Assembly: GCF_003254705.1 (NCBI RefSeq)
Contig: NZ_QFYR01000001.1
Span: 1,116,001-1,180,000, forward strand
From: Phenylobacterium deserti
GTDB taxonomy: Bacteria; Pseudomonadota; Alphaproteobacteria; Caulobacterales; Caulobacteraceae
Reading direction: 5' to 3'
Length of the DNA stretch: 64,000 nucleotides
Of this stretch, positions 1-64,000 are shown piece after piece. The stretch's first letter is position 1. The number at the start of each line of letters is the position of its first letter. The translations under genes and the position numbers were made by a program. The notes below the pieces were generated by a model that saw only the letters and a list, made by a program, of their open reading frames with translations, was not told the origin of the DNA and ran no database searches.

Positions 1-1132
1 AGAGCGCCCAGATCTGCGGCGTCTGGTCGGCGGGCTTGCCGGTGACCTCGGCGATGATCTTGCGCTGGTCGGCGACGATGGTCTCCAGCAGCTGGGTGGC
101 GGTGCCCTCGGCCATGGCCTCGTCGCCGTCGCCGCGCATGCCCACCGTGACCACGGCTTCGTAGCCGCCCGGGCCCGGCTTGGACATCATCCGCTCCATG
201 CCGCCGCGCCAGAAGGTGCGCAGGTTCTCGGCGTTGGTCGAATAGTCCCACTTGCCGCCGGTGACGCCGCCTTCCTTGTTGCGGTGCCACTCGTCGTGCG
301 CCCGCGTCAGCGGTTCGTGGTGCGAAGTGCCCATGACCACGCCCATGGCGTCGGCCAGGATCATGTTCTGCGGATCGTCATCGTTGAACGCCCGCGGCGG
401 CCACATCGCCGGCCACAGATAGTTGCCCTTCATCCGCAGCAGCAGCTCGAAGACGTGGGCGTACATCTTCGAATTGGCCCCGCCGAAGTGCTTCTCGGCC
501 CAGGTGGTCAGGGCGGGCGCCTCGTCGTTGATGAAGAAGCCGCGGTATTTGACCTTCGGCTGGTCGCGGCGTGCGCCGGCGGTCACATAAAGGTTCTTGC
601 GCGCGGCGACCGGCGCGTCGGCGAACCAGTGCCAGGGCGAGACGCCCATCTTCTCCGACAGGTCATAGGTCCCGAACACCGCCCCGCGGCGATCGGCGCC
701 CACCACCACCAATGCCCGCGGCACGTTGGGGAACGGCCGCTCCACCACGATCTGCCGGAACGCTTCCCACTGGCCGGAGATGTCGTCCGCCTTCAGCTTC
801 CCCGAGGCGACCAGTCCGTCGATGATCGGGCTCTGGCCCAGCACGCCGACGATCACCAGCTCGCCCTTGGCCTGGGCCGGATCGGTCAGGCGGACGGCGG
901 CGCGGCCGCTCACCCGCTGCAGGTCGGCGGCGAAGGCGTCGGCCACGTGCCGGACCGCGGTGTCTGCGCCAGCGTCGGCCAGCACCGCCGCCGGGGCGCC
1001 GCTGCGCACCAGGCTGAACGACCCGCGCATCGGCTTTTCGCAGATCGACACGGCCGTCTCGCAGGCGCTGGCTGCCGTGCTCAGCGCCATCGCCAGAGCC
1101 AGGGCGGCGAGCCCGGTGGAGATCCTGATCAT
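1..1132 (-). CDS. Glycoside hydrolase family 115 (alpha-glucuronidase type), 3' part outside the window
   Basis: The reading frame is open from an ATG at 1132 to the window edge, giving about 377 residues without a stop, so the C-terminal part is missing. The first 23 residues form a signal peptide ending in a small-residue site (TAASA), so the enzyme is exported. Residues around 150-300 show stretches typical of GH115: HWFADAPV, KYRGFFINDEAP, LRMKGNYLWPAMW and VMGTSHHEPLTRA. GH115 enzymes remove (4-O-methyl)glucuronic acid from xylan side chains; a xylan-related role here is inferred. It is transcribed after DUF3422 on the same strand, but a 153-base gap with inverted repeats suggests its own promoter. 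Confidence 0.88.
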   Translation of the reverse strand, partial: MIRISTGLAALALAMALSTAASACETAVSICEKPMRGSFSLVRSGAPAAVLADAGADTAVRHVADAFAADLQRVSGRAAVRLTDPAQAKGELVIVGVLGQSPIIDGLVASGKLKADDISGQWEAFRQIVVERPFPNVPRALVVVGADRRGAVFGTYDLSEKMGVSPWHWFADAPVAARKNLYVTAGARRDQPKVKYRGFFINDEAPALTTWAEKHFGGANSKMYAHVFELLLRMKGNYLWPAMWPPRAFNDDDPQNMILADAMGVVMGTSHHEPLTRAHDEWHRNKEGGVTGGKWDYSTNAENLRTFWRGGMERMMSKPGPGGYEAVVTVGMRGDGDEAMAEGTATQLLETIVADQRKIIAEVTGKPADQTPQIWAL

Positions 1133-1212
1133 CTTGTCCGTCCCCTGCCGCCGGACGGCTCATCAGGCGCCGGCGTTCGTTTCTTGTGTCTTCCGCAATC
1201 CGCGGCGGGCTG

Positions 1213-1257
1213 GATCACGCAGAACATGTGATCTGACCACTGCTAGCAATTGGCTAG
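1213..1257. promoter_or_regulatory. Inverted repeats upstream of the GH115 gene
   Basis: Two inverted repeats lie 80-125 bases upstream of the GH115 start: GATCAC-N9-GTGATC (1213-1233) and CTAGC-AATTG-GCTAG (1243-1257). Both could be operators for sugar-responsive control of the hydrolase. No known consensus is matched with certainty, and they could be chance in this short gap. Confidence 0.3.
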
Positions 1258-1285
1258 ACCAAGAACAAGAAGAGGCGCGGTCGGC

Positions 1286-2518
1286 TCAGCCCTCCGGCTT
1301 GTGCGCCTTGCGAACGCGCGCCACGGTCAGCCAGACGGCGGCGATGATGAAGGGCACGGCGATCGCCGTCCCGACATTCGGATCGATCCACGGCCAGATC
1401 GCATGCGCGCCTTCCAGGCCGAGGTGGGCCAGGCTCGCCACGTAGTAGCTGATCGCCGCGACCGAGAGCCCTTCGACCGTCTGCTGCAGCTGCAACTGCA
1501 GGCGCGCGCGGCGGTTCATCGCCCGCAGCAGGTCGCGGTTCTGGCTCTGCAGGGTGACTTCCACTTTCGTCCGCAGCAGCTGTGCGGCCCGTGTCAGCTT
1601 GCGCGACAAGTTGCTTTGCCGCTCCTCCGTCGACAGGCAGGTCCGCATGGCCGGGTTCAGCCGCCGCGCGAAAAAGGCGGACCACGTCGGCGCGCCGTCG
1701 ACCGCGCTCTCGTGCAGCGCCTCGAGCCGCAGGCGCATCAGCTCGGCATAGGCCCGCGTCGCGCCGAACCGATAGGCCGCCGCCGCGCTGCCCGCTTCCA
1801 GGTCCGCCGACAGTTCCGACAGCCGGTCCAGCAGCGCCTGGCTTTCCTGCAGGTCGCCGGTGCGGATCGCCTCGATCACGCCGGGCAGTTCGGTCTCGAT
1901 CCGGCGGATCGTCGGCCCGTGGCGCTGCGCCTCCGGCAATCCTAAGAGGGCCAGGGTGCGATAGGTCTCGACCTCCAGGATGCGCTGGATCAGCGGTCCG
2001 GCCTCGCCCTCGACAAGCCCCCGGTCGGTCACGCCGATCTCGACGAACCCGTCGGCGTTCGGTCGGAAGCTCGATGCGGCCAGGGCGCGCCCATCCGCCA
2101 AGGCCGTGCGAGCGCCCCCACCTGCCAGGGCCAGCTCCTCCGGCGCGCCAAGATCAAGCTGCACCGCCACCAACAGCAGGCCCGGCTGCGGCAGGCCCGC
2201 GGGCCAGAGCGGCGGCGCCCCGGCGGCCAGCTCGAAGGTGTAGGCGGTGAACTCTCCGTGTCGCTCCCATTGGAAGGTGCGCCCCCCCACCGTCGCCTGG
2301 AAATGTCGCGCCTCGTCCCCCGGGCCGTCAGCGCCCAGCCAGGCGCCCAGCCAGGCGCCCAGGGCCTCCCGCTCGTCCTCGCCGCCGTCCGACAGGAACG
2401 CGAAATGCAGCACCCGGCAGGGCGCAGCGATCGCCGCAAACGGCCGCGCATGGATTTCCTCCAGCACCCGTGCGCGCAAGGGATGGACGGCAAGACCGTT
2501 GATGCTCTGCTCCGACAT
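1286..2518 (-). CDS. DUF3422 family membrane-anchored protein
   Basis: A 410-residue protein. The N-terminus has the family signature (AVHPLRARVLEEIHARPF), followed by a mixed alpha/beta region and a long helical segment (about 270-350, many Arg/Gln/Leu) that may form a coiled coil. The C-terminus has two likely membrane segments (about 350-366 and 378-396) before a short basic tail, so the bulk is probably cytoplasmic. DUF3422 proteins are common in proteobacteria and have no known function. A perfect 14-base LacI-type palindrome lies 40 bases upstream of the ATG, suggesting repression by a sugar-responsive regulator not in the window. Confidence 0.85.
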   Translation of the reverse strand: MSEQSINGLAVHPLRARVLEEIHARPFAAIAAPCRVLHFAFLSDGGEDEREALGAWLGAWLGADGPGDEARHFQATVGGRTFQWERHGEFTAYTFELAAGAPPLWPAGLPQPGLLLVAVQLDLGAPEELALAGGGARTALADGRALAASSFRPNADGFVEIGVTDRGLVEGEAGPLIQRILEVETYRTLALLGLPEAQRHGPTIRRIETELPGVIEAIRTGDLQESQALLDRLSELSADLEAGSAAAAYRFGATRAYAELMRLRLEALHESAVDGAPTWSAFFARRLNPAMRTCLSTEERQSNLSRKLTRAAQLLRTKVEVTLQSQNRDLLRAMNRRARLQLQLQQTVEGLSVAAISYYVASLAHLGLEGAHAIWPWIDPNVGTAIAVPFIIAAVWLTVARVRKAHKPEG

Positions 2519-2557
2519 CGCTCCGACCGGCTGCTGCTGTTGAGGCCCGAAGAACGA

Positions 2558-2571
2558 TGTTAGCGCTAACA
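2558..2571. promoter_or_regulatory. Perfect LacI/GalR-type operator palindrome
   Basis: TGTTAGCGCTAACA is a perfect 14-base palindrome with the central CG typical of LacI/GalR family operators. It closely resembles the xylose-regulon motif known from Caulobacter (TGGTAGCGCTAACA). It sits 40 bases upstream of the DUF3422 start on the minus strand and 26 bases beyond the AraC gene stop, so the DUF3422 promoter is the likely target. GH115 downstream might be co-regulated. Confidence 0.6.
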
Positions 2572-2596
2572 GCCCGCCGAAACGAGCGCCAGGTTG

Positions 2597-3628
2597 TCAG
2601 TGCATGTGAGCCTGCGCGGCGGGCTCGGCCGCGATCCCCGCCCGCCATTCCCCAGGCGAGACGCCGGCCCACTCCTTGAAGGCGCGGTAGAAGGACGTCG
2701 TGTCCTGGTAGCCGAGCAGGTAGGTCACCTCGTCGATATGGATGGCCGGGTCGGCGAGCAATTGCTCGCTCAGCTCGCGCCGCGCATCGGCGAGCAGCGC
2801 CCGGAAGGTCGTGGCTTCATCGGTGATCCGCCGCTGCAGCGTCCGCTCGCTCATCCCCAGGTCGCGGGCGACGTGCGCGACCTCCGGACGGCCGCTCGCC
2901 AGCGAGCGCTTGAGCACCGCCTTCACGCGTTCGGCTATCTCCTGGCCCTCCTGGAGCTCCGCGAAGGCCGCGGCCAGGCCCGGCGTGACGAGCTCGAGAA
3001 ACTCAGGGCTGTGACCCGGGAACGGCGCCGCCAGGTCGCTGACGTGGAAGAACATGGCGTTGCGCAAGGCGCCCCAGACGATCGGCGCGCCGTAGTAGTC
3101 TTCCAGCTCGGCGCTCGCGGGACCTGGACGACGATACTCCACCCGCGCCGGGGTGATGCGCCTGCCCGTGCCCCGCCGCCCGAGTTCCAGCAGGAACATG
3201 AAGCTGAGGTCGATCGAGACGGCGGGCTCGGCCTCGGTCGCGAACGGCCAATCCTTGGTGATCGACCACAGGCCCGACGCCTCTTCGGTCCGGAAGACTT
3301 CGCAGGCCCCCATCCGCTTGAAGCGCTCGATCCGCCCGATGGCGTCCCGAAAGTCCGAGGCATAGAGCGCCGCGATGAACGCCGGCTGGTGGCCAGCCCG
3401 ATCCGCGGCCTGGAGAATGCGCAAGGCCAGGTCCGGCTCTTCCGCGATGGCCTCGGCGGCGTTCCAGATCGCGAACAGTTGCGCCGTGCAGAGCAAGGCC
3501 GAGGCGTCCAGGTGCAAGCTCGACGGCAAGCCCGCCATGCGCAGCACCTTGGCCGGCTCCAGGCCGGCGCCGCGCATGGCTCGCCAAAGCGTCGGCGGAA
3601 ACCGGCCCCGGTCGATCACGGGCGTCAT
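2597..3628 (-). CDS. AraC family transcriptional regulator (Arabinose_bd-type N-domain)
   Basis: A 343-residue regulator. Start chosen at ATG 3628 because a GGAGAGGGAAG purine tract precedes it and the upstream in-frame stretch is Arg/Pro-rich and unlike the family. The N-terminal two-thirds (about 1-230) resembles the ligand-sensing domain of OruR/ArgR-like AraC proteins. The last 100 residues carry the double helix-turn-helix (DLGMSERTLQRRI, then the second helix pair ending YQDTTSFYRAFKEWAGVSPGEWR). It lies 73 bases behind an alpha/beta hydrolase on the same strand, so it may control that enzyme. Ligand unknown. Confidence 0.85.
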   Translation of the reverse strand: MTPVIDRGRFPPTLWRAMRGAGLEPAKVLRMAGLPSSLHLDASALLCTAQLFAIWNAAEAIAEEPDLALRILQAADRAGHQPAFIAALYASDFRDAIGRIERFKRMGACEVFRTEEASGLWSITKDWPFATEAEPAVSIDLSFMFLLELGRRGTGRRITPARVEYRRPGPASAELEDYYGAPIVWGALRNAMFFHVSDLAAPFPGHSPEFLELVTPGLAAAFAELQEGQEIAERVKAVLKRSLASGRPEVAHVARDLGMSERTLQRRITDEATTFRALLADARRELSEQLLADPAIHIDEVTYLLGYQDTTSFYRAFKEWAGVSPGEWRAGIAAEPAAQAHMH

Positions 3629-3701
3629 GTGCGGTCTTCCCTCTCCTTGGGGCCGCCCGGCCCTGGCCATCCGCCTCCGGACAGCCAGGGCTCCGGGTCC
3701 G

Positions 3702-4670
3702 CTAGCGCAGGTCCACCCGCGCCTGGGCCGAGACGTGAGTGTGCAGGGCCTCGCGGGCGGCCGTCCAGGCGCGGCTGTCGTCATCCAGGGCGGAGCGAAG
3801 ATAGGCCCACGTCATGCGCAGCACGGTCTCGAGCCGCTCGGGATCCTCGTCGTCGGTCTCCCGGGCGTCGTAGCTGGAAATGCCGCCAAGTCCATGCTTG
3901 CCGCCCAGCACCGTCATCAGCGCGTCCGCCCCGGGGCTGTCGTGAAAGGCGTCGGCGTGCCACGCCGGCCCTCGCACGGTCAGATGGGGTGAGGCGTCGT
4001 CGCTGCCGACCACCACCAGGGTCCGCGTGGTCATGTGCGAGAAGTCGGCGTTGAAGAAGCCATACTTGGCCGCCACCTCCTCGGTCAGGCTGTCGCCGCC
4101 GTTGCCCGGCGCGGTGAGCAGCACGCCCACCTTGATGCGGGGGTCCAGCAGGTTGACGTCCTTCGCCCCGTCGTCCTTAGGCTCGGTGAGCCGCGCGCCA
4201 AGCAGCATGCCCGCCGTGTGCCCGCCCATCGAGTGGCCGACCACCGCGACCTTGCTCCGATCGAGGCGGCCCTTGAAGGCCGGCGCCAATGCCTCGATCT
4301 CGTCGAGCCGATCCAGGATCAGGCTCATGTCCAGGGGACGCGAGCGCCAGAACAGCGGGCCGCCCTCGGCATCCGCCGGCAGGCCGGCGACCTTCGAGTT
4401 CAGATGCGTCGGCTGGATCACCACGAAGCCGCGTTCGGCATAGAAGTTCACCAGCGGCCCGTACCCGTCCTTCGACGGAATGTAGAAGGACGGACCATGG
4501 CCGTGCGACAGCAGCACGATCGGCAGCGCGTCGCCCGTTATCGGTCCCGTGATGCGCAGTTCCAGCGGCAGCGCCCGCTCAGGCGCCTCAAGGGTGACGG
4601 GACTGACCGAGATCGTCGTTCTGGCCTCGTCCACCGGAATGTGACGGGCGTCTTTGATGAGGTTGTTCAT
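3702..4670 (-). CDS. Alpha/beta hydrolase, chlorophyllase/dienelactone hydrolase-like
   Basis: A 322-residue protein, start taken at ATG 4670 because GGAGCAGGCAGCC precedes it; an upstream in-frame ATG lies only 15 bases before. The core shows the nucleophile elbow GHSMGG (VAVVGHSMGGHTAG), an oxyanion-hole stretch (IVLLSHGHGPS), a candidate acid (VVVGSDDASPH) and a late His (GGKHGLGG). No signal peptide, so it is probably cytoplasmic. The substrate is not evident. It is followed on the same strand by an AraC regulator, suggesting an inducible catabolic or detoxifying unit. Confidence 0.75.
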   Translation of the reverse strand: MNNLIKDARHIPVDEARTTISVSPVTLEAPERALPLELRITGPITGDALPIVLLSHGHGPSFYIPSKDGYGPLVNFYAERGFVVIQPTHLNSKVAGLPADAEGGPLFWRSRPLDMSLILDRLDEIEALAPAFKGRLDRSKVAVVGHSMGGHTAGMLLGARLTEPKDDGAKDVNLLDPRIKVGVLLTAPGNGGDSLTEEVAAKYGFFNADFSHMTTRTLVVVGSDDASPHLTVRGPAWHADAFHDSPGADALMTVLGGKHGLGGISSYDARETDDEDPERLETVLRMTWAYLRSALDDDSRAWTAAREALHTHVSAQARVDLR

Positions 4671-4857
4671 GGCTGCCTGCTCCATCTTCAAGCCGGCCGC
4701 CGAGGGCCGGCGGCGTTGATGGATGCAGGGTAGGGCCGCCGCGAAATCCCACATTTACGGAGCGCGCCATTTGGTTTGCAAAGCGCGCCAACAGACGTCG
4801 CCCTGCTGAGCGTCAGCCAGGCTGGGCGAGCGGACTTGGGCGCATGCCGAGCTCAGG

Positions 4858-5004
4858 TCAGGAACCTCGGCGCTTCCACCCGATGACACCGAAGCCCAGC
4901 AGGAATCCGAGCACCAGGCCAACGAACATGTTGTCGATCACCGCGCCGAGTATGACGCCGCCGCAGACTGCGAGCGCGAAGGGCACACCGTTGTTCTTGT
5001 CCAT
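4858..5004 (-). CDS. Small hydrophobic membrane protein (48 aa)
   Basis: A 48-residue protein starting MDKNNGVPF, preceded by a good ribosome site (GGCGAGGGG, 5 bases before ATG). Residues 9-41 are almost entirely hydrophobic with glycines and could form two short membrane spans or a hairpin; the tail is basic (WKRRGS), predicting a cytoplasmic C-terminus. A longer in-frame version starting near 5169 has an Arg/Ser-rich extension that looks non-coding. I do not recognise a family. It stands alone between the hydrolase and a LysR gene. Confidence 0.55.
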   Translation of the reverse strand: MDKNNGVPFALAVCGGVILGAVIDNMFVGLVLGFLLGFGVIGWKRRGS

Positions 5005-5152
5005 CTTGAACCCCTCGCCGCCTGTTACTGCGCCGCTGCGCTGACAGCTTCGGATGAAAGCTGAACCGAGGCCACCCGTTCGCCGCCCATGCGCGCCGCG
5101 CGGCCGCCAGTCCGACCCCAGGAGCGCTCCAACCGAGCTCGCGGGTTCTGGC

Positions 5153-6124
5153 TCAGAGCCGTTCTCCATCGCCCTCCGCGCCCTTCGGGACGAGGGTGCT
5201 CAGCATGCTCGCCAGCCAGGAAACCCCCGCGTCCATCATGGCGACGCGCGGCACGATGAGGCTGACGGCATAGGTCGGGAAGGCGAATGGCGCGGCTACG
5301 CTGGCCACGCCGTATCTGGCGCCGTGCATGTCGACGAAGCGGCGCGGCAGCGCAGAGATCAAGTCGGTGTCGGCCAGCACCGCCAACGCCGACATGAAGT
5401 TCGGCGCCGTGAGCGCAACGCGACGTGCCAGCCCCTGCCGCTCCAGCAGATCATCGACGAAACCCCGCGGATCGCCGCCTTGGGAGACGACGAGGTGTTG
5501 CTGGCGGCAGTAGTGCTCGAGATCAGGTCGGCGCAGATACGGATGGCCGACCCGGGCGGCGACGACGAAATCCTCGGAGAAGAGGTCGAGGCTGATAAAG
5601 CGGGCGGGGACTTCGTGGAACGGCAGGATGGCGACATCCATCTCGCGCGCTTCGAGCGCGAGCAGGGAGTCCCTCCACCCCAGCGCCATCGTCGTCTCGC
5701 CCGCCTTTGGCAACAACTGGCGCAGGCCGATGTCGACGCCTGGAGCCTGCCTGGCGAGTTCGGCGAGCAACGGCGGCAGCAGCACCGAAGAGACGGCGTC
5801 GGGGGCGCCGATACGGAAGCGGCGAGTTGAGCGGGCCGGGTCGAACGGCTCGCGGCTTGCGACCACGCTGCGCACACGGGCCAAGGCCTCGGCGATGCCG
5901 GGCGCCAGCTCCTCCGCGCGTTGGGTCGGCACCACGCCGCGCGGCGTCTTCAGGAACAAGGGGTCGCCCAGCAGCAGACGGAGGCGTCTGAGGCCGTGGC
6001 TGACGGCCGAAGCCGTCAGGTTCAGCGCCCCGGCCGCACGGCCGACATGGCGCTCACGCATGACGGCCTCGAACAGCACGAGCAGGTTCAGGTCCGTACG
6101 GGATAGATCAATTTGGTTCAGCAT
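5153..6124 (-). CDS. LysR family transcriptional regulator (NodD/SyrM-like)
   Basis: A 323-residue regulator. The N-terminus has the LysR winged helix (DLNLLVLFEAVMRERHVGRA then LNLTASAVSHGLRRLR), followed by the periplasmic-binding-like effector domain from about residue 95. The wording LTASAVSHGLRRLRLLLGDPLF is typical of the NodD/LeuO-like subgroup. It is transcribed away from the NTF2-like protein gene at 6206; the 81-base gap contains CTTC-N10-GAAG (6143-6160), a possible binding site. By LysR practice it may regulate both its own gene and the divergent pair. Confidence 0.85.
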   Translation of the reverse strand: MLNQIDLSRTDLNLLVLFEAVMRERHVGRAAGALNLTASAVSHGLRRLRLLLGDPLFLKTPRGVVPTQRAEELAPGIAEALARVRSVVASREPFDPARSTRRFRIGAPDAVSSVLLPPLLAELARQAPGVDIGLRQLLPKAGETTMALGWRDSLLALEAREMDVAILPFHEVPARFISLDLFSEDFVVAARVGHPYLRRPDLEHYCRQQHLVVSQGGDPRGFVDDLLERQGLARRVALTAPNFMSALAVLADTDLISALPRRFVDMHGARYGVASVAAPFAFPTYAVSLIVPRVAMMDAGVSWLASMLSTLVPKGAEGDGERL

Positions 6125-6205
6125 AGGCGTGAAATCGTATCACTGGCTTCAGCAGCTGGCGAAGGGGATGGTTGGGCCGCTCACCTCTGAGCAGGGACCT
6201 TCCAG

Positions 6206-6781
6206 ATGAACACCACGTCGATTCAGGCCGGACGTCCTGCCGGCCGCTGCTTCTCCCGCCGCGTCAGTCTGGCGATGACGCTGCTTCTGCCGTTCTGCGC
6301 CAAGACGGCGCAGGCTGCCGAGCCGTTGGACCGCGCCGTAGAGCAGTTGATCGCCCGCGCCGAACGGCAGGCGCAACTCTTCAACGCCGGCCGCATGCGG
6401 GAGTGGAATGCGCTGGTCGGCATCGGCGACGGCTTCACATTGATGGAGCCGTTTGGCGGAGCGACCAGCCACGGCTTCAACCCCACCGAGGAGAAGCTCG
6501 CGAAGCTGGCGAAGAACTTCCGCAATGGGACGGCGCGGCTTGAGATCGACCAGACCTATGCCAGCAAGGACATGGTGGTGCTGGTCTACGTCGAACGGAA
6601 CGATGGCGAGGTGCATGGCCTGCCGAACCAGGACTGGTCGCTGCGCGTCACCCAGGTGTTCCAGCGGCAAGGCGATGGGTGGAAGCTGGTCCATCGGCAT
6701 GCCGATCCGCTGGTGCACCCGATCTCGCTGGCCGATCTGTCATCGCTCGCCGCCGGGCGTGGACTGCCGAAGGCGGACTGA
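6206..6781 (+). CDS. Exported NTF2/SnoaL-like (DUF4440-type) protein
   Basis: A 191-residue protein with an N-terminal export signal: a twin-Arg stretch (SRRVSLAMTLLLPF) and an AKTAQA-A-like cleavage region near residue 37, so Tat export is possible. The mature part has a cone-fold pattern: an N-terminal helix (LDRAVEQLIARAERQAQLFN), then strands with WSLRVTQVFQRQGDGWKLVHRHAD, typical of SnoaL/ketosteroid-isomerase-like proteins. Function unknown. The next gene starts 3 bases after its stop, so the two are one operon; the divergent LysR gene is the likely regulator. Confidence 0.7.
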   Translation: MNTTSIQAGRPAGRCFSRRVSLAMTLLLPFCAKTAQAAEPLDRAVEQLIARAERQAQLFNAGRMREWNALVGIGDGFTLMEPFGGATSHGFNPTEEKLAKLAKNFRNGTARLEIDQTYASKDMVVLVYVERNDGEVHGLPNQDWSLRVTQVFQRQGDGWKLVHRHADPLVHPISLADLSSLAAGRGLPKAD

Positions 6782-6784
6782 GAC

Positions 6785-7234
6785 ATGAACCTGGGAAAGA
6801 CCTGTCTCATCGCCGCCGCGCTGATGGCCCTGACCGGCATGGCGATGGGCTTCTACATGGCGGCCGTGCAGGACTTCACGCTGGCGCCGGCGCATGCGCA
6901 CCTCAACCTCGTGGGATGGGTGACAATGGCGATCTACGGCCTCTATCACCGAAGCCAGCGGGGCGCGTCCGGGCGGCTGCGCTGGGTGCAGGCGATTGCA
7001 GGCGCCCTGGGCCCGCCGGCGATGGCTGGCGGGCTGGCGCTGCTGCTAACCTCGCCAGCGGGATCGGAGCTCCACAAGCGCGGCGAGGTCACGGTGATCG
7101 CCGGCTCGGTGCTGGCGATGCTGTCGATGGTGCTGTTTGTGGTCGTCGTTGGCCGCGATCGGGTCCGGGGCGGCGGGCCTGGCGCCGGGGCGTCCTCTCA
7201 CCAGGACGGGGCTCAGCTCGAAGGCAGCTCTTGA
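6785..7234 (+). CDS. Four-span membrane protein with HAHLN motif
   Basis: A 149-residue protein with about four hydrophobic spans (about 5-27, 37-55, 74-92, 100-121) and a Gly/Ser-rich hydrophilic tail. The stretch PAHAHLNLVGWVTMAIYGLYH resembles a His-containing helix seen in small proteins related to cytochrome-oxidase subunit I, so metal or haem contact is possible but not shown. It follows the NTF2-like gene by 3 bases and is probably cotranscribed. The C-terminal 25 residues are low-complexity and may be unstructured. Confidence 0.65.
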   Translation: MNLGKTCLIAAALMALTGMAMGFYMAAVQDFTLAPAHAHLNLVGWVTMAIYGLYHRSQRGASGRLRWVQAIAGALGPPAMAGGLALLLTSPAGSELHKRGEVTVIAGSVLAMLSMVLFVVVVGRDRVRGGGPGAGASSHQDGAQLEGSS

Positions 7235-7322
7235 GACCGCGCCGACAAGCAGACCTATCGAACAGCCGCTCCCCACCGATGGCTGACGCTCCACGACCCA
7301 GGGCAGGCGCTCGAAGCAGGCG

Positions 7323-7712
7323 CTAGACTTCTTTCGCCTGGTCGTAGGCCGACGAGGCCGCCGCGATCGCTTCTCCGTGCTCGAGCGCCCAAGAGCAAAG
7401 CGCCTCGAAGGGCTGACGCAGGGAATGTCCGAGCGGGGTGATCGCGTACTCCACGCCGATGGGCGCCGTGGGCAGGACGGTCCGTGTCACCAGTCCGTTG
7501 CGCTCCAGACGCTTCAACGCGTCCGCCAGCGCCTTGTGCGTGACCCCGTCGAGCCGCCGCTTGATCTCGTTGAAGCGCGCCGGCTCGGGGCAGAGGACGG
7601 TCAGGATCAGGATCGTCCACTTGTCGGCGATCTTATCCAGCACCGGGCGCACCACCTCCATGTTGGAGAGCGCCCGGGCGGACAAGGTCGCGAGGTCGGT
7701 ATCGTCAGCCAT
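7323..7712 (-). CDS. HxlR family transcriptional regulator
   Basis: A 129-residue winged-helix regulator starting at ATG 7712 (MADDTDLATL). The family core is plain: DKIADKWTILILTVLCPEPARFNEIKRRL, then THKALADALKRLERNGLVTR and the late EYAITPLGHSL. HxlR proteins usually control a neighbouring oxidoreductase in response to aldehydes, quinones or oxidative stress. It is divergent from the SDR gene at 7795, and a 19-base near-palindrome lies between the two, so autoregulation plus control of the SDR is likely. Confidence 0.88.
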   Translation of the reverse strand: MADDTDLATLSARALSNMEVVRPVLDKIADKWTILILTVLCPEPARFNEIKRRLDGVTHKALADALKRLERNGLVTRTVLPTAPIGVEYAITPLGHSLRQPFEALCSWALEHGEAIAAASSAYDQAKEV

Positions 7713-7744
7713 ATCTACGCTACTCAAAGTGCGTTCTTGATAGC

Positions 7745-7763
7745 AGATATACCCCGTATATCT
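7745..7763. promoter_or_regulatory. Operator between hxlR-type gene and SDR gene
   Basis: AGATATACCCCGTATATCT has perfect 8-base arms around a CCC centre, 32 bases from the HxlR start and 31 from the SDR start. It is AT-rich in a very GC-rich context, as expected for an operator overlapping a promoter. The likely ligand is the divergent HxlR protein. Confidence 0.6.
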
Positions 7764-7794
7764 AGATCGCCATCGTTGAACAGAGGACGCTACG

Positions 7795-8526
7795 ATGGCT
7801 CGCATGCAGAACAAGGTGGCGCTGGTGGTGGGCGGCGCGAAAGGCATCGGCCTTGCCACCGCCCAGCGGCTGGCGGCGGAGGGCGCAAGCGTTTTCCTGA
7901 CCGGGCGCGATGCGGATGAGACGGAAAAGGCGGCGCAGCAGGTCGGTTGGGGCGCGGTCGGTCTCGTCGCCGATGCTGCGATCGCGGAGGATCTGGCGAC
8001 AGCCGTAGGGGCTGTCCAACAAGCTCACGGGCGCATCGACGCGCTGGTCTTGAACGCAGGCCTTTCCGAACCCGCGCTCCTCGTCGAAGAAACTCCGGAA
8101 CATTTCGATCGGCATTTCGCCGTCAATGTGCGCGGGCAAGTGCTCGGGATGCAGGCCGCACTGCCGATCATGGGCGACGGCGCTTCGGTGGTGCTGATCG
8201 GTTCGATCGCCGGTTCGATCGGTATCCCGGAGCGCGGCGCCTACAGTGCGACGAAGGCGGCCGTTCGGTCCTACGCGCGAACGTGGACGGTCGAGCTTGC
8301 GCCCCGCGGCATCCGGGTCAACGTGGTCAGCCCCGGCCCGACCGAGACGGCGATGATGGCGGCCACCTCGGAGGCGTTTCGCACGGCGATCATCGAGACG
8401 ATCCCGCTCAAGCGAATGGCGCGCCCCGAGGAAGTCGCGGCCGCGGCCGTCTTTCTGCTGAGCGACGAAGCCAGCTACATCGCCGGCGTCGAGCTGCACA
8501 TCGACGGAGGTGCGGCGCAAGTGTGA
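7795..8526 (+). CDS. Short-chain dehydrogenase/reductase (SDR)
   Basis: A 243-residue classical SDR. The cofactor loop GGAKGIG is at about residues 13-19, NAG at about 87-89, the catalytic Ser in GSIAGS, and YSATK carries the Tyr-Lys pair. An Arg at TGRD after strand 2 suggests NADP(H) preference. The C-terminus has the usual YIAGVELHIDGGA. Substrate unknown. Its pairing with a divergent HxlR regulator and a shared operator suggests induction by a reactive carbonyl or xenobiotic. Confidence 0.88.
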   Translation: MARMQNKVALVVGGAKGIGLATAQRLAAEGASVFLTGRDADETEKAAQQVGWGAVGLVADAAIAEDLATAVGAVQQAHGRIDALVLNAGLSEPALLVEETPEHFDRHFAVNVRGQVLGMQAALPIMGDGASVVLIGSIAGSIGIPERGAYSATKAAVRSYARTWTVELAPRGIRVNVVSPGPTETAMMAATSEAFRTAIIETIPLKRMARPEEVAAAAVFLLSDEASYIAGVELHIDGGAAQV

Positions 8527-8602
8527 GCAGGCGCGCCTCAGCCAAGCCCCAGCGGGCAACCAAAATTTGCCTTTCGGCTGATCCCGTGTTCTCTTTTCGT
8601 TC

Positions 8603-9274
8603 ATGGGTCCGCAGACGGACATGGGCGAGCGGCATGGCCGCATGCTGGCGCGGCTGGCGGAGTGGGGGATGAACCTCGCCGAGCGGCTGCACGACGAGGC
8701 GCTGGCGGCGGAAACCCCGGCCGAGGCCGCCGAGGCGGCCCTGGCCTTTCAGCGGGTGTCGCGCTCGGTGCGCCAGAGCTTGGCGCTGGAAGCCAGGCTC
8801 GCCCGTGACGCCCACCTGCGCGAAGCCGCCGACCGGGCTCAGGCCGACCAGAAGCGCGAGCAGCGCCGGCGCGAGGTCTATCGCGCCGCCGTGAGCCTCG
8901 TGTGGAACGAGGTCGACCCGTCCGAAGACGAGTTCCCCGACTGGGACCTGGCCGCCGCCGCGGCGGCCGAGGCCCTGAGCCAGGAAGAGGGTTTCCTCGC
9001 CCGCCAGATGCCGGAGCTGATCGAGCAGATCCGCGAGTCCCTGGGCGTGGACGAGCTGGAAGCGGAAGAAGGCTCAGGTGACGCCGCGCCGTCCGACGAT
9101 CCGGCGCCGCAAAACGCACCTGACGCTCCGCCGCCCGGCTGGACGCCGGCTGACGATCCGGCGCTCGCCGGCCTGTCGCCCAACGCGCGGATCAACGCCC
9201 GGCGCGGCTGGCCGCCCAGCCCCTGCGACGAGGGCTGGGACGATTTCTTCGAAGCCCGCCGCGACACCGGCTGA
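8603..9274 (+). CDS. Conserved hypothetical, helical acidic protein
   Basis: A 223-residue protein I cannot assign. The first 95 residues are Ala/Arg/Glu-rich and helical (LARLAEWGMNLAERLHDEALA, then EARLARDAHLREAADRAQAD), likely a coiled coil. The middle is acidic (NEVDPSEDEFPDWDL), and the last 70 residues are Pro/Asp-rich and probably disordered, ending in NARINARRGWPPSPCDEGWDDFFE. No signal peptide or membrane span. An alternative start is ATG 8621; neither start has a strong ribosome site. Codon use matches its neighbours, which supports a real gene. Confidence 0.6.
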   Translation: MGPQTDMGERHGRMLARLAEWGMNLAERLHDEALAAETPAEAAEAALAFQRVSRSVRQSLALEARLARDAHLREAADRAQADQKREQRRREVYRAAVSLVWNEVDPSEDEFPDWDLAAAAAAEALSQEEGFLARQMPELIEQIRESLGVDELEAEEGSGDAAPSDDPAPQNAPDAPPPGWTPADDPALAGLSPNARINARRGWPPSPCDEGWDDFFEARRDTG

Positions 9275-9295
9275 GCCGGGTTGGCCGGCTTGTCT

Positions 9296-9883
9296 TCAGG
9301 CCACGCGGGTCAGCGGCGCTTCGCCGTAGCCCTGCGGCTCGCCGCAACCTTCCGCCACCGCCACGCGCGAGACCGCCGTCATCACGGCGGCGATGCGCAG
9401 GGCTGCCTGCAGGATGGCCGCGGGCGCGCCATGCCGGCGCAGCTCGCTTTCATGGCTGTCCAGGCAAAGGCCGCAGCCGTGAATCGCCGACACCGCCGCG
9501 CTCCACAGTTCGAAGTCGGCCTTGGGCGCGCTGCAGCTGGCCAGGGCGCTCATCCGCAGCTTGGAGGGCAGGGTGCGGTACTCGCCGTTCGAAAGCAGCT
9601 GGGTCGAACGATAGTAGATGTTGTTCATGGTGCTGATCGCCGCCGCCGACTTGGCGCAGTCGATGATCTGCTGCGACAGCCCCGCCTTGCGCGCCGCCGC
9701 CTCCGTGGCGGCGATCACCGGCCGGACGCCGCCGGCATGGGCGCTGGCGACGAAGCAGCCCCACTTCTGAACCTCGTTCAGGGTGGTCTCTTCCGCCAAG
9801 CTGTTCAGGTTCAGGGCGAGGTCGCGGGCGTAGGCCGGCAGCTGCTCGGCCAGGTCGGTCAGGGGGTGACGCTCGATGGACAT
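9296..9883 (-). CDS. AhpD-like alkylhydroperoxidase (carboxymuconolactone decarboxylase family)
   Basis: A 195-residue protein. Start chosen at ATG 9883 because GCGGAGGAAGCC directly precedes it. The active-site motif is visible as HGCGLCLDSHE (CxxC plus following His) in the C-terminal half, as in AhpD, which reduces peroxidase partners or peroxides through this thiol pair. An N-terminal region (about 1-85) duplicates the all-helical AhpD fold, also usual. It is divergent from an OxyR-type regulator 111 bases away, so peroxide induction is likely. No AhpC gene is next to it in this window. Confidence 0.82.
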   Translation of the reverse strand: MSIERHPLTDLAEQLPAYARDLALNLNSLAEETTLNEVQKWGCFVASAHAGGVRPVIAATEAAARKAGLSQQIIDCAKSAAAISTMNNIYYRSTQLLSNGEYRTLPSKLRMSALASCSAPKADFELWSAAVSAIHGCGLCLDSHESELRRHGAPAAILQAALRIAAVMTAVSRVAVAEGCGEPQGYGEAPLTRVA

Positions 9884-9966
9884 GGCTTCCTCCGCTTTTG
9901 TTTTTGGTTCTGCGTTCAAAACGCCTCAGGACCGCGGTCCGCTCAATCAATAGGTTTTGCGGTCCC

Positions 9967-9985
9967 GATAGATCGCCTCCATATC
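9967..9985. promoter_or_regulatory. Candidate LysR-type site between ahpD-like gene and oxyR
   Basis: GATA-N11-TATC, a LysR-style T-N11-A inverted repeat, ends 10 bases before the oxyR ATG. It resembles half of an OxyR site but the spacer is 11, not the 9 bases between GATA and TATC of the Escherichia coli consensus, so assignment to OxyR is tentative. Confidence 0.3.
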
Positions 9986-9994
9986 TGGACCAGC

Positions 9995-10903
9995 ATGCTC
10001 CCAACCCTTCGACAGCTCCAGTACCTCAAGCTCCTCGCCCAGCACGGCAGCTTCGGCCGCGCCGCCGAGGCCGCCCACGTCACCCAGCCCACCCTGTCGG
10101 CCGGCATCCAGGAGCTGGAGCGCACGCTCGGCGCCGCGGTGGTCGATCGGGCGCGCTCGGGCGTGATCCTCACCGCCGTCGGCGAGGAGGCCCTGCGCCG
10201 CGCCACCGTCATCCTCAACGAGGCCGAGGAGCTGGTGGAGGCGGCCAAGAACGCCGGCCAGCCGCTGACCGGCCGCTTCCGCCTGGGCGTCATTCCGACG
10301 ATCGCGCCCTTTTTGCTGCCCCGCGCCCTCCCGGCCCTGCGCGAGCGCTTCCCCAAGCTGCGGCTGTTCCTGCGCGAGGACCTGACCCAGCGGCTGATCT
10401 CGGCGCTCAAGGCCGGCCAGCTGGACGCGGCCCTGATCGCGCGGCCCTACGACATGCACGGTCTTAACTGGGCCCATGTGGCTGACGATGAGCTTTTGGC
10501 CGCCATGCCCGCCGGCCACCGGCTGGCCAGCCAGGCCTCGGCCAGTCCCGAGGACATGGAGGCCGAAGGCCTGATCCTGCTGGAGGACGGCCATTGCCTG
10601 CGCGAGCACGCCCTGGCCGCCTGTGGATTGAAGCCGCAGAAGACCGCTCCCGACGAGGAGGCCTTCGCCGCCACCTCCCTGCCGACCCTGGTGCAGATGG
10701 TGGGATCGGGCCTCGGCGTGACCTTCCTGCCGCGCATGGCCGTTCAGGCGGGCTTGGCGGAAGCCGCTCCCATCACCGTGCGGCCGATCTCGGCCGAGCA
10801 CCCGGCGCGCGAAGTGGTGGTCGCCTGGCGCGCCGGCTCCAACCGCGGCGTCGAGGGCAAGCTGCTCGCCGAAACGCTCAAGAGCGTGCAGGGCGTCGGC
10901 TGA
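9995..10903 (+). CDS. oxyR: OxyR-type hydrogen-peroxide-sensing LysR regulator
   Basis: A 302-residue LysR regulator (MLPTLRQLQYLKLLAQHGSF, then VTQPTLSAGIQELERTLG). The decisive evidence is EDGHCLREHALAACGL: two cysteines nine apart with the GHCLR context, matching the C199/C208 redox pair of OxyR. A disulfide there converts OxyR to its activating form. The gene is divergent from the AhpD-like peroxidase, a typical target. The frame continues open upstream for over 700 bases, but that stretch opposes the AhpD gene and is not coding. Confidence 0.88.
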   Translation: MLPTLRQLQYLKLLAQHGSFGRAAEAAHVTQPTLSAGIQELERTLGAAVVDRARSGVILTAVGEEALRRATVILNEAEELVEAAKNAGQPLTGRFRLGVIPTIAPFLLPRALPALRERFPKLRLFLREDLTQRLISALKAGQLDAALIARPYDMHGLNWAHVADDELLAAMPAGHRLASQASASPEDMEAEGLILLEDGHCLREHALAACGLKPQKTAPDEEAFAATSLPTLVQMVGSGLGVTFLPRMAVQAGLAEAAPITVRPISAEHPAREVVVAWRAGSNRGVEGKLLAETLKSVQGVG

Positions 10904-11050
10904 AAACCCGCCGCCCCGCGCCCTGCGTCATGGTGACGCTTGCTGCAAATGACACTTTTGCTGCACCCGTCGAATCCGGCACAAATCGGGTGTGCCTCGG
11001 TTCGTATGGGCTCAGCACGGCCCAGGATCCTAACGCGAACCGGCCGCCCT

Positions 11051-11097
11051 GCCTCAGCGGCGGTAAGGGGAAACCCGGCTGAGGCTTTTCATTTTTC
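11051..11097 (+). terminator. Rho-independent terminator downstream of oxyR
   Basis: GCCTCAGC (11051-11058) pairs with GCTGAGGC (11078-11085), followed by TTTTCATTTTTC. It ends 10 bases before the convergent PBP gene stop. The 147 bases between oxyR and this stem hold no gene; they contain GGCACA-N7-TGTGCC (10978-10996) and two TTGCTGCA copies about 20 bases apart. Confidence 0.6.
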
Positions 11098-11106
11098 TCT
11101 TGCGCG

Positions 11107-13143
11107 TCAAAATCCTGGCGCGGGCTCCGGCTCCGGGTCTGCCGGCTCGTCCACCGCTGGCGTCTCCAGCGGCTCGGGCCGAATCTGCGGCGGGGGCGGC
11201 GCGGCTGGCAGCTCCAGCGGCTGCGGCGGCGCGATCGGCAGGGGCTCCGGTCCGCTCTCACCCTCTTCGAAGGTCGCGTTCGGGTCCGGCAACTCCAGCG
11301 GCTCGATAGCTTCCAGGTCGATCAGCGGCGACTGCTCGAACGTCTGCTCGGTCTCCACCGGCTCGCGCAGGTCGGCCCGCTTCATGCCCACCTGCATGAA
11401 ATCGCGCCAGATGATCGCCGGGATCGAGCCGCCGGTGACCTTGCGCATCGGGGTGTTGTCGTCGTTGCCGACCCATACCCCCACTACCATGTCGCCGGCG
11501 AAGCCGACGAACCAGGCGTCGCGGTAGTCCTGGCTGGTGCCGGTCTTGCCGACCACCTGCGGGCCGAGGTTGGCGCCCGTCCCGGTGCCCCGCTCGACCA
11601 CCTCGCGCAGAAGCACCTTCAGCTCCTCCTGCTCGCGCGAGCTCAGCCGGTGAGCGGGCCGCTCGGGCGGCTGGTTCAGCATGCCGCGCGGGACCACCGG
11701 CCCGCCGCCGTTGGCGATGGCCGCGTAGGCGCTGGTCAGCTCCAGCAGGCTCATGGTCCCGGTGCCCAGGGCCAGGGTGGCGTCGTTCGGCAGTGGCGAG
11801 GTGACCCCCAGGTCCCGGGCCGCGGCTGCCACCCGCGAGACGCCCACCTGCTGGATCAGTCGGGCCGCGGCCACGTTGCTGGACCGCGCAAAGGCGTCGC
11901 GCAGCGGCACCGGCCGTCCGGCGTAGCGGCCCTCGTGGTTCTCGGGGCTCCAGCCGCCGATGGTCACCGGCGCATCCAGCACCGCGGTGTCCGGCGTCAT
12001 GCCCGACCGCAGCGCGGCCAGGTAGACGAAGGTCTTGAAGGCCGAGCCCGGCTGCCGCTCCGCCTGGACCGCGCGGTTGAACTGGCTCTGCCGATAGTCA
12101 CTGCCGCCCACCATGGCGACCACCCGGCCGTCGGCTCGCATGGCGACCAGCGCGGCCTGCGTCACGCCCATGCCCCGGGCCGCCGCCAGGCCGCGCCGCA
12201 CCGCCTGCTGCGCCTGCAGCTGCAGCTGGCTGTCCAGGGTGGTCCAGACCGTCACCTCGCCGAAGGCGCGGTTGTAGGCCTGCCGCACCTGCGGACTGAT
12301 CCAGTCGGCGAAGTAGGAGCCGACCGGCAGGCTGGCGCGGCCTTCGCGGACCTTCACCTGGCGGGCCGCCTGCTGCGCCTGGGCCGGCGTGATCTTGCCC
12401 TGCTCGACCAGGGCGGCGAGCACCACCCGCATCCGCCGCCGCGCCGCCTCCTCATCGTTGGTCGGGGCCAGCCGCGTTGGCGCCTTGACCAGACCGGCCA
12501 GCATGGAGGCCTCGCCGACCGTCAGCTGCTCGGGCGCCTTGTCGAAGTAGTGCCGCGCCGCCGCCCGCAGGCCGAACACGCCGTCGCCGAAGTAGACGGT
12601 CGACAGGTAGCGCGACAGGATCTCGGGCTTGCTCAGCCGCAGCTCGAGATAGAGGGCGATGATCGCTTCCTGCGCCTTCCGGCGGAAGCTGCGCTTGTTC
12701 GACAGGAAGGCGTTCTTGGCCAGCTGCTGGGTGATGGTCGATCCGCCCTGCCGGACCTCGCCGGCCCGCAGGTTCGCGCCCACGGCCCGGAAGATGGAGC
12801 GCAGGTCCAGGCCCATGTGCTGGTAGAATCGGCGGTCCTCGATCGCCACGAACGGCTCGGTGACCTGCGCCGGCAGCTTGGTCGCGTCCACCGGCGCCTC
12901 CTTGTAGGAGCCGCGGCGAGAGAACGGCTTGCCGTCCGCGGTGACCAGCACCAGCGTCGGCGTCGGCAAGGGCTCCAGCGCGCGGTGCACCGGAACCGCC
13001 CAGCTCAGCCAGACCAGCAGCAGCACCAGCAGGCTCGCGGCGCCGATCGCCACCTGCACCCGCCGCCGCGCGTACCACGGACGCGGCTCCGCCCCGGGTG
13101 CTTCGGTCGGGTCGGCGGGCTGGCCGGTGAACACCGCGGTCAT
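11107..13143 (-). CDS. Class A penicillin-binding protein (PBP1-type transglycosylase/transpeptidase)
   Basis: A 678-residue bifunctional peptidoglycan synthase. Residues 31-50 form the membrane anchor. The GT51 domain follows, with catalytic Glu about 102 in AIEDRRFYQHMG and RQGGSTITQQLAKN at 131-144. The transpeptidase domain has PGSAFKTF (Ser 367, Lys 370), SSN (421-423) and KTGTS (533-537). The last 90 residues are Pro/Glu-rich and likely disordered in the periplasm, an extension that may bind a partner. Several class A enzymes occur in Caulobacter relatives, so I do not give a specific pbp name. Confidence 0.92.
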   Translation of the reverse strand: MTAVFTGQPADPTEAPGAEPRPWYARRRVQVAIGAASLLVLLLVWLSWAVPVHRALEPLPTPTLVLVTADGKPFSRRGSYKEAPVDATKLPAQVTEPFVAIEDRRFYQHMGLDLRSIFRAVGANLRAGEVRQGGSTITQQLAKNAFLSNKRSFRRKAQEAIIALYLELRLSKPEILSRYLSTVYFGDGVFGLRAAARHYFDKAPEQLTVGEASMLAGLVKAPTRLAPTNDEEAARRRMRVVLAALVEQGKITPAQAQQAARQVKVREGRASLPVGSYFADWISPQVRQAYNRAFGEVTVWTTLDSQLQLQAQQAVRRGLAAARGMGVTQAALVAMRADGRVVAMVGGSDYRQSQFNRAVQAERQPGSAFKTFVYLAALRSGMTPDTAVLDAPVTIGGWSPENHEGRYAGRPVPLRDAFARSSNVAAARLIQQVGVSRVAAAARDLGVTSPLPNDATLALGTGTMSLLELTSAYAAIANGGGPVVPRGMLNQPPERPAHRLSSREQEELKVLLREVVERGTGTGANLGPQVVGKTGTSQDYRDAWFVGFAGDMVVGVWVGNDDNTPMRKVTGGSIPAIIWRDFMQVGMKRADLREPVETEQTFEQSPLIDLEAIEPLELPDPNATFEEGESGPEPLPIAPPQPLELPAAPPPPQIRPEPLETPAVDEPADPEPEPAPGF

Positions 13144-13207
13144 GGCGACTCACAAATGAGGAACTGCGGGGACCACAACGGCGAGCGGCTCGTCCGGTTC
13201 GCGGCCT

Positions 13208-13837
13208 TCAGCTCAGTTCAAGCGTGCTGACCCCTAGGTTGCGGAACGACTCCCAAGTCGCGGCCAGGGACCCGTTCAGGTCGATCGCTCGACAGGCCTG
13301 CGGCAGGACGTGAGCCTCGAAGCCCTCGGCCACTGCGTCCTCGGCCGAGAACCGCACGCAGAAGTCCAGCGCCAGGCCCACGAACCAGCAGCGCCGGAGG
13401 TTCCGCTCCCGCAGGTACCCGGCCAGGCCGGTGGCGGTCACCTTGTCGTTCTCGAAGAAGGCCGAGTAGCTGTCCACGCCGGGATTGTAGCCCTTGCGAA
13501 TGATGAGCTCGGCTTTCGGCACGTGCAGGGCGGGATGGAACTCGGCGCCGGGCGTGCCCTGCACGCAGTGGTCGGGCCACAGGACTTGCTCCCCGTAGCC
13601 CACGGTCGTGGTGCTGAACGGCGCGGCGCCCGAATGGTTGGAGGCGAAGGACACCTGCGTCAGCGGATGCCAGTCCTGGGTGATCACCACGTGCCGGAAG
13701 TCGTGGGCGATGCGGTTGATCAGCGGCATCACCTCATCGCCGCCGGGCACCGCCAGCGCGCCGCCCGGGCAGAAGTCGACCTGGGGGTCGATGATCACCA
13801 GGACGTCGTGGTCGTCGATCTCGAACGGCTTCGGCAT
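13208..13837 (-). CDS. pncA: Nicotinamidase (isochorismatase family)
   Basis: A 209-residue amidohydrolase converting nicotinamide to nicotinate for NAD salvage. The catalytic triad is visible: Asp in IIDPQVDF, Lys in IIRKG and Cys in ALDFCV. The metal-binding set appears as TQDWHP and the later SNH. Length fits bacterial PncA (about 210). The PBP gene starts 64 bases downstream on the same strand, so they may share transcription, without a functional link. Cytoplasmic, no signal peptide. Confidence 0.92.
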   Translation of the reverse strand: MPKPFEIDDHDVLVIIDPQVDFCPGGALAVPGGDEVMPLINRIAHDFRHVVITQDWHPLTQVSFASNHSGAAPFSTTTVGYGEQVLWPDHCVQGTPGAEFHPALHVPKAELIIRKGYNPGVDSYSAFFENDKVTATGLAGYLRERNLRRCWFVGLALDFCVRFSAEDAVAEGFEAHVLPQACRAIDLNGSLAATWESFRNLGVSTLELS

Positions 13838-13953
13838 GGCGGCTCCAATGGTGCGATGAATGCCCTGCCGCCAAGCCAGTTGCCCGGTCTGCGGCGATGT
13901 CGAAGCGGCCTCGGCGTGCCTTGTGCGCCGTTTGCGCCTATATGTCCGCGACC

Positions 13954-14775
13954 ATGAGCCGTCCGTTCCTGAAGATGAACGGGCTCGGCAACGACTTCGT
14001 CGTGGTCGAGACCCGCTCCGCGCCCTTCACACCCACCGCTGAAGAGGTGCGCGCCATCGCCGATCGTGCGAGCGGAGTCGGCTGCGACCAGCTGATCGCC
14101 ATCGACGCGGCGCCGAACGCCGACGCCTTTGTGCGGTTCTGGAACGCCGACGGCGAGGAGGTCTCTGCTTGCGGCAACGGCACGCGATGCGCCGGCTGGC
14201 TGCTGATGCAGTCGAGCGGCAAGGACGAGGTGGTGATCGAAACCGAGGCCGGCCGCCTCGTCGCCCGCCGCGCCGGCGAGCGGCTGGTCAGCGTGGACAT
14301 GGGCGAGCCGCGGCTCGCCTGGGAGCAGATCCCGCTCGCGAAGGCGCACGACACAGACGCGCTGGACGTGCTGCTCTACGACCACGCAGACCTGATGGTC
14401 CCGCCGGGCTGTGTGTCGATGGGCAATCCGCACGTGGTCTTCTTCGTCCCCGACATCGAGCAGGCGCCGGTCGCCGAAGCGGGCCCGGCCGTCGAGAAGC
14501 ACCCGCTGTTCCCCGAGCACGTGAACGTCGGCTTCGCCCAAATCCTGGGGCGTGATCGCATCCGCTTGCGGGTGTTCGAGCGCGGGGCAGGGCTGACGAA
14601 GGCCTGCGGCACTGGCGCCTGCGCCGCCCTGGTCGCGGCTGCCCGTCGGGGCCTAACCGACCGGTCCGCCACCTTGGTCCTCGATGGCGGCGAGCTGTTC
14701 ATCGAGTGGGGGGCTGACGGCCGCGTGATCATGACGGGGCCCGCCGCCGTCGACTTCCAGGGCGAGCTTCCGTGA
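13954..14775 (+). CDS. dapF: Diaminopimelate epimerase
   Basis: A 273-residue enzyme that converts LL- to meso-diaminopimelate for lysine and peptidoglycan synthesis. Both catalytic cysteines are present: Cys 73 in SACGNGTRC and Cys 218 in KACGTGACA. KMNGLGNDFVVVE at the N-terminus is diagnostic. I chose ATG 13954 (MSRPFLKM); ATG 13942, four codons earlier, is also possible. The stop overlaps the mtaB GTG start (GTGA), so translation is coupled. Confidence 0.95.
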   Translation: MSRPFLKMNGLGNDFVVVETRSAPFTPTAEEVRAIADRASGVGCDQLIAIDAAPNADAFVRFWNADGEEVSACGNGTRCAGWLLMQSSGKDEVVIETEAGRLVARRAGERLVSVDMGEPRLAWEQIPLAKAHDTDALDVLLYDHADLMVPPGCVSMGNPHVVFFVPDIEQAPVAEAGPAVEKHPLFPEHVNVGFAQILGRDRIRLRVFERGAGLTKACGTGACAALVAAARRGLTDRSATLVLDGGELFIEWGADGRVIMTGPAAVDFQGELP

Positions 14776-16052
14776 GCAAGCCGGACGTCGATATCGTCAC
14801 CTTCGGCTGCCGGCTGAACGCTTACGAAAGCGAGGTCATCCGCAAGCGGGCCACCGAAGACGGGCTGACGGATGCGGTGGTCTTCAACACCTGCGCGGTG
14901 ACGGGCGAGGCCGTGCGCCAGGCGCGCCAGGCGATCCGCAAGGCGCGGCGGGAACGCCCGGGCGCCAAGTTGATCGTCACGGGCTGCGCGGCGCAGATCG
15001 ACCCCGCCGCCTTCGCGGGCATGACCGAGGTCGACCTCGTGCTGGGCAACGCCGAGAAGAGCCAGGCCGGCGCTTACAAGCCGCTTGCGCCCGACGCCGA
15101 GCCCGTGCGTGTCCGGGTCAACGACATCATGAGCGTGCGTGAGACCGCCGGCCATCTGATCGATGGCTTGAAGGACCGGGCCCGCGCGTTCGTGGAAGTG
15201 CAGAACGGCTGCGATCACCGCTGCACCTTCTGCGTGATCCCATATGGCCGCGGCAACTCCCGCTCCGCCGCCGCCGGCGAGGTCGTCGAGCAGGTTCGCC
15301 GGCTCGCCGCGCAGGGCTACCAGGAGGTGGTGCTCACCGGCGTGGACGTGACCAGCTGGGGCGCCGACCTGCCGGGCCAGCCGACGCTTGGACAGTTGGT
15401 GTCGCGCATCTTGAAGCTCGTGCCGGAACTTCCACGCCTGCGCCTGTCCTCCATCGACGCGGCGGAGATCGATCCGGACCTGATGCGTTGCCTGGCCGAG
15501 GAGCCGAGGCTGATGCCCTATCTGCATCTCAGCCTGCAGGCCGGCGACGACATGATCCTGAAGCGGATGAAGCGGCGGCACAGCCGCGCCGACGCGCTGC
15601 GGCTGGTGCGCGAAGTGCGTGCCGTGCGGCCCGACACGGCCTTTGGCGCGGACCTGATCGCCGGTTTCCCGACAGAAACCGAGGAGATGTTCGCCAACAC
15701 TCTCGCCCTGGTGGAGGAGGCGGACCTGGCCTTCCTGCACGTCTTTCCGTTCAGCCCCCGCCCCGGAACGCCGGCGGCACGCATGCCGCAGCTGCCCCGG
15801 CAGGTGGTCAAGGAACGTGCGGCGCGCCTGCGTCAGGCGGGCGAGGCGGCGCTTCAACGGCATCTTGACCGGCAGGTCGGCCGCACGCTCTCGGCGCTGG
15901 TGGAGCGGGACGGCGTGGCGCGCGCCGAGGACTTCACGGAGATCGCCTTCGACGGCGGGGCGCCGGTGGGCGGCGTGGTCGCTCTGCAGGTGACGGGTCA
16001 CGACGGCAAGCGCGTGCTGGCGCAGCTCCGTGTGCTGGAAGCTGCCGAGTGA
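14772..16052 (+). CDS. mtaB: tRNA t6A37 methylthiotransferase MtaB
   Basis: A 426-residue radical-SAM enzyme adding a methylthio group to N6-threonylcarbamoyladenosine at tRNA position 37. The N-terminal domain has Cys 13 (TFGCRLNAYES), Cys 41 and Cys 72 for one cluster; the radical-SAM cluster is CDHRCTFC (147, 151, 154). GCRLN rather than GCQMN separates MtaB from MiaB. A TRAM-like C-terminal domain follows residue 370. The GTG start overlaps the dapF stop, and its own stop overlaps the next GTG start. Confidence 0.93.
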   Translation: MSKPDVDIVTFGCRLNAYESEVIRKRATEDGLTDAVVFNTCAVTGEAVRQARQAIRKARRERPGAKLIVTGCAAQIDPAAFAGMTEVDLVLGNAEKSQAGAYKPLAPDAEPVRVRVNDIMSVRETAGHLIDGLKDRARAFVEVQNGCDHRCTFCVIPYGRGNSRSAAAGEVVEQVRRLAAQGYQEVVLTGVDVTSWGADLPGQPTLGQLVSRILKLVPELPRLRLSSIDAAEIDPDLMRCLAEEPRLMPYLHLSLQAGDDMILKRMKRRHSRADALRLVREVRAVRPDTAFGADLIAGFPTETEEMFANTLALVEEADLAFLHVFPFSPRPGTPAARMPQLPRQVVKERAARLRQAGEAALQRHLDRQVGRTLSALVERDGVARAEDFTEIAFDGGAPVGGVVALQVTGHDGKRVLAQLRVLEAAE

Positions 16053-16501
16053 GCCGCTCTGGCGGATGCCAATGCGGCGCCGTCCGCTTTCGGGTGGAAG
16101 GCGAGCTCGGGCGGGCGAGCATCTGCCACTGCCGCATGTGCCAGAAGGCGTTCGGCGCGTTCTTCGGGCCCTATGTGGCTGTCCAGCCCCACCAGGTGAC
16201 CTGGACGCGTGGCGCGCCGGCTCACTTCCAGAGCAGCAACAAGGTCCGCCGGGGGTTCTGTCCGGCTTGCGGCACTCAGCTCACCTTTGAGGGCACTGAG
16301 GCGGATGCGCCCTGGTTCGACCTCGCGATCGGAGCGTTCGACCAACCGCAAGCCATTCGGCCGACAGTGCAGCTCGGGCTCGAGGGCAAGCTGCCCTACG
16401 TTGACGAGCTTGCGAGCCTGCGTGAGCAGAAGCTGGATGACGCCGCCGTTGGCTACTACGCCAGTGTCGTATCCCACCAGCACCCGGACCACGACACCTA
16501 A
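16049..16501 (+). CDS. GFA family (CENP-V/GFA domain) zinc protein
   Basis: A 150-residue zinc protein. Metal ligands are in GCQCGAV, CHCRMCQKAFG and FCPACGTQL, the standard GFA arrangement. The family is named after glutathione-dependent formaldehyde-activating enzyme, but the activity is doubtful for most members, so the role is left open. The GTG start overlaps the mtaB stop (GTGA), making dapF-mtaB-GFA one coupled operon. Its stop region overlaps the 3' end of the convergent TRIC-type gene by 4 bases. Confidence 0.85.
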   Translation: MSRSGGCQCGAVRFRVEGELGRASICHCRMCQKAFGAFFGPYVAVQPHQVTWTRGAPAHFQSSNKVRRGFCPACGTQLTFEGTEADAPWFDLAIGAFDQPQAIRPTVQLGLEGKLPYVDELASLREQKLDDAAVGYYASVVSHQHPDHDT

Positions 16502-17142
16502 GGGGTTTCGGACGGCGGCTCCGGCGGCGTGCGGCCGGGGAAGCCCGGCAAGGTCCAGCGAAACAGAATGGCCCCCGCACGCACGCCGAAGGCAGTTGCA
16601 AATCCGGCGGAGCCCGCGATCGCGGGTGCGATCCCAATCTGGTGCAGCCCGACGAACACGACGGCGCCGGCAAGGGCTGCGGTGACGTAGATCTCGCGCC
16701 GCAGCAGGATCGACGGCTGTTCGGCCAGCACGTCGCGGATGATGCCGCCGAAAGTCGAGGTCATGATCCCCATGACGATGGCGGAAAGCGGCGGCGCTCC
16801 CAGGCTGAGCGCCTTGAGCGCGCCCACCACCGTGTAAGCGGCCATCCCGAGGGCATCGAGCCAGTTCAGCACCCGCTCGCGGCCCTGACCCCATCCTACG
16901 AACCAGATCACGATGGCGGCCACGACGCACGCCACCAAATAGGTCGGTCGTCCGACCCAGAAGACGGGGGCGTCGATCAGCACGTCGCGCAAGGTGCCGC
17001 CCCCGACGCCCGTCAGAGCCGCGAAGAAGCCGAAGGTGACGATGTCATGCTTGCGGCGGGCAGCCGCCAGGGCGCCGGTCGCGCCGAATACGGCGACGGC
17101 GGCCAGATCGAGCCACAGAAGCGATGTCGCCAAGCTGAGCAT
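16498..17142 (-). CDS. TRIC/UPF0126 family membrane protein (YadS/YicG-like)
   Basis: A 214-residue protein with six to seven membrane spans in two related halves, each with a glycine-rich loop: ALTGVGGGTLRDVL and GIMTSTFGGIIRDVL. That duplicated GGGxxRD pattern marks the UPF0126 family, related to trimeric intracellular cation channels; in bacteria some are potassium or glycine transporters. Start placed at ATG 17142; an in-frame TTG at 17178 would add twelve residues. It is divergent from ftsY with 59 bases between. Confidence 0.85.
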   Translation of the reverse strand: MLSLATSLLWLDLAAVAVFGATGALAAARRKHDIVTFGFFAALTGVGGGTLRDVLIDAPVFWVGRPTYLVACVVAAIVIWFVGWGQGRERVLNWLDALGMAAYTVVGALKALSLGAPPLSAIVMGIMTSTFGGIIRDVLAEQPSILLRREIYVTAALAGAVVFVGLHQIGIAPAIAGSAGFATAFGVRAGAILFRWTLPGFPGRTPPEPPSETP

Positions 17143-17201
17143 GAGCGGCAATCTGCGAGGCCGCGTGACGGCGCGCAAGGAGGCGGCTAGAAGCGGCGAC
17201 C

Positions 17202-18146
17202 ATGAGCGAACCCAAACGCGGCTGGTTTCAGCGCCTGACCCAGGGGCTGTCGCGCTCGTCCAAGCAGATGGGCGAGCAGATCACCAGCGCCTTCACCGCC
17301 AAGGCCCCCCTCGACCAAGCCAAGCTCGACGAGCTGGAAGAGATGTTGATCGAGGCTGACCTCGGCCCGCACTCCGCCGCCCGCATCACCGAGCGTTTCG
17401 GGCGGGAGAAGTTCGGCAAGGCCGTCGACGAGCAGGAGATCAAGGAGAGCCTCGCCGAGGCGATCGGCGACGAGCTGTCGAGCCGGCAGGGCCGTTTCGA
17501 TCCTCTCTCCGGCCCGCGGCCCTACATCGTGTTGTTCATCGGCGTGAACGGGTCGGGCAAGACGACGACCCTTGGCAAGATCGCCGCAGACCTTCGGTCA
17601 AAAGGCGCAAAGGTGCTCATCGTGGCGGGCGACACTTTCCGCGCCGCGGCCGTGGAGCAGCTCAAGGTCTGGGCCGAACGCTCCGGCGCCGACTTCATGA
17701 GCCGTCCGACCGGCTCCGATGCCGCGGGCCTTGCCTTCGACGCCATCGAACGGGCCCAACGAGAGGCCTATGACGTGGTGCTGATTGACACCGCCGGCCG
17801 CCTGCAGAACAAGCAGGGCTTGATGGACGAGCTCCTCAAGGTGATCCGCGTGATCAAGAAGCTCGATCCCGAAGCGCCGCACGAGACCCTGCTGGTGCTG
17901 GACGCCACGGTCGGCCGCAACGCCCTGGCGCAGGAGAACATCTTCGGCAACCAGATCGGCGTGTCCGGCATCGTCATGACCAAGCTGGACGGCACCGCGC
18001 GCGGCGGCGTCCTGGTGCCTGTCGCCCAGGCTTCCGACAGCCCGATCAAGCTGATCGGTGTCGGCGAAGGCATCGACGACCTGCAGCCCTTCGATCCCCG
18101 CGCGTTCGCCCGTTCTCTCGTGGGCCTCGAGGAGCCGATCCGATGA
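17202..18146 (+). CDS. ftsY: Signal recognition particle receptor FtsY
   Basis: A 314-residue SRP receptor GTPase delivering ribosomes to the membrane. The N domain (about 1-95) leads into the G domain with GVNGSGKTTT (P-loop), DTFRAAAVEQL, DTAGR and TKLDG. The acidic A domain of enteric FtsY is absent, as usual in alphaproteobacteria; the short basic N-terminus (KRGWFQRLTQGLSRS) may serve as the membrane-contact helix. AAGGAGG stands 20 bases before the ATG. The stop overlaps the yciB start (ATGA). Confidence 0.95.
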   Translation: MSEPKRGWFQRLTQGLSRSSKQMGEQITSAFTAKAPLDQAKLDELEEMLIEADLGPHSAARITERFGREKFGKAVDEQEIKESLAEAIGDELSSRQGRFDPLSGPRPYIVLFIGVNGSGKTTTLGKIAADLRSKGAKVLIVAGDTFRAAAVEQLKVWAERSGADFMSRPTGSDAAGLAFDAIERAQREAYDVVLIDTAGRLQNKQGLMDELLKVIRVIKKLDPEAPHETLLVLDATVGRNALAQENIFGNQIGVSGIVMTKLDGTARGGVLVPVAQASDSPIKLIGVGEGIDDLQPFDPRAFARSLVGLEEPIR

Positions 18147-18724
18147 ACCCGAACGCTCGCAAGTGGGTCCGCTGCTTCGTGGACTACTCCGCCCTGGCGG
18201 TGTTCATGGCGGCGTTCTTTCTGACCGACCGCGACATCCAGAAGGCCACCTGGGCGCTGGTGATCGGCTCCGCCGTCGCGCTTGGCGTCGGGCTGGCCGT
18301 GGAGCGGCGTATCGCGCCCTTTCCGGCCCTTGCGGGCGGAGCGGCTCTGGTTTTCGGCGGCCTGGCGCTGTTCTTCCACGACCCGCGGCTGCTGAAGGTC
18401 AAGCCGACGGTGATGAACCTGGTCTTCGCCGCCGTGCTGTTCGGCGGGCTGGCCCTGCGCAAGCACCCGCTCAAGCTCCTGCTGGGCGAGGCCTTCGAAA
18501 TGCCGGAAGCGGCGTGGCGGAAGCTGACGCTGAACTACGGGTTGTTCTTCCTGGCGCTGGCGGTGCTGAACGAGTTCGTCTGGCGCACCCAGAGCGACTC
18601 CGTGTGGGTGCTCTTCCGCTTCCCTGGCCTGCTGCTGTTGTCGGTGGCCTTCACCATCAGCCAGGCGCCCATGCTGATGAAGTATGTGAAGGGCGAGCAG
18701 CTTCCGCCCCCGCCGACCGAGTAG
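18143..18724 (+). CDS. yciB: Septation/inner-membrane protein YciB
   Basis: A 193-residue protein with five to six membrane spans. The family stretches are visible: FVDYSALAVFMAAFF, FHDPRLLKVKPTVMN, and WRKLTLNYGLFFLALAVLNEFVWR. YciB (also called IspZ or intracellular septation protein A) affects envelope synthesis and septation in other bacteria; its chemistry is not known. Translationally coupled to ftsY by ATGA, the arrangement found in many alphaproteobacteria. Confidence 0.9.
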   Translation: MNPNARKWVRCFVDYSALAVFMAAFFLTDRDIQKATWALVIGSAVALGVGLAVERRIAPFPALAGGAALVFGGLALFFHDPRLLKVKPTVMNLVFAAVLFGGLALRKHPLKLLLGEAFEMPEAAWRKLTLNYGLFFLALAVLNEFVWRTQSDSVWVLFRFPGLLLLSVAFTISQAPMLMKYVKGEQLPPPPTE

Positions 18725-18811
18725 CCGATCAACCGCCTACGGAGCGTCTGTCGCCAAAGCGACGCAAAACATCGCTACGCTTGAAGCCTAACCTCCCCAG
18801 GTGCGGCGAGA

Positions 18812-19378
18812 ATGGCCAAGCAGAAGTCGGTACAGAAGAGCGGTGTGGACGGGCTGGACGGCTCGCCGAGCCATCTCCTTCAAAGGGCGACCCAAGTGGC
18901 GCTCGACCTGTTCGCTGAAGAGTTCGGCGGCGGGGGGCTGACCCAGCGCCAGTATGCCGTGCTCGCGGCAGCCGCGGAGAACGAGGGCGCCACCCAGACA
19001 GACCTCGTGCGGGTGACGGGGATCGATCGTTCCACCCTGGCCGACATGGTCAGCCGGATGATCGGCAAGGGCTTGCTGGAACGCGAACGGGCGCAGCATG
19101 ACGCCCGGGCCAACGCCGTTCGCCTGACCGAGCTTGGACGATCAAGCCTGGACGCGGCGCGGCCGAAGATGGCAGCCGCCGACGCCCGACTGCTGAAACT
19201 GATTTCAGGCCGCGGTCGCCGTGACGCCTTTGCCGGACTGCTCGCCGAACTGGTCAGCGAAGCGCAGCGAAAGGCGGAGAAGCGGGAAGCGAAGCGCGCG
19301 CCCGCGCCCAAGCTCGTCCTGAGCGAGGCAGTGGAGCCCGCTAAGGAGCCGCGCAAGAAGACGAAGAAGGCGGCCTAG
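18812..19378 (+). CDS. MarR family transcriptional regulator
   Basis: A 188-residue winged-helix regulator. The core is LTQRQYAVLAAAAENEGATQ, DLVRVTGIDRSTLADMVSRM then IGKGLLERERAQHDARANAVRLTELG. The C-terminal 40 residues are Lys/Ala-rich (KKTKKAA), which may add non-specific DNA affinity. No divergent partner or obvious palindrome is seen in the 87-base upstream gap, apart from GTCGC-CAAA-GCGAC at 18750-18763, so the target is unknown. Confidence 0.85.
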   Translation: MAKQKSVQKSGVDGLDGSPSHLLQRATQVALDLFAEEFGGGGLTQRQYAVLAAAAENEGATQTDLVRVTGIDRSTLADMVSRMIGKGLLERERAQHDARANAVRLTELGRSSLDAARPKMAAADARLLKLISGRGRRDAFAGLLAELVSEAQRKAEKREAKRAPAPKLVLSEAVEPAKEPRKKTKKAA

Positions 19379-19581
19379 CCTCTCGGCGTGCGACCCGGCC
19401 AGGCCATGTTGGATGGCCTAAGGTGAGGCGAGCGAAGCCGGTCGTAGGACACTTCCGGCAGGCTGCGCATGATCACGTCCAGCATCATGCCGCCGTCCGC
19501 ACGGATCGGCGGCGGCTCTCCATAGAGCTCACGCCACAAGGCGGCGGCTTCTTCGTACACCCGCTCGTCCCGCACGTTCAT
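19375..19581 (-). CDS. Conserved hypothetical protein (68 aa)
   Basis: A 68-residue soluble protein starting MNVRDERVYEEAAALW, with an acidic helical N-terminus and a basic C-terminus (RSPHLRPSNMAWPGRTPRG). A TTG 30 bases upstream could extend it. The stop overlaps the MarR stop by four bases, convergently. No family recognised; the ordered amphipathic pattern (LWRELYGEPPP, MMLDVIMRSLPEV) argues for a real gene. Confidence 0.55.
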   Translation of the reverse strand: MNVRDERVYEEAAALWRELYGEPPPIRADGGMMLDVIMRSLPEVSYDRLRSPHLRPSNMAWPGRTPRG

Positions 19582-19693
19582 CGGTTCGACCCGTTCAGCA
19601 TGTCGGGGCAAACTCGCCGGACGCGCGAGCTGTTCCGGGCAAAAGACAGTTAACGTGTGATAAGTTGTAAGCTGGAAAGCTGAGACTTCTGCG

Positions 19694-19957
19694 TCAGATG
19701 CGGATGTCGAGCAACGAGCCCGGGCGGAGCACCTTGTTCGGCGGCTCTGCGCGGGCGTCGGGCATCCGCTGTGGCCGTGAGGCCGACGCGCTGGAGGCTT
19801 GGCTCGCCATCTGGGCGGCCGCCTGAGGACGCGGGGCGGGAGCCTCGGCCTGGGTGGTCGCCATCTGGAAGAAGGCTCGCTGAGCGGCCACGCGGGCGGC
19901 GTCCGCGCGTTGAGGCGTCGGCTGAGGCTGCGGAAAACCGGGGCGGATCGTGTTCAC
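19694..19957 (-). CDS. Short disordered protein with conserved-looking tail
   Basis: An 87-residue Gln/Ala/Pro-rich protein. The N-terminus MNTIRPGFPQPQPTP and C-terminus KVLRPGSLLDIRI look constrained, while the middle is low-complexity; I recall similar short proteins in Caulobacter relatives but cannot confirm it. No signal peptide or membrane span. A CtrA-like box with a palindrome lies 20-44 bases upstream of the start, which would fit cell-cycle control. Confidence 0.6.
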   Translation of the reverse strand: MNTIRPGFPQPQPTPQRADAARVAAQRAFFQMATTQAEAPAPRPQAAAQMASQASSASASRPQRMPDARAEPPNKVLRPGSLLDIRI

Positions 19958-19976
19958 GAAGCGCAGGCTCGCGGAT

Positions 19977-20001
19977 CATGGTTAACGCGTCGCTAACCAT
20001 G
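19977..20001 (-). promoter_or_regulatory. Palindrome containing a CtrA-like box
   Basis: CATGGTTA (19977-19984) and TAACCATG (19994-20001) form 8-base arms around ACGCGTCGC. Read on the minus strand it contains TTAG-N7-TTAAC, one base from the CtrA consensus TTAA-N7-TTAAC. It lies just upstream of the 87-residue gene. Confidence 0.45.
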
Positions 20002-20009
20002 AGCGGGCC

Positions 20010-20525
20010 TCACCGCATCTGAGCGACCAGCCTCTGAGCGTCGGCTTCTTCAAGAGGGCCGGTGTGCTTGGCGATGATCACGCCGTCACGCCCGACCACA
20101 TAGGTTTCCGGAACGCCCGTGACGCCGAACTCGACGCCGGCGCGCCCGTCGCGATCCACCAGGCGTTGGGCGAACGGATCACCAAGGCGCGTGAGGAAGC
20201 TCTGGGTGTTCTGCGGCGCGTCTTTGTAGGCGATGCCTACGACGCGGACCTGCTGGTTCCTGAGCGCGACCAGCTGCGGATGCTCGATCTCGCACGGCGC
20301 GCACCAGGAGGCGAAGAAGTTCACCAGCACCGGGCCCTGCGCCGTCAGCTCGTGGAGGCGCACAGGTCGGCCGTTGTCCAGGTCCGGCAAGGTGAGGTCG
20401 GGCATGGGCTTGCCGACCAGAGCCTGGGGCTGGACCTGAGGGTTGCGATTAAGGGCGTAGAGCCCGAACAGCGCGCCCAGCGCGACGAGCACGATCAGCG
20501 GCAGGGCTGCCAGCCAGCGCGTCAC
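20010..20525 (-). CDS. ccmG: Thiol:disulfide interchange protein CcmG/DsbE
   Basis: A 171-residue membrane-anchored thioredoxin that reduces apocytochrome c cysteines in the periplasm before haem attachment. One N-terminal span (LPLIVLVALGALFGLYAL) is followed by the thioredoxin domain with FFASWCAPCEIEHPQL and the cis-Pro loop GVPETYVV. The start is a GTG at 20525 overlapping the ccmD stop (GTGA). It is the last gene of the ccmC-ccmD-ccmG unit. Confidence 0.92.
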   Translation of the reverse strand: MTRWLAALPLIVLVALGALFGLYALNRNPQVQPQALVGKPMPDLTLPDLDNGRPVRLHELTAQGPVLVNFFASWCAPCEIEHPQLVALRNQQVRVVGIAYKDAPQNTQSFLTRLGDPFAQRLVDRDGRAGVEFGVTGVPETYVVGRDGVIIAKHTGPLEEADAQRLVAQMR

Positions 20526-20668
20526 TTGCCGCTCCGGGTCTCGGCTTCGCGACGCCACCGGCGGGCATAGGCCAGCGAGGAGACGGTCAGGCCCACAAAC
20601 ACCAGCGCGGTGATGGCGAAGGCTGGCCAGAGGTAGGCGGCGTACTTGCCGGCGTCGAAATCGAGCAT
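20522..20668 (-). CDS. ccmD: Haem exporter protein CcmD
   Basis: A 48-residue protein with a single membrane span (LWPAFAITALVFVGLTVSSL) and a basic C-terminus (YARRWRREAETR), typical of CcmD. CcmD holds haem-loaded CcmE in complex with CcmABC. Its ATG overlaps the ccmC stop (TGATG) and its TGA overlaps the ccmG GTG. The position between ccmC and ccmG settles the assignment of such a small protein. Confidence 0.88.
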   Translation of the reverse strand: MLDFDAGKYAAYLWPAFAITALVFVGLTVSSLAYARRWRREAETRSGK

Positions 20669-21396
20669 CAGCCCCTCGCGGCTCGGATGGCGGCAGCCTC
20701 GGCCCGGCGGCGCCAGACCTCGCCGCGGATGCGGACCAGCCACAGCGACCCAAAGGCCGAGGTGTAGGCCAGTCCCATCAGCAGCAGGGGCCAGAGGTAA
20801 ACGGCCGACATGCTGGGCCCGTCGGCGCGGAACACCGACGCGCCCTGGTGGAGGGTGTTCCACCATTCCACGCTGTAGTGAACGATCGGAAGGTTCACGA
20901 GCCCGACCAGCGCGAGGATAGCGCCAGCGCGCGCAGCCTTCGCCTCGTCGTCCAGCGAGGCGCGCAAGGCCATGTAGGCGAGGTAGAACAGGAACAGCAC
21001 CAGGACGGACGTCAGCCGCGCATCCCAAACCCACCAGGCGCCCCACATCGGACGGCCCCAAAGCGCGCCGGTGACCAGGGCCAGGAAGGTGAAAGCGGCG
21101 CCGAGCGGCGCTGCAGCCTGGGCGGCGGCGTCGGCGAGGGCGTGACGGAACACCAAGGCCAGGAAGCTCGACACGCCCAGGCAGACGTAGACGAACATGC
21201 TGAGCCAGGCGGCTGGCACGTGGATGAACATGATCCGGACCGTGTCGCCCTGCTGGTAGTCCTCAGGCGCGGCGAAGCCGAGATAAAGCCCGGCCAGCGC
21301 CAGCACGACCGCGATCGCCCCAAACATCGGCGCGGCCCAGCGCGAGAAGGCCATGAACCGCTCGGGATTGGAGAGGAAGGCGGGCGCCGGGATCAT
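20668..21396 (-). CDS. ccmC: Haem exporter membrane protein CcmC
   Basis: A 242-residue protein with six membrane spans. The haem-handling tryptophan motif is WGAWWVWDARLTS, with flanking histidines in FIHVPAAW and PIVHYSVEWWNTLHQG. CcmC loads haem onto CcmE. It is separated from ccmAB by a Spy-like gene, and no ccmE, ccmF or ccmH lies in this window, so the rest of the pathway must be elsewhere. Confidence 0.95.
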   Translation of the reverse strand: MIPAPAFLSNPERFMAFSRWAAPMFGAIAVVLALAGLYLGFAAPEDYQQGDTVRIMFIHVPAAWLSMFVYVCLGVSSFLALVFRHALADAAAQAAAPLGAAFTFLALVTGALWGRPMWGAWWVWDARLTSVLVLFLFYLAYMALRASLDDEAKAARAGAILALVGLVNLPIVHYSVEWWNTLHQGASVFRADGPSMSAVYLWPLLLMGLAYTSAFGSLWLVRIRGEVWRRRAEAAAIRAARG

Positions 21397-21512
21397 GTCT
21401 GCGGCTTAGCCCCCGGACGCCCGCCTCGCAAGCGGACGCAGGGCCGCGGCTCTGCCGCAAAGGGCCGGGCGGCGGCGCCTGCAGGAGGAGGCAGGCGCCG
21501 CGCCGGCTAAGC

Positions 21513-22004
21513 TCACCCCATGTGGCCGCCGCGTGGGCCGCCACCGCGCAGACCCGGGCCGCGGTGCTGCTTGCCGCGAGACTGATGCTGGGCGTCGAAC
21601 GCCTTCTGCTGAGCCGGGCTCAGCTGGGCGTAGAAGCGCTTCACCGCCGCCGCGTGCTGGGCGAAGCGCTGCTGGCGCTCGACCATTCGGGCCTGCATGC
21701 GATCCAGGCGCTGCGGCGTGGTCAGGTTGCGCATCTCCCCACGATCCTGCCGCATCCGGCCGCGCTGACGCTGGGGCGTGGAGTCGGCCACGAACGCGCG
21801 CAGGGCGGGCTCCTGGTCGGCGCGCAGCTGCAGGGTGTCACGCAGGCGCTGGGCGCGACGCTCGGCCATCTGAGCCGGATCAGGTCGGCGCCAATCGCCA
21901 GCCTCGCCGCGTGGGGCGGGACCGGGCTGGGGGGCCTGCGCCATGGCGGTTCCACCCAGGCTGACCGTCAGCGCCGCCGCCAGGGCCATAGAGGTCGTCT
22001 TCAT
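21513..22004 (-). CDS. Spy/CpxP-like periplasmic LTxxQ-motif protein
   Basis: A 163-residue exported protein with a clear signal peptide (ALAAALTVSLGGTAMA-Q). The mature part is Arg/Gln-rich and helical, with two LTxxQ-type repeats (LQLRADQEPAL and QLSPAQQKAF) as in Spy and CpxP, periplasmic chaperones or stress sensors. The Gly/Arg/His-rich tail (RGPGLRGGGPRGGHMG) might bind metal. It sits between ccmB and ccmC on the same strand, an insertion not usual in the ccm cluster. Confidence 0.75.
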   Translation of the reverse strand: MKTTSMALAAALTVSLGGTAMAQAPQPGPAPRGEAGDWRRPDPAQMAERRAQRLRDTLQLRADQEPALRAFVADSTPQRQRGRMRQDRGEMRNLTTPQRLDRMQARMVERQQRFAQHAAAVKRFYAQLSPAQQKAFDAQHQSRGKQHRGPGLRGGGPRGGHMG

Positions 22005-22080
22005 CGTCGGATCTCTCGTGTTCGTCGTCCCTTGCCCGTTTCCACGAGGCGCGAAGCGAACTCCGTCGATGACAAATTCG

Positions 22081-22746
22081 TCAGGACAGGGCGTTGCGGC
22101 AGGCGGCCGCCATGGCGATGGGACCCAGCGCCACCGCCGCGGCGGTGTAGGCGCACATCAGGGCGAAGCCCGCAGTCCAGGGCAGCCCGCCGGCAAAGGC
22201 GCTCAGCGCCCCGCCGCCGAAGATCACCGGCGGCACGAACAGCGGCAGGACGATCACCGCCGTCAGCAGACCGCCGCGGCGGGCGCCCAGGCTAAGCGCC
22301 GCCCCGATGCCGCCGACAAAGGCGAAGGCCAGACCGCCGATCAAGGCGCAGGCGAAGATCAGAGGCGCCAGGTGCACGGGGGCGCCCAGTCCGATGGCGG
22401 CGATGGGCGCGGCCAAGGCGAGCGGCGCGCCGGTGGCGATCCATTGGCCCAGGCACTTGGCGGCGCAGGTCAGCTCCAGCGGGGTGGGCGCGAAGGTCAG
22501 GAGATCCAAGGCGCCGTCTTCGTAGTCGCGTTCGAAAAGGCGCTCGAGGGAGAGCAGAGATGCGAGCGCCAGCGCCACCCAGGCCGCGCCCAGCGCCACG
22601 CCGGCCAGTCGATCGGCTTCCGGTCCGATGGCCAGGGGCAGCAGGGTCGCGACGCCGGCGTAGAACCCAACGCTGACCAGCGGGCCGCCGCCGCGGCCCC
22701 AGGCCAAGGTGATTTCTCGGCCCAGCAGGACGCCCAGGCGGCTCAT
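22081..22746 (-). CDS. ccmB: Haem exporter permease CcmB
   Basis: A 221-residue protein with six membrane spans; family stretches are [13 protein letters not shown] and [14 protein letters not shown]. With CcmA it forms the ABC transporter whose ATPase activity releases holo-CcmE from CcmC. The ATG overlaps the ccmA stop by four bases. Confidence 0.93.
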
Positions 22747-23345
22747 GCCACGATCTCCAGGCTGCGGGCGGGGATCGGGAGGGGATCATGCACCGCGGCC
22801 AGGATCATGCCGCCGCCCGCTAAGTGCGACTGCATGATCTCGCCGAAGCGCAGGCGCCAGGAGGCGTCCAGCGGGCTTAAGGGCTCGTCCAGAAGCCAGA
22901 GCGGACGGGGAGCAGCGAGCGCACGCACCAGAGCCAGGCGGCGGCGTTGGCCGGCCGAAAGCCGCCGCACTTCCAGGTCGAGCAGCGGTTCAAGGGCGAG
23001 CGCCTGCGCCGCGTCGGCGGCAGAGGCGTCCGTGCCCCCGAACCAGCGGGTCCAGAACGCCAGCTCCTCCCTCGCCGTGCGGGCCGGCTTGAGCCCATCC
23101 TGGTGACCCACGAAGTGAAGACCGCCGCCGCGTGCGTCGGCTGGATCAAGGTCGCCGAAGGTGATCTGGCCCGTCGCCAGGTCGACGAGTCCCGCTACGG
23201 CGCGCAGCAGGCTGGTCTTGCCCGCCCCGTTGGCGCCGGTCAGCGCACAGGCCTGACCTGCGGCCAGCTCAAGCGACAGGCCTTCGAACAGCAAGCGGCC
23301 GCCGCGCTGGATCGCGACATCGCTCAACCGAAGTGTGCGAATCAC
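22743..23345 (-). CDS. ccmA: Haem exporter ATPase CcmA
   Basis: A 200-residue ABC ATPase: Walker [11 protein letters not shown], signature [15 protein letters not shown] and Walker [12 protein letters not shown]. First gene of the ccm cluster, divergent from acnA with 199 bases between the two starts, so both promoters should lie there. That gap has CGGAC-N7-GTCCG at 23461-23477 and no other clear element. Confidence 0.93.
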
Positions 23346-23544
23346 GCGCCGACCTCGCGGAAGGCGAAGCTCGACTGTTCGCCTGCATGGACGCGCCCCG
23401 GCTGGGGGTCTATGTAGCCCGCAGCCGCCGTCGCTTTGAGGGACGTACGCCGCGCGGGGACGGACGCTGTGTGTCCGCCTCTAAAAGCGCGCGATCCGCA
23501 AAGCGGTGTCCGGGCGGCTGGGAACAGAGAGAGGATCCCCCAAC

Positions 23545-26235
<2,691 letters not shown>

Positions 26236-26333
26236 GGCGGCGGGCGGGCGGCGCGATGAAACTCGGGCCGCCCGCCCCTGCTCACGGCTTAGTGAAAGCC
26301 AAACCTCCCGAAACTTCGATTAAGTGCGCCGCG

Positions 26334-27029
26334 ATGCGGAAAGCCGCGCTTCTCAGTCTTCTTCTGTTCGCCCTGCCAGCTGCAGCGGCCCCGAAGCCTC
26401 CGGTCGTGGTGGAGCTCTACACCGCGCAAGGCTGCGGCTCGTGCCGCGAGGCGAACGCCTTTGTGGCCAAGCTGGCCGACCGGTCGGGCGTGCTCGCCCT
26501 GACCTTCCCGGTGGACTACTGGGATTACCTCGGCTGGACCGACACCTTCGCCAAACCGGAGTTCTCCGAGCGGCAGCGCGCCTATGTGACCAAGCTTTCG
26601 CTGCGCGAGCCCTACACGCCGCAGGTGATCATTGACGGCCACACACAGGCGCCGGGTCTGCGCACCGAGCAGGTGGAGCGCCTGATCCGTGACGCTGCAC
26701 GCGCGCCGCACAACCCGCCGGATGTGCGGTTCATTGGGCCGCGCCGCGTGGATGTCGGCTCCGGCCGTCCGCCCAAGGGCGGCGCTGAAGTCTGGATGAT
26801 CCGTTACGATCCCCGCGAGCAGGAGATCGCCGTCCGCGGCGGCGAGAACCGCGGCCAGACTGTGATTCAGAAGAACGTGGTGCGTGAGATCGAGCGGCTG
26901 GGCGCCTGGCGGGGCCGGCCGACCGCCTATCGCCTGCCAGCTCCGCCCGATGACGGTCTTCGCACCCTCGTGCTCGTGCAGCTCCCGCGCGGCGGCCGCA
27001 TCCTGGCGGCCCATCAGCCGCGGACCTGA
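26334..27029 (+). CDS. DUF1223 family exported thioredoxin-like protein
   Basis: A 231-residue protein with a signal peptide (KAALLSLLLFALPAAAA-P). The mature protein begins VVVELYTAQGCGSCREAN, a thioredoxin-fold start with a CxxSC-type pair, then DYWDYLGWTDTF and EPYTPQVIIDG, the DUF1223 signature. Periplasmic redox or folding function is inferred from the fold. Start chosen at ATG 26334; the frame extends 78 bases upstream without a signal-peptide-like sequence. Confidence 0.88.
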   Translation: MRKAALLSLLLFALPAAAAPKPPVVVELYTAQGCGSCREANAFVAKLADRSGVLALTFPVDYWDYLGWTDTFAKPEFSERQRAYVTKLSLREPYTPQVIIDGHTQAPGLRTEQVERLIRDAARAPHNPPDVRFIGPRRVDVGSGRPPKGGAEVWMIRYDPREQEIAVRGGENRGQTVIQKNVVREIERLGAWRGRPTAYRLPAPPDDGLRTLVLVQLPRGGRILAAHQPRT

Positions 27030-27050
27030 GCCCCAAGCCAGATAAACGAA

Positions 27051-27089
27051 AGCCCGCGCGGCTGGAGAGTCCACGCGGGCTGACGTTTT
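27051..27089 (+). terminator. Hairpin downstream of DUF1223 gene
   Basis: AGCCCGCG (27051-27058) pairs with CGCGGGCT (27074-27081) around a 15-base loop, followed by GACGTTTTG. The T run is short, so termination may be partial. It starts 21 bases after the stop. Confidence 0.5.
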
Positions 27090-27105
27090 GGGGGAGGGGT
27101 ATCTC

Positions 27106-27194
27106 GTGTGTCGGTTGGCCAGTTCGACCGACCCAGGGGGGCTGGGGGGGCTGTTCAGGATCCGGGGCCTACCGAGCCTGTCCAACCGACACAC
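27106..27194 (+). ncRNA. Candidate structured RNA with 13-base closing stem
   Basis: The 315-base gap between DUF1223 and DUF2794 has no gene. It holds GTGTGTCGGTTGG (27106-27118), perfectly complementary to CCAACCGACACAC (27182-27194). GTCGGT at 27110-27115 can instead pair with ACCGAC at 27127-27132, so two exclusive folds exist. The enclosed loop is G-rich. It could be a small RNA or a leader of DUF2794; strand and function are not settled. It lacks the conserved SRP-RNA tetraloop region. Bases 27195-27344 show nothing further. Confidence 0.45.
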
Positions 27195-27344
27195 CCTATA
27201 AACGGGCCGCATCTGGCGCTCAGGGGTCGGAAATAAGGTCATTTCGCGGCGGCTGGTGACGGTTGATCGCGCCTTGCCATCTGAGCCGGAACCCCCATCT
27301 GCGCCCCTCGCTTTCCAAGCTGGTTTGGGTTTAGGCTTTTCGCG

Positions 27345-27680
27345 ATGGCATTTGATCCGTCCTACGTCGCGCCGCGCTCGGCAGGCGTGTTCTTCGAGCG
27401 GCGCGAGCTGGAACGGCTTTTGCGGCTGTACGGACGTATGGTGGCGGCGGGCGAGTGGCGCGACTACGCCATGGACGGCCTGTCTGACGCGGCGGTGTTC
27501 TCCGTCTTTCGCCGTACGTCAGAAGCGCCCCTCTATAAGATCGAGAAGCGCCCGGCTCTGGCCCGCAAGCAGGGGGCGTGGGCGGTGATCGGCGAGGGCG
27601 GCATGATCCTGCGCCGCGGTCATGAGCTGGAGCAGGTGCTCCGCTTCTTCGACAAGGGCCGCTTCAAGGTCATCGACTAA
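27345..27680 (+). CDS. DUF2794 domain protein
   Basis: A 111-residue protein with the DUF2794 pattern: VFFERRELERLLRLYGRMVAAG, EWRDYAMDGLSDAAVFSVFRR and a late YKIEKRP. The family is small, alphaproteobacterial and of unknown function. Cytoplasmic, no membrane span. The long-stem RNA candidate ends 150 bases upstream. A hairpin just downstream serves mainly the convergent gene. Confidence 0.88.
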   Translation: MAFDPSYVAPRSAGVFFERRELERLLRLYGRMVAAGEWRDYAMDGLSDAAVFSVFRRTSEAPLYKIEKRPALARKQGAWAVIGEGGMILRRGHELEQVLRFFDKGRFKVID

Positions 27681-27686
27681 GCGCCC

Positions 27687-27717
27687 AAAGAAAAACCCCG
27701 GCGGGGGTCCGCCGGGG
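27687..27717 (-). terminator. Terminator for the Bax-inhibitor-like gene
   Basis: CCCCGGCGG (27696-27704) and CCGCCGGGG (27709-27717) flank a GGGT loop. Read on the minus strand the stem is followed by TTTTTCTTT, a strong intrinsic terminator 27 bases after the minus-strand stop at 27744. On the plus strand the T tract is weak. Confidence 0.8.
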
Positions 27718-27743
27718 CTCCGATCTCTTGATCCGTTCGTCGC

Positions 27744-28511
27744 TTAGCGGCGGTCGCCGAAGAGACGCAGCAGGAAAGTGAACAGGTTGATGAAGTCCAG
27801 GTACAGGCTAAGAGCGCCATAGTTGGTCGCAACGCCCATAGCCGATTGGTTTCCGCCCAATTCATAGTAGGTCATCTTCAGGCGCTGCGTGTCGTAGGCG
27901 ATGAGGCCTGCGAAGATCAGCACGCCGAGGACGCTGACCACGAAGTCGATCATCGGGCTGCGCAGGAACACGTTGACCAGACCAGCGAGCAGAATGCCGA
28001 CCAAGCCGACCAGCAGGAAGCTGCCGAAGCCCGTTAGGTCCTTCTTTGTGGTGTAGCCAAACAGGCTAAGTGCACCGAACGCTGCGGCCGTGATCAGGAA
28101 GGTCTTGAAGATTGAGGCCCCCGTGTAAACCAGGGTGATCGCGCCGAGGCTGGCGCCGATCAGTGCCACGATCGTCCAGTAGTAGATGCCGGAGGTGCGC
28201 GGTGTGGCGTTCCGCATGCCGACTAAGCCAAACAGCATGACCGCCAGCGGACCGAATGCCACGATCCAGCCCAGGGCGGTATAGCCGACCAGCACTTCGG
28301 CACCGCTCACAGGCGACACGGCAGTCCGATAGAGCAGTTGTTGGACAGCTTCGACCTGGCCGGTCAGGTAGGCCAACGCGGCGGACAGCACGAGGCCCAG
28401 GGCCACCTTGTTGTAGACGCCGAGCATGAAGCTGCGAAGTCCCGCGTCCACCGACATGTCGGCGCGATCGGCGGGGATCGTGCGCGCGTAGCCGCGGTTA
28501 AAGTCGCTCAT
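27744..28511 (-). CDS. Bax inhibitor-1/YccA family membrane protein
   Basis: A 255-residue protein with seven membrane spans. Family stretches include FMLGVYNKVALGLVLSAALAY, the GIYYWTIVALIGASLG region and YDTQRLKMTYYELGG near the C-terminus, ending LYLDFINLFTFLLRLFG. BI-1 proteins act as calcium leak channels in some organisms. Start placed at ATG 28511 (MSDFNRGYA); ATG 28520 (MPQMSDF) is nearer to the CAAGGG ribosome site and also possible. A conserved-looking hairpin precedes it. Confidence 0.9.
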   Translation of the reverse strand: MSDFNRGYARTIPADRADMSVDAGLRSFMLGVYNKVALGLVLSAALAYLTGQVEAVQQLLYRTAVSPVSGAEVLVGYTALGWIVAFGPLAVMLFGLVGMRNATPRTSGIYYWTIVALIGASLGAITLVYTGASIFKTFLITAAAFGALSLFGYTTKKDLTGFGSFLLVGLVGILLAGLVNVFLRSPMIDFVVSVLGVLIFAGLIAYDTQRLKMTYYELGGNQSAMGVATNYGALSLYLDFINLFTFLLRLFGDRR

Positions 28512-28551
28512 TTGAGGCATTGCCCTTGAGTTTCGCGTCCCGGGTGGACGC
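28512..28551 (-). promoter_or_regulatory. ybhL-type leader hairpin (candidate)
   Basis: Immediately upstream of the Bax-inhibitor-like gene, minus-strand GCGTCC-ACCCG-GGACGC (28551 down to 28535) forms a tight hairpin followed by GAAACTCAAGGG, which holds the ribosome site. The Rfam ybhL leader is described upstream of this same gene type in alphaproteobacteria; the match is from memory and unverified. Confidence 0.45.
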
Positions 28552-28683
28552 AGCCATAAATATCGTTGCAGCAAATGGCTGAAGCAAGACCTTGGCTCCG
28601 ACAGCGAAGCCAAAATCGAGAGTAGCTGCCCTGCTGTCGCAGGGACTTGGGTTGCAGCCGCGGCGCACTACATCCCCTCGACC

Positions 28684-29328
28684 ATGACGAATTTGAACTT
28701 TTCACGCCGCGCGGTGGTCGCCGCCGCTGCCGGCCTGGCGGTCGCGCCGGGGCTGGGCGGGACGGCGCAGGCCGCTGTCGCGCGCCGGGTCACGATCCTG
28801 GGAGACTCCATCACCGCAGGCTACGGCCTGCCTGCCAGCCAAGCGCTGCCCGCCATCCTGCAGGGCGAGTTGGTGCGCCTGGGCGCCTCGGCCCGTGTCG
28901 TTCCGTACGGCGTGGTGGGCGACACCACCGGCGGGGCGCTGAACCGGGTCGATCGGGCGGCGGCGGACGCCGACGTTTGCGTCGTCGCGCTGGGCGGCAA
29001 CGACCTGCTGCAGGGCGCGGACCCTACCGTCGTGCGGCGCAATCTGGACGCCATTGTCCGGCGTCTTAAGGCCCGCGGCGTGACGGTGGTGCTGGCCGGC
29101 TTGCGAGTGCCGCCCCTGCTGCAGGGCAGCTATGCGGAGGCCTTCAACGGCGCGTTCGCAAGCGTTGCACGAAGCCAGGACGTACTCTTCATTCCGGACA
29201 TGTTGAATGGCGTGGTGCTCAACCCCCTGCTCAACCAGCGTGACGGCGTGCACCCTAACGCCGCCGGCGTGCAGGTGATCGCCCGCCGCCTGGCTCCGGT
29301 CGTGGCGCGCGCTCTCGCCACGGCGTAA
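28684..29328 (+). CDS. SGNH/GDSL arylesterase-lipase (TesA-like), exported
   Basis: A 214-residue hydrolase with a Tat-type signal (FSRRAVVAAAAGLAVAPGL). The SGNH blocks are all present: block I ILGDSITAGYGLP, block III GGND (ALGGNDLLQG) and block V DGVHPNAAG carrying the Asp-His pair. TesA-like enzymes cleave thioesters and aryl esters in the periplasm. It stands alone; the following thpR gene starts 9 bases after its stop and may be cotranscribed. Confidence 0.9.
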   Translation: MTNLNFSRRAVVAAAAGLAVAPGLGGTAQAAVARRVTILGDSITAGYGLPASQALPAILQGELVRLGASARVVPYGVVGDTTGGALNRVDRAAADADVCVVALGGNDLLQGADPTVVRRNLDAIVRRLKARGVTVVLAGLRVPPLLQGSYAEAFNGAFASVARSQDVLFIPDMLNGVVLNPLLNQRDGVHPNAAGVQVIARRLAPVVARALATA

Positions 29329-29337
29329 GACTTGGGC

Positions 29338-29874
29338 ATGATCCGCCTGTTCGCCGCCGTTCCCATCCCGCAGGACATCGGCCTGGCGCTGGTCCGCCGT
29401 CAGACGGGGCTTGACGGCGCGCGCTGGCGCACCCTGGACCAGCTCCACGTGACCCTGCGCTTCTTCGGAGAGGTGAGGGAGGATGTAGCCCGTGACCTCG
29501 ATGGCGAGCTGTCGGCGATCGGCGGCGGCCCGTTCGAACTGGAGCTGCAGGGCGCCGGGGCCTTCGGGGAAGGTGACGAGATCCGGGCGATCTGGGCGGG
29601 GGTGGTCGACAATCCGGCCTTGAAGCACCTGGCCCAGGCTTGCGAAAGCGCCGCCCGGCGCGTGGGCCTGAAGCCTGAAAAGCGGAACTACCGGCCCCAC
29701 GTCACTCTGGCCTACCTGCGGCACGCCGATCCAGCGAAGGTCGCGGCCTGGATACAGGGCAACAACCTGCTGAGGTCGCCGCCGATGGCGGTGGAGAGCT
29801 TCGGCCTTTATTCCAGCGTCCTGGCCAAGGAAGGCGCGCACTACCGGCTGGAAGCCGAGTACCCCCTCCGCTGA
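29338..29874 (+). CDS. thpR: RNA 2',3'-cyclic phosphodiesterase (2H family)
   Basis: A 178-residue 2H phosphoesterase. The two HxT motifs are LHVTLRFFGEV (about residue 39) and PHVTLAYLRH (about 120). The N-terminus MIRLFAAVPIP is typical. It opens 2',3'-cyclic phosphates on RNA ends; the in vivo substrate is not known. Start at ATG 29338; a TTG two codons earlier is unlikely. Confidence 0.9.
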   Translation: MIRLFAAVPIPQDIGLALVRRQTGLDGARWRTLDQLHVTLRFFGEVREDVARDLDGELSAIGGGPFELELQGAGAFGEGDEIRAIWAGVVDNPALKHLAQACESAARRVGLKPEKRNYRPHVTLAYLRHADPAKVAAWIQGNNLLRSPPMAVESFGLYSSVLAKEGAHYRLEAEYPLR

Positions 29875-29878
29875 GGGA

Positions 29879-30262
29879 TCAGGCCTTGACGGCGTGGTCC
29901 TTCAGAACGCCTAGCGGAACGATCGCCAAGGTCTCCTCGTGCGTGCTTTCCAGCACCAATTTCGGCGCGGCGCCAGCGTCCAGCGCCTCCTTCCAGCGCG
30001 GCGCGCACAGGCACCAGCGGTCCCCCGGCTTCAGACCCGCAAAGCCGATCTCCGGATGCGGCGTCGACAGGTCGTTCCCCACCGAGCGGGAGTAGGCCAG
30101 GAACTCGGCGGTCATCACCGCGCACACCGTGTGCATGCCGTAGTCGTGCGGCCCGGTCTCGCAGCATCCGTTGCGGAAGAAGCCGGTCACCGGATCCATC
30201 GAGCAGGGCTTCAGCTCCCCGCCGAGCACATTGCGGGCGTCCGGGTCGTAGCGTGTGGTCAT
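29879..30262 (-). CDS. DUF2237 family protein
   Basis: A 127-residue protein matching DUF2237: NVLGGELKPCSMDPVTGFFRNGCC, MHTVCAVMTAEFLAYSRSVGNDLSTP, and GDRWCLCAPRW. Several conserved cysteines suggest metal binding or a redox role, but no activity is known. Cytoplasmic. Convergent with thpR, with four bases between the stops. Confidence 0.88.
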   Translation of the reverse strand: MTTRYDPDARNVLGGELKPCSMDPVTGFFRNGCCETGPHDYGMHTVCAVMTAEFLAYSRSVGNDLSTPHPEIGFAGLKPGDRWCLCAPRWKEALDAGAAPKLVLESTHEETLAIVPLGVLKDHAVKA

Positions 30263-30322
30263 GGAGCCATCCTAGCCGCTAAGAGAGGGCGACCGCCACG
30301 TGCGAAGGAGCCCAAGATCACC

Positions 30323-31192
30323 ATGCTCGTCCGCCCCCGGCGCAGCGCGCTCTACCTGCCGGCGACCAACGCTCGAGCGCTGGAAAAGGCCCGCACTCTG
30401 TCCTGTGACGTAGTGGTCCTGGACCTGGAGGACTCGATCGCCCCCGAGGCGAAGGCCGAAGCCAGGCTGGCCGCTTGCGAAGCCGTGCGGGCCGGCGGCT
30501 TTGGCGCTCGCGAACTGGTGGTGCGGATCAACGCCCTGGATACTCCGTGGGGCGCGGCCGATCTGGGCGCGGTGGCGGGCGCCCAGCCGGACGCCCTGCT
30601 GGTCCCGAAGCTGTCCGACCCCGAGGATCTGCCGGCCTATGCCGCCGCGCTCGGCGGCAAGACGCGGCTCTGGGGCATGATCGAGACCTGCAAGGCCGTG
30701 CTCCGGCTCGACGCTCTGGGCGCGGCGGCGGCGGCCAACCGCATGGAAGGCTGGATCCTGGGCCTAAACGACCTCGCAATGGAGATGGGCTGCCGGCCGG
30801 GCGCGGACCGGGCGCCGCTGCAGGCCGCCATGAGCCTGGCGGTGACGGCGGCTCGCGCCCACGGGCTGTTCGTGCTGGATGCGGTCTACAACGACTTCAG
30901 CGACGCCGAAGGGCTAGCCCGCGAGTGCGCACAAGGCGTCGCCTTCGGCTTCGACGGCAAGAGCCTGATCCATCCCGCGCAAATTGCGGCGGCCAACGCT
31001 GCCTTCTCGCCCGATCCTGAAGCCCTGGCCTGGGCTCGCCAGGTGGTGAGGGCGTTCGATGCGCCGGAAAGCGCCGGCCGGGGCGTTATCAAGGTAGATG
31101 GCAAGATGGTGGAGCGCCTTCACCTGGAACAGGCGCAGCGCTTGATCGCTCTCTCAGACGCCATCGCAGTGCGGGAGGGATCGCCGGAATGA
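30323..31192 (+). CDS. HpcH/HpaI aldolase/CitE-like CoA-ester lyase
   Basis: A 289-residue TIM-barrel enzyme of the CitE/malyl-CoA lyase family. The N-terminus RPRRSALYLPATNARALEKA and VVVLDLEDSIAP (metal-site Glu-Asp) are typical; WGMIET carries the second acidic residue and FGFDGKSLIHPAQI closes the barrel. Such enzymes cleave malyl-, citramalyl- or methylmalyl-CoA; which one cannot be told from the sequence. AAGGAG precedes ATG 30323. The stop overlaps the next start (ATGA). A malate dehydrogenase lies 1.2 kb downstream. Confidence 0.87.
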   Translation: MLVRPRRSALYLPATNARALEKARTLSCDVVVLDLEDSIAPEAKAEARLAACEAVRAGGFGARELVVRINALDTPWGAADLGAVAGAQPDALLVPKLSDPEDLPAYAAALGGKTRLWGMIETCKAVLRLDALGAAAAANRMEGWILGLNDLAMEMGCRPGADRAPLQAAMSLAVTAARAHGLFVLDAVYNDFSDAEGLARECAQGVAFGFDGKSLIHPAQIAAANAAFSPDPEALAWARQVVRAFDAPESAGRGVIKVDGKMVERLHLEQAQRLIALSDAIAVREGSPE

Positions 31193-31848
31193 GACGCGCC
31201 ATCGCAATGGGAGCCCTCGTGCTTGGGGTTCTTGGGGCCGCCTCGGCTGGAGCGCAGCAGGCGCCGGTCCAGAGTGATGCGATCGGCGCCATTCTGGACG
31301 CGCCGCCTCGCAGCACCATCGCCCCGGAAGAGCCGGACACCGCGGCCGCACCGCCGGAACCAACCCCAGCGCCGATTGTCGCCGCACCGCCGCAACGACC
31401 GACCGGGCCGCCGCAGGCGACCAGACCCGTCTTTATCGAGGAGACGGGCCGCACGCCGGATCGTCCCCCGACGGTGGAGAGCCTAGCTTACGATTCCCGG
31501 ATCCGCGCCTCTTTCGCCTCGGCCCAGAGCTTCCAGGGCGCCTTGGACGGCGCATGGACGCTTAGCGCGCAAGGCGAGGGCGACCTCTATGCCCTGAAGC
31601 TGGTGGACCGCGGCGACGGCGTGGTGGAAGGCGCCTGGCGCGACCTGCGCCGGAAAGGTGCGTTGAATGGATCCGGCTTTGTGGACTCGGCCGAGCGCAC
31701 CAGCGCGGATGTGGTGCTGCGGTTCACGGACATGGGCGGTGCGCCTGCGACCCTGACGCTGGAGCCCGCAGCCGTGGGCTGGTCCGGCAACCTGGAGACC
31801 GGCGGCGAGCGCCGGCAGGTCAGCCTGCGCCGGGCGCCGACTCCCTAG
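31189..31848 (+). CDS. Exported hypothetical protein with Pro/Ala-rich linker
   Basis: A 219-residue protein with a signal peptide (AMGALVLGVLGAASAGAQ-Q). Residues about 40-90 are Pro/Ala-rich and disordered; the C-terminal 120 residues form a beta-rich domain (GALDGAWTLSAQGEGDLYALKLVD, then ADVVLRFTDMGGAPATLTLE), lipocalin-like in appearance. No family recognised. It overlaps the lyase gene by ATGA, so they are coexpressed, and its stop overlaps the convergent HIT gene by four bases. Confidence 0.65.
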   Translation: MRRAIAMGALVLGVLGAASAGAQQAPVQSDAIGAILDAPPRSTIAPEEPDTAAAPPEPTPAPIVAAPPQRPTGPPQATRPVFIEETGRTPDRPPTVESLAYDSRIRASFASAQSFQGALDGAWTLSAQGEGDLYALKLVDRGDGVVEGAWRDLRRKGALNGSGFVDSAERTSADVVLRFTDMGGAPATLTLEPAAVGWSGNLETGGERRQVSLRRAPTP

Positions 31849-32264
31849 ACGCCTAGCGTCCGGCGCGCCGCGAGGGTGGCCGCCGCAAGCGCTTGCCGGT
31901 CGAACGCCTGCGCAGGGCTGTGGCCCCAAACCGGTCCCGGCCAAGCCGGATCGTCGTCTCGCCGCCCGAGAACATGCACGTGCAGCTGGCGGGTCACGTT
32001 GCCCAACTGCCCGACGTTCAGCTTCTGCACGGGCCGGGCCAGCGCCTCGCCCACCGCTCGCACAGCCTGGCCAGCCAACAGGATCTCATCCAGCAGCCGG
32101 GCGCGGTCGTCTGGCGACAGATCCTCCAGCTCCACCACGCTCGCCAGTCGGGGGATCAGCACGATCCAGGCATAGCGCGCGTCAGCCTGCAGCCGCGCAT
32201 GGCAGAGCGGCAGCTCCCCGAGGCTCTCGGAGGTTGCGACGAAGGCTGGATCGAGCTCGAACAT
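31845..32264 (-). CDS. HIT family protein (histidine triad-like)
   Basis: A 139-residue HIT-domain protein. The triad region reads QLHVHVLGRRDDDPAWPGPVWG: two histidines of HxHxH are present and the third is a Leu position, which is typical of this bacterial subgroup rather than evidence of loss. Start MFELDPAFV at ATG 32264. HIT proteins hydrolyse nucleoside phosphate bonds; the substrate here is unknown. Confidence 0.82.
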   Translation of the reverse strand: MFELDPAFVATSESLGELPLCHARLQADARYAWIVLIPRLASVVELEDLSPDDRARLLDEILLAGQAVRAVGEALARPVQKLNVGQLGNVTRQLHVHVLGRRDDDPAWPGPVWGHSPAQAFDRQALAAATLAARRTLGV

Positions 32265-32365
32265 GACCGGAGGTTGAGCATGCCGCCGACCGGCGCGCCA
32301 GAGGCTGCGACCGACGTCTGTTGGCATTGCAGCATGCACGCTGACGCGGTACGGGACCGGCCGAC

Positions 32366-32391
32366 TGCGGCGGGCCGCCGCATGCCATAAC
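32366..32391 (+). promoter_or_regulatory. Palindrome and -10 element upstream of mdh
   Basis: TGCGGCGG-G-CCGCCGCA (32366-32382) has perfect 8-base arms; CATAAC, a fair -10 hexamer, starts four bases later. The start of mdh is 20 bases on. The palindrome may be an operator overlapping the -35 region; its regulator is unknown. Confidence 0.35.
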
Positions 32392-32411
32392 CGTCCTTTG
32401 GAGCAGTCCTC

Positions 32412-33398
32412 ATGGCTAAGCCGCCCATCCGCGTGGCCGTCACCGGCGCCGCCGGCAACATTGGTTACGCCCTTCTCTTCCGCATCGCCTCCGGGGCCAT
32501 GCTGGGTCCGGACCAGCCGGTGATCCTCCAGCTGCTCGAAATTCCGGTTGAAGGCCCGCAGAAGGCGCTGAAGGGCGTCGCCATGGAGCTGGAAGACTGC
32601 GCCTTCCCGCTATTGCAGGACATGGTCCTGACGGGCGATCCGAACGAGGCGTTCCGCGACGCCAACTGGTGCCTGCTGGTCGGCTCCAAGCCGCGCGGTC
32701 CGGGCATGGAACGCGCCGACCTCCTGAAAGATAACGGCAAGATCTTCATCGCCCAGGGCAAGGCCATCGACGAAGTGGCCGCCGACGACGCCCGCATCGC
32801 GGTCGTCGGCAACCCCTGCAACACCAACTGCATGATCGCCGCCAGCCAGGCCAAGCGCCTGACCGCCGACCGCTTCACCGCCATGGTGCGCCTGGACGAA
32901 AACCGCGGCCGGGCCCAGCTCGCGAAGAAGGCCGGCGTGTCCATCAACGACGTGTCCGAGCTGTTCATCTACGGCAACCACAGCCCGACGATGTTCGCCG
33001 ACTTCACTCACGCCAAGATCGGCGGCAAGTCGGCGGCCGAGGTCATCGGCGACCAAGCCTGGCTCGAGAACGAGTACCTGCCGACGGTCGGCAAGCGCGG
33101 CGCGGCGATCATCGACGCCCGCGGCCAGAGCTCGGCGGCTTCGGCGGCCAACGCCCTGATCGACCACGTGCGAGACCTGGTCACGCCGGGCGCCGTGCAC
33201 TCGGTGGCCGTGAACTCGGAAGGCCGCTACGGCTTCGCCGACGGCGTCTGGGCCGGCATGCCGGTGCGGACCACCACACCGGGCTCCTACGAAGTGGTCA
33301 CCAGCTACGAGATGGACGACTTCGCCAAGTCGAAGATCAAGATCACCAACGACGAGCTCGTCGGTGAGCGCGACACCATCAAGGACATGCTCGCCTAA
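32412..33398 (+). CDS. mdh: Malate dehydrogenase, cytosolic-type (MDH type 2)
   Basis: A 328-residue NAD-dependent malate dehydrogenase. The dinucleotide fold starts [20 protein letters not shown], followed by [29 protein letters not shown] and the catalytic His in [11 protein letters not shown]. These mark the type-2 (cytosolic-like) group seen in actinobacteria, Xanthomonas and Burkholderia. The usual alphaproteobacterial MDH begins with a KIALIGAGMIGG-type motif and is LDH-like, so the type is unexpected. It supplies oxaloacetate for the TCA cycle; sucCDAB-lpd lies 5.5 kb downstream. Confidence 0.93.
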
Positions 33399-33422
33399 GG
33401 GCGGACACATCCCGAGACAAAG

Positions 33423-33456
33423 AGGGCCGGCGGCGCGAGCTGCCGGCCCTTTTCTC
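33423..33456 (+). terminator. Rho-independent terminator of mdh
   Basis: AGGGCCGGC (33423-33431) pairs with GCCGGCCCT (33442-33450) around a 10-base loop, followed by TTTCTCT. It starts 24 bases after the mdh stop. Confidence 0.82.
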
Positions 33457-33468
33457 TGCGCGCGCGTC

Positions 33469-34269
33469 TTAGCCGCCCGCCATGTCCTCGAGCTCCTGGA
33501 TGCGCTGTTCGTAGACATTGGACACCGCGCCGCGGCCGTAGCGCGCCGCGTCCTCGCGGATCGCCAGCCAGTCGTCTTGGTCGGCGCGCAGCTCACGCCG
33601 GGGGACGCCCGCCGCGACGGCCCGGTCGAAAGCTCGCGCCAGGCGGCGGTCTGCGGCGGCGAGCTGGTCGTCCGAACAGACCATCCGCTCCGACCGGTTG
33701 CGAGCGTAGCGGCAGTTGAAGCTCGGCCGAACCACGTCCTGCTCAGCGATGCGCGGCGCCGGCGCGGGAATGGGTGCGGGGGCGGGCGTGCTGGTCAGGG
33801 GCGCCTGCGGCTCCAAGGGGCGGATTGTTGGCGGCGGCTGCACAGCTCGAGGCGCCGGTGCTGGCGCCGCGCGGGAGGGCGTGGGCGGAGCGGCGCGCGT
33901 CTGGGGCGGCAGGACCGCGATTGGCCCGGCATCGGGCAGCTGCTCGGGTGCGGCGGCGGGCGGCGGCCCCACTTCCACAGCGAGCTGCTGGTCGCTCATC
34001 AGGGGAAGATCCTCCGCCGTGGGCGCCGGGGCTGCAGCCACGGGAGCTGGCCTGGACGTGGCGGGGGACCCGAGCTCCGGGCGAGCCAGAAGACCGAAGA
34101 CCAACCCGAGGCCGAGAGCGCCCGCGACGCCGCCAAGCAGAAGGGTGCGGGTGGAAGCGCGCCGGCGCCTCGTCGCGGCTCTCGCAGAGCCTCCCGGCGG
34201 CGGAGCGGCGCCCGAAAATCCGTTGTAGGTGGTTCCCGACCAGGGATCTCGGGTCTGGCCCGCAGGCAT
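33469..34269 (-). CDS. Membrane-anchored LprI-like (DUF1311) protein, copy 1
   Basis: A 266-residue protein. A basic N-terminus (ARAATRRRRAS) precedes one membrane span (LLLGGVAGALGLGLVFGLLA, about 45-65), a Pro/Ala-rich spacer of about 110 residues, then a C-terminal domain SFNCRYARNRSERMVCSDDQ...LDRRLA-like segment with two cysteines, typical of LprI/DUF1311 lysozyme-inhibitor-like domains. The domain would sit in the periplasm. Start at ATG 34269. The next gene upstream encodes a paralogue of the same layout. Confidence 0.78.
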   Translation of the reverse strand: MPAGQTRDPWSGTTYNGFSGAAPPPGGSARAATRRRRASTRTLLLGGVAGALGLGLVFGLLARPELGSPATSRPAPVAAAPAPTAEDLPLMSDQQLAVEVGPPPAAAPEQLPDAGPIAVLPPQTRAAPPTPSRAAPAPAPRAVQPPPTIRPLEPQAPLTSTPAPAPIPAPAPRIAEQDVVRPSFNCRYARNRSERMVCSDDQLAAADRRLARAFDRAVAAGVPRRELRADQDDWLAIREDAARYGRGAVSNVYEQRIQELEDMAGG

Positions 34270-34358
34270 AGGCAATCGCCTCTTCGCAACTTCGACATCC
34301 CTCAGGCGCCTAAATCCTCGAGAGACTCTGCAGTTGCAAAGGCTTAGCTCCGCCGCGG

Positions 34359-35531
34359 TCAGAAGTCCTGCTGGCGGGAGCGGCTCATGTCGCGCAGTTC
34401 GGCGATGCGCGCGGCGTAGACGTCACGCACCGCCCAGGGCGCCTCGCGCGCCGCGTTGGCCCGGGCGTTGAGCCACCGTTGCTGCTGTTGTTCGAGCCGC
34501 CAGGCGGGCACGCCAGCGGCCTGCGCCTCACGATAGGCGCGGGCCATCTCCCGGTCCGCAGCGCCGAGCGCCGGCGTCGAGCAGACCAGGGCCGCGCCGG
34601 GATCGGCGGAGGCGCAGCGCGAGGGCTTGGCAGGGGCCTTTTTCACCTGCGCCACCTTCACCGGTTTGTCGGCCTTGGCCGGCGCGGTTTTCGGCAGGGC
34701 GGCCTTCTGCAGTTTGGGGTCCGTCGCCGGCTTCTTGGGCGCGGGCTTGCCGACCTTCTGGGGCGTGGTCGCCTTGGCCGGCCGCTCGGGGGCTTCGCGG
34801 GCCTCCGTCTTCTTCGAGCGGTGCGGAACGGCCTTGCTGACCACCCGGACCAGCTTGGCGATCTTCGGCTTTGCGGCCTCTTCGCTGCGAACGATCTTGG
34901 CTTCGGCCGCCTTGGCCTTCGCCTTCACTACTTTTCCGGCCTTCACCGCTCGGCTCGGAGTGGCTTTGGGCGCTTCGGCCTTGGTCTTCACCAGCGCCTT
35001 GGGCTTCGCCTCAGCAGGCTTTGCCTTCACTTCAGCCTTGGCGTTGGTGACCGGCGACTTCTCCGCTTTCGCGGCCGGCTTGGCGGTTCGAGTTGCGGGC
35101 GTTTCCACCTTCTGGCGGACCGGCGGCAGGACGGGCGGCGCGATCTCCGTGGGCTCGGGCGGCGCCGGCGAGATGGCTTGAACCTTCACCAGCCCTTCTG
35201 GCTCACGGCGAGGCGCGATCAGCGGCGCTTCGGGCGGGTCGACGGCGGCTTCCGCAGCAAGCTCGGGCGCTTCCGAGGCGGCCAGCACCTCCAGCGGCTT
35301 GCCGATCGGAGCAGGTCCGTCGTCGACCACGATCTCCAGGCTGCGCGGCGGGGCGGCGACTTTCGGCTGAACGGCGACGGGCGGGGAGAAGCGCCGCTCG
35401 CTCTGCGACGGGCGGGCCCACAGTCCGAGCCCTACGCCCAGCAGGCAAGCGATCGCCACGCCGCCCACCAGCAGCGGGCGACTGACTCCGGCCGGGGTCT
35501 CGGTTTGCAGGTCGTGCGGATCCAGCGCCAT
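34359..35531 (-). CDS. Membrane-anchored LprI-like protein with Lys/Ala/Pro linker, copy 2
   Basis: A 390-residue paralogue of the preceding gene. One span (PLLVGGVAIACLLGVGLGLW, about 20-39) is followed by an acidic/Pro segment, then about 190 residues rich in Lys, Ala and Pro (AKPAAKAEK, KAKAKAAEAK), histone-H1-like in composition. The C-terminus repeats the LprI-like domain: RCASADPGAALVCSTPALG, REMARAYREAQAAG and WAVRDVYAARIAELRDM. Start at ATG 35531. The basic linker could bind anionic wall polymers. Function unknown. Confidence 0.75.
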   Translation of the reverse strand: MALDPHDLQTETPAGVSRPLLVGGVAIACLLGVGLGLWARPSQSERRFSPPVAVQPKVAAPPRSLEIVVDDGPAPIGKPLEVLAASEAPELAAEAAVDPPEAPLIAPRREPEGLVKVQAISPAPPEPTEIAPPVLPPVRQKVETPATRTAKPAAKAEKSPVTNAKAEVKAKPAEAKPKALVKTKAEAPKATPSRAVKAGKVVKAKAKAAEAKIVRSEEAAKPKIAKLVRVVSKAVPHRSKKTEAREAPERPAKATTPQKVGKPAPKKPATDPKLQKAALPKTAPAKADKPVKVAQVKKAPAKPSRCASADPGAALVCSTPALGAADREMARAYREAQAAGVPAWRLEQQQQRWLNARANAAREAPWAVRDVYAARIAELRDMSRSRQQDF

Positions 35532-35633
35532 GGGCTTCCCTGTGAACTCAAGGGCCCTCGACAAGGCGCGGCTAGGCGCCCAGCCGCGTGAGCGGCTAGG
35601 CTCGGCCCCACCCCGAACTCTCCCAAAGCAAAG

Positions 35634-36194
35634 ATGAAGGCAAAACCGATGCCGACGCCAGCGCCGGTTCTTGAGACAGATCGCCTCATCCTGCGCGCGC
35701 CGCAGGCCGAAGACCTCGACGCCTTCGCGGACTTCGCCGCTGACCCGGAAGCGACGCGCTTCGTCGGCGGCGTGCAGCCGCGTTCCCTCGCTTGGCGGCA
35801 GATGTGCACCCTGGTGGGCGCCTGGTCGGTGACAGGGTTCTCAATGTTCTCGGTGATCGAGAAGTCCACTGGCCGCTGGGTCGGTCGTCTGGGGCCGTGG
35901 AAGCCTGCGGACTGGCCCGCCGCGGAGGTCGGCTACGGCCTGGCGCGCGAGGCCTGGGGAAAGGGCTACGCCACCGAGGGTGTCGCCGCAGCCATCGACT
36001 ACGCCTTTGACCATCTGGGCTGGACCGAGGTGGTCCACGTGATCGATCCCCAGAACACCGCCAGCCAAGCCGTCGCCAAGCGCCTCGGCGCGACCGTGCT
36101 TCGGCGGGCGCATCTGCCGCCGCCCTACGAGGGTCCGCTGATGGATCTTTGGGGTCAGACGCGGGACCAATGGCGCGCGCGGCGCCGCGCCTAG
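35634..36194 (+). CDS. GNAT N-acetyltransferase, RimJ/RimL type
   Basis: A 186-residue acetyltransferase. TDRLILRAPQAEDLDAFADF opens the RimJ/RimL-like fold; the acetyl-CoA loop appears in GYGLAREAWGKGYATEGVAAA, and DPQNTASQAVAKRLGA is the usual C-terminal part. Target unknown. No operon partner on its strand; it is convergent with the LytTR gene, overlapping by four bases. Confidence 0.87.
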   Translation: MKAKPMPTPAPVLETDRLILRAPQAEDLDAFADFAADPEATRFVGGVQPRSLAWRQMCTLVGAWSVTGFSMFSVIEKSTGRWVGRLGPWKPADWPAAEVGYGLAREAWGKGYATEGVAAAIDYAFDHLGWTEVVHVIDPQNTASQAVAKRLGATVLRRAHLPPPYEGPLMDLWGQTRDQWRARRRA

Positions 36195-36970
36195 ATCCAG
36201 CTGCGCTCCCGAAGAATGCGCGCGTAGGTACGGCTGACGGGAACCTCCGAGCCGTCCTTGAGTGTGAGGGTGGCGCGGCCGTCGCTTCGCCGTGCGTCGG
36301 TGATGGCTGCGCGGGCGACCCACCAGGAGCGATGCACCTGGGCGCCTTCAATCCCCTCGAGTTCCGCCACGGCATCCGAAAGCCGCATCAGAATGAGGTC
36401 CTGCCCCCGGGAGGTGTGCAGCCGCAGATAATGGTCCTCGGCTTCCACTGCCCAGACCTCCGCGCCGCGCAGCTTCAGAGGCAGCCGTTCCAGAAAGCGA
36501 GGCGGCGCGGCCGCCGGAGGCGCCGCCTCGGTGACCAAGCGCTGCTCGGTAAGGACGTTCAGACTGGTCATGACCAGGGCCACCGACGTGACCGCGAGAA
36601 GCAGGCCGGGCGCATCCTCCAGGCCCACTTGCGCCCCGTAGAGGAGGCTGGAGAAGGCGGCGACCACCAAGGTGAAGGGCAGGGCCATGGCCAGCGAGGC
36701 GCCGACCACCCGCAGCCAGATGCGCCGGCGCTCCCCGTAGCCGAAGCGGAAGAGGCCCGCCACGAAGGAGCCCCAGATCCAGCCGACCAGCATCAAGGGG
36801 ACCCAGTAGACGAGGCGGCGGCTCAACGGCGCATCGCCTGACCCGAAAGCGCCGGAAAGGGCCAGGAAGAGGGCGGCGAACAAGCTGATGGTGACGCCGC
36901 GCACCCATCCCGACCGGCGGGTGTAGGGGCCCAGACGCCCCCGTGAAAACGCGCGGCGCTGCGCCGTCAT
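36191..36970 (-). CDS. Membrane-bound LytTR family DNA-binding regulator
   Basis: A 259-residue protein with four membrane spans in the first 140 residues (about 25-42, 54-75, 84-108, 118-138) and a C-terminal LytTR domain (LPLKLRGAEVWAVEAEDHYLRLHT ... VHRSWWVARAAI ... VPVSRTYARILRE). It therefore acts at the membrane and binds DNA directly. Such one-component LytTR proteins often control their own locus. The divergent gene at 37123 (DUF2306) is a possible target. Confidence 0.87.
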   Translation of the reverse strand: MTAQRRAFSRGRLGPYTRRSGWVRGVTISLFAALFLALSGAFGSGDAPLSRRLVYWVPLMLVGWIWGSFVAGLFRFGYGERRRIWLRVVGASLAMALPFTLVVAAFSSLLYGAQVGLEDAPGLLLAVTSVALVMTSLNVLTEQRLVTEAAPPAAAPPRFLERLPLKLRGAEVWAVEAEDHYLRLHTSRGQDLILMRLSDAVAELEGIEGAQVHRSWWVARAAITDARRSDGRATLTLKDGSEVPVSRTYARILRERSWI

Positions 36971-37122
36971 CGAAGCGCCGCCGTTCGCGAAGCGCCAACG
37001 GCGTCCGCCCGCCGCTCACGAAGCGAAGCTGTCAGCCGACGCATGCGCCTTTGCCTCCGCAGCCGCCCGGCCGCATCCCCGACGTCAACGGCGCCGCAGC
37101 GCCTTTTGAGCGGAGATAAAGG

Positions 37123-37668
37123 ATGTCATCTCAATCGCAAACGCCGCCGGTCCTCATGCCGTTCGGGACCCGGTTGTTGCTGAGCGCCGCGATCGGCTCC
37201 CTCATCATCTTCATCGCCCTGGCGCCTTCTGGGCCGCGCATCTACCGCTTGGCTCTTAACGCTCAGCCGCACCTGCCGGATCTGAAGCTGTTCGCGCACC
37301 TGCCGCTGGCCATCCAGCTTCACATCCTAGGCGCGCTTGGCGCCATCCTGCTTGGCGCCGCCCTGATGTGGCTGCGGAAAGGGCGGATCCTGCACCGGGC
37401 GGGCGGCTGGACCTGGGTCGGCCTGGTGGCGCTGGTGGCGGGCTCGTCCATGTTCATCAGGGGCGCGAACGGCGGCGGGCTGTCGATCCTGCACCTACTC
37501 ACCGGCTGGACCCTAATCACCCTGCCGCTAGCGGTGCTGTGGGCCAAGCGTCACCAGGTGCAGCGCCACCGCCGCGCCATGATGGGCCTCTTCTACGGCG
37601 GGTTCGTCATCAACCTGGCCTTCGCCTTCATTCCCGGCCGGACCATGTGGCAGCTGTTCTTCGGCTGA
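37123..37668 (+). CDS. DUF2306 family membrane protein
   Basis: A 181-residue protein with four to five membrane spans and DUF2306 features: IQLHILGALGAILLGAALMW, GWTWVGLVALVAGSSMFI, and the His-rich cytoplasmic loop AKRHQVQRHRRAMMGLFYGG. Function unknown. It is divergent from the LytTR gene (152-base gap), a pairing that suggests regulation by that protein. Confidence 0.82.
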   Translation: MSSQSQTPPVLMPFGTRLLLSAAIGSLIIFIALAPSGPRIYRLALNAQPHLPDLKLFAHLPLAIQLHILGALGAILLGAALMWLRKGRILHRAGGWTWVGLVALVAGSSMFIRGANGGGLSILHLLTGWTLITLPLAVLWAKRHQVQRHRRAMMGLFYGGFVINLAFAFIPGRTMWQLFFG

Positions 37669-37752
37669 GTCCGGGCCTTTACGCGCCGGGCGGGACTGCG
37701 TAGCAGGTCAGGCGCCGGCGATATCGGCGCGGCGCCCCGACCCAGAGTTTTC

Positions 37753-38700
37753 ATGTCCTCCGGCCTGCTCGCTCTTCTCGACGACGTCGCCACCATCGCC
37801 AAGGTCGCCGCCGCCTCCCTCGACGACGTCACGGGCGCGGCCGGCAAGGCCAGTTCCAAGGCGGTCGGCGTGGTGGTGGACGACACGGCAGTGACGCCCG
37901 GCTACGCCATGGGCTTCTCGCCCGACCGGGAGCTGCCGATCGTCTTCAAGATCGCGATCGGCTCGCTTCGCAACAAGTTCATCTTCCTGCTGCCGGGCGC
38001 CCTGCTGCTCAGCGCCTTTGCGCCCTGGGCGGTGACGCCGCTGCTGATGCTGGGGGGGGCCTACCTCTGCTTCGAAGCCGCCGAGAAGATCCTCGAGAGC
38101 TTCCACAAGGGGCACGACGAGGAGCTGGTCGAGCAGGCCGTGCTCGACGCGACCCAGTTGGAGAAGCAGCAGGTCAGCGGCGCCATCCGCACAGACCTCA
38201 TCCTGTCCGCCGAGATCACCGCCATCGCGCTTTCCGAGGTCGCCACGCGACCGCTGGCCATCCAGGCCGCCGCTCTGGCGCTCGTGGCCTTGCTGATCAC
38301 AGTCGGCGTCTACGGCGTCGTCGCCCTCATCGTGAAGCTGGACGACATCGGCCTGCACATGAGCCAACGGCCCAGCCGCGCGTCGCAGAGTGTCGGTCGC
38401 GCCTTGGTGAAGGGCATGCCGATCGTGCTCTCCGGCCTGGCGACCGTGGGCACGGCCGCGATGCTATGGGTCGGCGGCGGCATCCTGATCCACGGTCTGG
38501 AGCACTTCCACCTGACACCTATCCCGCACCTGGTGGAGGGCTTCGCTCATGCCGCCGCGGGCGTGCCCGTTATCGGGCCAGTGACCGGTTGGCTGGCGTT
38601 CGCAGTGGCTTCCGGCGTGCTTGGTCTCGTGCTCGGCGGAATCATTGCAGGGCTGCTTCACGTGTTACCGCTACCATCCGCCAAGACGAAAAGCCGTTAA
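37753..38700 (+). CDS. DUF808 family membrane protein
   Basis: A 315-residue membrane protein. SSGLLALLDDVATIAKVAAASLDDVTGAAGKA is the DUF808 (YedI-like) start, followed by several spans and KILESFHKGHDEE. The family is widespread and uncharacterised. It ends in a basic tail (AKTKSR). The stop is 163 bases before sucC, where the sucC promoter lies, so it is not part of that operon. Confidence 0.87.
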   Translation: MSSGLLALLDDVATIAKVAAASLDDVTGAAGKASSKAVGVVVDDTAVTPGYAMGFSPDRELPIVFKIAIGSLRNKFIFLLPGALLLSAFAPWAVTPLLMLGGAYLCFEAAEKILESFHKGHDEELVEQAVLDATQLEKQQVSGAIRTDLILSAEITAIALSEVATRPLAIQAAALALVALLITVGVYGVVALIVKLDDIGLHMSQRPSRASQSVGRALVKGMPIVLSGLATVGTAAMLWVGGGILIHGLEHFHLTPIPHLVEGFAHAAAGVPVIGPVTGWLAFAVASGVLGLVLGGIIAGLLHVLPLPSAKTKSR

Positions 38701-38783
38701 ACATCTGACCACTAAGGCTAAGTTCGCCTGACCTTGCGGGCTCGTCGCCGAGAAAAGACTGCGTTTTTCGGTCGCACGTGCGG

Positions 38784-38837
38784 TTGCCAGCCCAAGGCGT
38801 GGCGCCTATAACGCCCGCCACTCGCCGCAAGGGCGAG
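38784..38837 (+). promoter_or_regulatory. Promoter of the sucCDAB-lpd operon with 5' hairpin
   Basis: TTGCCA (38784-38789) and TATAAC (38807-38812) are separated by exactly 17 bases, an excellent alphaproteobacterial housekeeping promoter. Transcription should start near 38819. CTCGCC (38821-38826) and GGCGAG (38832-38837) would form a hairpin at the extreme 5' end of the mRNA, 26 bases before the sucC ATG, which could protect the message. Confidence 0.75.
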
Positions 38838-38863
38838 GCTTATAGGCAAGCGCCCGCGAGCTC

Positions 38864-40063
<1,200 letters not shown>

Positions 40064-40068
40064 GTTCG

Positions 40069-40947
40069 ATGTCGATCCTCATCGGTAAAGACACCCGCGT
40101 CATCTGCCAGGGCTTCACGGGCAAGCAGGGCACGTTCCACTCGGAACAGGCCATCGCCTACGGGACCAAGATGGTCGGCGGCACCACGCCCGGTAAGGGC
40201 GGCACGACCCACCTCGGCCTGCCGGTGTTCGACACCGTCCAGGAGGCGGTCAAGGAAACCGGCGCGGACGCCAGCGTGATCTACGTCCCGCCGCCGTTCG
40301 CGGCCGACGCGATCCTGGAAGCGATCGATGCGGAAGTTCCGCTCATCGTCTGCATCACCGAGGGCATCCCCGTGGCCGACATGGTCAAGGTGAAGCGCTC
40401 GCTGTCCGGCTCCAAGTCGCGCCTGATCGGCCCGAACTGCCCGGGCATCCTGACGCCGGGCGAAAGCAAGATCGGCATCATGCCTGGCAACATCTTCAAG
40501 AAGGGTTCCGTGGGCGTTGTTTCGCGCTCCGGGACGCTTACCTATGAGGCCGTGTTCCAGACCTCCGCGGTGGGCCTTGGCCAGACGACGGCCGTGGGCA
40601 TCGGCGGGGACCCGGTGAAGGGCACCGAGTTCATCGACGTGCTCGACATGTTCCTGAAGGACCCTGAGACCGAGTCGATCATCATGATCGGCGAGATCGG
40701 TGGTTCGGCCGAGGAAGAAGCCGCTGAATTCATCAAGAATTCATCGGTCAAGAAGCCTATGGTCGGGTTCATCGCGGGTCGTACGGCGCCTCCGGGCCGC
40801 CGGATGGGCCACGCCGGTGCGATCATCTCCGGCGGCAAGGGCGGCGCCGAGGACAAGATTGCTGCGATGGAAGCCGCGGGCATCCGCGTCTCGCCGTCGC
40901 CGGCGAAGCTGGGTGAAACCTTGGTCGAGGTGCTCAAGGGCGCCTGA
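40069..40947 (+). CDS. sucD: Succinyl-CoA synthetase alpha subunit
   Basis: A 292-residue subunit. The CoA-binding start is [19 protein letters not shown], and the phosphorylated active-site His is in [18 protein letters not shown] and [12 protein letters not shown] are also typical. ATG 40069 begins five bases after the sucC stop. The longer open frame upstream runs inside sucC and is not coding. Confidence 0.97.
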
Positions 40948-41032
40948 GACCCATATTTTGACGTAAGGGCGGTCCGCGCTCGGCTCCTCTGATCAGAAGC
41001 TCCGCGGCCCGGACCTCCGGAAGGCGGACGAG

Positions 41033-43984
41033 ATGGCGGACGACGCGGGTCTTATCAACGAGGTTCTGGCGGAGACCTCGTTCCTCTACGGCGGCAATGC
41101 GGCCTTCGTTGAGGACCTCTACGCCCAGTGGGCGGCCGACCCGAGTTCGGTCGAGCCCTCGTGGCAGGCGTTCTTCGCTTCCCTGGCCGACCGGGCCGAG
41201 GAAGTGAAGCGCGCGGCCGCAAAGCCCGCCTGGAGCAAACCTTCCGCGCCCCAGCCGCGGCCCGAGTGGCTGTCGGCCCTCGACGGCATGTGGCCGGCCG
41301 TTCAGGCCAAGGTCGAGAAGAAGATCGCCGACCGCGCTCCGGCGGCTTCGGCCGACGCTGTGCGCGCCGCGACCCTCGACAGCTTGCGCGCCATCATGAT
41401 GATCCGCGCCTACCGCATGCGCGGCCATCTGAAGGCCAATCTCGACCCGCTGAACATCGCCACCACGCCGGGCGATGCGTCGGAGTTGGATCCGGCGACC
41501 TACGGCTTCACGGAAGCCGACTTCGACCGTCCGATCTTCCTTGACTACGTGCTGGGTCTCGAGACCTCGACCCTGCGCGAGATCCTGACGATCCTGCGCC
41601 GCACCTACTGCGGCAACGTCGGCGTGCAGTACATGCACATCTCCGACCCCAAGGAGAAATCCTGGCTGCAGGAGCGCATCGAAGGCCGCGACAAGGAGAT
41701 CATCTTCACCAAGGAAGGCAAGATCGCCATCCTGAAGAAGCTGATCGCCACCGAAGGCTTCGAGCGTTTCCTCCATCGCCGCTTCCCGGGCACCAAGCGC
41801 TTCGGTCTCGACGGCGGCGAGGCGATGGTCCCGGCGCTCGAGCAGATCATCAAGCGGGGCGGCGCCCTGGGCGTGAAGGACATCGTCTTGGGTATGCCGC
41901 ACCGCGGCCGCCTCAACGTCCTCGCCGCCGTGATGGGCAAGCCTTACCACGTCATTTTCCACGAGTTCCAAGGCGGCTCGTCTGTCCCCTCGGACATCGA
42001 GGGTTCGGGCGACGTGAAGTATCACCTGGGCGCCTCGTCGGACCGTGAGTTCGACGGCAACAGCGTCCACCTGTCGTTGACGGCGAACCCCTCGCACCTC
42101 GAGATCGTCAACCCGGTCGTCATCGGCAAGGTGCGCGCCAAGCAAGCCTTCACCCTGCGCGAAACCCCGGACGCGGGCCGCGGCCACGTGCTGCCGCTGC
42201 TGCTGCACGGCGATGCGGCCTTCGCCGGCCAAGGCGTGGTGGCCGAGTGCTTCGCCCTGTCTGGCCTCAAGGGCTACGGCGTCGGCGGCACCATCCACTT
42301 CATCGTCAACAACCAGATCGGCTTCACGACGAGCCCCAAGAACTCGCGCTCGTCGCCCTATCCGTCCGACGTGGCCATGATGGTGGAAGCTCCGATCTTC
42401 CACGTGAACGGCGACGATCCGGAAGCCGTGGTCTTCGCCGCCAAGGTGGCCACCGAGTACCGGCAGCAGTTCGGCAAGGACGTCGTCATCGACATGTTCT
42501 GCTATCGCCGGTTCGGCCACAACGAGGGCGACGATCCGACGATGACGCAGCCCTTGATGTACGCGAAGATCAAGGACCATCCGTCGGTGCGCCAGCTGTA
42601 CTCGACCCGCCTCGTCGCCGATGGCGTGGTCAGCCAGCCGGAAGTCGACACCCTGCTGGCCGAGTTCGACGAGTACCTCGACAGGGAGTTCGACGCCGGC
42701 AAGAGCTACAAGGCCGATAAGGCTGACTGGCTGGACGGCAAGTGGTCCGGCCTGAAGCTGCCGGGCACGGAAGAAAGCGGCGTCACCGGCGTCGCCAAGA
42801 CCAAGCTGCTGGACCTCGGTCGCAAGATCACCTCGATCCCCGAGGCGCTCACCGTCCACAAGACGGTCGAACGCGTCATCAACGGTCGCCGCGATGCGAT
42901 CGAAAAGGGTGAGGGGATCGACTGGGGGACGGGCGAGCACCTGGCCTTTGCTACCCTGCTCGACCAGGGCTATCCGGTCCGCCTGTCCGGCCAGGACAGC
43001 ATTCGGGGCACCTTCACCCACCGCCACGCCGGCCTGATCGACCAGAAGACCGAGCAGCTCTACTTCCCCCTCCGCAACCTAGGTCCGAACCAGGCGCACT
43101 TCGAGGTGCTGAACTCGGCGCTGTCGGAAGAGGCGGTGCTGGGCTTCGAGTACGGCTTCTCGCTGACCGATCCGAACACCCTGACCATGTGGGAAGCCCA
43201 GTTCGGCGACTTCGCCAACGGCGCCCAAGTGGTCGTGGACCAGTTCATCTCGTCGGGCGAGCGCAAGTGGCTGCGCATGAGCGGCCTCGTCATGCTGCTT
43301 CCGCACGGCTACGAGGGCCAAGGCCCGGAGCACTCCTCCGCGCGTCTCGAGCGCTATCTGCAGATGTGCGCCGAAGACAACATGCAGGTCATCTATCCGA
43401 CCACGCCTGCGAACTACTTCCACGCCCTGCGTCGTCAGGTGCTCCGCGAGTTCCGCAAGCCGCTGATCGTGATGACGCCCAAGAGCCTGCTACGCCACAA
43501 GCGTGCGGTCTCGACTATGGCCGACTTCGCCGAAGGCTCGAAGTTCCATCGCGTCCTGCTGGACGGCGCCCAGACGGGCGCCGACGTGGGCGGGGTGACG
43601 CTGAAGCCGGACGCGGAGATCAAGCGCGTGCTGATCTGCTCGGGCAAGGTCTACTACGACCTGATCGAGCATCGCGCGAAGACCGGCCGCGACGATGTTT
43701 ACATCCTGCGCCTCGAGCAGTTCTACCCCTGGCCGCTGAAGTCGCTCTCCAACGAGCTGAAGCGGTTCAAGAACGCCGAGCTGGCCTGGGTGCAGGAAGA
43801 GCCGAAGAACATGGGCGGCTGGACCTTCGTCGATCCGTGGCTGGAGCTGACCCTGGAGCGCATCAACGTCGCCTCCAAGCGCGCCCGCTACGTCGGCCGT
43901 CCGGCCTCGGCTTCTCCGGCCGCCGGCCTGATGAGCCGCCACCTGAAAGAACTCGAAGCCTTCCTCACCGAAGCCTTCGCCTGA
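41033..43984 (+). CDS. sucA: 2-oxoglutarate dehydrogenase E1 component
   Basis: A 983-residue thiamine-diphosphate enzyme that decarboxylates 2-oxoglutarate and passes the succinyl group to SucB. ETSFLYGGNAAFVEDLYAQW starts the E2-contact region; GMPHRGRLNVL, HLGASSDREF, the thiamine/metal site GDDPEAVVFAAKVA and FGHNEGDDPTMTQP follow; ILRLEQFYPWP is near the end. The 85-base gap to sucD has no strong terminator, so it belongs to the sucC operon. Confidence 0.97.
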   Translation: MADDAGLINEVLAETSFLYGGNAAFVEDLYAQWAADPSSVEPSWQAFFASLADRAEEVKRAAAKPAWSKPSAPQPRPEWLSALDGMWPAVQAKVEKKIADRAPAASADAVRAATLDSLRAIMMIRAYRMRGHLKANLDPLNIATTPGDASELDPATYGFTEADFDRPIFLDYVLGLETSTLREILTILRRTYCGNVGVQYMHISDPKEKSWLQERIEGRDKEIIFTKEGKIAILKKLIATEGFERFLHRRFPGTKRFGLDGGEAMVPALEQIIKRGGALGVKDIVLGMPHRGRLNVLAAVMGKPYHVIFHEFQGGSSVPSDIEGSGDVKYHLGASSDREFDGNSVHLSLTANPSHLEIVNPVVIGKVRAKQAFTLRETPDAGRGHVLPLLLHGDAAFAGQGVVAECFALSGLKGYGVGGTIHFIVNNQIGFTTSPKNSRSSPYPSDVAMMVEAPIFHVNGDDPEAVVFAAKVATEYRQQFGKDVVIDMFCYRRFGHNEGDDPTMTQPLMYAKIKDHPSVRQLYSTRLVADGVVSQPEVDTLLAEFDEYLDREFDAGKSYKADKADWLDGKWSGLKLPGTEESGVTGVAKTKLLDLGRKITSIPEALTVHKTVERVINGRRDAIEKGEGIDWGTGEHLAFATLLDQGYPVRLSGQDSIRGTFTHRHAGLIDQKTEQLYFPLRNLGPNQAHFEVLNSALSEEAVLGFEYGFSLTDPNTLTMWEAQFGDFANGAQVVVDQFISSGERKWLRMSGLVMLLPHGYEGQGPEHSSARLERYLQMCAEDNMQVIYPTTPANYFHALRRQVLREFRKPLIVMTPKSLLRHKRAVSTMADFAEGSKFHRVLLDGAQTGADVGGVTLKPDAEIKRVLICSGKVYYDLIEHRAKTGRDDVYILRLEQFYPWPLKSLSNELKRFKNAELAWVQEEPKNMGGWTFVDPWLELTLERINVASKRARYVGRPASASPAAGLMSRHLKELEAFLTEAFA

Positions 43985-44029
43985 CCTGATCCGTAGACAG
44001 AGCAAAAGACCTCAAGGAGCGCACCCCCA

Positions 44030-45313
44030 ATGGCCGACATCATGACGCCAGTGCTTGGCGAGTCCGTCACCGAAGCCACGGTGGCGCGCTGGACCAAGAA
44101 GGCCGGCGACGCGGTGCGCAAGGACGAGATCCTCGTCGAGCTGGAAACTGACAAGGTCTCGCTGGAAGTCGCGGCTCCCGCCGACGGCGTTCTGGCCGAG
44201 ATCGCGGCGGCGGAAGGCGCGACGGTTGAGCCCGGCACGGTGCTGGGCCGCGTGACCGAAGGTGCGGCCGGCTCCGCCGGCGCTGGTTCCGCCCCGACCG
44301 CCAGCCCCGCCCCGACGGCGGCGCCGTCTTCCACGCCGACGCCGGTTCCGGCGGGCGAGCTGCAGCCGGAGGCGACCCCCGGCAAGCCCGTGCCGACCTC
44401 CACAGCCGTGCCGGACACCAGCGCGCCCAAGAGCGAGCCGGTGCTGGCCCCGTCAGCCCAACGCGTCGCGGCCGAGAACAACCTGAACCCTGCAGCTATC
44501 TCGGGCACCGGAAAGGGCGGTCGGGTCACCAAGGGCGACGCCCTGGCGGCTCTGGAAGCTCGCGCCAACGCTCCGGCGCCGGCCGCTGCTCCGTCGGCCC
44601 CGCGTGAAATCCACGCTCGCGAGGAGCGGGTCCGCATGACCCGCCTGCGCCAGACGATCGCGCGCCGGCTGAAGGAAGCCCAGAACAGCGCCGCCATGCT
44701 GACCACCTTCAACGAGGTGGACATGAGCGCGGTGATGGCGCTGCGGAACCAGTACAAGGACAGCTTCGAGAAGCGTCACGGCGTGAAGCTGGGCTTCATG
44801 AGCCTGTTCACCAAGGCCGTGGTTCACGCGCTGAAGCAGGTGCCGGACGTCAACGCCGAGATCGACGGCCAGGACATCATCTACAAGAACCACTACGACA
44901 TCGGCGTCGCTGTCGGCACTGAGAAGGGTCTCGTGGTTCCGGTGGTCCGTGACGCCGACGCCCTGGGACTCGCCGAGATCGAAAAGGAAATCGGCGCCCT
45001 GGCGAAGAAGGCCCGCGACGGTCAACTTTCGCTGGAAGACCTGCAGGGCGGCACCTTCACGATCACCAACGGCGGCATCTACGGCTCGCTGATGTCGACG
45101 CCGATCCTGAACGCTCCGCAGTCGGGCATCCTGGGCATGCACAAGATCCAGGAGCGTCCGATGGTGGTGAACGGCCAGATCGTCGTCCGTCCGATGATGT
45201 ACCTGGCGCTCAGCTACGATCACCGGATCGTCGACGGCAAGGGCGCGGTGACCTTCCTGGTGCACGTGAAGGACGCCATTGAAGACCCGCAGCGCCTGCT
45301 GCTGGACGTCTAA
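44030..45313 (+). CDS. sucB: Dihydrolipoyl succinyltransferase (E2)
   Basis: A 427-residue E2. One lipoyl domain with Lys 42 ([11 protein letters not shown]), a Pro/Ala/Thr-rich linker (about 80-145), an E3/E1-binding domain ([22 protein letters not shown]) and the catalytic domain ending in [14 protein letters not shown] (His 398, Asp 402). CAAGGAGC lies 12 bases before the ATG. It forms the core of the 2-oxoglutarate dehydrogenase complex. Confidence 0.97.
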
Positions 45314-45331
45314 GACCCACATCGCTTCTCA

Positions 45332-45374
45332 TGGCGGAGGGCGCGGCCGATCGGCAGGCGACCTCCGCCTTCTT
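45332..45374 (+). terminator. Hairpin between sucB and lpd (attenuator or partial terminator)
   Basis: GGCGGAGG (45332-45339) pairs perfectly with CCTCCGCC (45361-45368), followed by TTCTTC. The tract is poorer than a full terminator, and lpd follows 20 bases later, so it may lower lpd transcription or stabilise the upstream mRNA. Confidence 0.5.
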
Positions 45375-45394
45375 CACATCCAGGCAGGCGCAAC

Positions 45395-46801
45395 ATGGCT
45401 GAGACCACCACCTACGACGTCGTCATCATCGGGGGCGGCCCCGGCGGCTACAACGCCGCGATCCGGGCCGGCCAGCTCGGCCTGAAGGTCGCCTGCGTGG
45501 AGAAGCGCACGACCCTTGGCGGCACCTGCCTGAACGTGGGCTGCATTCCCTCCAAGGCGATGCTGCACGCGTCGGAGCTGTTCGATGCGGCCAACACCGA
45601 GTTCGCGACCTTGGGCATCGAGGTGCAGCCCAAGCTCAACCTGCCTCAGATGATGAAGCAGAAGGCCGACTCGGTCGGCCAGCTCACCAAGGGCATTGAG
45701 TTCCTCTTCAAGAAGAACAAGGTCGACTGGGTGAAGGGCGCCGGCAAGATCGCGGGGCCCAATCGCGTCGAGGTCACGGCCGAGGACGGCTCCGTCCGCG
45801 TGCTGGAATCCAAGGATATCGTGATCGCCACGGGCTCTGAGCCGGCCGGCCTGCCGGGCGTCACCGTCGACAACAACCGCATCGTGGACTCCACCGGCGC
45901 CCTGTCGCTGCCGGAAGTGCCCAAAAGCCTGATCGTCATCGGCGCGGGCATTATCGGACTGGAGCTGGGCTCCGTGTGGCGCCGCCTTGGCGCCAAGGTG
46001 ACGGTGGTCGAGTACCTGGACCGCATCTCGCCCGGCATGGACGCCGAGATGGCGAAGACCTTCCAGCGCTCCCTGACCAAGCAGGGCATGGAGTTCAAGC
46101 TGGGCGCGAAGGTCACCGGCGCGAAGGCGTCTAAGACGGGCGTCAGCCTCACCGTCGAGCCGGTCGCCGGCGGCGCGGCCGAGACGATCGAAGCCGACTA
46201 CGTCCTGCTGGCCATCGGTCGTTGGCCCTACACGGAAGGGCTCGGCCTGGAGAACGTCGGCATCACGGCCGACAAGCGCGGCTTCATCGAGACCAACCAC
46301 TGGCGCACCAGCGCGCCGGGCGTCTGGGCGATCGGCGACGTGACCCATGGCCCGATGCTGGCGCACAAGGCCGAAGATGAGGCGGTGGCGGCCATCGAGA
46401 CGATCGCGGGCAAGGCGGGCCACGTGAACTACGGCCTGATCCCGAGCGTCGTCTACACCGTGCCGGAAGTGGCGTGGGTCGGCCGCAACGAGGAAGAACT
46501 GAAGGCCGCGGGCGTGCCCTACAAGGTCGGCAAGTTCCCGTTCACGGCCAACAGCCGCGCCAAGATCAATCACGAGGCCGAGGGCTTCGTGAAGATCCTG
46601 GCCGATCCCAAGACGGACGAAATCCTCGGCGCCCACCTCCTGGGGCCGCAGGTCTCCGAAATGGTCGGCGAGTACTGTGTCGCCATGGAGTTCAAGGCGG
46701 CGTCGGAAGACGTGGCCCGCACCTGCCACCCGCACCCCACCCGCTCCGAAGCCCTGCGCCAGGCGGCCATGGGCGTGGAAGGGTGGACCATGCAGGCTTG
46801 A
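45395..46801 (+). CDS. lpdA: Dihydrolipoyl dehydrogenase (E3)
   Basis: A 468-residue FAD disulfide oxidoreductase. FAD fold DVVIIGGGPGGYNAA, redox pair Cys 45 and Cys 50 in GGTCLNVGCIPSK, NAD fold IVIGAGIIGLELG, and the C-terminal catalytic His-Glu in CHPHPTRSEAL. It reoxidises the lipoyl group of SucB. Its stop overlaps a TTG start of the next gene. Confidence 0.97.
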   Translation: MAETTTYDVVIIGGGPGGYNAAIRAGQLGLKVACVEKRTTLGGTCLNVGCIPSKAMLHASELFDAANTEFATLGIEVQPKLNLPQMMKQKADSVGQLTKGIEFLFKKNKVDWVKGAGKIAGPNRVEVTAEDGSVRVLESKDIVIATGSEPAGLPGVTVDNNRIVDSTGALSLPEVPKSLIVIGAGIIGLELGSVWRRLGAKVTVVEYLDRISPGMDAEMAKTFQRSLTKQGMEFKLGAKVTGAKASKTGVSLTVEPVAGGAAETIEADYVLLAIGRWPYTEGLGLENVGITADKRGFIETNHWRTSAPGVWAIGDVTHGPMLAHKAEDEAVAAIETIAGKAGHVNYGLIPSVVYTVPEVAWVGRNEEELKAAGVPYKVGKFPFTANSRAKINHEAEGFVKILADPKTDEILGAHLLGPQVSEMVGEYCVAMEFKAASEDVARTCHPHPTRSEALRQAAMGVEGWTMQA

Positions 46802-47241
46802 TCGAAAGCCTAGAGATCCGAAAGGCGAGGCCGGAAGAAATTCCGGCCTGCGCCGACCTCTACCTGAAGGTCCTCGTCGACACCTTCACCTGGCTGGAGC
46901 CGGAGCGGCACCGGCGAGAGGACTTCCTCAATTCCGTGCGCGACGAGGACATCTACGTCGCGGTCGAGAACGGCCAAGTCGTCGGCCTCGCCGGCTTCTA
47001 CCGACCGCAGAACTTTCTCCATTCTCTTTATGTGCTGGATCGCGGCCGCGGCGTCGGCAAGGCGCTGCTCGACCATGTCAGCGCCCAGGCGAGCGGCCCT
47101 GTTTCCCTGAAGGTCCAGTCCGCCAATCACAAGGCGCAGCGGTTCTATGAGCGTGAGGGCTTCGTTTGCGTCGAAGAAGGGCGCGACTGGGGCTCGGACA
47201 TCGATTGGCGGCGGCTCGTGCGAGTGCGCGCCGAAACTTGA
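46798..47241 (+). CDS. GNAT N-acetyltransferase coupled to lpdA
   Basis: A 147-residue acetyltransferase beginning at TTG 46798, which overlaps the lpdA stop (TTGA); no later in-frame ATG keeps the N-terminal strand (LEIRKARPEEIPACADLYLKV). The fold is clear: YVAVENGQVVGLAGFY, the acetyl-CoA loop in LDRGRGVGKALLDHV and SANHKAQRFYEREGFV. Its position at the end of a TCA operon suggests coexpression with the 2-oxoglutarate dehydrogenase complex; whether it acetylates these enzymes or an unrelated molecule is unknown. Confidence 0.8.
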   Translation: MIESLEIRKARPEEIPACADLYLKVLVDTFTWLEPERHRREDFLNSVRDEDIYVAVENGQVVGLAGFYRPQNFLHSLYVLDRGRGVGKALLDHVSAQASGPVSLKVQSANHKAQRFYEREGFVCVEEGRDWGSDIDWRRLVRVRAET

Positions 47242-47296
47242 GTTGCCAATCTGCGGTTGCGCGCTCAGGTTCTAGTTCCTTGAGTAGGAGCTGCAC

Positions 47297-47551
47297 ATGA
47301 TCGCTCTGCTGCTGGTCTCAAACCTGCTGGCCGCCGCCCCTGCACCCGTAGCCGCTCCGCCATTGGTCGGAAGGGTCGGCGGCCGGGTCTATACTCTGCC
47401 AAGCCCCTCGAGGTGCCCCGAGGGGCGGCTGTCTCACACGCTTGCGACGGACGATCTCGTGTTCCGGTCCGCGCGCGAAGACGCCAAGGTGAAGAAGCTG
47501 GCCGACGAGCCGCCAGCCACAGCCTGTCTGGCGACGGGGCTTCGGAAATGA
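47297..47551 (+). CDS. Small exported hypothetical protein (84 aa)
   Basis: An 84-residue protein with a signal peptide (ALLLVSNLLAAAPAPVAAP). The remainder is polar with two cysteines (SRCPEG and TACLATG), which could form a periplasmic disulfide. GAGTAGGAG precedes the ATG. The stop overlaps the next start (ATGA). No family recognised; the signal peptide and the coupled partner support it. Confidence 0.55.
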   Translation: MIALLLVSNLLAAAPAPVAAPPLVGRVGGRVYTLPSPSRCPEGRLSHTLATDDLVFRSAREDAKVKKLADEPPATACLATGLRK

Positions 47552-47856
47552 TCCTCGCCGCGATTCTTATGTCCGCGGCGGTCGTCAGTCCCGAAGCCGC
47601 CGGAACTCAGGTTCGAACACCCAATTTCTACTCCGCGCCCGCACACTGCGAGAACGCGCCCTACAAGGTGGTCGATCGTTTTGGCCGGCCCGTGTTCCAG
47701 ACCTTGAATAGGCAGCCGCCCGGCGCGCTTCAGCTCGCGGTCAACCGCAGGGTGAATGGCTGTCCGGTGGCTACGGTGGTTCACGGGATCGTGGAGCCGG
47801 ACCAGCCGCAACCGCCGTCCGAGGACTATCGCCTCAGGCGCGGGGGTGGGCGTTAG
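47548..47856 (+). CDS. Small exported hypothetical protein (102 aa)
   Basis: A 102-residue protein with a short hydrophobic export signal (ILAAILMSAAVVSPEAAG). The mature part has two cysteines (HCENAPYKVVDRFG and NGCPVATVVHG). It begins inside the stop of the preceding small gene (ATGA), so both are made together. The 3' end overlaps the convergent xerC end by 23 bases. No family recognised. Confidence 0.6.
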   Translation: MILAAILMSAAVVSPEAAGTQVRTPNFYSAPAHCENAPYKVVDRFGRPVFQTLNRQPPGALQLAVNRRVNGCPVATVVHGIVEPDQPQPPSEDYRLRRGGGR

Positions 47857-48763
47857 CATAGGCGCTAAGCAGCGCCTGGGCATCCACCTGGGTGTAGCGC
47901 TGCGTCGTCGAAAGCGAGGCGTGGCCCAGCAGTTCTTGTATGGACCGCAGGTCGGCGCCCGCGCCAAGTAGATGCGTCGCGAAGGAGTGCCGCAGAGCGT
48001 GCGGCGTGGCGCTGTCCGGCAGACCCAACCGACTGCGCAGGTTCTGCACCGTGGCCTGCACGTGGCGCGGGCTGAGCGGTCCCCCGCGCTTGGCCCGGAA
48101 CAACGCGTCGCCCGGGGCCAGCACGAAAGGAAGGCTGGCGAGATAGGCGTCAATCGCCTCGCGGACAGCCGGCAGCACTGGCACGACCCGCGTCTTTGAA
48201 CCCTTGCCCACAATGCGCAGCACGTCGGGGAGGGGCGCGTCCGAACGCATCAGCGACAACGCCTCGGAAATGCGAAGGCCGCATCCGTACAGCAAGGTGA
48301 GCACCGCTTGGTCACGGGCGACTTCCCAATCTTCGCGGTCTGGATCGAGCGCCGGCTCTTCGATGAGGCCGCGCGCCTGATCCTCGCTGACCGGGCTCGG
48401 AGCGCCGGGCGTCACACGTGGGCCACGCACCAAGGCGATCGCGGCGTTCGGCGCATCGAGGCGGCGGTCCAGGAAGCGATGGAACGTGCGGATCGCCGAG
48501 AGCGACTGAGACAGGGAGCGCGGCGACAGCGGCGTCTCCCCGGAGCGCAGGTGCGCAAGCCAGGCGCGGACGTCGCCGGCCAACACTTCGCTCAAGCCGC
48601 GAACCGTCAGCGCCTCACCACGGTGCTGTTCAAGGAAGGCGATGTAGCGGGCGACGATGAAGCCATAGGCTTCCAGCGTGCGCGGCGAGGCGCGGCGTTC
48701 GTTGGCCAGGTGCTCCAGCCAGAGCGCCCGCGCCTCGAAGGCGGTGCTTACAGGACCGGCCAA
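47834..48763 (-). CDS. xerC: Tyrosine recombinase XerC
   Basis: A 309-residue recombinase resolving chromosome dimers at dif with XerD. SAM-like N-domain (ALWLEHLANERRASPRTLEAY), then catalytic residues: Arg in YGCGLRISEAL, Lys in GKGSKTR, His-Arg in TPHALRHSFATHLL, His in LLGHASLSTTQ and Tyr in RYTQV. No ATG is available: the best start is TTG 48763, overlapping the DUF484 stop by 16 bases. The same-strand order DUF484-xerC is common in proteobacteria and argues against a mobile-element integrase. Confidence 0.93.
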   Translation of the reverse strand: MAGPVSTAFEARALWLEHLANERRASPRTLEAYGFIVARYIAFLEQHRGEALTVRGLSEVLAGDVRAWLAHLRSGETPLSPRSLSQSLSAIRTFHRFLDRRLDAPNAAIALVRGPRVTPGAPSPVSEDQARGLIEEPALDPDREDWEVARDQAVLTLLYGCGLRISEALSLMRSDAPLPDVLRIVGKGSKTRVVPVLPAVREAIDAYLASLPFVLAPGDALFRAKRGGPLSPRHVQATVQNLRSRLGLPDSATPHALRHSFATHLLGAGADLRSIQELLGHASLSTTQRYTQVDAQALLSAYANAHPRA

Positions 48764-49434
48764 CGTTCGGCCGTGCGCTCGACTACCCGGGCCAGGAAGA
48801 CCACCAGTTCTGCGCCCATTTCCGGCGTAAAGCCTTCCGGGTCTTCGGACCCGAAGGCCAGCAGCGCCTCGCGGGAGGGCTCCCACATGGCCATGCGCAC
48901 CATGGCCATAGAATGGATCTGTTCAGCCCGGTCGCCGAACAGGCCGCGGGCGGTGGGCGCAAACCCCATGCGGGACATCAGCTGCGGGGCGCCGAGGATC
49001 AGGTCCACCTGCCCCTCGACCAACACGCCCCAGCCGGCAGGCACCCGCTCGGGCCCCTCCAGCGCCACGACGCCGGCCGCCAGGCCGAACCGCTGGCGGG
49101 CGAGTTCATCGACACGGAACGCCAGGTCGGAATGGTTGCGCGCGTCCAGCAGGTCGATCACCGCGCCGTGGATCTGGGCCTGGGCCGAGAAGTTGGCGCG
49201 TGCGATCTCCTCGATCTGCTGGCGCTGCATCGCCTCGCGCTCATGGGCGGCGTGCACCCGAGCCAAGGCGGCCTGGCCGAAGTCGACGACGTTGTCCGCC
49301 GTAACCTTGAGCCCCAGTTCGCCTAGCAGGCCCTCGTCATCCAGCAGGAACTCTGGGTTGTCGGCCAGGAAGCGGCGGACGGCGGCGGGTTCCAACCGAG
49401 CCTCTTCGAAAAGGCTGCCTTGAGACCCGTCCAT
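48748..49434 (-). CDS. DUF484 family GAF-like protein
   Basis: A 228-residue protein: VRRFLADNPEFLLDDEGLLGELGLKV, a coiled-coil helix (ARVHAAHEREAMQRQQIEEIARA), then a GAF-like domain (VAFRVDELARQRF to ALLAFGSEDPEGFTPEMG). DUF484 proteins are linked with xerC by gene order across proteobacteria; a cyclic-nucleotide-type ligand is possible but not shown. Translational coupling to xerC is likely. Confidence 0.9.
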   Translation of the reverse strand: MDGSQGSLFEEARLEPAAVRRFLADNPEFLLDDEGLLGELGLKVTADNVVDFGQAALARVHAAHEREAMQRQQIEEIARANFSAQAQIHGAVIDLLDARNHSDLAFRVDELARQRFGLAAGVVALEGPERVPAGWGVLVEGQVDLILGAPQLMSRMGFAPTARGLFGDRAEQIHSMAMVRMAMWEPSREALLAFGSEDPEGFTPEMGAELVVFLARVVERTAERWPVL

Positions 49435-49453
49435 GCCGTCCCCCGAATTAACC

Positions 49454-50107
49454 CTACAGGATCGACTGCCCCGTCTTGGCCCAGTCGCTCATGAACTGTT
49501 CAAGACCCTTTTCGGTTAACGGGTGCTTGAAGAGGGCTTCGAACACGGCAGGCGGAATGGTCGCACAATCCGCGCCGGCGATGGCGGCCTGGGTGACGTG
49601 CGCCGGGGTGCGGACCGAGGCCGCAAGGATCTCGGTATCGAAGCTGTAGTTGTCGTAGATGGCGCGGATCTCGGTGATCAGATCCATGCCCTCAGCGCCG
49701 TAGTCGTCCAGACGACCGATGAAGGGGCTGATGAAGGTGGCGCCCGCCTTGGCGGCCAGCAGAGCCTGGGCGGCCGAGAAGCAAAGCGTGACGTTGGTCT
49801 GGATGCCTTCGCGGGTGAACTGACCCGTGGCGATCAGGCCGTCCCGGGTGAGCGGCACCTTCACGACGACGTTGGTGGCGATCTCGGCCAGCTTGCGGCC
49901 TTCGGCCAGCATGGCCTCGGCTTCTGTTGCGGCCACTTCGGCGCTCACCGGGCCCTCGACGATCTCGCAGATCTCGGCGATGACCTCGAGCATCGGACGT
50001 CCGGACTTGGCGATCAGCGTCGGGTTGGTGGTTACGCCGTCCACCAGGCCGGTGGCGGCCAGGGTCTTGAGAACGGCGACGTCGGTGGTGTCGAGGAAGA
50101 GATGCAT
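49454..50107 (-). CDS. Transaldolase-like enzyme (fructose-6-phosphate aldolase family)
   Basis: A 217-residue short transaldolase. [31 protein letters not shown] and the Schiff-base Lys in VVKVPLT are typical, with [13 protein letters not shown] near the C-terminal half. The subfamily covers true transaldolases (tal) and fructose-6-phosphate aldolases (fsa); the sequence alone does not decide. Start at ATG 50107; the frame is open 408 bases upstream but that part opposes priA. Confidence 0.93.
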
Positions 50108-50172
50108 CGGTCGGGCCTTGCGTTGCTTGGCGCGCTTGTAGCCGCCCTGCGGCCGTGCGCAAAACCCTCCCG

Positions 50173-52335
50173 ATGACCCGCATAGCGTCCGTCCTTCTGC
50201 CCATGCCCCTGCCGGAGGCGTTCGACTACGCCGAGCCGGAGGGTCTTGGCCTGGAAGTCGGTGACCAGGTGGCCGCGCCGCTTGGTCCTCGGCTGATGCG
50301 CGGCGTGGTGGTCGGCATCCGTGATGGCGTCGGCGGCAATCGGCCGCTGAAGCCGATCGAGCGCAAGCTGGACGAGCCGCGCCTGCCGCCGGGATCCATC
50401 GAGTTCGTCCAATGGGCGGCGCGCTACGCCGTCGACTTTCCAGGCCAGCCTCTCGCCATCGCCCTGCGGGGCGCGCGGGCGCCCAAGCCCAAGCCGGTGA
50501 AAGTCGTGCGAACAACGGGCGCTGAGCCTGCGCGGCCCACGTTGGCGCGCAGCAAGGTTCTCCAAGCCGCCGCTGGGGCAGACCTCAGCCCAGCCGACCT
50601 CGCCCGCGCGGCCGGGGTCTCATCTGGGGTGGTGAAAGGGCTGATCGACGAAGGCGTGCTGGCCCTGCACGAGATTGAGGCGGTGGCGCGCTTCGATGAG
50701 CCGGATCTCAGCCGGCCTGGATCGCGCCTCAGCGACAGCCAGGCGGCGGCCGCCGACGTGCTCAAGGAGATGCTGCAGGCGGGCGGCTTTCAGGTCGCCC
50801 TGCTCGACGGGGTGACCGGCTCGGGCAAGACGGAGGTCTACCTGGAAGCCGCCGCCGCAGCCTTGGCCGAAGATCCGACCGCCCAGGTGCTGGTCCTGCT
50901 GCCGGAGATCGCTCTCACGCAGGCGGTCATCGGCCGCGTCGCGGCGCGTTTCGGCGTGCAGCCCGGCGAGTGGCACTCCGATGTCGCCCCGCCGGCCCGT
51001 CGCCGGGTCTGGGAAGCGGTCGCCGGCGGGCGCTGCCGGATCGTTGTGGGCGCGCGCTCGGCCCTGTTCCTCCCCTTCACCAACCTGCGCCTGATCGTCG
51101 TCGACGAAGAGCACGACGGCTCCTTCAAGCAGGAGGAGGGCTTCATCTACCAGGCGCGTGATCTGGCTGTGGTGCGCGGCAAGATCGAAGGTTCGTGCGT
51201 GCTTCTGGCTTCCGCGACCCCGTCTCTGGAGACCCTGCGCAACGCCGAGCAAGGCCGCTACCGCTGGCTGCGGCTTTCCAGTCGTCACGGCATCGCCCAG
51301 TTGCCGGAGATCCAGCTGGTGGACCTCAGGGCGACGCCGCCTGAGACCGGGCGTTGGCTCTCTCCGCCCCTGGTGCGGGCGATGGCGGAGACCCTTGAGC
51401 GGGGCGAGCAGACCCTGCTGTTCCTTAACCGCCGCGGCTATGCGCCCCTGGTGCTCTGCAAGGCGTGCGGTGAGCGCATGACCGCGCCCGACACCGACTC
51501 CTGGCTGGTGGAGCACCGCTACTCGGGCCGTCTGGTCTGCCACCTGACCGGCTTCTCCATGCCCAAGCCGGAGCGCTGCCCGCACTGCAGCGCCAAGGAC
51601 AGCCTGGTCTCCATCGGTCCCGGCGTGGAGCGGGTGGAGGAGGAAGCCCGCGCTCTTTTCCCCGACGCGCGAGTGGCCGTCTTCTCCTCCGACACGGTGT
51701 TCGACGCCCGTGAGGCGCGGCGGCTGGTGGAGGCGATGGCCGAGGGACAGATCGACATCCTCGTGGCCACCCAAGCGGCCGCCAAAGGCCACAACTTCCC
51801 AAAGCTCACCCTTGTCGGCGTCGTGGACGCCGACCTTGGACTGCGCGGCGGCGACCTGCGTGCGGCCGAGCGGACCTACCAGCTTCTGGCGCAAGCCACC
51901 GGCCGGGCGGGGCGTCGGGACCGGCCTGGGCGCGCCCTGCTGCAGACCTACGCGCCCGAACACTCCGTCATGCAGGCGCTGCAGGCGCAGGACCGCGACG
52001 CGTTCGTGGCGGCGGAGATGGAGGAGCGCCTGTTCGCCAAGCTGCCCCCGTTCGGCCGGCTGGCGGCGGTGATCGCGTCCGGAGCGGACCCGGGGCAGCT
52101 CGACGCTTTCATGCGGCAGATGGCCGAAGCGGCCCCAAACGCGGAAGGGGTGGAGGTCTACGGGCCTGCCGATGCGCCTCTGAGCCTGGTGCGCGGGCGC
52201 CGCCGCAAGCGCTTCCTGGTAAGAGCAGACCGCGGGGTCGACCTGTCGGCCTACATGACCACCTGGCGGGCCCGGGTGAAGCCGCCAGCCTCCGTGCGGC
52301 TGGCGATCGACATCGATCCCTATAGCTTCCTCTAG
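50173..52335 (+). CDS. priA: Primosomal protein N' (PriA helicase) with reduced zinc region
   Basis: A 720-residue replication-restart helicase. The N-domain (residues 1-110), Walker [16 protein letters not shown] box ([15 protein letters not shown]), and motifs V-VI ([22 protein letters not shown]) are intact. The zinc region has only Cys 429, 432, 456, 469 and 472, where PriA usually has eight in four CxxC pairs. Pair one and pair four, which bind the first zinc, are present; pair two is replaced by APDTDS and pair three keeps one Cys (CHLTG). Start at ATG 50173; GTG 50155 would add six residues. Confidence 0.94.
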
Positions 52336-54590
52336 GCGAGCAGCGGCAGGTTCATCACCTGCTCTCCGGTCATGGCGTTCAGCTGCGCCGGCGACATGGC
52401 GGCCACCTGCGTGGTGCTCAGCGCCCGAACCTGGGTGACCGTCAGAGCTGGGATCTGCGAGGGGGCGAGGGCGGTGATCTGCTCGAGACCCATGGACGCG
52501 ATCACCGAGGGAGTGAGCCACTTCACCTGCGCGGCGGTCAGGGCGCTGATCTGGCTGTTTGTCAGCCGGCTGAACTCGGTGGCTTGCAGGCTGCCGATCT
52601 GGGTCGACGTGAGGCTCGCCACCTGAGTGGTCGTCAGTGCGCCGAAAGCGGTGCTGCTCAGCGAGAAGAGGTTGGTCGTGGACAGGGCGCCCATCTGCGC
52701 GCCGGTAAATGCGGTCAGCTGGGTGGAGGTGAACTTCCCGAAGTCGGTGGTGCTGAGGCTGCGCACCTGGGCGGCGTTGAAGCCGCCGATCTGGGTCGCC
52801 GACAGCATCGCCACCTGGGTGGCGTTCAGGGCGGGCAGGTTGGTGGCGGAGATCGCGCCGATCTGCGCTGGCGTGAGCGCCGAGATCTGGTCCGTGGTGA
52901 GGCCGGCCAGGCCGGTAGCGGATACGCCGCCGACCTGATTGGCCGAAAGGCCGGCGATCTGCGTGGCGGTGAACTCGCCGATGTCTACGGCCTCCAGGGC
53001 CGCGAACTGGGTGCGGGACAGCCCCTGCAGCTGAGTGGCGGTGAGGCTGGCCACCTGAGTGGCGGTCAGGCTGGACAGGTTGGTCGCTGACAAGGCCCCC
53101 AGCTGGGACGCGGTCAGGACGCCGAGCTTCGCTTCCGCGATTTCCGCGAAATCGCCGGCCAGCAGGCCGCGCACGGTTGTCGCGCTCAGGCCTTGGAGTT
53201 GCGTGGTCGTGAGGCCCGCCACCTGAGATGCGTCGAGCGCGCCGAAATTCGTCGCCGAAAGCCCGCCCATCTGTGCGGCGCTGAGCGCCGACAGTTGAGT
53301 GACGCTGAAGGAGGCGAGGGCGGTGGGGTTCAGAGCCCCCACCTGCGTCGCAGCGAGGCCGGCGATCTGGCTGGCCGAGAATTCGGCGATCTCTTCCGGA
53401 CGCAGGCTGCGGGCTTGGAAAGGCGAGATCCCGCGCAGCTGCGTGGTCGTGAACGCGGCGATGTGCGTGGCGTCCAGAGCCTGGAAGTTGGTGAGCGACA
53501 GAGCGCCGACTTGGGTAGGCGTGAGGGCGGCGATCTGGTCGCGCGACAGGCGGCCGAACTCGCTCGGGGAAAGCGCGCCTATGGCTTCGGCGCCAAGCGA
53601 GCGGATCGCCGTGGCATTCAGAGCCGCCAGTTGCGTGTCGCTGAAGGACGAAATGAGCGTAGCGCTCAGTCCGCCCAACTGGGACGCCGAGAGGCTCGCC
53701 ACCTGGGTCGAGGAGAGCTTGCCGAAGTGAGCGGCAGGCAGGGCGGCGAACTGGGTTGCGCTGATGGCGCCGAACTGGGTGGGCGTCAGCGCGCCGATGA
53801 TCTCGCCGGACAGCGACCAGAGGTTGGAGGCGCTGACGGCGCCGATCTGCGTCGTCGACAGGCCGGTGATCTGGGTGGCGCTGAGCTCGGCGAAGTCCGT
53901 CGCGCTGAGGCCGGCGATCTGCGACCGGCTCAGGCCGGCGACCTGCGTCTCGGTCAGGGTGGCGACCTGGGCGCCGCTCAGGGACGACAGCGCCGTCGCG
54001 TTCAGTCCGGAGATCTGAGTGGAGCCAAGCCCGGCCAGCTGCTCCAGGCTGAGCTGGGCGACATGGGTCGCATTGATGGCCGTCATCTGGCCCGCCGTAA
54101 GCGCGCCCAGCTGGGTGGCCGAGAACTCCTGGATGTCGCTAGCCGTCAGCGCACCAATCTGGGTGGTGGACAGGCCTCGCATCTGGGTGACCGTCAGGCC
54201 CGCAATTTGGCTGGCGTCCAATTCCGAGAAGCGGGTGGCGGAGAACGCGGCCACTTGCCCGGCGCCGAGAGAGCCCAGACGCGTCGCATCGAAAGCGCTG
54301 ATCTGTGTGTCCGAAAGGGCGTTCAGCTGGGTCCCGTTCAGCGCCAGCAGCTGGTTGGTGTCGAGACCGAGCGTTTGCGGCAGGTGCGGGATCTGCGTGA
54401 CCGTCAGCGCCTTGACCTGGTTGGCGGTCAGAGAGCCGATCTGCTGAACGCTCAGCGTCTCGATGGCCGAGACGGTCAGGGCCGCAACCTGGCTCGCACC
54501 AAGGCCGCGGATGTGCGTCGTCGTCAGGTTCTGCAGAATGCTGCGGTCGAGCCCTGCGATCTGGGCCGTCGAGAGATAGGAAATGGGCAT
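52332..54590 (-). CDS. Octapeptide-repeat protein with nested seven-octad period
   Basis: A 752-residue protein made almost wholly of 8-residue units with consensus L-[ST]-x-[TS]-Q-[IVLF]-x-[AGS]. Eight units follow MPISY, one shortened 6-residue unit (LPQTLG) follows, then 84 in unbroken register, then LPLLA. No Cys, few charges, no signal peptide, no RTX motif. Octads with D/E/H at position 5 and E/K/R at position 8 occur at ordinals 19, 29, 36, 43, 50, 60, 67, 77, 84 (spacing 7 or 10). The stop overlaps the priA stop by four bases. Similar repeat proteins exist in other proteobacteria as I recall; function unknown. A solenoid is likely. Confidence 0.75.
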   Translation of the reverse strand: MPISYLSTAQIAGLDRSILQNLTTTHIRGLGASQVAALTVSAIETLSVQQIGSLTANQVKALTVTQIPHLPQTLGLDTNQLLALNGTQLNALSDTQISAFDATRLGSLGAGQVAAFSATRFSELDASQIAGLTVTQMRGLSTTQIGALTASDIQEFSATQLGALTAGQMTAINATHVAQLSLEQLAGLGSTQISGLNATALSSLSGAQVATLTETQVAGLSRSQIAGLSATDFAELSATQITGLSTTQIGAVSASNLWSLSGEIIGALTPTQFGAISATQFAALPAAHFGKLSSTQVASLSASQLGGLSATLISSFSDTQLAALNATAIRSLGAEAIGALSPSEFGRLSRDQIAALTPTQVGALSLTNFQALDATHIAAFTTTQLRGISPFQARSLRPEEIAEFSASQIAGLAATQVGALNPTALASFSVTQLSALSAAQMGGLSATNFGALDASQVAGLTTTQLQGLSATTVRGLLAGDFAEIAEAKLGVLTASQLGALSATNLSSLTATQVASLTATQLQGLSRTQFAALEAVDIGEFTATQIAGLSANQVGGVSATGLAGLTTDQISALTPAQIGAISATNLPALNATQVAMLSATQIGGFNAAQVRSLSTTDFGKFTSTQLTAFTGAQMGALSTTNLFSLSSTAFGALTTTQVASLTSTQIGSLQATEFSRLTNSQISALTAAQVKWLTPSVIASMGLEQITALAPSQIPALTVTQVRALSTTQVAAMSPAQLNAMTGEQVMNLPLLA
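52350..54575 (-). repeat. Tandem degenerate 24-base coding repeat, about 92 copies
   Basis: The octapeptide units are 24-base DNA repeats that keep codon register throughout (one 18-base unit near 54382). Recurring core bases are GACCCAGATC-like on the minus strand (encoding TQI). Copies are diverged at the DNA level, so this is an old array, not recent slippage. A 168-base (seven-unit) super-repeat is superimposed from about 54149 to 52500. Confidence 0.8.
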
Positions 54591-54677
54591 GACGCCCCCA
54601 CGCCGCAGCTGATTCGCCTGCCTGCGAAGGCTAGGGCGTCAGCGGCCCCGCTTCAATCGTGAGGGCGTCCAGGCGGC

Positions 54678-55469
54678 TCAGTGGCCGCCGCCGCCCTTCT
54701 TCCGAGCTCCGCGCCGCGCAGCCATGTTCAGGCCCTCCACCAAGGCGGAGAAGGCCATGGCGGCGTAGATGTAGCCCTTGGGCACGTGCACGCCGAACGC
54801 ATCGGCGATCAGCATCGCGCCGATCATCAGCAGGAAACCGAGGGCCAGCATGACCACGCTGGGGTTGTTGTTGATGAACTCCGCCAGCGGGTTCGCGGCC
54901 ACCAGCATCAGGCCGACGGCGATCACCACCGCAACCACCATGATCGGCAGGTGCTCGGTCATGCCGACGGCGGTGAGGATGGAGTCGATCGAGAACACCA
55001 GGTCGAGCAGGATGATCTGGATGATGGCCGAGCTAAAGCTGACGGGCTTGACCGTTCGTTTGTCGAGCAGGTCGTCACCGCCAACCGGGTCCACCGTGTG
55101 ATGGATCTCGGTGGTGGCTTTCCAGACCAGGAACAGACCGCCTGCCAGGAGGATCAGGTCGCGCCAGGAGAACGCCAGGTCTACGACAGGGTGGCCTTGT
55201 GCGTCCGTGGGAACCGGAAAGGGCAGCGTCAGAACCGGCTGCACAAGGCCGACGATGAAGGCGAGAGTCGATAGAAGAACCAGGCGCATGACCAGGGCCA
55301 GGCCGATGCCGATGCGGCGCGCCTTCTTGCGCTGCGCTTCCGGCAGCTTGTTGGAAAGGATCGAGACGAAGACCAGGTTGTCGATGCCGAGCACGACCTC
55401 CATCACCACGAGGGTGATCAGCGCCGCCCACGCCGCCGGACTGACCAGCAGCTCTGCAATTTCACCCAT
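54678..55469 (-). CDS. TerC family integral membrane protein
   Basis: A 263-residue protein with seven to eight membrane spans. The family marks are [20 protein letters not shown] and the second acidic motif [15 protein letters not shown], with [20 protein letters not shown] between. TerC-like proteins are linked to tellurite resistance and, in several bacteria, to manganese export at the membrane; a metal role is the likelier one. The C-terminus is short, basic and Gly-rich. No other ter gene is present. Confidence 0.92.
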
Positions 55470-55951
55470 CTCTCAGCTCTCCCTGAAGCCTGCTTCGTCC
55501 TAACGCACTTGTCGCCCAAAGCTAAGGCGTCGCTGCCGTCCACAGTTTCATCCACAAGCCACGCGCCGCTCGCGTTTTTGTGAACCGCATGCCTGAGCTC
55601 TAGCCGCTTTGCCGAAAATGGCCGACGACGTCTTGTTTCAAAACGTTACAGGTGGGTGAGGAGTGATCTGCGCCGGGATCAAGGAAGTAGACGTCAAGAA
55701 CATCAGGCCGCGAGCTCCAGCTTATTTCGGGCCGTGCTAGCGTCACCGCAACGCGTCGTGACTTTAGTTTGCACGAAGCACGCGGGTATACAGCGAGTTC
55801 AACTTCAGGGACGCGAGCATATAGCCAACCGATGTGCGGCGTGGTTCGTGGAGATGACCGGCGACCGGCGGTCGCAGGCGCGTAAACCCTCTTTTCACTC
55901 AAGGAGGCGTACGGTTATCCCTTACGACGTTGCGTCGGGGAGTGCTCCAGC
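55470..55951. other. 482-base stretch without a supported gene
   Basis: Between the divergently placed terC and CHAP genes I find no convincing coding region; the open frames present have irregular composition. It holds a possible promoter TTCAAC-N16-TATAGC (55798-55825) and a 15-base palindrome GCGACCG-G-CGGTCGC (55861-55875), then GGGGAG nine bases before the CHAP ATG. The leader of that gene would therefore be about 120 bases and could be structured. Confidence 0.5.
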
Positions 55952-56635
55952 ATGCTTAAACGGACGAGGATCCTTCTGGGTTCCCTGGCCGCCGCGGCCG
56001 TCATGAGCCTCGCGCCCACTGCGGGCGCTTATGCGGACACGTACTGGCAGTGCGTGCCTTTCGCGCGGCTGATCTCCGGGATTCAGATCTTCGGCGACGC
56101 CCGCACCTGGTGGCAGCAGGCCATCGGCAAGTACGAGACCGGCATCCAGCCGCAGGCCGGCGCAGTTCTGTGTTTCAAGCCGACCGAGCGGATGCGCCTT
56201 GGCCACGTGGCGGTGGTCAGCCAGGTCCTGACCGACCGCATCGTTCAGATCACGCACGCCAACTGGTCGCCGATCGGCGGCTCGCGCGGCAAGATCGAGA
56301 AGGACGTCACCCTGGTCGACGTCTCGCCGAACGGCGACTGGAGCCAGGTGAAGGTCTGGTACGACCCGAGCCGTGATCTCGGCGGCTCCACCTACGCGAC
56401 CTACGGCTTCATCTATCAGGACTCGAAGGCCAAGATGCTGGCCTCCACGAGCTACACCCGCGCCGAGAACACCGCGATCACCATGGCGCAGTCCGCGGCC
56501 AACCAGATGGCTGCCGCGGTCCGTCCGGGCGCCGGCGCGCTTTCGATCCTCAGCCAGGTGGCTGACTCCACCGACCGTATCGGCGCTCTGATCTCGGCCG
56601 CCACCCGCGGCGGCGACTCGGCCGGCGGCAACTAA
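55952..56635 (+). CDS. Exported CHAP-domain peptidase/amidase
   Basis: A 227-residue protein with a signal peptide (LGSLAAAAVMSLAPTAGAYA-D). The CHAP domain shows the nucleophile in YWQCVPFARL, a catalytic His in RLGHVAVVSQ and ITHANW further on, as in NlpC/P60-like cell-wall hydrolases. The C-terminal 80 residues are a low-complexity helical region ending in Gly/Ser. CHAP proteins cleave peptidoglycan peptide bonds; the missing partner is any SH3 or wall-binding domain. Confidence 0.83.
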   Translation: MLKRTRILLGSLAAAAVMSLAPTAGAYADTYWQCVPFARLISGIQIFGDARTWWQQAIGKYETGIQPQAGAVLCFKPTERMRLGHVAVVSQVLTDRIVQITHANWSPIGGSRGKIEKDVTLVDVSPNGDWSQVKVWYDPSRDLGGSTYATYGFIYQDSKAKMLASTSYTRAENTAITMAQSAANQMAAAVRPGAGALSILSQVADSTDRIGALISAATRGGDSAGGN

Positions 56636-56647
56636 CAGCCAGCTTGA

Positions 56648-56686
56648 CCGCTTCAGCGGAAGACGTCACGGCAAGGCGTCTTCTGC
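56648..56686 (+). promoter_or_regulatory. Overlapping hairpins in front of corA
   Basis: GCGGAAGACG (56656-56665) can pair with CGTCTTCTGC (56677-56686; one G-U) around an 11-base loop. GCGG (56656-56659) can instead pair with CCGC (56648-56651). GGAG then precedes the corA ATG. The two folds exclude each other, so this may be an attenuator or a magnesium leader, or simply the terminator of the CHAP gene. Confidence 0.4.
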
Positions 56687-56695
56687 GGAGTTTCG

Positions 56696-57649
56696 ATGCT
56701 CAACATCCTCCGGCGCGACGCCGCCGAATGCGAGCGCCACACGCCGCTCGACGGCTGGACGCCGCCTGAAGGTTCGATCTGGATCGACCTCAAGAACCCC
56801 ACCCGCGAGGAAGAGCTCGCGGTGGAGCGGGCGCTTGGCCTCGATATCCCAACGCGTGAGGAAATGGCGGCCATCGAGCCGTCCAGCCGGCTCTATCAGG
56901 AGAACGGCGCGACCTTCATGACCGCCACCCTGCTGGCCCGCAGCGACGAGGGGCCGACGCCCGCGCCGGTCACCTTCGTGCTCACCAAAAGCGTGCTGGC
57001 GACGATCCGCTATGACGATCTGCGGGCGTTCACGGTGTTCGCTGACCGGGCCCCTGCAGCCCACGTGGGCAGCGGGACAGCGGCGCTTATGGGGCTGCTG
57101 GACGCCATCGTCGAACGGCTGGCGGACATCATCGAGGACACTGCGGCCCACGTTCAGAACGCCTCGACGACCATTTTCCGGCAGCGGCAAACCAGCGGCG
57201 GGTTCCAGCCCCTGCTCACCGAACTGGCCCGCGCGCAGTCGGTGACGTCCACCACGCGCAACACTCTCGTCAGCCTAGGTCGAATGCTGTCCTTCGCGGG
57301 CCTTGCCCAGGAGATCGCCGGCGATCCGGAATGCCAGGCGCACCTGCGCACCGTGCAGGCCGACGTGCAGTCGCTCACCGAGCACTCGGCTTACCAAGCG
57401 ACGCACATCGCCTTCCTGCTGGATGCGGCGCTCGGCCTGATCAACATCGAGCAGAACAGCATCATCAAGTGGTTCTCGGTCTATGCGGTGATCTTCCTGC
57501 CGCCGACCCTGCTGGCCTCGATCTGGGGCATGAACTTCCACCACATGCCCGAGCTGGACTGGCGTTTCGGCTATCCCGTGGCCCTGGGCCTGATGGTGAT
57601 TGCGGCAGTCGTGCCGCTCTGGTGGTTCCGGAAGCGCGGTTGGCTCTAG
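56696..57649 (+). CDS. corA: CorA family magnesium transporter
   Basis: A 317-residue protein. The N-terminal 250 residues form the cytoplasmic funnel (ERALGLDIPTREEMAAIEP, then helix-rich), followed by two spans (WFSVYAVIFLPPTLLASIWG and YPVALGLMVIAAVVPLWWF). The signature GMN follows the first span (WGMNFHHMPEL). Imports Mg2+ and other divalents as a pentamer. No other transporter gene adjoins it. Confidence 0.92.
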   Translation: MLNILRRDAAECERHTPLDGWTPPEGSIWIDLKNPTREEELAVERALGLDIPTREEMAAIEPSSRLYQENGATFMTATLLARSDEGPTPAPVTFVLTKSVLATIRYDDLRAFTVFADRAPAAHVGSGTAALMGLLDAIVERLADIIEDTAAHVQNASTTIFRQRQTSGGFQPLLTELARAQSVTSTTRNTLVSLGRMLSFAGLAQEIAGDPECQAHLRTVQADVQSLTEHSAYQATHIAFLLDAALGLINIEQNSIIKWFSVYAVIFLPPTLLASIWGMNFHHMPELDWRFGYPVALGLMVIAAVVPLWWFRKRGWL

Positions 57650-57703
57650 GCGAAACCGTTCCTTAAGCGCCGAGCCGCAGTGTGGGGTGGAACAAGGCGC
57701 GCG

Positions 57704-58921
57704 ATGTCCACCCCACTGCCACAGCACCATACGGCTCCGATGGACGCTCAGGCGATCCGTGAGGCCGTCGACGCGCATCAGCGCTACCTGGCCGGCAGGA
57801 CGGGCGGCCGGCGCCTGTCCCTCACCTATGCGGATCTCTCCAACTGTTCGTTGGAAGGCGCTGACCTGCGCGAAGCCGATCTGGCGGGCGCGCGGCTGAC
57901 CGGCGCCATGCTGGCCGGCGCGAACCTGTCGCGCGCCATCCTGTTCGGCGCGGACCTCCGTGAAGCCGACATGCGCCGGGTGAACCTCAAGCGCGCTGAT
58001 CTGCGCGGCGCCTGCTTGCGGGGCGCCAACCTTGCCTGCGCGGAGATGGCCGGCTGCGACCTGCGGGAGGGGCGCATCGCCCTGCAGGACAAGCTCGACG
58101 GTTTCCGCGTGCTGCGGCACGAGCATCGCCCCGGCGAGCTGAACTACGCCATCCTTTCGGGCGCCAACCTGACCGGAGCCCAGATGAGCGGCACGGTCGC
58201 GACGGCCAGCGATTTCACCGATGCGGTGCTCGCCGGAGCCATGCTGGCCGGCGCGCGCCTTACCCGGGCGGTGCTGGACGGCGCAGACCTCTCAGGCGCA
58301 GATCTCGGGGGGGCGGACCTTACGGGCGCCTCGCTGAAGCGCACGGTCCTAGCCGGCGTGAACCTCGAGCACACGCGCCTGGACGACGCCGACCTGACGG
58401 ACGTGCTGCGCGGCCCGCCGCCGCTCGTCTATGTGGACGACCGCCCCCTCTCCGAGATCCTGGCGGAGCACGAGCTCTACTGCGACTCCGACGGCCGCAA
58501 GGGTGCGGTCATGAACCTGCCGGAGGTCGACTTCCGGCCGCTACGGAACCTGAAGGGACGCAAGCTGACCGCGCTGATCGCGCCGCGCTCCATCTTCTTC
58601 GGCATGGACTTGCAAGGCGTGCAGATGCAGGGCGCGGATCTCTCCGGCTGTGATTTCCGAGGCGCCAATCTCAGGGATGCGGACCTTCGCGGCGCGCGGA
58701 TGAGCGACTGCCAGCTCGCCCGCGCCGACCTGCGGGGCGCCCAGATGGGCCCGCTGCGCATTTCCGAAGGTCGCTTCGTGCGGACCGATTTCACCCGAGC
58801 CAACCTGCGCAACGCCGACCTGCGCGGCGCGAACGCCCAGCGCGCGCGCTTCATTGAGGCGGACCTGACGCACATGCGCGTGGCCGGCTGCGACATGACC
58901 GCCGCCGAGCTGGAAGTCTGA
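57704..58921 (+). CDS. Pentapeptide-repeat protein, three blocks
   Basis: A 405-residue protein made of A(D/N)LxX pentapeptides in three blocks (about 38-122, 148-240 and 310-400). The linkers are non-repetitive: IALQDKLDGFRVLRHEHRPG and the 60-residue DDRPLSEILAEHELYCDSDG ... LKGRKLTALI segment. Pentapeptide blocks fold as a right-handed quadrilateral beta-helix. No signal peptide, so cytoplasmic. Quinolone-resistance (Qnr/MfpA)-type DNA mimicry is possible, but the linkers and length are unlike those proteins; function unknown. Confidence 0.85.
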   Translation: MSTPLPQHHTAPMDAQAIREAVDAHQRYLAGRTGGRRLSLTYADLSNCSLEGADLREADLAGARLTGAMLAGANLSRAILFGADLREADMRRVNLKRADLRGACLRGANLACAEMAGCDLREGRIALQDKLDGFRVLRHEHRPGELNYAILSGANLTGAQMSGTVATASDFTDAVLAGAMLAGARLTRAVLDGADLSGADLGGADLTGASLKRTVLAGVNLEHTRLDDADLTDVLRGPPPLVYVDDRPLSEILAEHELYCDSDGRKGAVMNLPEVDFRPLRNLKGRKLTALIAPRSIFFGMDLQGVQMQGADLSGCDFRGANLRDADLRGARMSDCQLARADLRGAQMGPLRISEGRFVRTDFTRANLRNADLRGANAQRARFIEADLTHMRVAGCDMTAAELEV

Positions 58922-58925
58922 AGCC

Positions 58926-59360
58926 CTAAAGGTTCTCGATCTCGCAGCCGATCGCCTCACAGATGCGATCAGCGACGATGGCCCGGTGACAGCCGCAGGC
59001 GTCCGCTTCGTAGCAGAGCAGGGCGATCGTCTTCTCCCGCGCCATCTCAGCCGCCTTCGCCAGCTCCAGCTGCGCGCCGGGCTCGGCGAGATGATCTTCG
59101 AAGATGGCCCGCATCTCCGCCACATGACCCTTGCGTGCGGCGTCTCGGCCGGGCTTCGGCGTTCCGAGCTGGCGCAGGTGGACGTAGCCGATGCCTGCCT
59201 CGTTCAGACTGGCCGCCAGCAGGGTCTTGGAAAAGCCAGCCCGCCGCGACGCGGCCACGGCGCGCACATCCACCACGACCTCCACGCCGGCCTGCTTCAG
59301 GCGCTCAATGACCGCAGCCTGGGTTTCGTTCTCGTAGCCGATGGTGGTCAGGCGGCTCAT
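58926..59360 (-). CDS. DUF488 family protein
   Basis: A 144-residue protein. TIGYENETQAAVIERLKQAGVEVVVDVRAVAASRR opens the DUF488 fold; FSKTLLAASLNEAGIGYVHLRQLGTP and LLCYEADACGCHRAIVADRI follow. Start at ATG 59360 with GGAGGAAGCC upstream. The family is uncharacterised; conserved Cys/His near the C-terminus may bind metal. Divergent from the alpha/beta hydrolase gene with 38 bases between the starts. Confidence 0.9.
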   Translation of the reverse strand: MSRLTTIGYENETQAAVIERLKQAGVEVVVDVRAVAASRRAGFSKTLLAASLNEAGIGYVHLRQLGTPKPGRDAARKGHVAEMRAIFEDHLAEPGAQLELAKAAEMAREKTIALLCYEADACGCHRAIVADRICEAIGCEIENL

Positions 59361-59398
59361 GGCTTCCTCCGTCCCCGCCGCGACGCTAAGGCCGGACA

Positions 59399-60274
59399 AT
59401 GATGGATCAGCCTGCAATCGCGCCGCGCACCCGGACCATAGCCCTGCCGAGCCGTGGCGGGGAGATCGCCGCCCTGGAGTTCGGGCCAGGGGACCGCCCG
59501 GTCGATGTGGTGTTCAGCCATGCCAACGGCTTCAACGCGGCGACCTACCGCTCGATCCTGGCGCCGCTGAGCTCAGAGCTTCGGATCCTCGCCTATGACC
59601 TTAGGGGGCAAGGGCGCACACGCCTGCCGGCGGAAGCTGGTGCGCACCCGGGCTGGACGGTGTTCCGGGACGATTTGTTGGCTGTGCTGGAGGCGGAGAC
59701 ATCCGGGCCGGTCGTGCTGGCCGGCCACTCGATGGGCGCGACCGCAAGCTTGCTGGCCGCCGCGAGCCAGCCGGATCGCGTGCGTGAGTTGCTGCTGTTC
59801 GAGCCGGTGATCTTCCCGGGCATTCACCAAGCCCAGCCCGGCGCCGGCGGTGGATCGATGCTCTCGGACGGAGCCCTGCGCCGACGGCGGTGGTTCGCCA
59901 GTCGCCAGGAGGCGCTGCAATCCTATCGTGGCCGCGGCGCCTTCCGCACCTGGAGCGAGGAGCAGCTGGCCGACTATGTCGAGGCCGGGTTCGTGGATCA
60001 GCCGGACGGCGGCGTGGGCCTGGCTTGCGCGCCGGAATGGGAAGCGGCGAGCTATCGGATGCACCGCTACGATCCGGTTGCGGCGTTCGCAGCCACCGGC
60101 TGCCCGGTCTTGGTCTTGCGGGGCGAGCATCACTCGACCGTGCAGATCACCGGCGACGACCTGCCCACAACGGGACGGATCGAACTGCGCACCGTCCCTG
60201 GCGCGAGCCACTTCCTCCCCATGGAGCATCCCCAGTTGTTGCGCCGCGAGCTGCGGCGCGCCGCCGGAGATTAG
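59399..60274 (+). CDS. Alpha/beta hydrolase
   Basis: A 291-residue hydrolase. Nucleophile elbow GHSMGAT, oxyanion region FSHANGFNAATYRS, acid candidate in RGEHHSTVQ and final His in GASHFLPMEHP. Family members include haloperoxidase-like esterases and epoxide hydrolases, so the substrate is open. Cytoplasmic. The stop overlaps the convergent thioesterase stop by four bases. Confidence 0.85.
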   Translation: MMDQPAIAPRTRTIALPSRGGEIAALEFGPGDRPVDVVFSHANGFNAATYRSILAPLSSELRILAYDLRGQGRTRLPAEAGAHPGWTVFRDDLLAVLEAETSGPVVLAGHSMGATASLLAAASQPDRVRELLLFEPVIFPGIHQAQPGAGGGSMLSDGALRRRRWFASRQEALQSYRGRGAFRTWSEEQLADYVEAGFVDQPDGGVGLACAPEWEAASYRMHRYDPVAAFAATGCPVLVLRGEHHSTVQITGDDLPTTGRIELRTVPGASHFLPMEHPQLLRRELRRAAGD

Positions 60275-61176
60275 AGCGCCAGCCCTGGCGTGATCCGGCG
60301 GTCGACTTCGGCGCGCTGCTCGTCGGTCAGGGTGACGATCTTGCGCGTATCGAGATCGAAGGAGACGGCGATCGCCTCCGCCGAGCCCCACGCCTTGCCG
60401 GTGACGGGATCCACCAACCAGTGGACGAACCGGCGAAAGCGGGCGTCTCCTCCAGCGTAGCCCGATCGCAGAGCGACCCGGTCGCCTGATCGCGGCCAGC
60501 CGAAGTGCAGCAGTCGGTATTCCAAGGCCGCGCCTCCGATGCGCCGTCCCGGTTCCCCTCCCCGATCTGTGATCAGATGGCCAATTCCATCCGAGATGCG
60601 GGCCATGAAAACTTCGGGTCGCATGCGTCCGAATGCATCGCAGTCCACCGACCGTACCGCGCCGAGACCTGTGTGGACGAGGCCGAGCTGGTCGGCGCGC
60701 TCAAGGCTCGCCTGGCTGACCACCGGCCCGGTGTCGATGCTGCGGGGGGCAAGCTCGGCAAGCAACTCGACCTTGAGATCCTCGCCGCGCCGTCGCTGGG
60801 ACGCGGTCCAGGGGAAAGCTGATCCCTGGCGTGCGGTGGCGTGCGTGACCTGTGTCTGGAACACGGCCGCCGCCTCGCCGGACGCATGGCGCAGAATCAT
60901 CAGCAGGCGGGCGTCCGTATGCCCCATCTCCAGAACCCCGCCCGTCATCGACAGGGCCGCGCCGGGTCTCGCCTCCTTGAGGAAACGAATGTGCTGGTCG
61001 CGCACCAGCATTGTCGCCTCGGCGTGCGGCGCAAAGGCGTGCGGCATGCCGATCTCGGCCGCCAGGCCGACCAGCGCCTCCATCGACTTGGCGACGTAGA
61101 AGCCGACGTTCAGGTGGCCCATGGCGTCGCATTCCCAGGCTGCGACGCCGCCTCTCCACAACTCGACTTCACTCAC
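60271..61176 (-). CDS. Acyl-CoA thioesterase with two hotdog domains
   Basis: A 301-residue protein with two hotdog halves. The first has WRGGVAAWECDAMGHLNVGFYVAKSME, the FadM/4-HBT motif (DxxGHxN); the second begins near residue 170 (SVDCDAFGRMRPEVFMAR) with a diverged version. Start at GTG 61176; no nearby ATG retains the first motif. It resembles acyl-ACP/acyl-CoA thioesterases of proteobacteria. Substrate unknown. Confidence 0.82.
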   Translation of the reverse strand: MSEVELWRGGVAAWECDAMGHLNVGFYVAKSMEALVGLAAEIGMPHAFAPHAEATMLVRDQHIRFLKEARPGAALSMTGGVLEMGHTDARLLMILRHASGEAAAVFQTQVTHATARQGSAFPWTASQRRRGEDLKVELLAELAPRSIDTGPVVSQASLERADQLGLVHTGLGAVRSVDCDAFGRMRPEVFMARISDGIGHLITDRGGEPGRRIGGAALEYRLLHFGWPRSGDRVALRSGYAGGDARFRRFVHWLVDPVTGKAWGSAEAIAVSFDLDTRKIVTLTDEQRAEVDRRITPGLAL

Positions 61177-61230
61177 GCGCGCGGCTCCCCCGTTGTGGCG
61201 GGGGAGCTTAGGCGCCCGACGGTGCGCCGG

Positions 61231-61560
61231 CTAGCGTGCGCCTTCCACCGGATCGGCGCCCGGCCCGAGCCGACCTTCGTTAGCGGAAGGAGGAACGCTG
61301 GCGTCGGGCGGCGCTTGTTCACCTTCCGGGGTCGACGCATCGGCCGAAGCATCGAAGCTGCGGCTCTCGCCAGTCACCTGTTCCGTACGGCCGGTTGCTT
61401 CCACCGCATCATCCTGCCGGACAGAAGGGTAGCGTTCTACGCCGCCGTTATCGGAGCCGGCGTTGAGCGCCTGGGCCCCGTTGGCCTGGCGGCCGTCCGT
61501 CTGGACCTTGTCGGTGTCGGCCGTTTGGCCGGTGGTGCCTTCTTCGCGTTCGTCCGCCAT
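61231..61560 (-). CDS. Acidic disordered hypothetical protein (109 aa)
   Basis: A 109-residue protein preceded by a strong AAGGAGG ribosome site. The sequence is rich in Gly, Asp, Glu, Ala and Thr (MADEREEGTTGQTADTDK, then SADASTPEGEQAPP) with almost no hydrophobic residues, so it is probably disordered and soluble. Function unknown, no family recognised. The frame is open far upstream, but that part opposes the cytochrome b gene and is not coding. Confidence 0.6.
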   Translation of the reverse strand: MADEREEGTTGQTADTDKVQTDGRQANGAQALNAGSDNGGVERYPSVRQDDAVEATGRTEQVTGESRSFDASADASTPEGEQAPPDASVPPSANEGRLGPGADPVEGAR

Positions 61561-61686
61561 GGGTGCGCCTCCTTGCTTGGGTACGGCAGGAAAAGCGCTG
61601 GGCGGAAGCCAGCGTTCCGCATCCGCCGCGCCCTCGCCGTCGTAACTTGCCTGTGCCAAGGTCGCGCGGTCGCGGAAGGGAGCTGG

Positions 61687-62496
61687 ATGCGGAGCAAGGT
61701 TCTCTACAAGCGCCACAGCGGGGTGGTGCGCGTGACGCACTGGATCAACGTCCTTGCGCTCAGCCTGCTTTTGATGAGCGGGCTGCAAATCTTCAATGCG
61801 CACCCGGCGCTCTACTGGGGCGCCAAGTCGACTTTCAGTCGGCCGTGGATCACGATGGGCGCAGCCGATGCGCGAGGTCGGCCCGTGGGCGTGACGGTGG
61901 TCGCCGGTGAGGCGTTCGTCACCACGGGCGTGCTCGGCTATTCGAAAGGCGAGGTTCGCGGCTTCCCGAGCTGGGCGACCATTCCGAGCTACCGGGACCT
62001 GGCGAGCGGCCGGCGGTGGCACTTCTTCTTCGCCTGGCTCTTTGTGATCAACGGATTGGTGTACCTCGCCTGGGGGGTGCTCAGCGGTCACTTCCGCGAG
62101 GACCTGTTCCCGACGCGGCAGCAGTTGGCGATCAAGAGCCTCTGGCGCGAGGTGGTCCACCACGCCCGGTTCCGCTTCGCCAAGGGCGAGGAGGCGCGGG
62201 TCTACAATGTGCTTCAGAAGCTGAGCTATCTGCCGATGGTCCTGCTCCTGCTGCCGCTGATGCTGCTGACGGGGCTTTCCATGTCGCCGGGGTTCAACGC
62301 GGCGGCGCCGTGGCTGGTGGAGCTGTTCGGCGGGCGACAGTCCGCTCGCACCGTCCATTTCATCTCGGCCGGGCTCATCGTGCTCTTCACCCTGGTGCAC
62401 GTGGCGATGGTCGTGGCCTCGGGAACTTGGAACAACCTGCGCAGCATGATCACCGGCAAGTACGCCATCGAGCCCGAGAAGGAGGCCGCGGAATGA
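61687..62496 (+). CDS. Cytochrome b561/b6-type membrane subunit
   Basis: A 269-residue protein with about five spans. Candidate haem histidines are in RVTHWINVLALSLLLMSG, RRWHFFFAWLFVINGL, VHHARFRFAKG and SARTVHFISAGLIVLFTLVHVAMVV. It resembles the Ni/Fe-hydrogenase-type cytochrome b fold. It overlaps the following Moco gene by ATGA and should be its membrane electron partner. Start chosen at ATG 61687. Confidence 0.87.
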   Translation: MRSKVLYKRHSGVVRVTHWINVLALSLLLMSGLQIFNAHPALYWGAKSTFSRPWITMGAADARGRPVGVTVVAGEAFVTTGVLGYSKGEVRGFPSWATIPSYRDLASGRRWHFFFAWLFVINGLVYLAWGVLSGHFREDLFPTRQQLAIKSLWREVVHHARFRFAKGEEARVYNVLQKLSYLPMVLLLLPLMLLTGLSMSPGFNAAAPWLVELFGGRQSARTVHFISAGLIVLFTLVHVAMVVASGTWNNLRSMITGKYAIEPEKEAAE

Positions 62497-63263
62497 GCGA
62501 CCTGAACCGGCGTGGCTGGCTCCGCGCGGCCGGGCTTGGCCTGTCAGGCCTGTGGCTGTCCGCCTGTGACCGCGTCAACGAAAGCCCCGCGGCTACGGCG
62601 GTGCTCTCCAGCGCCGAAGGGCTGACCCGCCGGGTCCAACGCCTCGCCACCGACCGCAAGGCGCTGGCGCGGGAGTTCAGCCCCGCCGACATCTCTCCGG
62701 ACTTTCGGGCCAACGGCTCGACCAGCGTGGCGGATGCGGACTACCTGCAGCACCAGGCGAACGGTTTCGCCGACTGGAAGCTGGTGGTCGACGGGCTTGT
62801 GGAGCGGCCGCTGGCCTTGAGCCTTGCGGATCTACGGTCGGCGCCCGGCCGCAGCCAGATCACGCGGCACGACTGCGTGGAGGGCTGGTCCTCCATCGGC
62901 AAGTGGACGGGGGCGAGCCTGGGGCCGATCCTCGACCGCGCGGGGCTGAAGCCGAACGCCCGCTACCTGGTGTTCCACTGCGCCGACACGCTGGGGCCGG
63001 ACCCGGTGCGCGACGGCTACTATGAGAGCATCGACCTGATCGACGCCTACCACCCGCAGACCCTCCTGGCCTACGCCATGAACGAAGAGCCCCTGCCGGT
63101 GAAGCACGGGGCGCCGGTCCGCCTGAGGGTCGAGCGGCAGCTTGGCTACAAGCACGCCAAGTACGTCATGCGCATCGAGGCCGTAGAGAGCTTCGACCAG
63201 ATCCGCGGCGGCAAGGGCGGATTCTGGGAAGACCGCGGCTACGAGTGGTACGCCGGGATCTAG
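62493..63263 (+). CDS. Molybdopterin-dependent oxidoreductase (sulfite-oxidase-like), Tat-exported
   Basis: A 256-residue protein with a Tat signal (NRRGWLRAAGLGLSGLWLSAC). The C at its end is also a lipobox-like Cys (LSAC), so it may be a lipoprotein. Sulfite-oxidase-type Moco domain with the ligand Cys in HDCVEGWSSIGKW and PDPVRDGYYESIDLIDAYHPQTLLAYAMNEEPLP further on. With the cytochrome b gene before it, the pair is like MsrPQ or YedYZ but MsrQ-type sequence is not recognised. Likely periplasmic reductase or oxidase, substrate unknown. Confidence 0.87.
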   Translation: MSDLNRRGWLRAAGLGLSGLWLSACDRVNESPAATAVLSSAEGLTRRVQRLATDRKALAREFSPADISPDFRANGSTSVADADYLQHQANGFADWKLVVDGLVERPLALSLADLRSAPGRSQITRHDCVEGWSSIGKWTGASLGPILDRAGLKPNARYLVFHCADTLGPDPVRDGYYESIDLIDAYHPQTLLAYAMNEEPLPVKHGAPVRLRVERQLGYKHAKYVMRIEAVESFDQIRGGKGGFWEDRGYEWYAGI

Positions 63264-64000
63264 GCGGCTTCGAAGCTCAAGGGCCCGCCCCAGAAAGTCT
63301 GGACGAGGCCGTTCTGCGGACCCGGCTGGCCGGTGGTCAGGAAGCGCCGCTTGCCGGAGGCGCCCGCGACGTAGTCCGGATGCCGCTCAAGGTAGCGGGC
63401 CAGGGCGTCGGCGGTGGATTGCGGCTGATGGATCAGCGGCGTCCCGGGCGGCAGGGCCGCGCGGAAGATGTCGGCGATGATCTCGTAGTGGGTGCAGCCG
63501 AGGATCGCACGATCCGGCGTGCGGCCGATGCGCTTTGACAGGGTGGCGACGTGCGCCTCGACCGCCTTGGCCAGCTCCACCGGACCGGCGCCGCCCTCGA
63601 TCAGCGGCACCAGGTCTGGGCAGGGCTCGGAGAACACGGCGACGTCCTGCCGGCGCTTGTCGATCTCGATTTCATAGACCCGGCTGCTCACCGTGCCGGC
63701 TGTGGCGAAGACGCCGAGGATGTCGAGCTTCTCGACCTTGTCCCCCCGGCGCTCGGCCTCGTGCTCCCAAGGCATGCCGGTGGCCGCCTCGATGGTGGGC
63801 ACGATGATGCCGAGGACGTTGACCTTGCGGCCGGTCTCGCGGCGGTAACCAGGCAGCCAGGTCTGCTGCAGGCGGCGCAGGGCGATAGCCGAGGCGGTGT
63901 TGCAGGCCAGGACCACCAGGTCGCAGCCTTGGTCGAACAGGCGCACGCAACCGGCCTTGGTCAGCTCGACGATCTCCTCGCCGGGCCGGCCGCCATAGGG
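63260..64000 (-). CDS. murI: Glutamate racemase, N-terminus outside the window
   Basis: The frame is open to the right edge, so the start lies beyond 64000; 246 codons are visible before the stop at 63260. The residues PYGGRPGEEIVELTKAGC, then VVLACNTASAIAL (first catalytic Cys) and ILGCTHYEI (second) are diagnostic. It makes D-glutamate for peptidoglycan. The stop overlaps the convergent Moco gene stop by four bases. An internal GTG at 63946 is not the true start. Confidence 0.93.
   Translation of the reverse strand, partial: PYGGRPGEEIVELTKAGCVRLFDQGCDLVVLACNTASAIALRRLQQTWLPGYRRETGRKVNVLGIIVPTIEAATGMPWEHEAERRGDKVEKLDILGVFATAGTVSSRVYEIEIDKRRQDVAVFSEPCPDLVPLIEGGAGPVELAKAVEAHVATLSKRIGRTPDRAILGCTHYEIIADIFRAALPPGTPLIHQPQSTADALARYLERHPDYVAGASGKRRFLTTGQPGPQNGLVQTFWGGPLSFEAA

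Follow-up and report, generated by a model that had tools for sequence, protein, structure and literature searches.

The window analysed here is a 64,000-nucleotide stretch of the Phenylobacterium deserti genome. On its minus strand, at positions 52332..54590, the ORF list and translation give a gene for a 752-residue protein, as the preliminary description had it. By Pfam profile search this protein is a clear member of the ALTTAQ repeat family (PF20080, ALTTAQ_rpt), scoring 268.6 bits against a curated cut-off of 26.4, with 24 matching stretches. The octad repeat is common to the family and to our protein; the Pfam model differs in spanning 38 residues. A full-text literature search for ALTTAQ found no paper. 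On the same strand, 87 bp upstream of the repeat gene, lies a gene for a TerC-family membrane protein (54678..55469; PF03741, 6.2e-47). TerC is in view at 61 of the 80 priA loci that we fetched, nearly all without the repeat gene; the gene is a neighbor, and we claim no mechanistic part for TerC. The convergent gene priA (50155..52335, plus strand, with PriA Pfam domains) shares 4 bp with the 3' end of the repeat gene and is likewise only a neighbor. Copies of the window type adjoin priA in this genome and in four others (G010, G011, G017 and G035).

The protein is built from 92 octads in two blocks of 8 and 84. Residues 1-69 (54384..54590, minus strand, as for all its features) comprise octads 1-8 behind a MPISYL start that is common to orthologs in G010, G017, G011 and G026. 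The first block ends at a register break, LPQTLG (residues 70-75; 54366..54383), and alignment shows that the orthologs have different non-octad residues at this site. The main array (residues 76-747; 52350..54365) then runs through 84 octads in one register, with a period of 3.43 octads. At its end, the C-terminal segment (residues 707-752; 52335..52472, from alignment A1) has many invariant columns in an alignment of four orthologs. The count of about 92 units with a single break near residue 70 had been noted before and is correct, but the strict motif then proposed throughout, L-[ST]-x-[TS]-Q-[IVLF]-x-[AGS], matches only 21 of the 92 octads; a relaxed motif matches 82. As previously described, the composition includes no Cys and, by inspection, the N-terminus has no visible hydrophobic stretch that would suggest a signal peptide. 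RTX repeats (PF00353), reported as missing, are indeed absent among the Pfam matches of the protein, which in this respect does not resemble an RTX type I secreted protein. PF00353 occurs together with ALTTAQ in two homologs (P0097 and P0101).

Some octads carry charge at two sites. Counting LPQTLG as unit 9, and defining a stripe octad by D/E/H at position 5 and E/K/R at position 8, we recovered all nine charged octads previously listed: units 19 (LTASDIQE, 54126..54149), 29 (LSATDFAE, 53886..53909), 36 (LPAAHFGK, 53718..53741), 43 (LSPSEFGR, 53550..53573), 50 (LRPEEIAE, 53382..53405), 60 (LLAGDFAE, 53142..53165), 67 (LEAVDIGE, 52974..52997), 77 (LSTTDFGK, 52734..52757) and 84 (LQATEFSR, 52566..52589). 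The gaps between these nine are only 7 or 10 units, as had been stated; for nine octads placed at random among 84, the exact probability of this is 1.1e-8, or about 2e-6 if any two gap sizes are allowed. Unit 15, four units ahead of unit 19, likewise has charge at the two positions (R at 5 and E at 8). The further observation that an octad with N, A or G at position 5 follows three units later holds for six of the nine; units 22, 39 and 87 have H, L and V there.

The preliminary description interpreted this spacing as a super-repeat of 56 residues (seven octads, sometimes lengthened by three), and here the data disagree. The periodogram of the window array peaks at 3.425 octads, a height that none of 5000 shuffles reached. 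For the 30 of the 84 octads that lack Q at position 5, the Rayleigh z is 10.75 at 3.43 octads and 0.23 at 7 octads, so there is no 56-residue periodicity. The array instead repeats every 3.43 octads (27.4 residues). Gaps of 7 and 10 amount to about twice and three times this value and were mistaken for a super-repeat; more generally 3, 7, 10, 17 and 24 are whole-number approximations of its multiples. When the octads are placed on a 3.43-octad turn, charge at position 8 falls into two adjacent 45-degree sectors (7 of 11 and 3 of 10 octads) and occurs in none of the 63 octads elsewhere.

The same period recurs in ALTTAQ arrays of several proteobacterial families. Such arrays were found in 28 of 398 sampled proteobacterial genomes, and we surveyed 108 runs of at least 25 octads in 170 protein records (some sequences were entered twice, as P and L records). 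In 69 of these runs the peak exceeded all 40 shuffles, and for 57 of the 69 the peak period, once rounded, is 3.4 or 3.5 octads. Among 56 strong self-similarity lags, which come from related loci and are not independent cases, 51 fall no further than 0.1 from a whole turn, and the mean distance is 0.055 turn against 0.25 by chance. In most of the arrays examined the special octads are the opposite of randomly spaced and the 3.43 period is kept; the exceptions are part of family f198 (several arrays) and many database homologs, which as a group favor a period of 2. Changes in length also respect the period. Repeat units and net length differences among relatives are mostly whole turns–for example, the window protein and its relatives in G010, G011, G017 and G026 differ internally by net lengths of 0, 7, 17, 24 and 31 octads, one of these being a residue short.

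The spacing could in principle be a structurally meaningless trace of recent tandem duplication in blocks of 7 or 10 octads, and paralogs are in fact strongly homogenized, for example by 31 octads in a paralog of 1730 residues. We think this explanation most improbable, because the window copy is itself not homogenized (its lag-7 excess is only 2.8 SD) yet holds a single phase along the array, and because different lineages have units of 24, 31, 38, 55 and 62 octads, all on one 3.43 ladder. Between two orthologs (L083 and L077) dN/dS is 0.147 over 766 codons, which shows purifying selection on this pair.

An alpha-solenoid fold is well supported by structure prediction. AF2 models the whole protein at a pLDDT of 90.3 and residues 284-507 at a pLDDT of 91.4 and pTM of 0.83. 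Almost every octad of the full model contains a short helix, and neither model has any strand. The predicted helices and the clustered charge at position 8 both support the regular, charge-striped solenoid that had been guessed earlier. High AF2 confidence can be misplaced for repeat proteins, according to one study (PMC11795689). In Foldseek searches the eight best PDB matches to residues 284-507 are all mesothelin (8cx3 and 7ued among them), at low TM-scores of 0.2-0.4, and for the whole model other large helical solenoids come first, with mesothelin at ranks 33, 42 and 44. Mesothelin is described, in the part of PMC10035497 used here, as a right-handed solenoid of short helices, which is also the fold proposed for the window protein. 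It differs in having two or three helices per coil and disulfides, and in being a human cell-surface protein; its TM-scores to our segment are low, and a Pfam search of the window protein to E = 0.1 found neither its family profile nor an ARM or HEAT profile. Armadillo structures have 42 residues per turn, and on this figure a rough count in the aligned ones puts a turn at about 3.5-3.7 octads rather than 3.43. A likeness in sequence is found in HeliScrew4 (PDB 9zem), a solved chain that matches over 90 residues (E = 1.2e-14) and has LTPEQIAA-type octads. It is 120 residues long and is probably a designed protein, to judge by its name; our comparison covers its aligned sequence and name, and the literature search found no paper naming the chain.

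A beta-solenoid or leucine-rich-repeat-like protein could also have a coil of about 27 residues. The window protein matches LRR_EndoS above its cut-off (38.8 bits by HMMER) and LRR_8 below its cut-off, and many LRR chains match it weakly by sequence. We nevertheless consider this very unlikely: despite the LRR_EndoS match both models are helical, with no strand in any coil, the structure matches are helical solenoids, and the S/T-x-x-Q/D/E pattern of the octads is a helix N-cap motif.

The structure matches suggest that the alpha-solenoid is right-handed, so the best reading is that a turn takes 3.43 octads and that the charged octads line up in a single stripe. Each octad would form one short helix capped by Ser or Thr at position 2, and 92 octads would make about 27 turns. 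Stripe octads as defined above would face one side, with the N/A/G-type octads adjoining, so that one face would bear a continuous charged and polar stripe on an otherwise uniform Gln/Ser/Thr surface. Arrays may lengthen and shorten by unequal exchange, changes being tolerated mainly as whole turns (7, 10, 17, 24 or 31 octads) because the stripe then stays in phase. A named repeat family that is undescribed in the literature searched would thereby gain a geometry (7 turns per 24 octads) that is open to test and can be read from sequence alone, together with a likely rule for how array genes change length. For protein design, the array also offers a natural template of unusual regularity.

Many arrays in related genomes adjoin a gene for a glycosyltransferase of family GT41. 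Although 100 of 101 Phenylobacterium genomes have GT41 genes of some kind, close relatives of the array-linked GT41 (E below 1e-150) are present in 15 of 18 ALTTAQ-bearing genomes versus 0 of 83 others (Fisher P = 2.7e-15), and adjoin an array in all 15. The three exceptions (G022, G083 and G086) show no GT41 in the fetched stretch, nor do G164, G265 and G872, and among 11 sampled f198 genomes only one has GT41 in the fetched stretch. In Caulobacter (13 genomes tested) GT41 adjoins an array in all five array-bearing genomes, four of which additionally have smaller lone arrays without GT41. In a tree, 26 of the 27 array-linked GT41s group in a single clade, with local support 1.0, that contains none of 16 unlinked ones. 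The linked gene of L039, a putative enzyme, fits the O-GlcNAc-transferase type of GT41 in its catalytic profile (PF13844, 5.9e-80) and TPR profiles.

Type I secretion genes of the HlyB/HlyD type adjoin arrays in G299, G394 and 5 of the 11 f198 genomes. HlyD exceeds its NCBIfam cut-off in all three cases tested (L156, L217 and L218); the tested ABC proteins have TIGR01846 as best model, yet score 605.7 and 588.6 against its cut-off of 725.55. The array proteins may therefore be type I substrates, to judge by gene adjacency in homologs.

Beside the window gene the picture is different: the 64,000-nt window has no GT41 gene, next to the array or elsewhere, and no type I secretion gene is present among the tested neighbors, the genome having one HlyD above cut-off about 450 kb away. 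These absences fit a protein that has the screw fold but stays inside the cell as a rod or scaffold and is not glycosylated, so that the GT41 and secretion links would concern the large paralogs only. So do the lack of a visible signal peptide, the same-strand terC-like gene 87 bp ahead, and the lone Caulobacter arrays. We consider this unlikely, if by no means far-fetched. Type I secretion substrates have no N-terminal signal, so a missing signal peptide says little, and all five genomes with a priA-adjoining copy also carry a GT41-linked array. On balance we favor, as rather probable, a right-handed, stripe-bearing screw of a family whose members, since homologous arrays adjoin TPR-GT41 and in some lineages type I secretion genes, are most likely O-glycosylated in the cytoplasm and then exported to the cell surface as rods that would form a coat or act as adhesins. 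The window copy would be a smaller, stand-alone member, modified and exported in trans; as neither gene adjoins it, we infer this from its kin. A more general reading, to which we give slightly less than an even chance, is that arrays in many lineages are phase-locked screws, O-glycosylated by a TPR-GT41 of their own and exported by type I secretion, that change length almost only by whole turns and so keep a stripe in line along tens to hundreds of mini-helices. Such a class would be scattered over the proteobacteria, with TPR-GT41 enzymes decorating repeats ahead of type I export.

We found no description of a 3.43-octad turn, a stripe or a dedicated GT41 in the literature searched. The proposed arrangement, which would supply the family with a likely enzyme for its modification and a likely way out of the cell, resembles HMW1, described in sections of PMC3983070 as a large adhesin that is glycosylated in the cytoplasm by its partner GT41 enzyme HMW1C before export. 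That system differs by its two-partner secretion, N-linked sugar and an enzyme with an AAD domain instead of TPR, whereas array loci have TPR with GT41 and, where seen, type I secretion genes. An HMW1C-type N-glycosyltransferase was considered for the linked GT41 and rejected (NF049992, 29.5 bits against a cut-off of 1000; TPR present). Closer in taxonomy is FlmG of Caulobacter, in the same bacterial family, which passages of PMC7591256 describe as a TPR-containing O-glycosyltransferase that works in the cytoplasm on a surface protein destined for export, its substrate being flagellin. The array-GT41 pairs offer a way to ask how a glycosylating enzyme finds repeated sites on a solenoid.

The ALTTAQ repeat is already named as a Pfam family (PF20080), and the 752-residue protein obtained by translating the reading frame at 52332-54590 of the window (minus strand) is a member of it at 268.6 bits. 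Judged from its sequence, this frame is a real gene under purifying selection, because its MPISYL start is common to four relatives and because dN/dS is 0.147 over 766 codons between the orthologs at loci L083 and L077. The gene is convergent with priA, which it overlaps by 4 bp, and a terC-like gene lies 87 bp upstream on the same strand. Close relatives of the PriA protein, which reach 86% identity, assign the genome to Phenylobacterium (Caulobacteraceae). This interval (52336-54677) is a variable slot in the 80 priA loci that we compared (L051-L130): an ALTTAQ gene is found at priA in at least 3 of the 80 fetched loci, as well as in genome G010. The priA-TerC gap is 600 bp or less in 34 of the 61 loci that show both genes, and wider in the other 27. 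In genome G035 the contig ends inside the ALTTAQ gene, leaving only its priA side visible. The longest frames of 14 of the 27 wide intervals are related to one another, and the one tested (L057) is an MFS transporter; L053 has a peptidase M3 gene in this interval, and the longest frames of the L100 and L054 intervals had no Pfam match when searched.

The preliminary description had placed nine charged octads in the array, and these are exactly where it put them, with a gap pattern that has a probability of 1.1 x 10−8 by chance. The 56-residue super-repeat that it drew from them does not hold. We rejected it because the 30 octads (of 84) in which position 5 is not Gln give no signal at 7 octads, as against a sharp periodicity peak at 3.43 octads. 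Multiplying 3.43 by 1, 2, 3, 5, 7 and 9 and rounding gives 3, 7, 10, 17, 24 and 31. When the array was folded at 3.43 octads and residues were counted by angular sector, Gln occupied position 5 in 10/10 octads at 180 degrees, the far side, versus 0/10 at 315 degrees, and charge at position 8 was confined to 7/11 octads at 0 degrees and 3/10 at 315 degrees (0/63 elsewhere).

Periodograms of 108 octad runs from 170 protein records exceeded all 40 shuffles used per test in 69 runs, whose periods round to 3.4 or 3.5 octads in 57 cases, to 2.0 in eight, and to other values in four. Among 126 runs of at least 30 octads, taken from Phenylobacterium, from Caulobacter and other alphaproteobacteria, and from part of the proteobacterial family f198, a strong self-similarity lag was seen in 56, and in 51 of those the lag falls within 0.1 turn of a whole turn; the five off this ladder are 34, 59, 16, 8 and 8 octads. 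An alignment of four orthologs shows 7 octads in L083 and L077 that are absent from the window protein, and 24 octads of the window protein that L128 lacks. Summed pairwise among the window protein and those of G010, G011, G017 and G026, internal gaps come to 0, 7, 17, 24 or 31 octads (one of these sums falls short by one residue, and for G011-G017 the difference derives from protein lengths). There are exceptions: period 2 is preferred by some of the f198 arrays and by the database homologs taken together. At four f198 loci (L214, L216, L225 and L226), arrays of thousands of residues repeat with period 2, every 16 residues, and not at 3.43 octads, and in genome G626 a match lies within a 6436-residue open frame. 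Three Phenylobacterium genomes (G022, G083 and G086; loci L038, L172 and L173) share a 1216-residue frame that keeps the 3.43 period, and the linked type of GT41 described below was not found in them. A Peptidase_C2 domain (PF00648) also occurs in 51 database homologs among the 120 matches listed of 241.

The genome of the window has a second, homogenised ALTTAQ array of 1730 amino acids (L039:7513-12705, + strand), followed 132 bp downstream by a TPR-GT41 glycosyltransferase gene (L039:12838-14916, + strand), which contains both of the GT41 segments in this genome; no GT41 gene is beside the window copy. Beyond the glycosyltransferase gene are a TPR gene, whose relative at L163 bears an additional FkbM methyltransferase domain, and an NDP-sugar epimerase-like gene. 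Some form of GT41 is present in 100 of 101 Phenylobacterium genomes, and ALTTAQ arrays are present in 18. Close relatives of the L039 GT41 (E < 1e-150, a threshold of our choosing) are present in 15 genomes, all among the 18 array-bearers (Fisher P = 2.7 x 10−15, uncorrected for kinship), and in 15/15 they adjoin an array. Arrays are present in 5 of the 13 Caulobacter genomes tested, with a GT41 adjoining the largest array fetched in all five, and likewise in G836, from the same family as Caulobacter. In a FastTree phylogeny, 26 of 27 array-linked GT41s (from Phenylobacterium, Caulobacter, G836, G326, G394, G299 and G854) form one group with local support 1.0, which includes none of the 16 unlinked GT41s that we selected from Phenylobacterium matches; the sole linked GT41 outside it is from G557 (L220). 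In Phenylobacterium sp. J367 (G011), the GT41-linked array (L043:5179-13992, + strand) is spread across several open frames that overlap, as would result from a frameshift or a misassembly.

Type I secretion genes also occur near arrays. A HlyB/HlyD pair of this type is divergent to the array in G299 and G394, with a GT41 no more than 6 kb away, and in 5 of 11 f198 genomes sampled from 16 carriers the region upstream of the array has HlyB- and HlyD-like genes on the array's strand; no such gene was among the tested neighbours of the window copy. HlyD scored above the NCBIfam cut-off in all three cases tested, and the two ABC proteins tested fitted TIGR01846 best, yet fell under its cut-off. 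For large arrays, the most economical reading, based on analogy with FlmG (PMC7591256) and HMW1C (PMC3983070), is that a cytoplasmic enzyme modifies a surface protein, which is then exported. The window copy would be served as a client in trans. Many acceptor hydroxyls would be available on the uniform Gln/Ser/Thr faces, and the charged stripe may be an edge for binding or self-assembly.

Full-text searches for ALTTAQ or HeliScrew found no paper, and literature searches listed none describing the ALTTAQ family, its turn or its GT41 partner, in coverage that leaves out most subscription papers and bioRxiv. Among viral proteins, the screw segment is matched best in structure by those of uncultured Caudovirales phages (A0A6J5QPU1, A0A6J5Q6G8 and A0A6J7X2V1; E-values 6.5e-6 to 3.3e-4). 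A eukaryote transcriptome protein from EukProt (P0089, 1040 amino acids) has related repeats, many Cys residues and, by eye, a likely C-terminal membrane helix.
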